From a virus, in the IMG/VR virus record IMGVR_UViG_3300047564_003152, positions 1-38,011 of that record: DNA of 38,011 nt, one strand, 5' to 3'. This document shows positions 1 to 38,011 of this stretch, piece after piece; position 1 is the first letter of the stretch; every line of letters starts with the position of its first letter. Position numbers and translations under genes: made by a program. The notes under the pieces are model-generated. The model saw only the letters and a list, made by a program, of their open reading frames with translations, had not been told where the DNA came from and did not search any database.

Positions 1-57
1 ATGATAGTGATAGTGTCTTAATAAAACAGGATTCTATAAAAAAATATAAAAATATAA

Positions 58-86
58 TTGACAAAATTATATTTTTGTAGTATAGT
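58..86 (+). promoter_or_regulatory. Early sigma70-type promoter P1 with leader hairpin
   Basis: TTGACA at 58-63, a 17 bp spacer and TATAGT at 81-86. It lies ahead of the gene at 135. A hairpin TGAGAG/CTCTCA with a 5 nt loop follows at 97-113, a few bases from the expected transcript start near 93. The block from the -10 box into the hairpin is nearly identical to that at 2028-2061 and similar to 3986-4020. Confidence 0.85.
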
Positions 87-134
87 AGTCCTATAATGAG
101 AGATAAACTCTCAAACCAACAAGGAGATAAAAGT

Positions 135-395
135 ATGTGGTATCATGATGAACAACCAATTGATGAGGCTCACGAAGGATTCATTCAGTACGTTCTTGAG
201 TTTTACGGTAAAGACGGCATTTATCCGATGGGTGCAAACGTGAATCATGTGATTTGGGCTCTGGAAAAACTTCTCAGTCGGGAGAACTATGATTTCGCTG
301 CCGACTCTATTGATCGTGAAAACATTCGGGACATTATGATTGAGGATTTCGGTCTAAAGTTTCCTGAAGCAAAAAAAGACTTGACAAAAATATAA
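135..395 (+). CDS. Small early protein, unknown function
   Basis: 86 residues, no family recognised. The start at 135 is preferred over the ATG at 96 because AAGGAG lies at 121-126, 8 bases before it, while the upstream ATG falls inside the leader hairpin. The protein is acidic and soluble, with no membrane segment or metal motif. The -35 box of the next promoter sits inside the last codons of this gene, so the two early units are packed without spare DNA. Probably an immediate-early host-takeover type gene by position only. Confidence 0.75.
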   Translation: MWYHDEQPIDEAHEGFIQYVLEFYGKDGIYPMGANVNHVIWALEKLLSRENYDFAADSIDRENIRDIMIEDFGLKFPEAKKDLTKI

Positions 396-409
396 TTTTG
401 TAGTATAGT
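381..409 (+). promoter_or_regulatory. Early promoter P2 with 13 bp dyad
   Basis: TTGACA at 381-386, 17 bp spacer, TATAGT at 404-409. Immediately after the -10 box lies a perfect 13 bp inverted repeat, 410-422 with 435-447 (loop 12 nt), ending 9 bases before the AAAGGAG of the gene at 470. With transcription starting near 416, about half the stem would form the 5' end of the RNA. It could be a 5' stabilising hairpin or an operator. Confidence 0.85.
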
Positions 410-469
410 GTTGAGTGTAAGGTAAAGAGATAAGCCTTACACTCAACAAAACAAAAGGAGACAAGAGAT

Positions 470-727
470 ATGGGACGCTCAGTTACACCAAAATATAGAT
501 TGGAAGTAGTAGATCAAGGTGGATACAAATGGCAGACCGCCTGGAGCCATCGTGCAACAAAACAAAACCTTGAGACTTTTGTAACACAATTCAACCAATC
601 TGTTTTAGAGGGACACAACAAACATCTAGGATCAGATTCTATTATCCACACGGCGAAACTTGTGTGCCAAAAGGGTCAAAATTATGGCGCAACACTATTC
701 GAGGTAAATGTAACAAACATACTTTAA
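470..727 (+). CDS. Small early protein, unknown function
   Basis: 85 residues, not recognised. Its ribosome binding site AAAGGAGAC is well placed before the ATG at 470. The sequence is mixed polar with a basic N-terminus and no obvious motif. It is first in a run of three closely spaced genes (470, 741, 1063), each with an AGGAG-type site, so it likely forms one transcript from the promoter at 381-409. Confidence 0.75.
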   Translation: MGRSVTPKYRLEVVDQGGYKWQTAWSHRATKQNLETFVTQFNQSVLEGHNKHLGSDSIIHTAKLVCQKGQNYGATLFEVNVTNIL

Positions 728-740
728 AGGAGACTAATGT

Positions 741-1055
741 ATGGCAACAACAAACGAAATGATTCGAGAAATACAAAAGGGACTTATGGTGACTAGTTCC
801 GGAAATAGGTCCGGGTGTGGTAGAGCTTATGTATGCCTATCTTTAGGTTCTAATAAAGAGACTTTAAATGCCTTTAAAAAAGCTCTGGAAGCCTGTGGAA
901 TAAGATATTTAAGCAAAGCCTATGGTACATATGGTAGAGCAGCTTACATAGGATACGATAATGCTGACGGAATAGCACTATCACAAGCAGAAGCAATTGC
1001 CAGGAATCTCCGGTCAATCGGAGTAGATTGTTATGATAATGCAGTAGGAGATTAA
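741..1055 (+). CDS. Small early protein, unknown function
   Basis: 104 residues. AAAGGAGAC lies 8 bases before the ATG. The protein is rich in Gly, Ala and Tyr and reads as a compact alpha/beta domain: a strand-like YVCLSLGS stretch, then two helix-like Ala-rich segments. There is no metal site or membrane segment. The middle gene of the 470-1266 operon. No family is recognised. Confidence 0.75.
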   Translation: MATTNEMIREIQKGLMVTSSGNRSGCGRAYVCLSLGSNKETLNAFKKALEACGIRYLSKAYGTYGRAAYIGYDNADGIALSQAEAIARNLRSIGVDCYDNAVGD

Positions 1056-1062
1056 TGTTTAT

Positions 1063-1266
1063 ATGAATGATAAGATGGAAAGATTTATTGACCTAATTGA
1101 AACCTTTGAAAAGATACACGGAAAGTTTGATGCATCATCTTGTTTAAGATGTATTGAAATAGCTAGAAAGGAAATGATGGCAGGTAAGTATACAGTAGAA
1201 TCTTTTATGAGAGCAAAAGAACTCTTACTAGGAGCCGTAAAATGCGACTCAGAGCAAATTAATTAA
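1063..1266 (+). CDS. Small early protein, unknown function
   Basis: 67 residues, mostly helical in character (FIDLIETFEK, then a second charged helix) and unrecognised. The upstream gene's end supplies AGGAGATTAATG as a ribosome binding site 10-15 bases away, suggesting translational coupling. Two Cys residues near residue 25 (CLRC) are the only unusual feature and are too few for a zinc site alone. Confidence 0.65.
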   Translation: MNDKMERFIDLIETFEKIHGKFDASSCLRCIEIARKEMMAGKYTVESFMRAKELLLGAVKCDSEQIN

Positions 1267-1347
1267 ATCATCTTTTTAGGCCGGACGTACAGGATAGAAA
1301 CTCTACAGGATATCTTGGATAAGATTTTTCATAGGATATAACTTTTT

Positions 1348-1506
1348 ATGGGACCTAAAGAACTTAAAACTTGTTTAGAAACCTATCATAAGAGTATTCA
1401 TAAAGAAAAGTATAAAAAGAAATCTATTAAAGAATTTAAATCTGGAATAGAAGATTTAATTTTTATCCTGATTTTATATTTGATTGTGGATTATTTCTTT
1501 TTATAA
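1348..1506 (+). CDS. Possible 52-residue membrane protein
   Basis: An open frame of 52 codons between the gene ending at 1266 and the terminator at 1521. The first two thirds are basic (many Lys). The C-terminus is strongly hydrophobic (LIFILILYLIVDYF) and could be a single tail anchor. The ribosome binding site is poor (AGGAT about 12 bases upstream). The terminator 15 bases after the stop supports it as the last gene of the operon. Confidence 0.45.
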   Translation: MGPKELKTCLETYHKSIHKEKYKKKSIKEFKSGIEDLIFILILYLIVDYFFL

Positions 1507-1520
1507 AACTTCTATAAAGG

Positions 1521-1577
1521 AACGAGCATTTCAGCTTCGCTGAAATCCTCGTTCAAACGAGCCTTCGGCTCGTTTTC
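1521..1577 (+). terminator. Tandem intrinsic terminators
   Basis: Two hairpins in a row. The first (1521-1553) has an outer stem AACGAG/CTCGTT and an inner stem ATTTCAGC/GCTGAAAT. The second (1555-1576) has a 9 bp stem starting AACGAGCC with a CUUCG-type loop and ends in TTTT. Both arms use the same AACGAG sequence, so alternative pairing between hairpins is possible. It closes the first early operon. Confidence 0.85.
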
Positions 1578-2004
1578 TCTACGGATTATTTTTTAATATT
1601 AATATTTTTTAGATATTAAATTTACATCTGGGATTTAGAATAGAACTTTCCTATCCAAGAGAAAAGTTATAGAATAGACTATAAACACAACCTTTAAAAA
1701 AAGGTAGAAGCGGTTAGCGGTACTCCTTTACGTGGACTTTCGATTCTAACGGAGAAGTTTATTGTTAATTTTATAGCATTAACACTTCCGGAGGTTGCAA
1801 TTTTTTATTCAACAGAGCCTCCTCGTTTATCAATATTCCTGTCAGCGCAGTTACCGTAGATGAATTGACTTGTACTCTACGGAGTTCAGAGATGCCTGAA
1901 GCCCCTCCTAAAGATATCATATTGAGCTGATATTTTTGTCTATAGTATATATACACGAAGACACCTAAAAAGTGAAAAAAAGTGAAAAAAAGTGAAAAAA
2001 AATC
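1578..2004. other. 427-base stretch without a convincing gene
   Basis: No good plus-strand frame. On the minus strand a frame from 1920 to 1771 (49 residues, starting MISLGGASGISELRRVQV) reads like a phage structural-protein N-terminus but has no ribosome binding site or promoter. It may be a remnant. The stretch ends in the phased repeat at 1971-2000 that precedes the next promoter. No tRNA fold could be closed by eye. Confidence 0.4.
1971..2000 (+). repeat. Three exact 10 bp repeats (phased A-tracts)
   Basis: AGTGAAAAAA is repeated three times without change, directly before the -35 box of the promoter at 2005. A six-base A-tract every 10 bp is in phase with the DNA helix and should give a bend. 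This looks like an UP-element or curved activator sequence. Confidence 0.8.
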
Positions 2005-2033
2005 TTTTCAAAATATAAAAAGTGTGCTATAGT
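2005..2033 (+). promoter_or_regulatory. Early promoter P3 with leader hairpin
   Basis: TTTTCA at 2005-2010, 17 bp spacer, TATAGT at 2028-2033. The weak -35 may be compensated by the phased A-tracts upstream. A short hairpin TGAGA/TCTCA at 2044-2061 follows, in the same place as in P1 and P7 and with changed loop bases. Confidence 0.75.
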
Positions 2034-2086
2034 AGTCCTATAATGAGAATTAAACCTCTCAAACATAACACAGGAGAGACAATAGT

Positions 2087-2437
2087 ATGATAAACAATCA
2101 AATGGTAGAAGAACACTTAAGACAAGGTAAGCAGGTAAAAGTTGCATTGACTGGAGCAAAGGTGGTTTCGACTAAAAGTAAGTTAGTTCCTATATCACAC
2201 TATAGAAGCATCACGGTTAAGAGTTTAGTTGTAGTAGATCCGACATACGGAGCAGTATATCTTTCATCATCGTCTAATAAAATCTCAAATGCAAATTTTG
2301 GTGATACCCTTACCGGAAAGGTACTTCTTACCGGCCTAGGAGACAAGAATGACCGATATGAGACTGCAATAAAGTTTTCTAAGGTTATTCGAGGTAAAGA
2401 GGGTGAATTTATTTTAGAGAAGGGTATTGACTTTTAG
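2087..2437 (+). CDS. Early protein, unknown function
   Basis: 116 residues, unrecognised. CAGGAGAG lies 9 bases before the ATG. The sequence alternates beta-like stretches (KVALTGAKVVS, ITVKSLVVVDP, AVYLSSSS) and looks like a small beta-barrel or beta-sandwich domain. It is the only gene clearly driven by P3. Its 3' end carries the -35 box of the next promoter. Confidence 0.75.
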   Translation: MINNQMVEEHLRQGKQVKVALTGAKVVSTKSKLVPISHYRSITVKSLVVVDPTYGAVYLSSSSNKISNANFGDTLTGKVLLTGLGDKNDRYETAIKFSKVIRGKEGEFILEKGIDF

Positions 2438-2453
2438 TATAAAATAGTATAAT
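2427..2453 (+). promoter_or_regulatory. Possible early promoter P4
   Basis: TTGACT at 2427-2432 and TATAAT at 2448-2453, but the spacer is only 15 bp, shorter than in the other early promoters. It overlaps the end of the preceding gene and would drive the gene at 2469. Confidence 0.45.
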
Positions 2454-2468
2454 GTAAGTGAGAATGTT

Positions 2469-2765
2469 ATGATATATAATGAGAACGCAAAGTGGGGTAG
2501 AAATCGGGATCGACGTAAGGCGTTGGTTAGCTATATTATTAATACTTATGGTACAATTGTTTCTCGTAAGCAATTGCTGTCACTGATAAGCAGTGGTAAG
2601 TGTGAGTATAATGAGCTTACCTGGATCTTTGTGAACAAAGAGTTCAAGGCTCAACGTGGTCAGTATAACTTTAGTTGTATGATAGATCCGACTCCTATGG
2701 TGAATGAATTGACAACAAATGAAAATATTTCATCATCTGCTATTGACATGAATGTAATATTATGA
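2469..2765 (+). CDS. Early protein, unknown function
   Basis: 98 residues, not recognised. The N-terminal half is basic (GRNRDRRKALVSY), and residues 20-55 could form a small helical DNA-binding fold, but no named motif can be assigned. The ribosome binding site is weak (GTGAG). As in its neighbours, the next promoter's -35 box lies inside the coding end. Confidence 0.65.
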   Translation: MIYNENAKWGRNRDRRKALVSYIINTYGTIVSRKQLLSLISSGKCEYNELTWIFVNKEFKAQRGQYNFSCMIDPTPMVNELTTNENISSSAIDMNVIL

Positions 2766-2771
2766 TATAAT
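2743..2771 (+). promoter_or_regulatory. Perfect consensus sigma70 promoter P5
   Basis: TTGACA at 2743-2748, exactly 17 bp, TATAAT at 2766-2771: the strongest promoter in the window. No protein gene follows for over 800 bases on this strand, only RNA-like sequence and tRNA-Asn. A 13 bp inverted repeat (2771-2783 with 2801-2813, one G-U pair) begins at the edge of the -10 box, as at P2. Confidence 0.9.
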
Positions 2772-2777
2772 GTAATA

Positions 2778-2903
2778 AACTACTTGTCTCATATCTCTTG
2801 GTAGTTTGTTACACAAAACACTGTGCGGCGGGAACCAGGCGCAGTTATAAAAAATAGAGCAAAGAGCTGTCTCTCTCTAAGTTCTAACTGGTTCCCACTT
2901 TTT
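2778..2903 (+). ncRNA. Candidate small structured RNA
   Basis: About 125 nt from the expected start of P5 to a terminator-like end. It has a 5' hairpin (2777-2783/2801-2807, extendable into the promoter). A long-range 9 bp stem GGGAACCAG (2830-2838) with CTGGTTCCC (2888-2896) is followed by ACTTTTT. No frame of useful size with a ribosome binding site is present. The 49 nt inside the closing stem make it an unusual terminator, so some readthrough into tRNA-Asn is possible. Confidence 0.5.
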
Positions 2904-2985
2904 ATCGCCCATTTGATCCGGTTTTATAGCTCATTTGGTGCAGTTTATCGCTCAATCTATGTGCTGATATAGCTCAACTACGGGT
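2901..2985 (+). repeat. Four degenerate ~22 nt repeats
   Basis: Units start at 2901, 2922, 2944 and about 2968. They share TTTATMGCYCA or TATAGCTCA followed by 9-13 variable bases. The shared core resembles the D-arm sequence TAGCTCA of the tRNA genes at 3035 and 4576. They fill the gap between the small-RNA candidate and tRNA-Asn. Confidence 0.5.
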
Positions 2986-3034
2986 TAGAGTTTCGCCGCC
3001 TCAGAAAGAGAGAGTGAGAGTAAAGAGATACCAT

Positions 3035-3111
3035 TCCGGTGTAGCTCAGTTGGTAGAAGCGCAAAGCTGTTAACTTTGATGTCGTTGGTTCGAGTCCAAC
3101 CGCCGGAGCCA
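3035..3111 (+). tRNA. tRNA-Asn (GTT)
   Basis: Seven-base acceptor stem TCCGGTG/CGCCGGA with one G-U pair, D-arm with AGCTCAGTTGG, anticodon stem CAAAG/CTTTG around loop CTGTTAA (anticodon GTT), T-arm GTTCGAGTC, discriminator G and encoded CCA. No promoter directly precedes it, so it probably depends on readthrough or processing of the transcript from 2743. Confidence 0.95.
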
Positions 3112-3151
3112 TTTTAAAAGTTTCGTGTCATCTCCTTGTTAAAAGTGTGTG

Positions 3152-3182
3152 GAACCGAGCACTTAAAATATCGGTTCTTTTT
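3152..3182 (+). terminator. Terminator after tRNA-Asn
   Basis: Stem GAACCGA (3152-3158) with TCGGTTC (3171-3177), then TTTTT. It overlaps the last codons of the convergent HNH gene, whose final residues EPIF are encoded by the hairpin itself. Confidence 0.8.
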
Positions 3183-3495
3183 CTTGGTGTATTTCCCGGT
3201 GACAGTTTGCACACACCAAAACACACTTATCTAACTCAATCTTAATAGTCTCAAAAGATTTTAAAGACTTTGATATATTGAAGTCCTTTTCTTTGGGGTC
3301 TTTATGGTGAAACTCTAGCGCAGAGATGCACCTACTATACCCGCAGAGAGAACATGCGCCTCCGAGGTATTCCACGGCTTTCCGTTTGATGTCCTTGCGG
3401 TGTTTGGTTACGTGAAACTTATTCTTGCAGGTGGTTGAGCAATACTTACCTTTAGTTATTGCTAAGTTAGAACAGTGTTTCCAGTGACATTTCAT
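3163..3495 (-). CDS. HNH endonuclease (free-standing, homing type)
   Basis: 110 residues. An N-terminal Cys-rich segment (CHWKHC, then YCSTTCKNKF) can hold one zinc. The HNH core follows: CSLCG near residue 49, FHHKDP near residue 68, then CANCHREIH at residues 95-103. Members nick or cut DNA and in T4-like phages are often homing genes placed beside tRNAs. It lies alone on the minus strand inside the plus early region, tail to tail with tRNA-Asn, which suggests insertion. No intron is visible. Confidence 0.9.
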   Translation of the reverse strand: MKCHWKHCSNLAITKGKYCSTTCKNKFHVTKHRKDIKRKAVEYLGGACSLCGYSRCISALEFHHKDPKEKDFNISKSLKSFETIKIELDKCVLVCANCHREIHQEKEPIF

Positions 3496-3532
3496 GGTAT
3501 TAACATAAAGAGTTAATTGTAAAGTATTTAGG

Positions 3533-3578
3533 TTAACGTTAAATGTTATTCTTGCATATAATTTAAAAGTGTGATAGT
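3533..3578 (+). promoter_or_regulatory. Weak promoter region with palindrome
   Basis: TTGCAT at 3552-3557 and GATAGT at 3573-3578 (15 bp spacer) precede the gene at 3605. A 10 bp palindrome TTAACGTTAA lies at 3533-3542, between the HNH gene and this promoter, and could be an operator. The promoter match is poor compared with the other early promoters. Confidence 0.3.
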
Positions 3579-3604
3579 GTTTTTATTAAAGGAGAACAAA
3601 AAAC

Positions 3605-3826
3605 ATGGAAAAGATACACACCGGACGATTTGTAGTGGTAAACTCATCAAATTCAGTGGAACTTAGATTGGCATCTGGAGGAATCCTGGCCACATTTTCA
3701 AGTAATGCTGAACTTGCAGTACTTAATGGTAACATTATACAAGTAAACCTAAAGACCGGACAAGTAGTATTTTATAAACTAACTAACGACGGATACTCAG
3801 TAACAGGTCCGTACTTAAGTTTATAA
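3605..3826 (+). CDS. Small early protein, unknown function
   Basis: 73 residues with AAAGGAGAA 10 bases before the start. It is almost entirely beta-strand in character (GRFVVVNSS, VELRLASGGILATF, IIQVNLKTGQVVFYKL), like a small SH3 or OB-type barrel. No family is recognised. It is a single-gene unit between a weak promoter and the terminator at 3838. Confidence 0.7.
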   Translation: MEKIHTGRFVVVNSSNSVELRLASGGILATFSSNAELAVLNGNIIQVNLKTGQVVFYKLTNDGYSVTGPYLSL

Positions 3827-3837
3827 TTTTTGCCGGG

Positions 3838-3864
3838 AATGTTCAGAAACTCTGGACATTTTTT
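3838..3864 (+). terminator. Intrinsic terminator
   Basis: 10 bp stem AATGTTCAGA/TCTGGACATT with one G-U pair, loop AAC, then a run of T to 3864. It ends the unit containing the gene at 3605. Confidence 0.85.
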
Positions 3865-3962
3865 GGATATTCCTTGTCCACCAAAAGTCCGTTTGATGTA
3901 GAATACCATAAACAAATATACTTGTCAACCACTAAAAAAATATATTTTTATGTAAAAATATA

Positions 3963-3991
3963 TTGACGTGACTCATATAGTGTGCTATGCT
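3963..3991 (+). promoter_or_regulatory. Early promoter P7 with leader hairpin
   Basis: TTGACG at 3963-3968, 17 bp spacer, TATGCT at 3986-3991. A hairpin TGAGAG/CTCTCA (4004-4020) follows. Compared with P1 the stem is identical, the loop differs by one base and it is offset by two bases. CGGAGATAAG is the ribosome binding site just after it. Confidence 0.75.
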
Positions 3992-4043
3992 ATTCCTATA
4001 ATGTGAGAGATAGACTCTCAAACACAACACGGAGATAAGAGAC

Positions 4044-4340
4044 ATGGACACAATGACATTTGATGAAAAGTTCCCGACATTCTTTGCTGGTGTAGTTAAG
4101 ATGCTTAATGAACATCAGAGTCGTGTTAATGTATTCCAAGAGATTACGCTAACAGAAGGTAAGAGATACTCTAAGATTGTAGTAGGAAACTCTGTGTGGT
4201 GCTTCGTAGATAAGACTACCGGAGACGTATTGAAACCTGCAAGTTGGTCAGCTCCGGCTAAACACGCTAGAGGTAATATTGCAGATGACTATAATGGACT
4301 AAAATATTTGACTCCATATGGTCCAGCGTATTTGAAGTAA
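4044..4340 (+). CDS. Conserved phage early protein, function unknown
   Basis: 98 residues. The C-terminal part carries the block GDVLKPASWSAPAKHARGNI, which recurs in small proteins of many T4-like and other phages; their function is not known to me. The central EGKRYSKIVVGNSVWCFVDK reads as paired beta strands. It is a single-gene unit with its own promoter and terminator, in the style of an early host-interaction gene. Confidence 0.8.
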   Translation: MDTMTFDEKFPTFFAGVVKMLNEHQSRVNVFQEITLTEGKRYSKIVVGNSVWCFVDKTTGDVLKPASWSAPAKHARGNIADDYNGLKYLTPYGPAYLK

Positions 4341-4361
4341 TTTTAGTGGTTTTTGGTCAAT

Positions 4362-4386
4362 AAGTGAGTGATTTTGCTCACTTTTT
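4362..4386 (+). terminator. Intrinsic terminator
   Basis: Stem AAGTGAG (4362-4368) with CTCACTT (4377-4383), loop 8 nt, followed by TTTTT overlapping the end of the stem. The following bases to 4535 hold no gene. Confidence 0.75.
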
Positions 4387-4535
4387 GTCCAATTTAAGTC
4401 AATTTTAATGTAGTTTGTGTGTATCTGACCCAAGGTTTTGAGAAAAAAGCGCATTTAAAGCCATTTTAGCATTTTTTTGTATAGTGATTTCAGATACCTA
4501 CAGAGGCACTTTTTAGAGTACAACTACAAAATACA

Positions 4536-4564
4536 TTGACTCCAGAAGCAAGTTGTAGTATAGT
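4536..4564 (+). promoter_or_regulatory. Promoter P8 of tRNA-Met
   Basis: TTGACT at 4536-4541, 17 bp spacer, TATAGT at 4559-4564. The expected start near 4571 is five bases before the mature tRNA-Met 5' end. The spacer end and -10 (TTGTAGTATAGTAG) match P1. Confidence 0.85.
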
Positions 4565-4575
4565 AGATTTAATTT

Positions 4576-4652
4576 GGGGCTATAGCTCAGTAGGTCAGAG
4601 CGGCTGGCTCATAACCAGTAGGTCCTTGGTTCAAGTCCAAGTGGTCCCACCA
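4576..4652 (+). tRNA. tRNA-Met (CAT), elongator-type or Ile2
   Basis: Acceptor stem GGGGCTA/TGGTCCC with two G-U pairs, anticodon loop CTCATAA (CAT), T-arm GGTTCAAGTCC, discriminator A and encoded CCA. The first base pair is G-C, not the mismatch of initiator tRNA, so this is elongator Met, or Ile if the anticodon C is modified to lysidine. Confidence 0.95.
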
Positions 4653-4684
4653 TTTTCAACACGGATAAAGGAGACACACATAAC

Positions 4685-4912
4685 ATGGACATAGATAAAG
4701 TATTAGATTACGCATTTAAACTCTGGGGACACCAAATAGTTCCAGAGAATAGGGTTACACATGCTGTAAGTATAAAGTTCTTTAATGAAGCTAGGATAAC
4801 AGCGGCTAATAAAGGAGAAGAAAAAGAGTTCCTAGAGGGTTATGGTATAGGACTCAGAAAACTCGGAAAACAACACGATAATGCTCTTTTAGAGATTGAT
4901 GATAACCTTTAG
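4685..4912 (+). CDS. Small early protein, unknown function
   Basis: 75 residues, mostly helical and charged, unrecognised. AAAGGAGAC lies about 12 bases before the ATG. It is probably co-transcribed with tRNA-Met from the promoter at 4536, since only 32 bases separate them and no terminator intervenes. Confidence 0.7.
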   Translation: MDIDKVLDYAFKLWGHQIVPENRVTHAVSIKFFNEARITAANKGEEKEFLEGYGIGLRKLGKQHDNALLEIDDNL

Positions 4913-4930
4913 AACATATACTATCGTGTA

Positions 4931-4960
4931 TTGACATAACACCTCACTTTTGGCTATTTA
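4931..4960 (+). promoter_or_regulatory. Possible promoter for the methyltransferase operon
   Basis: TTGACA at 4931-4936 is clear. The best -10 is TATTTA at 4955-4960 with an 18 bp spacer, which is weak. The region up to 5049 is very AT-rich with no other feature. Confidence 0.35.
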
Positions 4961-5049
4961 TATATAATTTTATATACACATAAAGTAGCAAGTTTTTTTA
5001 ACAAGTGTTATGCGGATCTAACATTTGTTTGATATATATAACATATACT

Positions 5050-5631
5050 ATGATAAAAACCTACTCAATAAAAGAAAATTACATACATAGGTTAAATAAC
5101 AAATATTTTAATGATACTAAGAATACTGACAAGTGGCAAAGAGAGGTCTATGAGTTTGCAAAAAGAATTGCCGACGAGAATAAGTTTACAAAAATATTAG
5201 ATATAGGAACAGGATCTGCATATAAACTACTTAATAATTTTTCAGATCGAGATACCTTGGGTATTGATGTTGAAGAAACTGTGAAGTGGTTGAGAGAGAG
5301 GTATCCTGATAGAAACTGGAGTTCCGATTTTTCTGCTTCTACTCTAGGTTATGATTTAATTATAGCCGCTGATGTTATTGAACATATTGTAGACCCAGAC
5401 TCTCTCTTGAATTTAATTGAAAATTGTAAGCCAAAGTTTGCGGTATTATCAACTCCAGATAGAGATTTATTGAAATCAGGACACAACGGACCACCTAAGA
5501 ATCAATCTCATGTTAGAGAGTGGTCAATGCCTGAGCTTAGAGACTATATTGGTTCTAGGTTTGAGGTGATAGAACATTTTATTTCTAATAAAAAACAAGC
5601 AACTCAGACAATGTTAATAAAATCAAGGTGA
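5050..5631 (+). CDS. Class I SAM-dependent methyltransferase
   Basis: 193 residues from the ATG at 5050. A GTG at 5005 would add 15 residues. Neither has a good ribosome binding site. The Rossmann motif I is KILDIGTGSAYKLL. Motif II acid is in LGIDVEE, and YDLIIAADVIEHIVDP is the motif IV region. A later SHVREWS block is typical of small-molecule-type methyltransferases of the Methyltransf_11/23 group. The substrate is unknown. It abuts the phosphoesterase gene at 5633, with one base between stop and start, so the two probably work together. Confidence 0.85.
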   Translation: MIKTYSIKENYIHRLNNKYFNDTKNTDKWQREVYEFAKRIADENKFTKILDIGTGSAYKLLNNFSDRDTLGIDVEETVKWLRERYPDRNWSSDFSASTLGYDLIIAADVIEHIVDPDSLLNLIENCKPKFAVLSTPDRDLLKSGHNGPPKNQSHVREWSMPELRDYIGSRFEVIEHFISNKKQATQTMLIKSR

Positions 5632-5632
5632 T

Positions 5633-6214
5633 ATGATTTATTTTATTTCTGACACACATTTCGGACACTCTGCAATAATAAAATATTGTAATAGACCATT
5701 TAATAATATAGACGAGCATGACGAGGGACTAATACACAACTGGAACTCTATTGTAAGAAAAGGTGATGTTGTATATCATCTTGGCGATTTTGGTCATACT
5801 AAAGACATTAATCGAATGAAGCGGATATCTAATAGATTATCTGGACAAATTAATTTAATTAAAGGCAATCACGACACGAATTTAGAATATATTGCCAATA
5901 GATTTAATTTTATTAAAGATACGCATTTAATAACCACTAAGGTATTTGATAATAAGGTTAGAATATTTTTATCTCATTATGCCCACAGAACTTGGGTGCA
6001 TAGACCTAGAAATTGTTTTCATTTATTTGGTCATGCTCATGGCAATATGGGTTCTTATGGGCTATCATTTGACGTTGGTGTTGATTGTTGGGGCTATAGA
6101 CCTATAAGCATAGAAGAGGTTTATCATCACGTTCAGAATAATTTAATGTCATCTTGGGAGGCCGAGAAGAATTTAATTCATAAAAATAATAAAGTTGAAG
6201 AATATAAGTTATAA
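5633..6214 (+). CDS. Calcineurin-like metallophosphoesterase
   Basis: 193 residues with all metal motifs of the family in order: SDTHFGH near the start, HLGDFGH around residue 50, KGNHD around residue 78, SHYAHRTW around residue 116 and FGHAHG around residue 132. Such enzymes hydrolyse phosphomono- or diesters with two metal ions. Phage members are known but their substrates are mostly not. The ribosome binding site AAGGTGAT lies in the end of the methyltransferase gene. Confidence 0.93.
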   Translation: MIYFISDTHFGHSAIIKYCNRPFNNIDEHDEGLIHNWNSIVRKGDVVYHLGDFGHTKDINRMKRISNRLSGQINLIKGNHDTNLEYIANRFNFIKDTHLITTKVFDNKVRIFLSHYAHRTWVHRPRNCFHLFGHAHGNMGSYGLSFDVGVDCWGYRPISIEEVYHHVQNNLMSSWEAEKNLIHKNNKVEEYKL

Positions 6215-6217
6215 TAT

Positions 6218-6484
6218 ATGATAAATCAAACACCAGAAAAGGCTGAAGAAGGAGAAATTAGTTGGATTAGCGTGAAAGATAGGCTGCCTGAGATAGGAGC
6301 GGTCGTGATCGCTGGTAAAAATATTGGCACATTTTGGGCAGTCGCGGTTCATAATGGGGTTGTTGCGGGCAATTGGCTCTCGCCGCAGTTACAAGTGTCG
6401 AAGTGCACCTATGAACATGCGGGTTGGTCTGATGAGATCACTCACTGGATGCCGCTACCTGAGCCTCCTGAGACTAAAGATTAA
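6218..6484 (+). CDS. DUF551 domain protein
   Basis: 88 residues. WISVKDRLPE near residue 16 and ITHWMPLPEPP at the C-terminus are the hallmarks of DUF551, a small phage and prophage domain of unknown function. It follows the phosphoesterase by three bases. The base composition is clearly richer in G+C than its neighbours and uses codons such as CTG, GCC and GCG, which suggests recent acquisition, perhaps from an enterobacterial-type phage. Confidence 0.88.
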   Translation: MINQTPEKAEEGEISWISVKDRLPEIGAVVIAGKNIGTFWAVAVHNGVVAGNWLSPQLQVSKCTYEHAGWSDEITHWMPLPEPPETKD

Positions 6485-6491
6485 AATACTA

Positions 6492-6520
6492 TTGACATGT
6501 TTAGGCTATTGTGGTATACA
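6492..6520 (+). promoter_or_regulatory. Early promoter P9
   Basis: TTGACA at 6492-6497, 17 bp spacer, TATACA at 6515-6520. Drives the gene at 6546, which has GTGAGGAGAC as ribosome binding site. No leader hairpin here. Confidence 0.85.
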
Positions 6521-6545
6521 TAAACAATAAAGTGAGGAGACGCAT

Positions 6546-6776
6546 ATGAATTTTATTGAAAGTACAGTTGATGTTGACTACTATATAGAAAAAGCCGATA
6601 TTAAGTATCTTACTGCCATTGAAGTTAGGTATATTGTTGAATACTTTGAGTTTGTTGGTGAGTCGGTATCTGATGCGGTTGAGGCTCTTGACCTGAATGT
6701 TGCTGAGTGTATTGAAGATGCTACTAAACTATTGAAGACATTCAAAGAACTTCAGCAGACTAATTATGATGCCTGA
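6546..6776 (+). CDS. Small acidic early protein, unknown function
   Basis: 76 residues, strongly acidic (many Asp and Glu, few basic residues), mostly helical, no recognised family. GAGGAGA lies 8 bases before the ATG. Its last 13 bases overlap the end of the convergent gene at 6764-7099. Acidic early proteins of this size are sometimes DNA mimics, but nothing here shows that. Confidence 0.7.
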   Translation: MNFIESTVDVDYYIEKADIKYLTAIEVRYIVEYFEFVGESVSDAVEALDLNVAECIEDATKLLKTFKELQQTNYDA

Positions 6777-7099
6777 AACTCTATTAGTTTAGCTATAGTT
6801 AAATCTTTGTCTAATATTGAGTGAATTTCATCAAATGCTTTGCTGTATAGCTTTAAGCCATCTATTGTGCCAACACAATTTGTTATAAAAGATGAGTATG
6901 ATTTATCATCGCTTGTGCTACAATATTCCTGATATGCAAGATGCCAAGCCATTATTGTGCATCTCTGCTCAAACCCCGGAATATCTGTTATCATGGCCGA
7001 TTTTAAAGAGTCTTGTGGTATTTTATTAGACTTTATTTTTAATAGAGTATATTTGTCATATTCAAATACTAATTTGTGTATTAATAACTCTGTTGACAT
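6764..7099 (-). CDS. Protein of unknown function, antisense-oriented
   Basis: 111 residues from the ATG at 7099. A longer frame from 7204 would run through the imm promoter and is less likely. The sequence reads as a real soluble helical protein and no family is recognised. Its start codon lies on the other strand of the imm promoter region, so the two genes are divergent and the promoters must overlap. No ribosome binding site is seen, which lowers confidence. Confidence 0.5.
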   Translation of the reverse strand: MSTELLIHKLVFEYDKYTLLKIKSNKIPQDSLKSAMITDIPGFEQRCTIMAWHLAYQEYCSTSDDKSYSSFITNCVGTIDGLKLYSKAFDEIHSILDKDLTIAKLIEFQAS

Positions 7100-7121
7100 G
7101 ATTATGCTTTTGTGATATAAA
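7093..7121 (+). promoter_or_regulatory. Promoter P10 of imm
   Basis: TTGACA at 7093-7098, 17 bp spacer, TATAAA at 7116-7121. The expected transcript start (about 7128) is within two bases of the ATG at 7130, so the imm mRNA may be leaderless. Confidence 0.85.
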
Positions 7122-7129
7122 TTAAAATT

Positions 7130-7444
7130 ATGAATACTGAAAAAACAATATATACATTTATACCTGACATGATTAGCATGGGAATCACTGAATTCTTTAT
7201 GCACATTGGCATATTTATAGTATTACTTTATTTTTTGCCATTTATTATTGCATCTACAAGAAATGTAAAAAATAGTATTTCGATATTTGTTTTTAATTTA
7301 TTCTTTGGCTGGACCTTAATATTCTGGATAATACTTTTAGCCTGGGCATCATCTGATTGTAAGCGTAAAGAAGAGGGTCAATCATCTGTCGGCGATACTT
7401 TTTGTAATGTGTTAATATTATTTTTATGTTATTTGGCATTTTAA
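7130..7444 (+). CDS. imm: Superinfection immunity protein, Imm family
   Basis: 104 residues. The block YFLPFIIAS, a basic hinge, then FVFNLFFGWTLIFWIILLAWA is the signature of the T4 Imm family (Imm_superinfect): two membrane helices, about residues 28-45 and 55-78, around a short loop. T4 Imm sits in the inner membrane and blocks DNA entry of later-infecting related phages. The N-terminus is about 20 residues longer than in T4, so an internal start (MGITEF or MHIGIF) is possible. It heads a three-gene unit with 7448-7534 and 7518-7751. Confidence 0.92.
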   Translation: MNTEKTIYTFIPDMISMGITEFFMHIGIFIVLLYFLPFIIASTRNVKNSISIFVFNLFFGWTLIFWIILLAWASSDCKRKEEGQSSVGDTFCNVLILFLCYLAF

Positions 7445-7447
7445 TAT

Positions 7448-7534
7448 ATGAAACTCATTTTTTCTTTAGTTATTATACTTTGGATAATTCTTTTAATTTT
7501 TAGTATATTTTGCAATTATGAAAGCGATATTTAA
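7448..7534 (+). CDS. Micro-protein with one membrane helix
   Basis: 28 codons starting three bases after the imm stop and overlapping the next start at 7518. Residues 2-22 are almost all hydrophobic (KLIFSLVIILWIILLIFSIF), enough for one membrane span, with an acidic C-terminus. No ribosome binding site, so it would be translated by coupling with imm. The tight packing and composition favour a real gene, possibly a partner of Imm. Confidence 0.5.
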   Translation: MKLIFSLVIILWIILLIFSIFCNYESDI

Positions 7535-7751
7535 ATTAATTTACGACACAGAAAACTTTGAGCAGGTGCAAGAGATTGAAGATATGCGCCACGGACGGGA
7601 CTATAAATTAGTTCTTTATGAATTAAACAATATGCTGAGAGAGCAAATTAAATATAATTGTGACTTATCTGAAGAAGTTAAAGATGCCTATGATAAAATT
7701 AGAACTAACTTGTGGCAATTATTGAAAGAAAATAATTTAAGTTTAGATTAA
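7518..7751 (+). CDS. Small protein, unknown function
   Basis: 77 residues, helical and charged, unrecognised. Its ATG lies inside the preceding micro-gene, in a different frame. It ends tail to tail with the HD-domain gene, adjacent stops at 7751/7752. No terminator is visible between them. Confidence 0.65.
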   Translation: MKAIFKLIYDTENFEQVQEIEDMRHGRDYKLVLYELNNMLREQIKYNCDLSEEVKDAYDKIRTNLWQLLKENNLSLD

Positions 7752-9242
7752 TTATTTTTCGGTAAATATATTTGGATTATATAAGTGTTGAAAATTTAAT
7801 TCGCCGTAGACCCAACCCCGCTTTTTAAATTCGCTTTCTACTATATCTTTAGACAACTCAATTAATGCCGGAACTTGCTGTTGGCGTAGCAGTTTTAATG
7901 CTACAATAACAGAAAAATTATTTGTGTCGTTAACTCTTTGGGTCATAGGTTTAATTATGCCGCTATCGTCTATCGTGTCATAGGTGAATGTTTTAGTGGG
8001 CCTCTTTACTTTTAATACATAAAGCTCTGTTGGCCTAGAAAGCTCTTTAGATATTCTATCATTTAATAGTAGTTCTCCGAAAGAGGCTAGATATTTATTT
8101 TCCGCACAGATCAATTGAGTAAATTGTCTAAAATCACATGCGCCGTAAGGTTGAAATGCTAGTTGTCCGCGGCTAGTTAAGAAATAATGGTCTATTGTGA
8201 CTAAAGGCACCAATTCTCGACTGAGGCAATATCTTGATTGATGTGTCAGGGTTCTATATACTTCAGGTGAAAATATAGACATGGGCGACTCTGACAGAGC
8301 CCGTCTTACACTAGAGTATGTCGCATCATGAACTCTAGTGCCCCTCATGATATATTCATCATATGCGGCAGAGAGGGGATGATAAACACTTCTATTAAAT
8401 AATTGCTCTCTAAGTCTAATAATCTCTACCGCCGGAGACTCGTCTATATCAGCATCATATTGAGTTATCAACATAGCTTCAGGCGGTCGTCTTTTTTGTC
8501 GTATAACGGCAGTATTGTTTTTTATTTCTATAGAGCTTCTAAATCGCTCAAATGCTGCTATTGCATTTTGCTTATCTTGGTCAGAGAAATCTCTGCAATT
8601 TAAATATTCTAACTCAAGATAAGATAGCCGGTCTAGCCAATCTTTTAAGGTATATAGCATTTTTATTTGGTCGCCAGATAATGATGGTCTAATTTTAAAT
8701 TGATAGTCTTTGTCTTTATCGGCTTGGCTCCGAATATCTTCAAAGGCTAATATGGCAAGAACATCTGACAGAAGTTGGTCATTTGAGAATAGTGTTTTAT
8801 ACTCTGTCGAGGCCACCAGTTTAGATGTGTGGTACTCGTGATAATCATGTTTTGAGTAGCCATACGCCGAGATATCTGGAGTAGCAGTATTTTTATTTTC
8901 AGACATCGCATGATATAATTTATCAATTGTATGTGAGCCTAGAGCGTGGCCGACATCGTGCAATAAGAGCGCAAGCTCAAGGCACATCTTTTCATAGTCG
9001 GTTAATTTGGCTGAAGGTAGCAGATGAGCCTGTTTTGCGGCATAAACTGAGTGGTCAAATCTCCTTATTTTTGAAAACTCTTCTGAGTGTTCGCTGTAGC
9101 CTATTGTGCTATTAATGAGAATTTTTAATTTTTTAAATGACGGAGATGTTTCTATTATTGATTCAGAAGTTTCTGATAATTGTATTGATGCATAATTTGG
9201 TAATTTTGCTTGAGAAGTAGTTATCACCTCACGCTTGAACAT
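7752..9242 (-). CDS. HD-domain phosphohydrolase, dNTPase/SAMHD1-like
   Basis: 496 residues. HD metal motif: H64 (FDHSVYA), H95-D96 with H99 (LHDVGHALGSH), then D204 in DWLDRLSYLE, which is the usual fourth ligand position of dGTPase/SAMHD1-type enzymes. These remove triphosphate from (d)NTPs. The family is common in bacteria; its role in this phage would be dNTP-pool control or depletion of a host signal. GAGGTG precedes the ATG. It follows the 52-residue gene at 9245 with two bases between stop and start. Confidence 0.8.
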   Translation of the reverse strand: MFKREVITTSQAKLPNYASIQLSETSESIIETSPSFKKLKILINSTIGYSEHSEEFSKIRRFDHSVYAAKQAHLLPSAKLTDYEKMCLELALLLHDVGHALGSHTIDKLYHAMSENKNTATPDISAYGYSKHDYHEYHTSKLVASTEYKTLFSNDQLLSDVLAILAFEDIRSQADKDKDYQFKIRPSLSGDQIKMLYTLKDWLDRLSYLELEYLNCRDFSDQDKQNAIAAFERFRSSIEIKNNTAVIRQKRRPPEAMLITQYDADIDESPAVEIIRLREQLFNRSVYHPLSAAYDEYIMRGTRVHDATYSSVRRALSESPMSIFSPEVYRTLTHQSRYCLSRELVPLVTIDHYFLTSRGQLAFQPYGACDFRQFTQLICAENKYLASFGELLLNDRISKELSRPTELYVLKVKRPTKTFTYDTIDDSGIIKPMTQRVNDTNNFSVIVALKLLRQQQVPALIELSKDIVESEFKKRGWVYGELNFQHLYNPNIFTEK

Positions 9243-9244
9243 TT

Positions 9245-9403
9245 CTACACACCTCGTATAATTAAATCATTGTCGCTATTGAAAGAGAATATGCAATTGA
9301 CAAATAAGTATTGAAGCTCGTCTCTGATGGCCAATCTATCTTCAAAGGTGACAGATTCTTTAAATATTATTTTTTTAGCAAACAAGAATACTTCAGGTTT
9401 CAT
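9245..9403 (-). CDS. 52-residue protein, unknown function
   Basis: A complete frame of 52 codons filling the gap between two larger genes; the protein starts MKPEVFLFAKK and ends LIIRGV. The start ATG is 9 bases after a perfect late-promoter box TATAAATA (9420 to 9413, minus strand), and the stop TAG is followed two bases later by the start of the HD gene. No ribosome binding site, so the message would be nearly leaderless. The GAGGTG for the HD gene is embedded in its last codons. Confidence 0.6.
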   Translation of the reverse strand: MKPEVFLFAKKIIFKESVTFEDRLAIRDELQYLFVNCIFSFNSDNDLIIRGV

Positions 9404-9412
9404 AAGTACCGA

Positions 9413-9420
9413 TATTTATA
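9413..9420 (-). promoter_or_regulatory. T4-type late promoter box
   Basis: TATAAATA on the minus strand, overlapping the stop of the gene at 9421-9957. It precedes the 52-residue gene and the HD phosphohydrolase gene. Confidence 0.65.
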
Positions 9421-9957
9421 TCAAAATACTATTGTTTTTTCGTTACTCAATTTTTTAAATTCTCGTATAAACTCCGACTCTTTTGGAGCAGACTCAGAAA
9501 ATCTTCTAATTACATTACGATACAAATCTACTGCGCTTCTAGCCACAATTAGTTCAGAGTCTTTGCCTCCGTGCATACTAATTAAAAATTTTCTGCGACG
9601 ATAATATTTTTCACTTAACTCGTCAGTTATTGCAGATACAATTTGCTCTCTAAACGGAGATTTAACATGCCGCAAGGCTTGATAAAATTGTCTTAGTGCC
9701 TGCCTATCTTCAAATTCATGCTGAATGTTACACGGATGATACTCAACAAATACACCATTAACCAAAAAATCGCAGGTTTTATTGTGGCCTATGGGTACCT
9801 GAAATGTGGTGCCCATCTTAAGCTCATAACCTGGTATATATTTTTCTAATAGCACACCAGCGGCATATTCTGAATACGATGCAAAGGTTATTGTATCATT
9901 TCGATTAGCAAATTTGGGAAGTCTTTTGCCAGATAGAAGAGTCTCAATTGCTGACAT
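9421..9957 (-). CDS. Unknown protein, possible PD-(D/E)XK-type nuclease fold
   Basis: 178 residues from the ATG at 9957 (MSAIETLL); a start at 9966 is also possible. The middle part, about residues 55-78, reads FQVPIGHNKTCDFLVNGVFVEYHP: a strand, an Asp, a second strand with Glu, as in PD-(D/E)XK nucleases, but the final Lys is replaced by His. Arg- and Lys-rich helices follow. The assignment rests on pattern only. It overlaps the upstream gene by 14 bases. Confidence 0.6.
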   Translation of the reverse strand: MSAIETLLSGKRLPKFANRNDTITFASYSEYAAGVLLEKYIPGYELKMGTTFQVPIGHNKTCDFLVNGVFVEYHPCNIQHEFEDRQALRQFYQALRHVKSPFREQIVSAITDELSEKYYRRRKFLISMHGGKDSELIVARSAVDLYRNVIRRFSESAPKESEFIREFKKLSNEKTIVF

Positions 9958-10180
9958 AAAGAACAAGTTTAGTTCTATTTTTTAATTTGATTACACTAAT
10001 TTCATTATTAGTATAATTACTCAGAACGTAATCAAAAAAATCTAATAAAAACGATAGCTCTGAATGCTCTATTATTATTTTATTTTCTGAATTCGATTTT
10101 TTAGTGAAATATACTGATGCGCCATCATCTAGTAGCTTAATTGAGTCTGAATATATTGAAGTTAGATTATTTCTTTCCAT
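9944..10180 (-). CDS. Small protein, unknown function
   Basis: 78 residues from ATG 10180. A GTG at 10195 would add five. It overlaps both neighbours, 19 bases with the structural protein gene and 14 with the gene at 9957, so it is translationally coupled in a minus-strand operon. No family recognised. Confidence 0.6.
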   Translation of the reverse strand: MERNNLTSIYSDSIKLLDDGASVYFTKKSNSENKIIIEHSELSFLLDFFDYVLSNYTNNEISVIKLKNRTKLVLYVSN

Positions 10181-11529
10181 TGTAAAGATGCCCACACATT
10201 AGCCGAATCATTAGCACCATTAGCTAATGTTCTAGCCAATATAACAAAAACCTCAGAATTAGTCGAATCGTAATTCTGAGATATGAAATTTCTTTTTGAC
10301 TCTGAAAGTGAACTTGGGGTTGAGGATGATGCGCTTCCGGTTGATACGCCAGCGGCAACAAACCCACCACCAAACGAAACGAAGTCTGCAAAGGTGACGC
10401 CAGTTGCATTTAAGGCATATTCACATGCCGAATCTGTGCCAGCCGAGGTCCAGGTTAATGTGCCGGATAGGGATGCTGAAGTAGGAACTTTACCAATCTT
10501 ATACGCTATTGACTTCAAATCGGCGAAAACCGAAACATTTTCAGATTTAAATAATACTCGATTGTCGTAACCATTAAATGTGTTTTTTAATCTCACGGCT
10601 ATAATTGGAGTCCAGGTGGTTCCGGGTAGTATTGTGGGTATCGCTGTTGTATTTTGTATCTCAAAATCTGTGCCCGCCTCAATATAACCACCCTCTGACA
10701 TTACGCTTGAGCATATGTGCTGCATCGTAGCGCCAGAGTTTTCGGCAGTATTTAAAATTTCGCTTCTAACTGGCAGATTCGGATTTGACCAGTAAACCTT
10801 CTCAGATGTGTTTGAGTGGGTAAACTCATGAGCCACTACTACTTTACCGTTATGCACAAAGCCACACCGAACTCTACCAACGCCCAACCATTGAAAGTCG
10901 GCAAAAAATAATTGAGTCTTAGTAGTATCAATATTGAAATCAGATGGGCCTGTGCCATCGCACTTATCGAGGCTCCAGGTGCTCTGTGCCGCAGATACAT
11001 CTACCGCTACGCCAGTCACATAAGACCGCATCACAAACTTTAGTGAAACTTGTCCGCTTGCGTTTACTTCTCTCTCGAAAAATACGCCATTTTTATCATC
11101 ATAATATCCAATTCTTTTCTTACACGATACAGAATTGGCATTAAAGTTAAATGATGTTAGAATTAGTTGACTTTTTCCGGGTAGGTAATGGTGATACCTC
11201 TTAGTCTGATGAACGACTCTTGATGTGGCCGTTGTGTTGGTGCTTAATACCGAATTGGCTTCGTTGGTTGCATATGTTACTGTGCCACCGCTAACTAATA
11301 AATCATTAAAATCATTTAAATTCTTATAAGTATGCTTATAATCACCTAGAGTATAAGGTTCACTAATGCGACCTCTACCAAAAGCATCGGCAGATGCACC
11401 GGAAAACTCTACGTTAGTGCCTGAGCTGCTGCTGCTAATGTTGCCATCTTTATCGGCAAGCATGACAACTTCATAAAGAGTTTTACTATCGGCTAGTAGT
11501 GATGCTGTAGTTTTATTATATTGAGCCAT
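10162..11529 (-). CDS. Virion structural protein (tail/capsid-associated)
   Basis: 455 residues, rich in Ser, Thr, Gly, Asn and beta-strand, without hydrophobic spans. The central part (GKSQLILTSFNFN, RIGYYDDKNGVFFE, FADFQWLGVGRVRCGF, then VVVAHEFTHSN) resembles structural proteins widespread in marine podo- and myoviruses, usually found by proteomics of particles. The Ser-rich segment near residue 405 may be a linker. A late-type element CTAAATAG lies at 11556-11563 (minus). The precise place in the virion is unknown. Confidence 0.7.
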   Translation of the reverse strand: MAQYNKTTASLLADSKTLYEVVMLADKDGNISSSSSGTNVEFSGASADAFGRGRISEPYTLGDYKHTYKNLNDFNDLLVSGGTVTYATNEANSVLSTNTTATSRVVHQTKRYHHYLPGKSQLILTSFNFNANSVSCKKRIGYYDDKNGVFFEREVNASGQVSLKFVMRSYVTGVAVDVSAAQSTWSLDKCDGTGPSDFNIDTTKTQLFFADFQWLGVGRVRCGFVHNGKVVVAHEFTHSNTSEKVYWSNPNLPVRSEILNTAENSGATMQHICSSVMSEGGYIEAGTDFEIQNTTAIPTILPGTTWTPIIAVRLKNTFNGYDNRVLFKSENVSVFADLKSIAYKIGKVPTSASLSGTLTWTSAGTDSACEYALNATGVTFADFVSFGGGFVAAGVSTGSASSSTPSSLSESKRNFISQNYDSTNSEVFVILARTLANGANDSANVWASLQWKEII

Positions 11530-11562
11530 AGTAGATTACTTTATGATAATATATTCGCAAGA

Positions 11563-11874
11563 CTATTTAGTTTTTATTTTAATTTGAATAGTATTGCGGT
11601 CATTTACATGAATAAACTCAGCTTGCATATTATGTATAGTTTCAATCATATGCCTTATAGATTGTATTTTTAGGGGTGGAGTTTTATGTAAATCAATTTC
11701 CAACTCTATATGAGTGCAGGATGTGAAAAATTGCTTAATCTCATCGCATTCTAGTGCTCGCATTTCATAATCTGGATATATCTGCGCACGAGTATTCTTA
11801 AAAATAAAATTTAAGTTCAATAGCAAATCATCTCGTCTACAACGTATTAAATCTTTAACAAACTCTATTTTCAT
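11563..11874 (-). CDS. Protein of unknown function in the baseplate operon
   Basis: 103 residues, unrecognised. Its start codon lies within a perfect inverted repeat ATGGTTG/CAACCAT (11873-11888), so the ATG could be masked in a hairpin in the mRNA. It sits 13 bases after the coiled-coil gene at 11888. Position between hub and structural genes suggests a tail or chaperone role, but the sequence shows no motif. Confidence 0.6.
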   Translation of the reverse strand: MKIEFVKDLIRCRRDDLLLNLNFIFKNTRAQIYPDYEMRALECDEIKQFFTSCTHIELEIDLHKTPPLKIQSIRHMIETIHNMQAEFIHVNDRNTIQIKIKTK

Positions 11875-11887
11875 GGTTGCTCAACCA

Positions 11888-12061
11888 TCATTTGATATTC
11901 TTTATCATGTGATAAAGAGACTCATCTACATCTTCAAGCATTTCTTCCATTTGAAGGTCTTGCTCGAACATTTTTCTCTGCTTTTTCAGCTTCTTATTTA
12001 CTCTCTCAAACTCATCAAGTTCTAGTTTTGTTTTTTGCTTTTGTTCTGTAGTCTTTTCCAT
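11888..12061 (-). CDS. 57-residue coiled-coil protein
   Basis: 57 residues, MEKTTEQKQK at the start and HMIKNIK at the end, almost entirely charged with heptad-spaced Leu, Phe and Met (LELDEFERVNKKLKKQRKMF). Predicted to be one long helix, likely a coiled-coil dimer or trimer. It fills the gap between the hub gene and the gene at 11563. Small coiled-coil proteins among baseplate genes often act as assembly factors; that is inference here. Confidence 0.65.
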   Translation of the reverse strand: MEKTTEQKQKTKLELDEFERVNKKLKKQRKMFEQDLQMEEMLEDVDESLYHMIKNIK

Positions 12062-12119
12062 ATATAATAATATAATTAACTCTCGCCACTAATATATTAT
12101 GCATTCATATCAAAGTCAA

Positions 12120-13499
12120 TTAGAAAACGCCTTTATTTTCTTTAACTGGATTTCTAGATTTAATTTGATTAAAGTAAGAATCTTTAATAATTTTAAGATT
12201 CATTTGATATTTATTTTTAGTTATTATATGCACAACATGCGTAACTATGTAGTTACCTTGAAGATACCTGTCAAGTTCTTCTTTATCTTTTTCACCAACC
12301 CTGCCTACAACTTCAGGCAAGTAAAATTTAATTACTGAACCCGCCTTTACTCCTGGGTGTCCGGTTACTGCTACTGATAGCACCTTAGATTGTAGTTGTT
12401 TGAAGTGTGAGTCGGTTTGCAACAAATAATATTCGGGGTCATATTCATATACGTCACTGTCACGCTCTGAAATGTAATTGGTGTCTTTGTGACCAAAATC
12501 TGTTATGACCATTTTTAAATTGGCTCTGGGGTCTCCGAAAAGTCTGCCACTGTCTAAGAATGGTTTATGCTTATGTATATGAGGAAACTTTTTCCAGTCT
12601 GAGTCTTGTAAGAGTGGTATTTGATGTTGCTGAAACCCCGCATCTCCTCTCAAATCAAAAGCCTTTAGATAAAATTTTCTTCGTACAGGATCAACACTTA
12701 ACAGGGCAGAACTAGCCTCGCCTTTAGACACAGCATCTAAAGTATCGATAGTCATATCATCAGAATACTCATTTATTGAGTATAATTCGTTTATTTTTTC
12801 TCCGGGTAAACTTTTAGGTGAATATGCTATCGACAAATATGGGTCTTGTTTACCTATAGAACTTATTGTTTTAAACTTATACCCATCTCGATCACGATAA
12901 AAGACATAACTGTAGCCATTTTTATTATCAGACACACTTCTAAGAGCTAATTTTTTAATTAAATCAAACGGAGATATGTGTTGAGCATAAAATGAATATT
13001 CACCTGCGGTCTCTTCAATTTCAATTTTACTGCCGTCGTCTGATAAATATTCAGAATGTACGACTTTAACCATATCTGAATATTTCATGTCTCTAAATTT
13101 TTTATACACTCTGCTACTAAAATTAGTATATGCCACATCAGATGTAAACCCAAGAGTGTAGGTTTGTGCTTTACCGGAGCCCTCATTTTGATTTAATCTA
13201 CCCTGTAGCTTATATACAGCTAAATCAAAAGTTATTGCCGGTAATAGCTTTCCAGTTTTTGACTTCTCATCGGGTCTAGTAAATGATGCTTGCAATCTTT
13301 CTTCGCCCAGTATTGGTAACAAACTAGCATAATCAACAGAGTCTATTACCGATAATTCTCCGTATATTACCGGAGAAAATATATTTTCGTGATACCTAAG
13401 CTCCACTAAATGGCCCGAAAAATCATACTCAACTCCATCATGTGAAGTTAAAATGAGGTAATTCAATACAAAATCGTATGCACCTTTAATTTTTTCCAT
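12120..13499 (-). CDS. Baseplate hub protein, gp27-like
   Basis: 459 residues. Position next to gp53 and a tail-tube cap, and size, fit the hub subunit (T4 gp27 has 391 residues). The C-terminal part, GSVIKFYLPEV then QGNYIVTHVVHIITKN, is the typical hub end: a beta domain that threads onto the tube and spike. The N-terminal half (HDGVEYDFSGHLVELRYHENIF) fits the first hub barrel domain. It would form the trimeric centre of the baseplate through which DNA passes. gp27 is assigned by context and pattern, not by a strong motif. Confidence 0.75.
   Translation of the reverse strand: MEKIKGAYDFVLNYLILTSHDGVEYDFSGHLVELRYHENIFSPVIYGELSVIDSVDYASLLPILGEERLQASFTRPDEKSKTGKLLPAITFDLAVYKLQGRLNQNEGSGKAQTYTLGFTSDVAYTNFSSRVYKKFRDMKYSDMVKVVHSEYLSDDGSKIEIEETAGEYSFYAQHISPFDLIKKLALRSVSDNKNGYSYVFYRDRDGYKFKTISSIGKQDPYLSIAYSPKSLPGEKINELYSINEYSDDMTIDTLDAVSKGEASSALLSVDPVRRKFYLKAFDLRGDAGFQQHQIPLLQDSDWKKFPHIHKHKPFLDSGRLFGDPRANLKMVITDFGHKDTNYISERDSDVYEYDPEYYLLQTDSHFKQLQSKVLSVAVTGHPGVKAGSVIKFYLPEVVGRVGEKDKEELDRYLQGNYIVTHVVHIITKNKYQMNLKIIKDSYFNQIKSRNPVKENKGVF
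12208..12215 (-). promoter_or_regulatory. Possible late promoter
   Basis: AATAAATA on the minus strand inside the end of the hub gene, about 147 bases before the coiled-coil gene. One base differs from TATAAATA. In AT-rich DNA such matches arise by chance. Confidence 0.3.
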
Positions 13500-13501
13500 A
13501 A

Positions 13502-14044
13502 CTATGAAAAAATATTTTCAAGCTCATTAGTTATACTGCCAATATATTGTTTATCTAAAACGACAATATTTCTTCTACTCTCATTAAGTTCTTCTTCATA
13601 CTCAAATTGAGTTACTGGCCGCACTTTTTTAAATGATTGGGTTTCTGGTTCAAGCTCGCTAAGATACTGATAATATGTATCACCATCTATTATAAATGTT
13701 TTGTTGCTCAATGTGTCCGTATATTCGTAGTGGTGTATAGTTTGACTCGGCGTCTGTATACTGCCATACTTAACCTTTATATATGATATAAAATCGTTAT
13801 GTGCCTTTGGCGCATCAGCAATCGGATCTAGTATATTATTTGCGTAAAATATGGCCCAAACGTAATCAGAATTTCCATAATACTTATGTGCCACAATGTC
13901 ATATCTTTCACCATCTTCCATTGTGTATTTGTAGTATATTGCAGTATTGTTGAGAACTAAGTCTCGTATTTTTGCACGAACCATTATGTTTACGGCTAAA
14001 TTGTTTCCGTATTCTATTTTAGGATAATAAATAAAATGTCTCAT
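13502..14044 (-). CDS. 53: Baseplate wedge protein gp53
   Basis: 180 residues, close to T4 gp53 (196). The block GERYDIVAHKYYGNSDYVWAIFYANNI is the LysM-like fold signature of gp53, followed by LDPIADAP. gp53 joins the six wedges around the hub late in baseplate assembly. It is preceded two bases after the tube-cap gene and followed three bases before the hub gene, so the three are one operon. Confidence 0.88.
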   Translation of the reverse strand: MRHFIYYPKIEYGNNLAVNIMVRAKIRDLVLNNTAIYYKYTMEDGERYDIVAHKYYGNSDYVWAIFYANNILDPIADAPKAHNDFISYIKVKYGSIQTPSQTIHHYEYTDTLSNKTFIIDGDTYYQYLSELEPETQSFKKVRPVTQFEYEEELNESRRNIVVLDKQYIGSITNELENIFS

Positions 14045-14045
14045 A

Positions 14046-15098
14046 TTAGTATCCCATCATTACTCTGTCTCGTGTGAGAATTTCTGTTTCTTGAAACGCA
14101 AGCTCTAGTGTTATATTTGTTGGCGCACCAGTCTTTTTAAAGAATGATGCCACGGCTCCTTCATGGCCATTGTAGTTAACAATCATATCGTAAAGAACTG
14201 ACCTTTGAATTTGAAACAGATATTCGGCAGATGGTGAAAATAAAAATATATCAAAGGTATTTGGATAATTTAAAAATGTTTTTTCGGCCAAATTATTAAC
14301 TGTTGTATCTGATGCGCCGCCTATAGTCACATTTTTTACGCTTGCAGGATGCATTCCGTACTTTAATATACTAATTATATTCTTTATGCTTTCGCTTTCT
14401 TCTGCACTTCTAGCCATCAATTCAAATCTAAATTTAAACTGCCTTAAATTTACATTTCTAAATGCAAGAGATGTCATTGGGTTAACAGTTTTTCCGGCTA
14501 TGACCGAGGCTTGTTGGCCAATTGAAGTCTCATTCATTATGCTTTGAGATACACTTTTAGTTACAGCAGTCATAAATCCTTCTGCTCCGGTTCCGGCAAG
14601 TAGCGATGTCAGTCTATTAAGAGCCTCTTCTGTAGAGGTGCTATCTATCATACCACCAACTTCACTTTTTAGTGCCGACCGTTGGTCTTGTGTAATAAAC
14701 ATATTAATGGGCTGCCATTCTGCGCCATAATTAACCGCAACAGAAGCGGGCATATATAATGCTATACGCTTTAGTAATGCCGCCGAAGAGTAAACCGAAT
14801 CACGCATAAAGAATAAAATGTATGCCTCATTTCCGGCTTGAAATAAATCTGATGGGTAGAATTCAACTCCTTTGTCTGTGTAGTATGATTCTGGCTTTGC
14901 TATTCTGTTCAACAAGGAGTTGTTGCTGAATGATGGACCTATGGCGGCCGGATCTACTTCGTCAGTTAATAAAGATGCGCCACTATTTGGGGTTGCAGTT
15001 ATTCCTCCAGCTAGGCTTCCAATTAATATTTGCAGAGCATCTGAGCCACTAGGAACATATGCCTTAAGATCGCCCAAAAAGTCTAAAAATTTTGACAT
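14046..15098 (-). CDS. 48: Baseplate tail-tube cap, gp48/gp54 family
   Basis: 350 residues (T4 gp48 has 364, gp54 has 320). The blocks FRNVNLRQFKFRFELMARS around residue 213 and, at the end, NITLELAFQETEILTRDRV are the tube-fold strands shared by gp48, gp54 and gp19. The protein caps the hub and starts tail-tube growth. gp48 is preferred because a second tube-fold protein at 16171 could be gp54, but the two could be exchanged. Its ATG lies two bases from the oppositely oriented gp4 start. Confidence 0.78.
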   Translation of the reverse strand: MSKFLDFLGDLKAYVPSGSDALQILIGSLAGGITATPNSGASLLTDEVDPAAIGPSFSNNSLLNRIAKPESYYTDKGVEFYPSDLFQAGNEAYILFFMRDSVYSSAALLKRIALYMPASVAVNYGAEWQPINMFITQDQRSALKSEVGGMIDSTSTEEALNRLTSLLAGTGAEGFMTAVTKSVSQSIMNETSIGQQASVIAGKTVNPMTSLAFRNVNLRQFKFRFELMARSAEESESIKNIISILKYGMHPASVKNVTIGGASDTTVNNLAEKTFLNYPNTFDIFLFSPSAEYLFQIQRSVLYDMIVNYNGHEGAVASFFKKTGAPTNITLELAFQETEILTRDRVMMGY

Positions 15099-15100
15099 GT

Positions 15101-15541
15101 ATGTACCAAGGAAAATTTAAATTAAAGAATCCATCAAAATATATAGGTAATTATAACAATGTCTTTTACCGCTCATCTTGGGAACTAGCTTTAATGATGT
15201 GGTTTGACAATAATTCATCTATAATCGAATGGTCTTCTGAAGAGCTTGTTATTATATATTTATGCGCCACCGATAATAAAGAACATAGATATTTCGTGGA
15301 CTTTACATTTAAAACTAAATCGGGCGAAAATTACTGGATAGAAGTAAAACCAAAAAAATATACGGTGCCTCCCGAAAAGCCAAAAAAAGCAACTAAAAGA
15401 TATATAAAAGAAAGTTTAGAGTTTGTTAAAAATCAATGTAAATGGAAAGCCGCAAATAAGTTGGCGATGACACGAAACGCAACATTTATGGTATGGACAG
15501 AAGATACTTTAAAATCAATGGGAATAAAGCTAATCACCTAG
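15101..15541 (+). CDS. 4: Head completion protein gp4
   Basis: 146 residues, like T4 gp4 (150). NPSKYIGNYNNVFYRSSWELALMMW at the N-terminus and RYFVDFTFKT...YWIEVKPKK in the middle are the gp4 hallmarks; the latter is a D..E.K arrangement like that of nucleases. gp4 acts on the packaged head before tail joining. The ATG at 15101 matches the T4 protein (MY.GK); a TTG at 15092 would overlap the divergent gene. No ribosome binding site is visible. Confidence 0.87.
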   Translation: MYQGKFKLKNPSKYIGNYNNVFYRSSWELALMMWFDNNSSIIEWSSEELVIIYLCATDNKEHRYFVDFTFKTKSGENYWIEVKPKKYTVPPEKPKKATKRYIKESLEFVKNQCKWKAANKLAMTRNATFMVWTEDTLKSMGIKLIT

Positions 15542-15554
15542 AATAAATATATAC

Positions 15555-16154
15555 ATGAGAAGAAGCCAGATACTAACAGAAATTCTAAAGGATGCTAAAA
15601 ATCCACAGTTTGTAAAGAACAGCACTTTGGCGTCTTTGGAATGGAATAGAAAAAAAATAGCATCCCTATTTCCAAAAGATAAACCATATAGAATAACTCA
15701 AGTAAATACAGTTGCCTCAAATTACACACTGGGTGAGCTATACCTGTATCAATATTCTCCAAAATATAAAGATAAATTGCCATACTATGATAAATTTCCA
15801 TTATGTTTCATTATAGAAAATACACGTAATGGATTTTGGGGTCTAAACATGCACTACTTAAGACCCACACAAAGAGCGCAATTTATGAAAGCGTTATATA
15901 AATTTGAAGATTATTCTAAGGATACGGACGCCGCAATTATAAATGTCAATAAGCGCATTTTAATGGCAAGCATTGCATTACGGTATCACATACCATGCTT
16001 GAAAAGATATTTATTAAACCACATAATAACAAAGCCATTTTACAGAGTTCCTAGAGACGAATGGAACATGACGCTATTTTTGCCGACTCAAAAGTTTATG
16101 AAGCAAAATGAATCTGTGGTTTGGCGAGACAGTGCAAAAATGGTAAAACTGTAA
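15555..16154 (+). CDS. Conserved T4-like phage protein, function unknown
   Basis: 199 residues. The block YKDKLPYYDKFPLCFIIE...GFWGLNMHYLRP is found in a protein that recurs near gp4 and gp53 genes in T4-like phages of marine bacteria. I do not know its role. It is basic, with no membrane segments. A late-type box AATAAATA (15542-15549) overlaps the gp4 stop but lies too close to the ATG at 15555 to be its obvious promoter. No ribosome binding site is seen. Confidence 0.75.
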   Translation: MRRSQILTEILKDAKNPQFVKNSTLASLEWNRKKIASLFPKDKPYRITQVNTVASNYTLGELYLYQYSPKYKDKLPYYDKFPLCFIIENTRNGFWGLNMHYLRPTQRAQFMKALYKFEDYSKDTDAAIINVNKRILMASIALRYHIPCLKRYLLNHIITKPFYRVPRDEWNMTLFLPTQKFMKQNESVVWRDSAKMVKL

Positions 16155-16170
16155 ACTAGGAATTATATAG

Positions 16171-16851
16171 ATGGCAAGTATAAACAAATTAAAATCTTTA
16201 CTAAATGTTAGTCGAGGTCCATCGCTCAAGGCAAACTATCTGGTTAATATAATTCCTCCAATTTCAGTTATAACTGAAAGATCTTTTAATGCCATACCAA
16301 AGGGAATAATAGCCGGAGTAGGAAGCAGAAATCTATCAATGTTGGCGGTAGAAGCATCTCTTCCGGGTAAACGAATAGCAACAACGCCTCATAGAATGTA
16401 CGGCACAATTCGTGAAATGCCTTACGGCGCACTATATGATACAATAGATATTACCTTCATGTGCACCAACATAATGATTGAGCGGGCATTTTTTGACATG
16501 TGGCAACAGTATATCATAGCGCCAAAATCTAACTATTTGAATTATTATGCCGATTATATCGGAACAATCGTCATTCAAAAAATGGACAACTCTGAGATTG
16601 AAATTGGCTCTACTGCCGGTGAATTGATTTCAATATTTACTATAGAAGATGCTTATCCGAAAGTTGTTCAGGCTCAACCACTATCATACACCGCAAAAAA
16701 TGAAATTTTAACTTTAACTGTAACCTTTTCATACGCAAGGTGGCGGTCATCGCTACAGTATATTTTGGGCGGCTATACAGATACATCTGAAGTGACGAGT
16801 TCTTCTGTAAATGCATTTGCTGCCACATCAGAGCTTTTAGGAGCCCGATAA
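16171..16851 (+). CDS. Tail-tube-fold protein, gp19/gp54-like
   Basis: 226 residues. EASLPGKRIATTPHRMYG, then ITFMCTNIMIERAFFDMWQQYI, a strand pair IGTIVIQKMD and the C-terminal LTLTVTFSYARW are the gp19-family pattern (Phage_T4_gp19). With gp26 and gp51 next to it, it is more likely the tube initiator gp54 than the major tube protein, but T4 gp54 is longer (320). AGGAATT before the ATG is the ribosome binding site. Confidence 0.82.
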   Translation: MASINKLKSLLNVSRGPSLKANYLVNIIPPISVITERSFNAIPKGIIAGVGSRNLSMLAVEASLPGKRIATTPHRMYGTIREMPYGALYDTIDITFMCTNIMIERAFFDMWQQYIIAPKSNYLNYYADYIGTIVIQKMDNSEIEIGSTAGELISIFTIEDAYPKVVQAQPLSYTAKNEILTLTVTFSYARWRSSLQYILGGYTDTSEVTSSSVNAFAATSELLGAR

Positions 16852-16854
16852 ATA
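16847..16854 (+). promoter_or_regulatory. Late promoter of gp26
   Basis: GATAAATA overlapping the stop codon of the tube-fold gene, 29 bases before the gp26 start, with TGGAG as ribosome binding site in the leader. Agrees with the NATAAATA boxes at other late genes. Confidence 0.55.
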
Positions 16855-16883
16855 TCAACAACCCAATATTATGGAGTTTTATT

Positions 16884-17609
16884 ATGCCATTGCCAAAGAT
16901 TGACGTTATAACATACACAACTACAATTCCGTCTACCAAAGAAGAAGTGACAATACGTCCTTTTTCAGTGAAAGAGCAAAAAATTCTATTGACCGCCGCA
17001 TCGGGCAACGATTCAGTAGAAATGTCATCGGCTGTTAAACAGGTAATTAATAATTGTATAGTATCTCAAAATGTCGATGTGGAGAAGTTAGAAGTATTTG
17101 ATTTGGAATACTTAATGCTTCAATTAAGAATAGTTTCGGTCGGCGAGACCACAAAAATTTCGTTTTCAGCTTTAGAAGATTCAAAGTGCGATGAATGTAA
17201 AAAAATAAAAGAAGTTGAGATAAACCTAAAAGAAGTTAAGGTTAACTTTAAGGGAGGCTTTAATAATAAAATAGAGCTAACGAACGAAGTTGGAATTATT
17301 ATGAAATATCCTAATCATAAGGCATTAGCGATATTTTCAAAAACGATGTCTGAGCCCAATGCCGAATTAAAGTTAATGTGGTCATGTATTGAGTCTGTAT
17401 ACGATTCAAATGTCGTAACATCGGCCAAAGATGTTGCGATTGATGAGGGCATACAATTTTTAGAGGCTCTAACTACGCAACAATTTAGAAAGATTGAAGA
17501 ATTTCTTGAAACAATGCCTCAATTATCTCACGAAGTGCTACTAGAATGCAAATCTTGCGGTAAATCTCAAACTCACGTTCTTAAAGGATTAGACAATTTT
17601 TTAGTTTAA
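16884..17609 (+). CDS. 26: Baseplate hub subunit gp26
   Basis: 241 residues (T4 gp26 has 208). The start MPLPKIDVITYTTTIPST with TIRPFSVKEQKILL is the signature of the T4 baseplate protein family. Two CxxC pairs, CDEC near residue 94 and CKSC near residue 229, could hold one zinc ion. In T4, gp26 takes part in hub assembly. TAATG overlap with the gp51 gene indicates coupled translation. Confidence 0.88.
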   Translation: MPLPKIDVITYTTTIPSTKEEVTIRPFSVKEQKILLTAASGNDSVEMSSAVKQVINNCIVSQNVDVEKLEVFDLEYLMLQLRIVSVGETTKISFSALEDSKCDECKKIKEVEINLKEVKVNFKGGFNNKIELTNEVGIIMKYPNHKALAIFSKTMSEPNAELKLMWSCIESVYDSNVVTSAKDVAIDEGIQFLEALTTQQFRKIEEFLETMPQLSHEVLLECKSCGKSQTHVLKGLDNFLV

Positions 17610-17782
17610 TGCTGAATCACACCTCGTTAGAGAACCATTACCACACAATATTTGGTCTGGTTCAGCATCATAAGTATTCAATAGAAGAGTTAGAAAACCT
17701 ATTGCCTTATGAATTAGATATATATGTGACATTTTTGATTGAGCACATTAAAAAGAAAGAAGAGGCGATTAAGAATAAATAA
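17609..17782 (+). CDS. 51: Baseplate hub assembly protein gp51
   Basis: 57 residues, starting MLNHTSLENHYH. YSIEELENLLPYELDIYVTFL is the conserved core of gp51-like proteins, which in T4-like phages follow gp26 directly. It is shorter than T4 gp51 (249), as in marine relatives as far as I recall. Start and gp26 stop overlap as TAATG. The late-promoter box for the next gene lies in its last codons. Confidence 0.72.
   Translation: MLNHTSLENHYHTIFGLVQHHKYSIEELENLLPYELDIYVTFLIEHIKKKEEAIKNK
17774..17781 (+). promoter_or_regulatory. Late promoter of the transglycosylase tail gene
   Basis: AATAAATA, 36 bases before the ATG at 17817, which has GAAGGATC as ribosome binding site. Good spacing for a late message with a short leader. 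Confidence 0.55.
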
Positions 17783-17816
17783 TTCTGCGCAATCTATTTA
17801 ATTTGAAGGATCAATA

Positions 17817-20375
17817 ATGCCAACAAAAAAGACTAAAAAGGAGAAAGACTTAGAAAGTCAAGTAAAGTCTTTAGAGAAAGAGATTAAATCTCTAAATAGC
17901 TCAACTAAAGTTTTGGCTAGAGATGTTGATAATGTAACTAAAACCCTTAAAAATTCAAAAAAGATTGCAAAGGCCGCTAAGACCGCAACCGAAAAGGTAT
18001 CTGATAAAGATGTAGAGAGAATATCAGAATCAATAGCTAGAGAGAAGCAACTAGTTAAATTAGTTGACAAAATGACTGGCACGTTAAAGCAGTCTGATGT
18101 AAACAAAATAACAAAAGCCTTGACCTTTGGAAAAGAACTAGGAAAGTTGGCCAGGTCAATCTCAAGCAGAATTACTGCGAGAGAAGTGAATGCGCTAAAC
18201 AAAGCACTAGTCAACGCTAAAGAAGTCAAACGAATATCAAACTCTTTGGCAGATAAAATTAGTAAAGTTGATATAAAAGTATTAACTGGTGCGGCAAAAT
18301 ATAAAAAAGATGCTGTTGCCAATGAAAAGGCCGCTCAAATAGCCAGCGCAAGTCCAGATGTGGTGGCTTCGAGTGCTGCAACTAATACGCTAGAGGCTAT
18401 ATTAAATAGCGTATCAGTTTTACCCAAAATTGCTGAAGACATATCAACTCTAGTAAATTCTGAAAAGAGCGAAACCAAAGAAAAACTACGTAAAAGGTCT
18501 GAGGAATTAGAGACTTTAAGAGAGAGCGCATCTAAACGTAATGTTATGGAAAAAAGTGGCACGATAGGCGGTGCTGCTGCAATTTCAGGCGCAACTTCGG
18601 GCGCAAGTTCTACTGCTGGTAATGGCACTACACCAAACACTGGCGGTATGGGGGGATTGGGTTCTGCCGCAACGTCCGCTGTCTTGGGAGGGGCGGTTGG
18701 CGGCATTATTCGAGGAGGAGCTGGCGGCATTATTCGCAATATTCTAAGAGGTGGCGTTATAGGGTTGGGGGCAACTGCAATAACCGCACTATTGGCGAGT
18801 CCTGAGCTTAGAAAAACCATTTTAGATGCAAGTAAAGGAGGTCTTGAAGATGCCAAATCTTGGTCTGGTGAGGTTGAACAAAACCTAACAAATGCCGACT
18901 GGAATCTAGTGGCAGAGCAAACAAAAGATGTTGCCAGTGCTGAAAATACCGGATTTCTTAACTTATCAAAAGTATTTTCTATTTTGGGAATGGGTGGAAA
19001 ATTGGCTAGAGTAGGTGGACTTTTAGCGACTCCATTCAATATAGCTACGGGTGCGGCAAATGTCGTTCAAGGCGCAACTTCAGATGCATATTTAGAATAC
19101 GGAACAGGAAGATTTACGTCAGCATTAGCTACAGGATTGGCCGGACAAGAAGATGAATCGACATTCTGGCGAGTTCTTAGTCAAATGGGTGTAGGTGCTA
19201 CGGCTGGTGGGTTAGGAGGTTCAGTGGTTCCGGGAATAGGAACTGCGGTTGGTGCGGTTGGCGGTGCGATAACTGGAGGACTAGCGGCATATTACGGCCC
19301 AGAAAAGACGGCTAAAGTTATAGATGGCGCTATGCAATATGGCCAAAATGTTGCCACTAGCATTTATGAAGATGTTACATCTGGATTCATGGCAACCGTA
19401 GGTGATGGTGCCACTAAGGCGTATCTAAAAACTAAAGAGTTGGGGCTTGGTTTTGGCCTGAGTCTCATGAACGCCCAAAAAGGTATTAGGTCATTTTTTG
19501 GAACCGACACTGACAGTCAAGATTTAAATAAAAGCATATCTGAAACTAAAGCTCTTCTTGAAAAAACGCAAGCTGAACGTGAGGCCATCACCGCAAATCG
19601 CATTAAATCGATGCAAAACATTGAAGCGGCTCAGAATAGAAGGTGGTCGCAGAGCACAGAATCTTGGCGTGAAGAGACTTACGGCAGAAAACCAATTAAT
19701 ACCGCAGCCGGAGGCATGTCAGATTATATACAGCAGTTATTCAAGGTAGAATCTTCAAATAACCCAAATGCAAAAAATCCTTTAAGTTCAGCTAGCGGTC
19801 TGGGTCAATTTACTAAAGGAACTTGGGAAAGAGTCACTAAGCAAATGGGCAAAAACTGGACACTGGCCGACAGATTTGACCCTCAGAAGATGCTTGAAGC
19901 AACTACATTTTTAACTAATCAAAATAGAAATATATTAAAAACACAATTAAATAGAGAACCAACATACGCAGAATTATACATGGCGCATTTCATGGGTCCA
20001 GGTAAAGCTGCACGATTTCTAAAGATGAAAGAGACTACGCCGTTTAGAGATGCCTCAATGCTTTTTCCTGATGAGGCTGCTGCAAATCCTAGTATTTTTG
20101 CTCCGGGTAGAGGCTTAAAGCAAGTTTTTGATATCATGTCAAATAAAATTCAACCCGGAGGCACACGAAAATATTTACCTGAGATGTCTGAACCTCAAAT
20201 TAAACCTGGCCAATTAGAAACAAATCCAAATAATACAGTGGTGAATATAATAAATTCATTCAATCAAAGTAAAACTGATAACTCTACTAGAATGACACCA
20301 GCGCAACAATTACCTGCCGGTTCTCAGTTGCATTTTGGTCCAGGAAGTCCGGTAGACCGAGGACCAAGATATTAA
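17817..20375 (+). CDS. Large tail protein with C-terminal lytic transglycosylase domain
   Basis: 852 residues. Residues 1-240 are a long Lys/Glu/Ser coiled coil with repeated units. Residues 250-330 and 445-490 are Gly/Ala-rich and hydrophobic, as in tape-measure proteins. About 635-770 is a goose-lysozyme-type SLT domain with catalytic Glu at 645 (FKVESSNNPNA), then ASGLGQFTKGTWERV and YMAHFMGPGKA. The place after gp51 is where T4 has gp28/gp29, so it may be the tape measure or a hub protein, with the enzyme cutting peptidoglycan at entry. The C-terminus is Asn/Pro-rich. Confidence 0.8.
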   Translation: MPTKKTKKEKDLESQVKSLEKEIKSLNSSTKVLARDVDNVTKTLKNSKKIAKAAKTATEKVSDKDVERISESIAREKQLVKLVDKMTGTLKQSDVNKITKALTFGKELGKLARSISSRITAREVNALNKALVNAKEVKRISNSLADKISKVDIKVLTGAAKYKKDAVANEKAAQIASASPDVVASSAATNTLEAILNSVSVLPKIAEDISTLVNSEKSETKEKLRKRSEELETLRESASKRNVMEKSGTIGGAAAISGATSGASSTAGNGTTPNTGGMGGLGSAATSAVLGGAVGGIIRGGAGGIIRNILRGGVIGLGATAITALLASPELRKTILDASKGGLEDAKSWSGEVEQNLTNADWNLVAEQTKDVASAENTGFLNLSKVFSILGMGGKLARVGGLLATPFNIATGAANVVQGATSDAYLEYGTGRFTSALATGLAGQEDESTFWRVLSQMGVGATAGGLGGSVVPGIGTAVGAVGGAITGGLAAYYGPEKTAKVIDGAMQYGQNVATSIYEDVTSGFMATVGDGATKAYLKTKELGLGFGLSLMNAQKGIRSFFGTDTDSQDLNKSISETKALLEKTQAEREAITANRIKSMQNIEAAQNRRWSQSTESWREETYGRKPINTAAGGMSDYIQQLFKVESSNNPNAKNPLSSASGLGQFTKGTWERVTKQMGKNWTLADRFDPQKMLEATTFLTNQNRNILKTQLNREPTYAELYMAHFMGPGKAARFLKMKETTPFRDASMLFPDEAAANPSIFAPGRGLKQVFDIMSNKIQPGGTRKYLPEMSEPQIKPGQLETNPNNTVVNIINSFNQSKTDNSTRMTPAQQLPAGSQLHFGPGSPVDRGPRY

Positions 20376-20382
20376 ACAAAAA

Positions 20383-20404
20383 AAAGGAGCCGAATGGCTC
20401 CTTT
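20383..20404 (-). terminator. Bidirectional terminator after gp32
   Basis: Stem AAAGGAGCC/GGCTCCTTT with loop GAAT. On the minus strand it is followed by a long run of T and ends the gp32 transcript. On the plus strand the T run is short, so it also serves the tail gene more weakly. Confidence 0.88.
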
Positions 20405-20437
20405 AAAAAACTCTAAAAGTAGTTTTTTATTTCTCGA

Positions 20438-21349
20438 CTACTCTTCATTCGCTAACTGTTGAAGATAATCAAGATCATCAGAAATATCATCGTCTGAAAA
20501 ACTAGACGATTTATCAGCTATTACGCTAGCACTTTCAGACAATGATGGTTTACTTACCATTTGCACTGGCTTCTTCTCTTCTTGCGCTGATGCACTCTTC
20601 AGACCAAGAACTTTATCTAACCTAGCCTTTAGTTGGTCGTAGGTCTTGAAGTTACTGGACTCTAGCAAAGAAGATAACTTATGTTGAGTTTTCCATAGAG
20701 CTTCAATTTTTGCATCATCGCCACCAAAAAGAGGCTCTTTTGTTGAGAATTCAGATTGCTCATAGTTGGGATAATCACTAACTCGCTTAATCTTTAGCTT
20801 AAAGTTAGCGCCAGTCCAGGGGCAAAATGGATTCATAGGCTCTTTTTGGTCTACTGCATCATTCTCAGGAAACATTACTGCCTTAATTTTCTCAAAGATT
20901 TTCTTGCCATATTTAAACATGAAAACCTTACCCTCATTCTGCGGATTAGCTGGGTCTTTAATCACTAGAATATTTGATATGTATTTTGTCTGTCGCTTCT
21001 GGTTGCGAACAATATTCTTGTTAGCCTCAATACCAGAATTCCACAAATCTCGATTATACTCAGACACCGGATCTGCTTGATTCAAAGTGGTCAAAGAGTT
21101 CTCAATATACCAACCACCCGGACCCTGAAACGAGTGGTTATACATGATAACCCAAGGTGTAGTTTCACCCTCACTTTCTGGTAGAAATCTAATTACTGCC
21201 GCACCAGTGCCAACCTTATCAGTCTCTAACTTCCAAAATCTTGTGTCGTCATTACTATTTCCATACTTATTGTTAAGTTTATCAAGCTGGTCTTGCAACG
21301 ACTTGATACCTTGAGCGCCAATATTTTTCTTTAGGTTACTAAATGACAT
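20438..21349 (-). CDS. 32: Single-stranded DNA-binding protein gp32
   Basis: 303 residues (T4: 301). The N-terminal basic motif (SNLKKNIGAQGIKSL) mediates cooperativity. The OB-fold core has NHSFQGPGGWYIE, ISNILVIKDP, EGKVFMFKYGKKI and GANFKLKIKRV. The acidic tail DDDISDDLDYLQQLANEE contacts other replication proteins. The zinc ligands of T4 gp32 are lost: the CPVC position reads DPVS, and ETC reads ENS. TTGGAGA lies 9 bases before the ATG at 21349, which is preferred over the upstream TTG. Confidence 0.97.
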   Translation of the reverse strand: MSFSNLKKNIGAQGIKSLQDQLDKLNNKYGNSNDDTRFWKLETDKVGTGAAVIRFLPESEGETTPWVIMYNHSFQGPGGWYIENSLTTLNQADPVSEYNRDLWNSGIEANKNIVRNQKRQTKYISNILVIKDPANPQNEGKVFMFKYGKKIFEKIKAVMFPENDAVDQKEPMNPFCPWTGANFKLKIKRVSDYPNYEQSEFSTKEPLFGGDDAKIEALWKTQHKLSSLLESSNFKTYDQLKARLDKVLGLKSASAQEEKKPVQMVSKPSLSESASVIADKSSSFSDDDISDDLDYLQQLANEE

Positions 21350-21407
21350 GTAGTATTTCTCCAATATATTTTAGTTTTAGTGATATTTCACCAAAAATGG
21401 TGTTACT

Positions 21408-22049
21408 CTATATAGTATTTTTAATTTGTGTGTTTGTCAATGATTTTGTGTAAAATTTCTCAATTAAAATTTGCTTATACGAACTCAAGTCATCTGAAGC
21501 AATAAACGGAGCATACTTCACAGACAAAAGTTTGTATTTATTCCACAAGATTCTTTCATCTATAAGTTTATCAACTCTAAAAACAAAATTCAAGAGTTTA
21601 TTTAAAATAACAAATGTTTCTAAACTTATACTTTTCTCAACGCAAAACTTAACTATTGCCGGATAAGGAGTAGACTTCTTAAACAATTCATTAAAGTTTA
21701 AATCATTGTCTGATAAGTATTCTTCAATGTAAATTAGATCTTGTTTGAATGTGTACTTTATAGACTGAATTATCTTTTTCCACTCAAACAACCTAGATTT
21801 ACCCAAGTCTGATACTATATCTCCTATCCATGATTCTTGGCAGTATATAAAATTGGCAATCAACAAATTTACATACTCTGCTTCTGAATATAGTTTACAA
21901 GCCCGCTTAAAATATGGTTTATCAGCTCTTTCATCATATGCTTCAGGACTAATTTTTACTTTTCCTTCGTATTTGAAATAATCATAGTCATCTCGATTGA
22001 AGTGTAGTTTTAAAGATACATATTTTGAATATGCAAATTCTATATTCAT
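21408..22049 (-). CDS. 59: Helicase loader gp59
   Basis: 213 residues (T4: 217). The N-terminal YVSLKLHFNRDDYDYFKYEGKV and the helical body with CQESWIGDI match gp59, which binds fork DNA, displaces or joins gp32, and loads the gp41 helicase. It lies between gp33 and gp32 genes, exactly as in T4. It is basic and all-helical. Confidence 0.92.
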   Translation of the reverse strand: MNIEFAYSKYVSLKLHFNRDDYDYFKYEGKVKISPEAYDERADKPYFKRACKLYSEAEYVNLLIANFIYCQESWIGDIVSDLGKSRLFEWKKIIQSIKYTFKQDLIYIEEYLSDNDLNFNELFKKSTPYPAIVKFCVEKSISLETFVILNKLLNFVFRVDKLIDERILWNKYKLLSVKYAPFIASDDLSSYKQILIEKFYTKSLTNTQIKNTI

Positions 22050-22053
22050 AGAA

Positions 22054-22284
22054 TTAAAATAATGTTGCTGGCTTTTTACCTCTATTGATTAGATTTAGTT
22101 GAGTGGCCTCGAACTCTATTTTTTGTTTTATATTACTATTCAACAACTTAGACGCCGAATTTGCTTCTATGTTATTTTCAGTTATATATTCAGTTACGGC
22201 TTCTAAGTATGTAATTTTTCTTTCAAAAACCATTTTTTCTATTGTTTGACAAAAGGTTGTCTGATTGTGTATTTTGGCATTCAT
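22054..22284 (-). CDS. 33: Late transcription coactivator gp33
   Basis: 76 residues (T4: 112), so shorter at the N-terminus. TIEKMVFERKITYLEAVTEYITENNIE aligns with the gp33 core that binds the beta flap of RNA polymerase. The C-terminal KPATLF resembles the end that touches the sliding clamp in T4. It links late promoters, the NATAAATA boxes of this window, to replication. Gene order 33-59-32 is as in T4. Confidence 0.88.
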   Translation of the reverse strand: MNAKIHNQTTFCQTIEKMVFERKITYLEAVTEYITENNIEANSASKLLNSNIKQKIEFEATQLNLINRGKKPATLF

Positions 22285-22312
22285 ATGATTACTATGTTGA
22301 CTTTCAAATAAA

Positions 22313-22341
22313 AAAAGCAGCCTTGCTATAAGGCTGCTTTT
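22313..22341 (-). terminator. Strong bidirectional terminator
   Basis: Perfect 12 bp stem AAAAGCAGCCTT/AAGGCTGCTTTT, loop 5 nt. On the minus strand it is followed by T-rich sequence and separates the Hsp20 gene from the gp33-59-32 operon. Confidence 0.9.
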
Positions 22342-22376
22342 AGAATACCACAGTTTGAGTAAGCTGTCTAGTATTT

Positions 22377-22754
22377 TTAATGTGTTATTTTAATTTTTTT
22401 CGGTCTCTTCTCTTCAGGAATAACCAATTCAAAATTTATAGTTAAAATTCCGTTTTTAAAATTTGCATCACGAACTTTATATTCATCATCTAAAGTGTAT
22501 TCTAAAGTAAACGGAGAATAACTTATGTGATTAACTATGTACTTTCTTGAATCTTTTTGTTTAGGGTCATACGTGACATATAACTTGTTGGCTTGAACCT
22601 CAACATTTAAATCATCTTCATTCAATCCAGCAACATTAAGCTCTACGGCAATTTCGGTATTGCTTACCCTAACCAAATTGTAAGGAACATATTTTCTTGC
22701 GTATCTCTTTGGCTCATTTAACAAAGTATTAAGTGTCATGTTATCAAATATCAT
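22377..22754 (-). CDS. hsp20: Small heat-shock protein Hsp20
   Basis: 125 residues. PYNLVRVSNTEIAVELNVAGLNEDDL and the final alpha-crystallin strand NGILTINFELVIPEEKRPKKIKI are typical of IbpA-like Hsp20 found in T4-like marine phages. It holds unfolded proteins, perhaps as a scaffold helper in head or tail assembly. GGAGGT lies 8 bases before the ATG. It is followed by its own terminator. Confidence 0.93.
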   Translation of the reverse strand: MIFDNMTLNTLLNEPKRYARKYVPYNLVRVSNTEIAVELNVAGLNEDDLNVEVQANKLYVTYDPKQKDSRKYIVNHISYSPFTLEYTLDDEYKVRDANFKNGILTINFELVIPEEKRPKKIKITH

Positions 22755-22786
22755 TTTTATACCTCCAAGTAAAAAATAAAAATCTG

Positions 22787-22794
22787 CATAAATA
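22787..22794 (+). promoter_or_regulatory. Late promoter of the phospholipase-like gene
   Basis: CATAAATA on the plus strand, 34 bases before the ATG at 22828, in the divergent gap after the Hsp20 gene. Confidence 0.6.
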
Positions 22795-22827
22795 TAATAA
22801 ACATTATATAATAATTTGTCAAGTATT

Positions 22828-23223
22828 ATGATAAAAGAATTAGATGATTATGGGCTATCATACGATAGTTTAACGAAAGAGCAGCAAGATTTTTTTAAAC
22901 AACACATTTGGAATGGTGTTGGTAGCAAGCATTTTATTATAGATCCGCACGACCTGATCTTCAAAGAGGCCTCAATATATCATGATTTTTTCTATTGGAG
23001 AGGAGGTACAACTCAAATTAGAAAGCTGGCCGACAAAGATTTTTTACACAGATGTCACTCTTCTATTAGACGATTGCCCAAAAAAAGAAGACCTTTTTAC
23101 TATCTTGCGGCTTACGTGTATTATACCACTTTAAGATTGCTTGGCAGGTTTGCCTGGGAAAGTGGCCCCACTTGCCAAACATGGCAAGAATTATTGGTTA
23201 GATATATTAACAGTAAAAAGTAG
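22828..23223 (+). CDS. Phospholipase A2-like protein
   Basis: 131 residues from ATG 22828. WNGVGSKHFIIDPHDLIFKEASIYHDFFYWRGG, then KLADKDFLHRC: the HD...Y..GG arrangement near residue 52 and a following Asp resemble the catalytic helix of small phospholipases A2 and the loop before it. The C-terminus has helix-like hydrophobic segments (YLAAYVYYTTLRLLGRF). It is a single plus-strand gene among minus-strand genes with a late promoter, so it may be a virion or lysis factor. The calcium-loop consensus is incomplete, so the activity is not assured. Confidence 0.6.
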   Translation: MIKELDDYGLSYDSLTKEQQDFFKQHIWNGVGSKHFIIDPHDLIFKEASIYHDFFYWRGGTTQIRKLADKDFLHRCHSSIRRLPKKRRPFYYLAAYVYYTTLRLLGRFAWESGPTCQTWQELLVRYINSKK

Positions 23224-23228
23224 CTTAG

Positions 23229-23519
23229 TTATTTCTTTCGCTTAGATCCTGGCAATCTGCTTTTTTCAGCTCGACCTCGATTTTTAGATTCATCTTCAAA
23301 GCCGGATATTTTTCCGTCTTTATGGGACGCATCTTTTCCATCTCCGTTGCCGTACGTGCCCTTTTCTCTGTTGTATTTATTTAATTTGGCTCTATATTTT
23401 CGGCGTTCTGGAGAAGATTGATACTCTTTCTCTTTAGCGTAATCACGACCAGTCTTTTTGTTCCACTTTTTGCGTTCTTCTAGCGGCAGACATTCGAGAA
23501 ATTCTAAAAAAGTTAGCAT
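23229..23519 (-). CDS. Conserved basic phage protein, function unknown
   Basis: 96 residues, more than a third charged. YGNGDGKDASHKDGKISGFE and KNRGRAEKSRLPGSKRKK are conserved blocks I recall from many T4-like marine phages, but the function is unknown to me. It is likely disordered at the C-terminus and may bind DNA or RNA. It is preceded by a perfect late promoter at 23561-23554. It is convergent with the phospholipase-like gene, 5 bases apart. Confidence 0.78.
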   Translation of the reverse strand: MLTFLEFLECLPLEERKKWNKKTGRDYAKEKEYQSSPERRKYRAKLNKYNREKGTYGNGDGKDASHKDGKISGFEDESKNRGRAEKSRLPGSKRKK

Positions 23520-23553
23520 AGTTAGCTTTATAAAATATAAAGTGATTCTAGAG

Positions 23554-23561
23554 TATTTATA
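23554..23561 (-). promoter_or_regulatory. T4-type late promoter
   Basis: TATAAATA on the minus strand, 34 bases before the start of the gene at 23519. It overlaps the T-rich tail of the hairpin at 23568-23640. Confidence 0.78.
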
Positions 23562-23744
23562 AAAAGAAAGTCTGCATAAAACAATTCAAACTATAGCAAT
23601 ACAATATGCAAATATGCTTGAATTGTTAGTATGCAGACTTCAAAGCGAACCACAATAAATTTAGTATCTTAGATCTTCCACACTGAAGTTTTCTGTTCCC
23701 CCAGAAATCTTTGCAGTCGAACTAAGGCTATTTTTTATAAATGA
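23562..23744 (-). ncRNA. Candidate late structured non-coding RNA
   Basis: A late promoter TATAAATA lies at 23757-23750 (minus) and no protein gene follows before 23561. The RNA would run about 180 nt, with small hairpins TTTCTG/CAGAAA and CTTC/GAAG. It ends in a long stem: AAGTCTGCATA/TATGCAGACTT (11 bp) plus ACAATTCAA/TTGAATTGT (9 bp) separated by a small internal loop, followed by TCTTTTTAT. The stem forms at 23568-23640. Frames inside are all very short. Confidence 0.5.
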
Positions 23745-23749
23745 GACAT

Positions 23750-23757
23750 TATTTATA
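23750..23757 (-). promoter_or_regulatory. T4-type late promoter of the RNA candidate
   Basis: TATAAATA on the minus strand between the gene at 23784 and the hairpin region. It reads toward the structured region 23744-23562. Confidence 0.65.
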
Positions 23758-23783
23758 ATAATTAATTTCTCAAAACGTAAAAT

Positions 23784-24101
23784 TTATGGATTTTTTATTG
23801 TCCAATCAAGTTTTTTTAGAATTTCTTCTATTTCTTGGTGTGCAAATCCTTCTTTTCCTGACAAATAGAAGTCCAGGTATTCTTCATCTAGGTTAAAAAA
23901 GACGTTTCTTAAATATGCTACAAATCCGGCGGCATATCTCCAAGAAGGAAAAAACTCATGACAGCCTTTAATGAATATGTGATTACACAGCGTCTCATAC
24001 AATTTTGTTGCAAAGTTCTTGTTTCGTATTAGTTCCGGCAATATTTTGCAATTTAGAAGGTCAATCTCAAATTGGTTATTTCCAAAGGTTTCAAATCTCA
24101 T
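23784..24101 (-). CDS. Phage protein, function unknown
   Basis: 105 residues. Two helix-rich halves: FFPSWRYAAGFVAYLRN near residue 50 and EEYLDFYLSGKEGFAHQEIEEILKKLDW at the end. I recall similar proteins in T4-like marine phages but no function. The ATGA overlap with the gene at 24098 means coupled translation. Confidence 0.72.
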   Translation of the reverse strand: MRFETFGNNQFEIDLLNCKILPELIRNKNFATKLYETLCNHIFIKGCHEFFPSWRYAAGFVAYLRNVFFNLDEEYLDFYLSGKEGFAHQEIEEILKKLDWTIKNP

Positions 24102-24319
24102 TTTAAATTTCTATAAAAATAAAGAGCCTCAGTTTTACTGGTAAATAGGCATATCATTTTTTTGGTGGTATATGCCCATAATGTATCAAATCTATTAAAT
24201 ATTGCTGAATGATATGCATTATAAAATATCTTGGGACTCAAGTCAAGGGTGGCAATTAAATCTTTGCTACTGTTAACTTCTATCTTTTTATTTAAATCGA
24301 CCAGTGTTATAATTTTCAT
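24098..24319 (-). CDS. Small protein, unknown function
   Basis: 73 residues from ATG 24319. An earlier start would run into the tmRNA gene. KIITLVDLNKKIEVNSSKDL reads as a beta hairpin and helix. It follows the tmRNA 3' end by 17 bases on the same strand and overlaps the gene at 24101 by four bases. No ribosome binding site is visible. Confidence 0.65.
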   Translation of the reverse strand: MKIITLVDLNKKIEVNSSKDLIATLDLSPKIFYNAYHSAIFNRFDTLWAYTTKKMICLFTSKTEALYFYRNLK

Positions 24320-24336
24320 AGGTAAACGCAATAAAA

Positions 24337-24735
24337 TGGTGGACCTGATCGGGAGTCGCACCCGATGTTCAAACTATTCTCTCTCATAGCCATATACAAC
24401 AATAGTCTAAACTTTCTGGCTTTCCAAGCCCTTAACCCCGTTGACATTCAGTTTAGACAACACTCAGTCACAAGGAGCTGGTCAACCAGCTTTCGCACCC
24501 AAGTTTAGGTTTTAACCTCACATAACGGATGGTTATCTGTGAGCACCACTAGTTTGAATTTCGCAACTTATAGAGTAACTAGCAGAACATCTATAAGCCA
24601 CGGATTATGCGGCTAAGGCGTAATCGAAAGAATCAAAGTTTGCACTTAGATTTTGGTTCATTTATTACGATGCCAAGAACCATCATCGTGTTGTAGGCGT
24701 ATAGTTTCTATAGTTTGTCGAATCTACACAGGCCC
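24337..24735 (-). ncRNA. ssrA: tmRNA (ssrA), one-piece
   Basis: 399 nt. The acceptor stem GGGCCTG (24735-24729) pairs with CAGGTCC (24347-24341), including a G3-U70 pair, the AlaRS identity signal. Discriminator A and encoded CCA (24340-24337). A tRNA-like 5' part with TAGATTCGAC. T-stem TCGGG/CCCGA. Pseudoknot 1: CGATG/CATCG (24688-24668) whose loop base-pairs GGTTC with GAACC (24659-24655). Resume codon GCA at 24643; the tag is ANFDSFDYALAA, ending TAA at 24605. It rescues stalled ribosomes and tags proteins for proteolysis. Confidence 0.96.
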
Positions 24736-24746
24736 ATATTTAATTT

Positions 24747-24775
24747 ATAATATCTTATAGTTTTTTAATTGTCAA
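24747..24775 (-). promoter_or_regulatory. Host-type promoter of tmRNA
   Basis: On the minus strand TTGACA (24775-24770), 17 bp spacer, TATTAT (24752-24747). The start would be about five bases before the mature tmRNA end. A strong promoter of its own sets the tmRNA apart from the surrounding operon. Confidence 0.85.
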
Positions 24776-24782
24776 TTTAATT

Positions 24783-25181
24783 TTATGCAATTTTTGACTT
24801 TATTTCATCTGCATAATCTTGAATCTTACTACAATCTTTCATGTTCTTAATTGCAGCATCGGTCAATTTTGGTCTATCGTCTATACCTTCACGCCTAACT
24901 TCAAATGCCAGAAGATATAACATGCAACATGCGGCATGAGCTAAGTGTGACATCTTACTTTCATCATCTATGTTATTGCCATGAAACCATGCGCTCAGGT
25001 GCCTTTGCATAGATGCAAAAACTCTGTTCCAGCTCATGCCATGTTCCCAGTTTCTTGGCTCATATTTAATTGCGCCATAGGTCATGACTTTTGCGATTTC
25101 ATTTAGAGCATCAAACGGCAATAGATCCCACCTTGGCTTGTGTTCATCATATTTTATTCCGCTATTGTCTCTTCGTATCAT
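24783..25181 (-). CDS. dATP/dGTP pyrophosphohydrolase, MazZ-like
   Basis: 132 residues. The sequence GIKYDEHKPRWDLLPFDALNEIAKVM, then YGAIKYEPRNWEHG, MQRHLSAWFHG and DDESKMSHLAHAACCMLYLL, is the all-alpha NTP pyrophosphohydrolase family of MazZ (DUF5664), with the metal-binding EXXE-type helix and D-D-E. It converts dATP and dGTP to monophosphates. In Z-genome phages it supplies the adenine-free pool, but relatives occur in many ordinary phages. ATGA overlap with thyX. Confidence 0.88.
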   Translation of the reverse strand: MIRRDNSGIKYDEHKPRWDLLPFDALNEIAKVMTYGAIKYEPRNWEHGMSWNRVFASMQRHLSAWFHGNNIDDESKMSHLAHAACCMLYLLAFEVRREGIDDRPKLTDAAIKNMKDCSKIQDYADEIKSKIA

Positions 25182-25837
25182 ATGCTGCTCATTAAAGGAA
25201 ATATTTCACTAATAATCTTAGCGCACACTTTAGCTATTTCTTGGTGCTCTTTTTGAGTGCCGTTTGCGCTTCTCAATTGTATAAAGTGTATCCAACTTCT
25301 AATTGTTCCGCTCATATATAGGCGACTTACAGTGTTGCCCTCTGGTAGTATTGCCCTGGCTTGCTCTTTAGCTATACCATTTTCAATTGCCCAAACATAA
25401 GCCTCTTTAGCTTTTCGTATCACCTCAAGTTGCTTATTCTTCCAATCTTCGTGCAACTTTTCATCTGAGACCTCTACACTGTTCTGCCGGTTTTTTGTAT
25501 CTTGAAGTCTAGCCTCTCGCACAACAAAATCTAACTCTTTTGTTGGGTCTGAATATCTTTGACTAAATTCCTGGAAACTAAAACTTCTGTGCCTCAAAAT
25601 TTGTCTAGCAATGTCTCGTGTTGTAGTTATCTCAAGACATGCAGAAACCATCTCAAGTGGACTCCAGTGAGAATGCTTAACTAAGTATTGAATTAGCTTC
25701 TCAGATGTTTCAATATTTAATTGGTTCGAGGGATTACTAACTCTAGCACAATATGCAACCAAATCTTGCACATCGTCTATATTAAGTTGTTTAAGCTGTT
25801 CGGTTGGCTGACTATAGGATATTAACTTCACATTCAT
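25178..25837 (-). CDS. thyX: FAD-dependent thymidylate synthase ThyX
   Basis: 219 residues, the usual length. The ThyX motif RHRSFSFQEFSQRY at 82-95 binds dUMP and FAD. LEMVSACLEI and RQILRHR belong to the flavin site. SGTIRSWIHFIQLRS holds the catalytic Arg region. It makes dTMP from dUMP using methylene-THF and NADPH. Part of an operon with PhoH and MazZ-like genes, so it feeds phage DNA synthesis beside NrdAB. Confidence 0.97.
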   Translation of the reverse strand: MNVKLISYSQPTEQLKQLNIDDVQDLVAYCARVSNPSNQLNIETSEKLIQYLVKHSHWSPLEMVSACLEITTTRDIARQILRHRSFSFQEFSQRYSDPTKELDFVVREARLQDTKNRQNSVEVSDEKLHEDWKNKQLEVIRKAKEAYVWAIENGIAKEQARAILPEGNTVSRLYMSGTIRSWIHFIQLRSANGTQKEHQEIAKVCAKIISEIFPLMSSI

Positions 25838-25839
25838 AA

Positions 25840-26325
25840 TTAATCTTCAATCATTCTTAACATTCTATTATCCAGTATACCGTATGTAATTATATTTCCA
25901 GAATATCTACTGAGTCCTTCTCTTTGTAATATTGAATTAAAACCAGCTTTTTTTGCTATTGCAGTAAATTCTTTATGTAGGATCCACCGCCAAACTTCTT
26001 TCATTCCTGCGACTTTAGGTAAATCATTAACTTCATCAAATAAACTTAAAGTTTTATCTCTTGATAGTTTCTTTTTTTCAAACAGCTCTAAGAGAGCTGT
26101 TTTGAATCTATCGGTTATATCGTTAAAGTTTACGTCAACCTCTGCATTTATGAATTGCAAATCTAATGAAACTAACGTACCGACGATTTTAAATTTAAAT
26201 ATTTTACCAACACCATCAGAATACATTTTTGCATGTTCTTTATCGGTAGATACCCAAATGATATCTTGTCGATATTGTGCACTGTATTCTTTTGTGTTTA
26301 ATGCTCTATATACTATAATAGACAT
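25840..26325 (-). CDS. Unknown protein, possibly ADP-ribosyltransferase-like
   Basis: 161 residues. VYRALNTKEY, then IIWVSTDKEHAKMYS, then a beta-rich core and a later LQREGLSRYSGNIITYG. An Arg in the first strand, an ST motif in the second and a late Glu are the R-S-E layout of ADP-ribosyltransferases. T4 uses three such enzymes (Alt, ModA, ModB) on host RNA polymerase. The match is only by pattern. It lies between PhoH and thyX with almost no gaps (1 and 2 bases), so it is co-expressed with them. Confidence 0.5.
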   Translation of the reverse strand: MSIIVYRALNTKEYSAQYRQDIIWVSTDKEHAKMYSDGVGKIFKFKIVGTLVSLDLQFINAEVDVNFNDITDRFKTALLELFEKKKLSRDKTLSLFDEVNDLPKVAGMKEVWRWILHKEFTAIAKKAGFNSILQREGLSRYSGNIITYGILDNRMLRMIED

Positions 26326-27093
26326 TTAGTCTAGTCCTAATTTGAGTCTAGCAAGAATATACTCTTTTACGAAACCACTGCGAACAATATCTTCAATCTG
26401 AAAATCTATTACAGAAAAAGATTCCATAACTTTAGCGGTGTCAATTAGATTCTTAATGCCACTAACTTGACTAGATTTATTTAACATTTTCAAATCATCT
26501 TGTCTATGGTCGCCGCACAATATGACCCTAGAATTGTCACCAACTCTAGTTAGTATTGAATTAATTTCATGATCTGTGCAATTCTGTATCTCATCTACAA
26601 TTATAATACAATCGCTAAAAGTTGTGCCCCTCAAATAAGAAGTTGACATAAATTCAAGGTACTCTTTCTTTTTTAGAAGGTCATAGACATCTCTTCTGCC
26701 ACTGCAAAGCTCTGAAAAAATATCTCTATACGGAGATTCATATAAAGACATCTTTTCCTGTAGCGTTCCAGGTAAGAATCCTTGGTCTCTAGTAGTAACT
26801 GCACTTCTAATAATAATTATTTTTTTACACTTTGAGTTAAATAAATCTGCTAGTGCAAAAGAACATGCTAAAAAAGTTTTTCCTGTGCCCGCAACTCCTA
26901 CCAACAGAAGATTTTTGTCTTGACTGTTGTTAGAAAATGCATGTTTTTGATTCAGTGTCAATGCACTTATTGGGGTCAATTTAAAATTATGTTTCAAAAT
27001 TTTATTTTGCCTTCTGTATTCATCAAACACCTCTTCAATTTCAGCAGTATCATGTGACAGCTCTACTTCGACATTTTTATTTCGTTTTGCCAT
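26326..27093 (-). CDS. phoH: PhoH-like ATPase
   Basis: 255 residues from the ATG at 27093, whose preceding TTG is less likely. Walker A GVAGTGKT at about 66-73, Walker B IIIVDEIQN and later GDHRQDD with the sensor. The PhoH superfamily is P-loop helicase/RNase-related; the function is not settled but it is very common in marine phages. It follows the FmdB gene with overlapping stop and start region. Confidence 0.93.
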   Translation of the reverse strand: MAKRNKNVEVELSHDTAEIEEVFDEYRRQNKILKHNFKLTPISALTLNQKHAFSNNSQDKNLLLVGVAGTGKTFLACSFALADLFNSKCKKIIIIRSAVTTRDQGFLPGTLQEKMSLYESPYRDIFSELCSGRRDVYDLLKKKEYLEFMSTSYLRGTTFSDCIIIVDEIQNCTDHEINSILTRVGDNSRVILCGDHRQDDLKMLNKSSQVSGIKNLIDTAKVMESFSVIDFQIEDIVRSGFVKEYILARLKLGLD

Positions 27094-27095
27094 AA

Positions 27096-27356
27096 TCAAT
27101 AATCTTTAATGGTAGAAGATTTTCCGGATAGTTGCTTGATTTGTTGCATTCTATCTCTAAAATCAGAGCGAGGTCTATTTTTTCCATCTAATCTCAATGG
27201 ATCTATAGGAGAAGGTGCTCCTATTTTCATCTCGATAGAATTTTTTTCACAACAATTTGGACAAGGCTCTGAAGTTGGAGTTTGTCGGTCTGCTATTGGT
27301 AATAGCTTATCGAAAGTATTCTCACATTTATTGCAATAATATTCATAAGTTGGCAT
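27096..27356 (-). CDS. FmdB-type zinc ribbon protein
   Basis: 86 residues. The N-terminal zinc ribbon MPTYEYYCNKCENTFDKLL with CNKC (8-11) and CPNC (32-35) is the FmdB/CxxC-CxxC family signature; the rest is a basic linker. Such proteins are thought to bind nucleic acid or regulate transcription. Common beside phoH in T4-like marine phages. Confidence 0.85.
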   Translation of the reverse strand: MPTYEYYCNKCENTFDKLLPIADRQTPTSEPCPNCCEKNSIEMKIGAPSPIDPLRLDGKNRPRSDFRDRMQQIKQLSGKSSTIKDY

Positions 27357-27372
27357 ACAGTCTCACGGATAA

Positions 27373-27921
27373 TTAAATAAACCACTCTGGCGTAGCTCGC
27401 TTAGACCATTTAGCAAAGCTATGCTTCTCATGTATGTAATATTGACGATATGCCTGAATAGAATCTGCGCTGCGATACTTTTCTGGCATTGCTTGTGCTG
27501 GCTGCGTAAACTCAGAAGTTGATATGCTAATCGGAGAATTTTGCAATACGTCACGAAGTAGAAAATCTGTCTTGTGCTTTTTGCCATATCTATATGTATA
27601 TTCATCACATAGACTTACAAACAACTCATATAGCCACATGTAATTATTTATATTGTCACGACACCAAATAGTGCATGGATGATTAATGTGCGTGACCGAA
27701 TACAATAGAGAATTTTTTGCAGAATCATTTAATAGATATGCATTTATTTGTTTATGTTTGCCAGTTTTGGTGAGCCTAGATACTTTGGTCTGAATGCCAT
27801 CAATAACTCTATGGGCAGTGCATAGCAATTGCGCCGATTCTAATATCATTTTTATTACATGTCTATCTACATGATATTGAGCTGCTATTAATGGATTTGA
27901 ATCTAAATAAAATATGTTCAC
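27373..27921 (-). CDS. Conserved T4-like phage protein, function unknown
   Basis: 182 residues with a GTG start at 27921, chosen because AGGAGAC lies 6 bases upstream. The family is common in marine T4-like phages: NIFYLDSNPLIAAQYHVDRHVIKMILESAQLL, then NHPCTIWCRDNINNYMWLYELF and QAMPEKYR. Conserved His, Asp, Glu and Cys residues suggest an enzyme. Some relatives have been likened to pyrimidine-dimer glycosylase folds, which I cannot confirm here. Confidence 0.82.
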   Translation of the reverse strand: MNIFYLDSNPLIAAQYHVDRHVIKMILESAQLLCTAHRVIDGIQTKVSRLTKTGKHKQINAYLLNDSAKNSLLYSVTHINHPCTIWCRDNINNYMWLYELFVSLCDEYTYRYGKKHKTDFLLRDVLQNSPISISTSEFTQPAQAMPEKYRSADSIQAYRQYYIHEKHSFAKWSKRATPEWFI

Positions 27922-27943
27922 AAATAGTCTCCTAAATAGTATA

Positions 27944-27951
27944 GATAAATA
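27944..27951 (+). promoter_or_regulatory. Possible late promoter
   Basis: GATAAATA on the plus strand, 60 bases before the gene at 28012, inside a near-palindrome TATAGA...TCTATA. Confidence 0.4.
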
Positions 27952-28011
27952 TTTCTATACTTAAAGTCTAGCATAGCTATACTTAATTGTAAATCATTTT
28001 ATTTAAAGTTA

Positions 28012-28242
28012 ATGGCAGTAAATATGAATCTTAAATGTTTATTTAAATCGCTAGCTTGCCTTTTATTTTGTAAAAGCAAGTCTTGCAATCAAACAAAATC
28101 TTGTAACAAAAACGTAGAAACTAAGGTCAAAACTAATATGGCAGAGAAAAAGGCAGAAACAAAAAAGAAGGACGTAAAAAAGAAAGAGGTTTCAACCGAA
28201 GTTGAAACTAAGGTTGTGGCTCCAAAAAGAAAGAAGCCGTAA
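28012..28242 (+). CDS. Small Cys- and Lys-rich protein
   Basis: 76 residues. An N-terminal hydrophobic stretch LFKSLACLLFC with four more Cys nearby, then a histone-like tail of Lys, Glu, Thr and Val (KKAETKKKDVKKKEV). No family is recognised. The start could also be at 28024 (MNLKCLF). No ribosome binding site. The only plus-strand gene in this minus-strand block, with its stop touching the convergent gene at 28243. A basic DNA-binding or membrane-anchored tail protein is possible. Confidence 0.5.
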   Translation: MAVNMNLKCLFKSLACLLFCKSKSCNQTKSCNKNVETKVKTNMAEKKAETKKKDVKKKEVSTEVETKVVAPKRKKP

Positions 28243-28494
28243 TCAATCTTCATCTTTATTGTATGATATTGATACCTTACATTCCTTACCGGAATCTTTA
28301 AAGATATACGGTAAGGAATCAGTTATATTCTTTGCCAGTAATGAGTTTACTTGCGCTATAATTAACTCTATCTCTTTTGCCAAGTCTTCATTGGCAACAT
28401 TAGTATCAAAAGTTAATATTAAATTATAAACTTTTACTAAAGTTCTAGGACTTCTTTGGTCTTCCTCTTCCTCGTTTTTGCGTCTCTTGCCCAT
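28243..28494 (-). CDS. Small protein, unknown function
   Basis: 83 residues from ATG 28494. GTG at 28500 would add two. A charged N-terminus (MGKRRKNEEEEDQ), then a helical region with LAKEIELIIAQVNSLLAKN. It overlaps the DUF6433 gene by 50 bases in another frame. The overlapping part encodes the GRGRPKK tail of that gene, so the two coding functions constrain each other. Confidence 0.6.
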   Translation of the reverse strand: MGKRRKNEEEEDQRSPRTLVKVYNLILTFDTNVANEDLAKEIELIIAQVNSLLAKNITDSLPYIFKDSGKECKVSISYNKDED

Positions 28495-28984
28495 TAGCAC
28501 TCATTGGTGTAGAGTTAAATTCAACTTCATTAATATTTATAGAATTTTCTGTCTCATCTGTGCTATAATCTTTAATTAGATCTGGAAATGCGTCATTTAT
28601 AACCTTAGCGGTTAAATTTAAATTTAGCTTTCGGTCTTTGGCCAAAATCATAATTTCAGCCTCTACCGGATCTAATGATTCTAATAGAGATATGAATAAA
28701 AACTCTCTTTTAGATTGAGCTAACGTTGGAGCTAATTCTTTAGAAAATACATACCAAGTTTTAGCCGATGATAATAGTGTGGTGTCTCCGAAACCGGCAG
28801 GAACATTTTTCTTTTTATACGGAGGCGCACCTTCAGGAAGACTTATCTTTAGAGAATGATCATAATTCATTCTTAGCAATCCTCTCAAAGCTAGAGTATC
28901 ATTCTTTTTTAAGATGAAAACTCGATCACCATTAAATCTTACCTCATTAATTTTCTTAAACACTTCTGCTATAGTCAATGTCAT
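28445..28984 (-). CDS. DUF6433-type phage protein
   Basis: 179 residues. ALRGLLRMNYDHSLKISLPEGAPPYKKKNVPAG and the following charged helices match a family (DUF6433) of T4-like marine phages. The C-terminal RGRGRPKKS is an AT-hook-like motif, so it probably binds DNA, perhaps in replication. It is next to the RNase H gene with 11 bases between. Confidence 0.78.
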   Translation of the reverse strand: MTLTIAEVFKKINEVRFNGDRVFILKKNDTLALRGLLRMNYDHSLKISLPEGAPPYKKKNVPAGFGDTTLLSSAKTWYVFSKELAPTLAQSKREFLFISLLESLDPVEAEIMILAKDRKLNLNLTAKVINDAFPDLIKDYSTDETENSININEVEFNSTPMSANGQETQKRGRGRPKKS

Positions 28985-28995
28985 ATTTTTTCCAT

Positions 28996-29883
28996 TTAAA
29001 ATTCGGATATACTATCCATTAAATACTTTAACTTATTAGTAACGAAGTAACTAAACATTTTTTTTCTATCTCCCACAAGTTTCGTTTCATACATAGCAAC
29101 TATAGAATTTTGTATCTCTGTAGGAATTAAATCCAAATTAATCAAAGATTCATTTCTTTTATAATTTCTAAGCATCTCATCATCACAAAACTTTTCCGGG
29201 TCTCCTATCTTTAACCACTCTTCAAGTTTAACTTTTCGTATTGGTTTTTGTCGAACCCCCTCAGTTAAAAAAACCGAGTCTTGAGAAAGAAAATTAGGAA
29301 CACCATCACCTGAGTCTCCGTTTATAATGTGTTCCATTAAAAATTTTTTAGGGTCATCAGTAGTTAAGTATTTCTTAAGTAGTGGAGAAAATTGCCTAAC
29401 ATTAGAATATTTTTGCAACTGTAAAAAATCTTTATCTCCAGATAAAATTAGAACTTTTTGTGGTTCTGTCATAAAACCAACTCGCTTAAGTTCATTCGTC
29501 TGCGTGTATTTACACAGCGTCGCAATTATATCATCGGCCTCGGCAGATTCTACTTGGATAACCGAATATGGAAAAACTTCTTTAATCTCAGATCTAATTC
29601 TGTTTAGAGTATTAAAAATCATGTTCCAGTCAAATTTGGAGGCATCCCTAGCTTTTTTTCTATTTGCTTTATAGAATGGAAAAATCTTTTTTCTCCAATA
29701 ATTTTTATCATCAGCACAGAATACAAGGTTTCCGTATTCGTCAGAAAACTTCTTCTTATATGAGAGCACTGAACTTAAAACCATGTGTCGTATTAGGTCT
29801 TCAGAAAGTTCTGCGTTTGGGTTGCTGCCAACTTGTGACATCAGGGAACTTATCATCACCTGATTTAAATCTATCAATATCAT
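28996..29883 (-). CDS. rnh: RNase H (5'-3' FEN-type), T4 Rnh
   Basis: 295 residues (T4: 305). Acidic motifs of the FEN family: ILIDLNQ at the start, CADDKNYWRKKIFP, ESAEADDIIATL near residue 117, SGDKDFLQL, then GDSGDGVPNFLS. It removes RNA primers and trailing flaps at the lagging strand, working with gp32. It sits between exonuclease and DUF6433 genes. Confidence 0.93.
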   Translation of the reverse strand: MILIDLNQVMISSLMSQVGSNPNAELSEDLIRHMVLSSVLSYKKKFSDEYGNLVFCADDKNYWRKKIFPFYKANRKKARDASKFDWNMIFNTLNRIRSEIKEVFPYSVIQVESAEADDIIATLCKYTQTNELKRVGFMTEPQKVLILSGDKDFLQLQKYSNVRQFSPLLKKYLTTDDPKKFLMEHIINGDSGDGVPNFLSQDSVFLTEGVRQKPIRKVKLEEWLKIGDPEKFCDDEMLRNYKRNESLINLDLIPTEIQNSIVAMYETKLVGDRKKMFSYFVTNKLKYLMDSISEF

Positions 29884-29897
29884 TTGTTATAAATCCA

Positions 29898-31220
29898 TTA
29901 TATTAATTCACTTGAGAAGAATTTTGCCATCTTACTATGAAGATAGTATTGCTTTAATTTCAACATTAATTCTTTATCATCACCTTCACAATATTTATCG
30001 ACTCTTTCAAGAAGTTCTTTATACGTGGGATGATATAGCTTCTCTTCAGAATTAATTTCATTTTTATCTAGACGCAATTTTCCACCATATCTGTAGCGTA
30101 TATATTTTTCAGATATTTTATCAACATCATCAGAATTTACATTATTGCACAAAAATCTCAAGTATAAAACATTTGCGTGTTTATTTTTATTCTCTTTAAG
30201 AAGATACAAGTCTTTATTATGAATCGCCTGAGATAACGACTTAATCTCGTTTATTGGCAATGTGTATATAGACTGCTCTAAGTCACACTCTTTATCTGGC
30301 CAAAAATTAGCTATAGTAATTTCTGAAAGCTCTTTCTTAGCTGCGGCTGCTCTAGCTCTAATATCAGCATCTTTAATATATCGTTTAACAAATAGTGGGG
30401 CCGTATTCTTATTGCACCATAAGATAGATTTTTTGCCCTGACCAGATTCAAATTTGTTTAGATTTATCCATAGTGCGGTCGATTTATTATGCTCGTGTAA
30501 CACATAATAGCATTGATCTTCGGGGAATTTATTTCCTACCTCATCAAAATTTGCATAAACTTCTATGGCATCAAAATCTGTATACCTTTTAGAAATCTCA
30601 TATGATGAATACGTCTTTATATCCAATTCATATGCGCATTTTAACTTCTTTGCCAGTTCAATACTTAAAAGAACATCAGACATTGACTCGTGGTCTTGCG
30701 TAGAATCTTCAGACAATATGCCCATCACTTTACACACGGACTCTAAAGACATGCTTGGCTTACCATTATCTTTTCGTTTCAGTTTAGATAGAAATTGGTC
30801 ATTTGATATTGTCAATTTATTAACTGCGTGAAGAAGATCGCCGTATGACAATTGACCTCCGAAGTACGGATTAAATCCATTTCTTATGAGGGATGTTCTT
30901 AGATAATGAATATCAAATGAGTTTGAGTTATAACCTATAAGACGAACAGGCTCATATTCACAAAGACTTTCTATGTAGTTATAAATTTTGCGCATTGCCG
31001 AGAACTCAGTTTCGGTAGCTTCTTTTTGATGTTCAATTACATCTATTCTATTTGATAGAATTGCCTCTGGCATTGGTAGTTGCATCGGACAAATTTTAAT
31101 CTTATCTCTCAAAGATGACTTTAAATTAAAATTTTCATCAACCTCTACAAAAGCAAAATTTAATATCTGGCCGACATAATTGAGATCACTTGTCTCCAGG
31201 TCGAAAATTACGTATCGCAT
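29898..31220 (-). CDS. Exonuclease I-like (SbcB, DEDDh)
   Basis: 440 residues, near E. coli Exo I (475). Motif 1 FDLETSDLN (D7, E9), motif 2 GYNSNSFDIHYLR near residue 95, motif 3 with H and D in DHESMSDVLLSIELA near residue 176. A second domain with SH3-like features follows. It degrades single-stranded DNA 3' to 5'. It lies two bases upstream in the operon from the 368-residue gene's stop and overlaps nothing. Confidence 0.85.
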   Translation of the reverse strand: MRYVIFDLETSDLNYVGQILNFAFVEVDENFNLKSSLRDKIKICPMQLPMPEAILSNRIDVIEHQKEATETEFSAMRKIYNYIESLCEYEPVRLIGYNSNSFDIHYLRTSLIRNGFNPYFGGQLSYGDLLHAVNKLTISNDQFLSKLKRKDNGKPSMSLESVCKVMGILSEDSTQDHESMSDVLLSIELAKKLKCAYELDIKTYSSYEISKRYTDFDAIEVYANFDEVGNKFPEDQCYYVLHEHNKSTALWINLNKFESGQGKKSILWCNKNTAPLFVKRYIKDADIRARAAAAKKELSEITIANFWPDKECDLEQSIYTLPINEIKSLSQAIHNKDLYLLKENKNKHANVLYLRFLCNNVNSDDVDKISEKYIRYRYGGKLRLDKNEINSEEKLYHPTYKELLERVDKYCEGDDKELMLKLKQYYLHSKMAKFFSSELI

Positions 31221-31221
31221 A

Positions 31222-32328
31222 CTAAAAGACTCTCAATATTAAAGAATTATCATTAAACCTGCCATTAGCAGTTTTATTTTTTGCCGCTATGTCTCGCAAA
31301 GTATTTCTTACTGAAACTCTACCATCATTTAATATAGTAGGCAAAACCATTTCTGGCTTTCTCAAAATTTTACTTATACTTTTCGTTACATCATAGTTTA
31401 ATAGTGTGCAACCTTTTATGGCAAAACCGTGATTATTATCACACTCATAATATGTTGCGACTCTACTTTCAGCATTATACACAACTATAGCTTTTGCTCC
31501 TATTATTTTTGTCGGCATCACGCTTTTCAGTTCATTATGTTCTTTGAGATATTTTAATTTTGCAACCTGCTTCAATGGACTCTTAGTTACTTTTTTAGGA
31601 GTTCTATTGTGTACGAGCATTTGTTTTTTAACCAAATGCTGCTCATCTGAATCTGATATAAACTGCTGAATTACATCTATATACGCTTTGAGCTGCTTTG
31701 CCGACAGAAACGAATATGCCTCTGTTAGCTGCTCACAGGTTTTGGCTTGAGTCTCTAACAACTCAGAAATTACGTGAGTCTTAAAATAGGTAGATATATT
31801 TTTAACTTGTATGGCGCTAACTTTGTTGCAACTAAGCCAGTCTTTAAGAGAAAATTCTATTGGCTCACTCTTTCTTATTGAGTGTAATATTAAGTCTAGT
31901 TGAAAATTTATCTCTCCCAGATACTCAGCCAACTTTGATCGTATATTCTCTTGAACATTAACTGAAGGCTTTTTATCGACTTGAGGAGTGGCTTTTGTTT
32001 TATTTTTTTCAATAGAAATGATTCTATTCAATTCATCGATAATTCTAGTTTTTATATCTTGATCTGCCGAAAGGGTGATTAACAACAATCTAGATAGCCA
32101 TGCGATGCTAGTATTGAATCTCTCTCTTGAGGCCGTTAGTAGTTTAATATCCGACTTTTCAAAGTTTAAGTATTTTGCGTAGTCCAAGAGATATTCTTTT
32201 GCATCATCTTGGGTTTTGTTATAACTATACCAATTTAGAATGTTGGGCAGAGACTCACGAGTTTCGTCCCATTCTGGTTCAGCAGACGCAACATTTTTTG
32301 AGAATGTGGTTCTTTTTGAAGTTCTCAT
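31222..32328 (-). CDS. Conserved T4-like phage protein, function unknown
   Basis: 368 residues, basic, with a helical N-terminal two thirds and a C-terminal beta domain (GAKAIVVYNAESRVATYYECDNN, then GCTLLNYDVTKSISKILRKPE). Relatives occur in marine T4-like phages next to RNase H and exonuclease genes. The role is unknown. The C-terminal Asn/Arg-rich tail NGRFNDNSLILRVF is well conserved in my recollection. Confidence 0.75.
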   Translation of the reverse strand: MRTSKRTTFSKNVASAEPEWDETRESLPNILNWYSYNKTQDDAKEYLLDYAKYLNFEKSDIKLLTASRERFNTSIAWLSRLLLITLSADQDIKTRIIDELNRIISIEKNKTKATPQVDKKPSVNVQENIRSKLAEYLGEINFQLDLILHSIRKSEPIEFSLKDWLSCNKVSAIQVKNISTYFKTHVISELLETQAKTCEQLTEAYSFLSAKQLKAYIDVIQQFISDSDEQHLVKKQMLVHNRTPKKVTKSPLKQVAKLKYLKEHNELKSVMPTKIIGAKAIVVYNAESRVATYYECDNNHGFAIKGCTLLNYDVTKSISKILRKPEMVLPTILNDGRVSVRNTLRDIAAKNKTANGRFNDNSLILRVF

Positions 32329-32378
32329 ATAGTAGTCACTTTAAGAATATTATATCAACACTATATAATTTATATCAA

Positions 32379-32933
32379 CTATTTTATGAATTGACAATGG
32401 GCAAATTTGGCTATGTAATATGAGTCGATTATGTCTGACATCGGAGACTCACCCTCATGACAATTAATTACTGCCGATATATCAAATTGCGTTTCTTCAA
32501 TAAAACTCTCGTGCATAAGCATCTTAGTAGCATTACCTTTTGTAGTTGCAAATTTCTTGATTTGACTTGGCGCAAATGTGCCGTAACTATAATTAGAAGC
32601 CCACAACTTATGTTTTAATACACCACAGCATTCACCAATATTAAATACTACACCTTTAGCAGCAAAGGCATAGTCTTCTAAGTATATTATTGATTTTTTT
32701 GGTATTTTAGAGATGGCCCAGGCTGAGATGTTATCGTATCTCTCTTCTTGACATGCGTAATCTAGGTGCCGTTCGCCAATAATATTTGGCGTGTCAATTT
32801 CGTGTTTCTTTTTATCTGTTAGATAGTAGAACTTGCAGTTTGAAAAGCTCCATATTTTTCCACGGTGAACGCAAATGCTTGGTGATGACATTGAGTAGTC
32901 TATGCCAACTATTACTTTACTCGTCGCTCTCAT
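32379..32933 (-). CDS. RuvC-like Holliday junction resolvase
   Basis: 184 residues. RNase H-like fold: VIVGIDYSMSSPSICV with D12, LEDYAF with Glu, and C-terminal SDIIDSYYIAKFA with Asp, the RuvC-type acidic set. It would cleave branched DNA before packaging, a job that T4 assigns to gp49. It overlaps the zinc-ribbon gene's end by 17 bases. Confidence 0.83.
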   Translation of the reverse strand: MRATSKVIVGIDYSMSSPSICVHRGKIWSFSNCKFYYLTDKKKHEIDTPNIIGERHLDYACQEERYDNISAWAISKIPKKSIIYLEDYAFAAKGVVFNIGECCGVLKHKLWASNYSYGTFAPSQIKKFATTKGNATKMLMHESFIEETQFDISAVINCHEGESPMSDIIDSYYIAKFAHCQFIK

Positions 32934-33177
32934 CTAAATCATCTTCATAATCATCATAATATTTTTCTTCGTCAAACTCATCATACTCGTCAAAATCTTT
33001 TAACAGCGGACCCTCTTCATGTTTTGCATTTTTGTCTTCATCATCTAGGTAATCTGAGCAAAACGGACAATATTGAACTTTATTATGTTCATCCGAATCA
33101 TTAGATATAACCTTGATTTCAACAACTGAGTCACATTCGGCGCATGTGTACTTTTTATTTGGTTTCTTTTTAAACAT
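32917..33177 (-). CDS. Zinc-ribbon protein with acidic tail
   Basis: 86 residues. CAEC (14-17) and CPFC (37-40) form a small zinc ribbon. The last 25 residues are almost all Asp, Glu and Tyr. Acidic tail plus ribbon suggests a transcription or DNA-mimic type role; not recognised further. It is between MT-A70 and RuvC-like genes in the operon. Confidence 0.72.
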   Translation of the reverse strand: MFKKKPNKKYTCAECDSVVEIKVISNDSDEHNKVQYCPFCSDYLDDEDKNAKHEEGPLLKDFDEYDEFDEEKYYDDYEDDLDESDE

Positions 33178-33195
33178 TAATTTTCTCTTATAAAA

Positions 33196-33747
33196 TTATA
33201 CTTCATTACCCCACACATCCCATCCATTAGCCGCTTCTCTGGCAAATAATTCTATTCTTGGTATGTCACCCAACAATTGAACTATTCGCTGCCTAACAAC
33301 ATCTGGCTTTTTAGAATGTCGCTCAATCGGAGTATCTATTACAGAATGCACCGATTCGCTAATTCTTTTCGGCTTTCCTCTGGTCGCCAATAGACAGACT
33401 TCGGCGTTTGCTCTAGTCCATCTACCCATACCCCAAAACCAAGAGTTCTTTATTTTATTTCTCTTGACCCAGGTGAAAGCTACGGTTTTATACTCAAACC
33501 CCCAGTTTGTGATTAACTGCCAACATTCATTTAGCTTTGGCATAGTAACCCACAAAAACAAAACGCAGTCATCATCTGCAATATTTATAACAGGAAGATT
33601 GTCAATCCAGTCTTTAGATTGTGTTGCATATTTGCAACAAGCTCCTCTATTTCCTGCAAGAGCCTTATCATTATAGCTCCATGGCGGATCAGCATATATT
33701 ATGTTATATTTCTTTTTGGGAAATTCTATATACTGATTTTCCGCCAT
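33196..33747 (-). CDS. MT-A70 family adenine methyltransferase
   Basis: 183 residues from ATG 33747. The catalytic motif DPPW in IIYADPPWSYND near residue 21, then FLWVTMPKL, AFTWVKRNK, WFWGMGRWTRANAE and ELFAREAANGWDVWGNE, is the complete MT-A70 set. It methylates adenine N6 in DNA or RNA. The target is unknown and no restriction partner is present in the window, so protection of phage DNA is likely. Confidence 0.92.
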   Translation of the reverse strand: MAENQYIEFPKKKYNIIYADPPWSYNDKALAGNRGACCKYATQSKDWIDNLPVINIADDDCVLFLWVTMPKLNECWQLITNWGFEYKTVAFTWVKRNKIKNSWFWGMGRWTRANAEVCLLATRGKPKRISESVHSVIDTPIERHSKKPDVVRQRIVQLLGDIPRIELFAREAANGWDVWGNEV

Positions 33748-33785
33748 GGAGTTCACACATTATAAATTAGTTGAGGACCACAATT

Positions 33786-35450
33786 TTACGCCTCACAACT
33801 CTTACACTGAAGAATTGAGTGGCTTAATTCTTGAGCGGCATTAACGCTCATCTGATAATAAAGAGCTTTAATCTTTAGCTTCCAAGCCTCTAAGAGAAGT
33901 TGGTTTACATCTTTTGTTGGAGTCTTTGGATGAATCATAAGATTTAAAGATTGACCTTGATCAATGTACTTTTGACGTTGAGAAGCCTGTATCAAAATTT
34001 CTTTGGGCGTTATTTCCTCAAAGGTTTTGAATACATCTTTTTCATCTTGAGTTAAGAATTCAAGATGTTGAACGCTTCCACGATTCATAAGAATGCTTTC
34101 CCAGACCTCTTTAGTATCCTTTTTCTTGTCTTTGAGAAGACTTTGAAGGTGAGGATTCTTAATAGAAAACTTACCCTTAGCCAAATCTTTAATGTAATAA
34201 TTTGCTTTATGTGGTTCTATTCCCTCAGAAACTTGTCCTAAAATAAAACTTGAAGATTTAGTTGGAGCTATAGCCGTTAATGTTGTATTTCTTCTATCAT
34301 AGTTCTCAAGATGCTTTGGCTTACCAAAGAGCTGTGCCAACTCTTTAGAAGCCTTCAGTGCTTTTTCTTGAATCAGTTTAGCAACTTCTACGTTCAATAA
34401 CTTGGCTTCCATTGATTCAAAGGCGACCATTTTGCTCTGAAGAAAGCTATGCCAACCAAGCCAACCGAGGCCCAACGCTCTATGATTTCTGGCAAACTCT
34501 ACTGCTCTGTGCATAAATGGTATCTTTTCAGCCTTCTGAATAAATTCAGTCATTACGCCATCTAAAAGATATATTAGAACTTCAACAGCATCAGTATCTT
34601 TCCACTCATCATAGTACATTATGTTCATGCTAGCTAAATTGCAAACGAAAGACTCATGCTCACTGTTTGGAAGCATAATCTCTGAGCAAAGATTTGAATG
34701 CGATATCTTTAAGCCTTTATCTTTGTAGACATCAGGAGCAGAATTATTTGCATTGTCAGTAAAGAAAATATAAGGATACCCAACATTAGCTCGCACCTCT
34801 AAAACTTTAGCCCACACCTTTCTTTTATCTTTGCAACCATCTACCATCTCTTGAAGCCAGTAATCGGGCACACAAACCCCAAAAGAGATATCTTGAATGA
34901 ATGAACTTTCGTGTCGAATAGTCAAGAACTCAAGAATATCTGGATGATCAATTGGTAAATATGCTGCAAAATTGCCACGACGAACCTTACCTTGAGAGAT
35001 AATGTTCATCTGAGTGTCAAATAACTTCATAAAGTGCACTGCGCCAGAACTTACGCCGCTCTGGTTGATTGGTGCGCCTCGACCACGCAATTCACCAAAG
35101 TATGCTGATGTGCCTCCGCCCAACTTAGTCATCATGCCAACTTCGGCATGTGCCATAAGAATAGAGTCCATAGAGTCAGTCATGTGGCTTCCGTAACAGC
35201 TAATAGGCAGACCTCTATCTGTGCCAAAGTTTGCCCAAATTGGCGTAGAAAGAGAATACCACCCACGTTGTATATAATCTTTTAACTTGGCTTTAATTGA
35301 GATGTTCTTCTCGCCAAGAATCTTATCGATTGTATCACAAATCACATCAACTCTTTCATCTAAAGTTTGACCAGGAAGAAGGTAATCTCCCTGTAGAAAC
35401 TGTAGTGAATTCTTATTTAACCACCTATACTTATTCTCTGAATTGTCCAT
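33786..35450 (-). CDS. nrdA: Ribonucleotide reductase alpha subunit NrdA
   Basis: 554 residues from ATG 35450 (GGAGGATTT upstream), short against T4 NrdA (754) because the N-terminal ATP cone is missing. C85 (SCYGS) and C270 (VCNLAS) are the redox pair. N253, C255 and E257 (SNLCSE) are the active-site radical residues. Y531-Y532 (LYYQ) relay the radical. C549 and C552 (CKSC) form the C-terminal shuttle. Makes dNDPs; without the cone it should escape dATP shut-off. Confidence 0.95.
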   Translation of the reverse strand: MDNSENKYRWLNKNSLQFLQGDYLLPGQTLDERVDVICDTIDKILGEKNISIKAKLKDYIQRGWYSLSTPIWANFGTDRGLPISCYGSHMTDSMDSILMAHAEVGMMTKLGGGTSAYFGELRGRGAPINQSGVSSGAVHFMKLFDTQMNIISQGKVRRGNFAAYLPIDHPDILEFLTIRHESSFIQDISFGVCVPDYWLQEMVDGCKDKRKVWAKVLEVRANVGYPYIFFTDNANNSAPDVYKDKGLKISHSNLCSEIMLPNSEHESFVCNLASMNIMYYDEWKDTDAVEVLIYLLDGVMTEFIQKAEKIPFMHRAVEFARNHRALGLGWLGWHSFLQSKMVAFESMEAKLLNVEVAKLIQEKALKASKELAQLFGKPKHLENYDRRNTTLTAIAPTKSSSFILGQVSEGIEPHKANYYIKDLAKGKFSIKNPHLQSLLKDKKKDTKEVWESILMNRGSVQHLEFLTQDEKDVFKTFEEITPKEILIQASQRQKYIDQGQSLNLMIHPKTPTKDVNQLLLEAWKLKIKALYYQMSVNAAQELSHSILQCKSCEA

Positions 35451-35451
35451 A

Positions 35452-36426
35452 CTAAAATAAATCCTCCGATGTGATTGATTGAACTTTCTTGCTGTATGAT
35501 ACCGGCTTCTTATAGAAGAAGTCATTATTTACCTGAGAGTATATTTCTTCTTGAAACCATTCCATTGATGCTAACTTTTCAGTGTCGACTTCAAATACTG
35601 GCTGCCCTTCAATATCCATAATACTTTTATTGAATCGGTCTTTGATAAACTCTTTCAAAACATCCACTTTGCAAAACTCTAATTCTCCAGCTTCAAATAT
35701 CCAGTCGATAATTTTAGCCTCGGCCTCATATGCCTTTTTAGCTGCTCTATATATCTTCTCATAAAAGTGCTCATCGAACCACTCAGGAAACTCAGACTTA
35801 ATCTTCTTAATTAGATAAGTGCCAAGCATTGCGTGAATCAACTCTTCTTTTTGTGTTGCCTGAACTACATTATCAACATCTTTAAGCATATTCTTATGCT
35901 TGTTGAATGACTTGATGATTGCAAACTGGGAGAACAGACTTACATTCTCAATAAAAATTGCAAACAGAGCTAGAGTTAATGTGTAATTTTGTGCATTTGT
36001 GTCGGAAGCATTCTTTAGATATTTGGTAAGATACTCAACTCTACCTTGAATAGCTGGATTCTGAAGAATCAAAGCAAAGTCAGTATTGAGTCCAAGAACT
36101 TCAAGAAGATGTGAATACGCATCTGCATGTCTAACTTCAGATTCGCCGAAGGTTACGCCAACTTGCTCAAATTCGGGCTTTGGAAATTTTTGTCCGAGGG
36201 TTGTCCAGAACCTCTTAACCGAAACTTCAATCTGAGAAATAGCAAGAAGAGTATTCTTTATAGCATTTCGCTCAACGTCTGTCAATTTCACTTTAAAATC
36301 TTGTATATCACTAAAAAAATTCCATTCGCTCACTAGCCAATAGCTGTGATTAATTGCGTTTTTATATGCAACAACTTCAGGGTATTCAAATGGCTTGAAT
36401 TGCACCCGCTTATCAAAAATTGACAT
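35452..36426 (-). CDS. nrdB: Ribonucleotide reductase beta subunit NrdB
   Basis: 324 residues (T4: 388). Di-iron ligands: E67, E97 and H100, E160, then E195 and H198 (EELIHA). The radical Tyr Y104 in EVRHADAYSH is intact, so this is class Ia. It is first in the operon: GGAGGC sits before the ATG and the stop is one base from the nrdA start, giving about equal output of both subunits. Confidence 0.96.
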   Translation of the reverse strand: MSIFDKRVQFKPFEYPEVVAYKNAINHSYWLVSEWNFFSDIQDFKVKLTDVERNAIKNTLLAISQIEVSVKRFWTTLGQKFPKPEFEQVGVTFGESEVRHADAYSHLLEVLGLNTDFALILQNPAIQGRVEYLTKYLKNASDTNAQNYTLTLALFAIFIENVSLFSQFAIIKSFNKHKNMLKDVDNVVQATQKEELIHAMLGTYLIKKIKSEFPEWFDEHFYEKIYRAAKKAYEAEAKIIDWIFEAGELEFCKVDVLKEFIKDRFNKSIMDIEGQPVFEVDTEKLASMEWFQEEIYSQVNNDFFYKKPVSYSKKVQSITSEDLF

Positions 36427-36443
36427 TTTATGCCTCCGTTTAA

Positions 36444-36471
36444 ATTATATAATTCAAAGATTTTTGTGCAA
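36444..36471 (-). promoter_or_regulatory. Promoter of nrdBA
   Basis: On the minus strand TTGCAC (36471-36466), 16 bp, TATAAT (36449-36444). The start would be about 36437, 11 bases before the nrdB ATG. The -35 touches the large hairpin at 36469-36529, which may stop transcripts from upstream. Confidence 0.7.
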
Positions 36472-36529
36472 AAAGTACTACCACACTTAAATAGAACTTT
36501 TAGCTATAAAAGTGTTAAGATACTTTTTG
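36469..36529 (-). repeat. Inverted repeat before nrdB, possible terminator
   Basis: Outer stem CAAAAAGTA (36469-36477) with TACTTTTTG (36521-36529). Inner arms are CTTTTA/TAAAAG, or alternatively ACACTT/AAGTGT, so two folds compete. On the minus strand it ends in TTTTT. It sits between the secreted-protein gene and nrdB. The rest of the gap to 36605 shows nothing. Confidence 0.5.
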
Positions 36530-36605
36530 AGTTAGACTATATTAGAATTCAAGAAAAAATGCAATACAACTAGCAAATGATATCGCAAAATAACTAGTAT
36601 ATAAT

Positions 36606-37913
36606 TTAGTCTAAACGAATTCTGGGATTTGGCAGTTTATAGCATATTTTTTGATTTTTTTCTTGTATAACCAAAAAAGTTTTGAACGGATATTTAGTTG
36701 GTGATTTAGATGAACGAAATAAAATTCTGCCATCTTTATAATTGCCAACTCTAGTAAACGTATCAGCAATGCGCCGACCCTTATACAATCGCACACTTGT
36801 TGGTCTGCTAAATTTGTTAGATAGAATTAAGGCCGCCCCCCTATTTCTAAACTCAGATTGCTTTAATAAGTTGCCTCTCTTAGCACCATCTTCAAATTTT
36901 GTTGATATTATAGTGCAGGTTTTTGCAATTTGCAAATCGGCTTCGGAATACTCAGAATCTAATGGATAAACTTTACCAAGCCTATTCAGGGCTGAAATCT
37001 CAGAAAATATTTGAGTGTATATTCTAGTTGATATGTTATTGTTTCTTTGTCTTGGGTCTACAAATGCGCCATCTGCTAAACCGTTACTTTCTGCGGTCCA
37101 GATAAAAACATACTCACACAAATTGGCATATTGTTCATATAGTTGAAATAGTGGCGACCCACTTTGTATCCAATTTTTAACTTGTCCCTCACGATAAGAC
37201 TTTTCTCCTAGTGCCATTCTATTAGGAAAAGAAACATCAGCACCATCAAGATTAAAGATGCACGGAGAGGTTAATTTTGGAAATAGTCCGTGACTCTCAA
37301 CAAAATCTGAATTGGTTTGCAACTGTGCTAAAGAGTTATTTGGGTATTGGTTAAATGAAATTCTTCTATTAGGAAACAGCTCTCTAGTCCAGTTAACTAT
37401 GATCTTTCCTGCCGAAGATGTTAAGTTGCTTTCTAGTCCAGGGCTAATAATAACCTCAGTAGAAGCTGAAACTTGAGTATCAATAAAATTTTGTATTGGC
37501 TTTACATACTCAATAAACTTATTTTTCAATTCAACATTTTCTTGTAGTATTAAACTATTGTAAAGTTTAGGTGTGGAAATAGAGTATAAAAATTCATATG
37601 AGCCCAGCCTAGAATTTCTATGTCCTGGCTCATTAATTAAATGTATTTGCAAACTTTTTAGCTTTTCTAGCTTGACAACTCTCTCTAAGCACGAAAAATC
37701 ATTTCCAAAAGTGTTGTATAAAAAAGATACATGAATAGAACTTAACCTGTTTAATTCGCTTATAAAACCATCACAATTAAATTGTGGTGAAGTTATGTTG
37801 AAAGAAGCATAGCCAATATTATCCAATCCTTGCGCCTTTAAAATAGAACAAAACCAGCTATTACATATCAATAATATAAGAGCAGCAGTTATTCTTATTT
37901 TATTTTTTTCCAT
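36606..37913 (-). CDS. Secreted protein, possible glycosidase-like, unknown
   Basis: 435 residues. N-terminal signal peptide (basic KNKIR, hydrophobic ITAALILLICNSWF, likely cleavage after KA near residue 28). The mature part reads as an alpha/beta barrel: strands VSFLYNTF, LQIHLINEPGHRN, EVIISPGLES, KIIVNWTRELF, then VFIWTAESNG. NEP after a strand and a late ESNG fit acid and nucleophile positions of clan-A glycoside hydrolases, but I recognise no family. It overlaps the upstream gene by 19 bases. No membrane anchor is seen. Confidence 0.7.
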   Translation of the reverse strand: MEKNKIRITAALILLICNSWFCSILKAQGLDNIGYASFNITSPQFNCDGFISELNRLSSIHVSFLYNTFGNDFSCLERVVKLEKLKSLQIHLINEPGHRNSRLGSYEFLYSISTPKLYNSLILQENVELKNKFIEYVKPIQNFIDTQVSASTEVIISPGLESNLTSSAGKIIVNWTRELFPNRRISFNQYPNNSLAQLQTNSDFVESHGLFPKLTSPCIFNLDGADVSFPNRMALGEKSYREGQVKNWIQSGSPLFQLYEQYANLCEYVFIWTAESNGLADGAFVDPRQRNNNISTRIYTQIFSEISALNRLGKVYPLDSEYSEADLQIAKTCTIISTKFEDGAKRGNLLKQSEFRNRGAALILSNKFSRPTSVRLYKGRRIADTFTRVGNYKDGRILFRSSKSPTKYPFKTFLVIQEKNQKICYKLPNPRIRLD

Positions 37914-38011
37914 TGATTGAACTCCAGCATTGCAGATAATCCTGAAAATGTTCGAGACTGTATAATATTTAGAACCTCGTTTTCTGAAATGCCAGATATG
38001 ATCATATCATT
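37895..38011 (-). CDS. C-terminal end of an unknown gene (partial)
   Basis: 38 residues up to the stop at 37895. The gene starts beyond the window. The end reads GISENEVLNIIQSRTFSGLSAM, then LEFNQWKKIK. Not recognised. It overlaps the start of the secreted-protein gene, so the two are probably one operon. Confidence 0.6.
   Translation of the reverse strand, partial: NDMIISGISENEVLNIIQSRTFSGLSAMLEFNQWKKIK

Follow-up and report, generated by a model that had tools for sequence, protein, structure and literature searches.

Identification of a one-piece tmRNA gene

Does a T4-like phage known only from metagenomes encode a complete tmRNA, and is that RNA maintained for use during infection? The question is raised by a 38-kb virus record analyzed over its whole length of 38,011 nucleotides (hereafter, the window), for which an initial annotation made from the sequence alone had proposed a one-piece phage tmRNA with an ALAA tag and had suggested a search with the Rfam tmRNA models. 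That search (cmscan) revealed a high-scoring match to RF00023 (Rfam tmRNA) on the minus strand, running from 24735 to 24337 and covering model positions 1-374 of 374 with 78.7 bits (E 4.1e-29; curated cut-off, 47 bits). The full-length match, together with the covariation described below, bears out the proposal, and the G3-U70 acceptor, the encoded CCA and the pseudoknot before the resume codon, also listed there, can all be read in the sequence (Table 1). The 5' end of the RNA lies at 24735 and the encoded CCA at 24339-24337. The acceptor is that of an alanine tRNA-like domain, with 7 bp, the G3-U70 alanine identity pair and A73-CCA, and all seven pairs are present in all relatives. The gene is not permuted: its RNA opens with the 5' strand of the acceptor and closes with the 3' half of the tRNA-like domain, and the arrangement of RF04321, in which the 3' tRNA half is encoded before the 5' half, was not found. 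Nor is the RNA of the DS6A type, which consists of the tRNA-like domain only, since it measures 399 nt and includes a tag and pseudoknots. Its predicted fold has a z-score of -2.85, and none of 100 shuffled sequences was equally stable.

Table 1. Coordinates of the tmRNA gene, its parts and the adjoining reading frames in the window.
Feature	Position	Strand	Description	Basis
Promoter, sigma70-type	24747..24775	-	TTGACA-17-TATTAT	consensus match and relatives
ssrA (tmRNA gene)	24337..24735	-	mature RNA of 399 nt	cmscan RF00023; 17 compensatory pairs across 4 relatives
Acceptor stem, 5' strand	24729..24735	-	GGGCCUG	pairs with CAGGUCC at 24347-24341
D-loop segment	24717..24728	-	UGUAGAUUCGAC, A replacing the usual G18	
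Pseudoknot PK1	24655..24688	-	5' of the resume codon	CGAUG/CAUCG and GGUUC/GAACC
Tag frame	24605..24643	-	GCA...TAA, ANFDSFDYALAA, 12 residues	same length and ends in L307 and L315
PK2-PK4 pseudoknot region	24406..24595	-	helices 7-11	covariation structure
T-arm	24348..24366	-	6-bp stem AUCGGG/CCCGAU, loop UGCGACU (G for U55)	RF00023 alignment, covariation
orfA	24098..24319	-	73 aa, starts 17 nt after CCA	L085 protein 100% identical
orfB	23784..24101	-	105 aa	start overlaps orfA stop (ATGA)

Relatives and selection on structure

IMG/VR contains two identical copies of the gene (L082 and L090) and a third copy, L085, with 98.7% identity, while two further genes, L307 (400 nt) and L315 (388 nt), were found by means of the T-arm pattern. 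The three distinct relatives thus span identities from 98.7% down to about 75%. When a hand-written structure of 71 pairs was applied to the four-gene alignment, 97.2% of the pair cells were paired (29-41% in slid controls), and 17 of the 71 pairs had changed on both sides; such pairs numbered 0-2 when the structure was slid and averaged 6.0 in shuffles. Because a single member of the alignment supplied the structure, the comparison with slid controls favours it, and the changes on both sides are the stronger evidence. They include two compensatory pairs in stem 2 of PK1 and extend to four of the five PK2-PK4 helices, the second stem of PK3 showing none. The family has therefore evolved as a structured RNA; with 17 pairs changing on both sides and 97% of the pair cells staying paired, the window tmRNA is, on this comparative evidence, a maintained RNA gene under structural selection.

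The downstream genes of L307 and L315 differ from those of the window. In the relatives L315 (3521-3596) and L277 (9610-9688), the tmRNA is followed after about 30 nt by a CyVA-1 RNA motif (RF02965), which was not detected in the window.

Tag reading frame

The tag frame follows PK1, opens with the resume codon GCA and ends with a stop within helix 5. L085 encodes the identical tag with two synonymous changes, and the tags of L307 and L315 read ANFDANAYSLAA and ANFNDSAYALAA, respectively. In all four distinct genes the frame and its stop are intact and the tag has 12 residues, while the middle codons differ, leaving a constant pattern, ANF....Y.LAA, around a variable middle. The FDSFD segment had been singled out in the initial annotation as unlike known tags. 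It is new by a limited test, as a narrow tag pattern had no match in the bacterial genomes of 84,980 species and INPHARED contained no phage sequence matching the window tmRNA, but the tag middle varies freely among relatives, so the segment itself is probably unimportant. ClpX reads the C-terminal end of the tag, and the YALAA/YSLAA end seen here is ordinary.

These observations bear on the idea that the main role of the RNA is to change the tag, with phage or host proteases treating the new tag differently on host or phage proteins. The window tag is indeed unlike the others in this set and its narrow pattern is unmatched in bacterial genomes, but given the ordinary end and an unusual middle that is not retained among relatives, we consider such a main role unlikely.

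Promoter

The promoter upstream of the gene matches the consensus at 11 of 12 positions, with 11 nt separating its -10 box from the start of the RNA. A scan of the region yielded 8 promoter-like sites against 7.5 expected, so the window promoter alone is not significant, and that of L307 is likewise weak alone (shuffle p 0.27). The four upstream regions are dissimilar, yet each has a promoter with a spacing of exactly 17 nt that ends 8-12 nt before the RNA, the -35/-10 pairs being TTGACA/TATTAT, TTGACT/TATACT, TTGAAT/TATAGT and TTGACA/TATACT. Because L085, L307 and L315 keep a promoter of this spacing despite their differing upstream sequences, the window promoter is credible; the strong promoter of its own originally ascribed to the gene stands as a promoter conserved with three relatives, but not as one that is significant by itself. 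Action late in infection, as suggested in the initial annotation, is no better a match to a sigma70-type promoter than early or middle expression. A second promoter-like site (TTGACT-17-TATAAT, 24218-24246, minus strand) lies within orfA, upstream of orfB.

An unusual tRNA-like domain

The T-arm reported in the initial annotation is present but lacks the canonical build of a 5-bp stem and a UUC loop, having 6 bp and UGC, and thus no U55; the D-loop carries A18 (positions 18 and 55 follow tRNA numbering by analogy). That annotation was mostly right about the gene and its interpretation, but the sixth T-stem pair, the exchange at the elbow (A18/G55) and the cassette described below had escaped it. 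Accepted tmRNAs with exceptions to the canonical T-arm exist (PMC1168896), and the canonical form is typical of tmRNA rather than defining. A 5-bp T-stem, a UUC loop and G18 are present in all 62 bacterial one-piece tmRNAs sampled, which come from the two phyla to which a Parabacteroides and a Chlamydiae MAG belong. The second pair of the T-stem is A-U in L307 and L315 and U-A in the window, and other viral lineages differ in the sixth pair, which may be A-U, G-C or U-A; since such compensatory changes occur both within the clade and across lineages, the sixth pair is real.

Among the tmRNAs that could be parsed, a UGC loop is always combined with A18 and a UUC loop with G18. The first combination was seen in about 75 permuted genes whose T-stem has 5 bp and in about 25 genes, one-piece as well as permuted, whose T-stem has 6 bp; the second was seen in the 62 bacterial and in 9 viral tmRNAs. 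The one-piece variant with a 6-bp stem and A18/G55 was found in 23 distinct contigs and the permuted variant in three (L263, L285 and L313), which share both the T-stem length and the elbow with the one-piece phage genes. The nine viral-contig tmRNAs with a UUC loop also have a 6-bp T-stem.

Several readings of this domain were dropped. The UGC T-loop (G55) is not a rarity, being carried by at least 120 viral contigs, and it accompanies A18; the 6-bp T-stem is not tied to A18/G55, as it is also present in G18/U55 tmRNAs; and a D-loop one base shorter does not compensate for the longer T-stem, its spacing overlapping that of 5-bp genes. The exact D-loop pattern, which is narrow, revealed no tmRNA in the genomes of 84,980 species, and its matches in Parabacteroides and Chlamydiae MAGs are not tmRNA.

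Taken together, the 6-bp T-stem and A18/G55 suggest that the tRNA-like domain is constructed in a different but compatible way rather than decaying. The resulting 13-bp acceptor/T helix is abnormal, and weaker binding of EF-Tu or SmpB could follow. An abnormal elbow would also suit a decoy, an RNA that, instead of carrying out trans-translation, would reduce it in the host by binding SmpB or AlaRS, and for the short phage form, which in mycobacteriophage DS6A is limited to the tRNA-like domain, an inhibitory counterpart has been tested in the laboratory (PMC4131195, PMC11915505). A decoy, however, needs neither tag frame and stop nor PK1 and the other pseudoknots, all of which are kept with compensatory changes; because of this conservation we regard it as slightly less likely still than a role in changing the tag.

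A second one-piece lineage, 386 nt long and with the tag AEDNVVSYDFSYDDVVALAA, was observed in L203, L243, L253, L255, L306, L312 and others; it comes from many metagenomes, lies beside tRNA arrays in several loci and is accompanied by a T4-type portal gene in several records. Separately, a recurrent element, GCGGGGTGCAACTCCCCGC...TCCACCA, mimics the tmRNA T-arm (L264, L266, L267 and about 25 more loci); an Rfam scan of three loci with this element (L264, L266 and L316) showed no tmRNA.

A blind spot in detection

ARAGORN reported no tmRNA in the window and detected none of the 24 viral genes of the 6-bp class, the single call in the set (L312) lying elsewhere, although it found all 62 bacterial control tmRNAs and 34 of 37 viral loci whose stem has 5 bp. 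When the window RNA was given a 5-bp stem, in a diagnostic version made for ARAGORN only, the program found the gene with the correct tag, and the loop change alone had no effect; it is therefore the length of the T-stem that hides the gene. The published phage census (402 of 18,146 genomes) was typed with ARAGORN (PMC9004378), and the main protocol of the 2025 tmRNA database, which holds 79 phage sequences, combines ARAGORN and BLASTN, not covariance models (PMC11915505). Both figures agree with the early remark that phage tmRNAs are known but rare. Given the contrast between the 6-bp class and the bacterial controls, ARAGORN-based published phage tmRNA counts are lower bounds, which is a practical blind spot. 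A broader and tentative proposition, which may well prove wrong, is that viruses, especially T4-superfamily phages, maintain tmRNA lineages with a 13-bp acceptor/T helix and A18/G55, one-piece as well as permuted, that are largely invisible to ARAGORN, hence under-counted, and maybe tuned to SmpB/EF-Tu differently from host tmRNA.

Gene cassette and phage context

The tmRNA, orfA and orfB form a 971-bp block (24746 to 23776) with 96.7% identity between the window and L085, compared with 64-71% in the other alignable stretches. One edge is no farther than 11 nt from where the RNA starts, leaving the promoter outside, and the other is just past the orfB stop; the block looks recently exchanged between phages. 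The orfB proteins are 93% identical, and orfB was present only in contigs carrying window-type tmRNA. No match to orfA was found in PHROGs, PADLOC or INPHARED and no convincing family match to orfB; PHROGs, PADLOC, PDB and INPHARED gave nothing usable for either frame, nor any known relative outside these contigs.

The genome is a fragment of a T4-superfamily myovirus, with genes for the baseplate tail tube cap, the tail tube, a gp32-like SSB (phrog_224) and the large subunit of ribonucleotide reductase, the small subunit of which we take to be encoded at 35452-36426. Further genes encode ThyX, PhoH and dGTP diphosphohydrolase. For SSB and PhoH, the nearest isolated relatives are cyanophages and other phages, and protein identity to them does not exceed about 56%. 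An HSP20-type small heat-shock protein gene is located at 22377-22754 (minus strand), and, elsewhere in the set, a 186-kb viral contig (L208, IMGVR_UViG_3300032267_001142) has a GOLLD RNA match beside tRNA genes.

Bacterial ssrA is a common phage integration site (PMC11915505, PMC9004378) and the gene lies in a block that looks recently exchanged. It is nevertheless highly improbable that the gene is host DNA picked up by the phage, the remnant of an integration site or a decayed, functionless copy, and the four-gene covariation already largely refutes this. The gene is of full length, has its own promoter, shows compensatory change across the four phage genes and is flanked by phage genes on both sides, and no integrase was found among the window genes scanned.

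Proposed function

The best explanation overall, which we hold with considerable confidence, is a functional one-piece tmRNA of a T4-superfamily phage that would work with host machinery, the functional steps being deduced from sequence. Host RNA polymerase would transcribe the gene from the TTGACA/TATTAT promoter, and RNase P and 3' nucleases would trim the RNA. Host AlaRS would charge it at G3-U70, after which host SmpB and EF-Tu would bring it to ribosomes halted by broken or non-stop mRNA. Synthesis of the nascent chain would then continue in the phage frame, and the appended ANFDSFDYALAA would mark the product for host ClpXP.

A search of 15 related records found no SmpB gene, so the phage tmRNA probably borrows SmpB, AlaRS and ClpXP from the host. 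All of these records are fragmentary, and a phage SmpB may be encoded in a part of the genome outside them. T4-like phages degrade host transcripts, and non-stop mRNA is therefore expected to be abundant in infection. The likely benefit would be that ribosomes are kept free while infection-time mRNA breakdown stalls many of them, and such ribosome rescue is the simplest benefit of a phage tmRNA.

The locus belongs to a well-supported clade of phage tmRNAs that deviates from the textbook form at the T-stem and at the contact between D-loop and T-loop, and in which the requirements of SmpB, EF-Tu and AlaRS are naturally put to the test. The distinct elbow and tag could also mark phage trans-translation during infection.

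Comparison with known systems

The window gene shares with the one-piece tmRNA of RF00023 the G3-U70 acceptor, CCA, the D-segment UUCGAC, PK1, the resume codon GCA, the ALAA tag and a T-arm; it differs in its 6-bp rather than 5-bp T-stem, in A18/G55 rather than G18/U55, and in being invisible to ARAGORN. Phages with described tmRNAs include mycobacteriophages Bxz1 and Wildcat, Bacillus phage G and Methylophilales phage Melnitz (PMC4131195, PMC9004378), and, as in these, a complete ssrA is present in the phage genome. Melnitz also has ssrA and thyX in one region, as the window does, although its ssrA is two-piece and permuted. The A18/G55 elbow is likewise found in permuted tmRNAs of Alphaproteobacteria and viral contigs (RF01849, RF04321), unlike which the window gene is one-piece. 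Each feature has a single precedent, namely a possible sixth pair of helix 12 in Dehalococcoides ethenogenes and the reported change of U55 (E. coli U342) to G in Caulobacter (PMC1168896), whereas the window class has both features together, conserved across several viral lineages, a joint conservation of which no description was found in the searchable literature. Phage tmRNA is, in summary, an already known kind of gene, to which the window gene adds a conserved variant of the tRNA-like domain.
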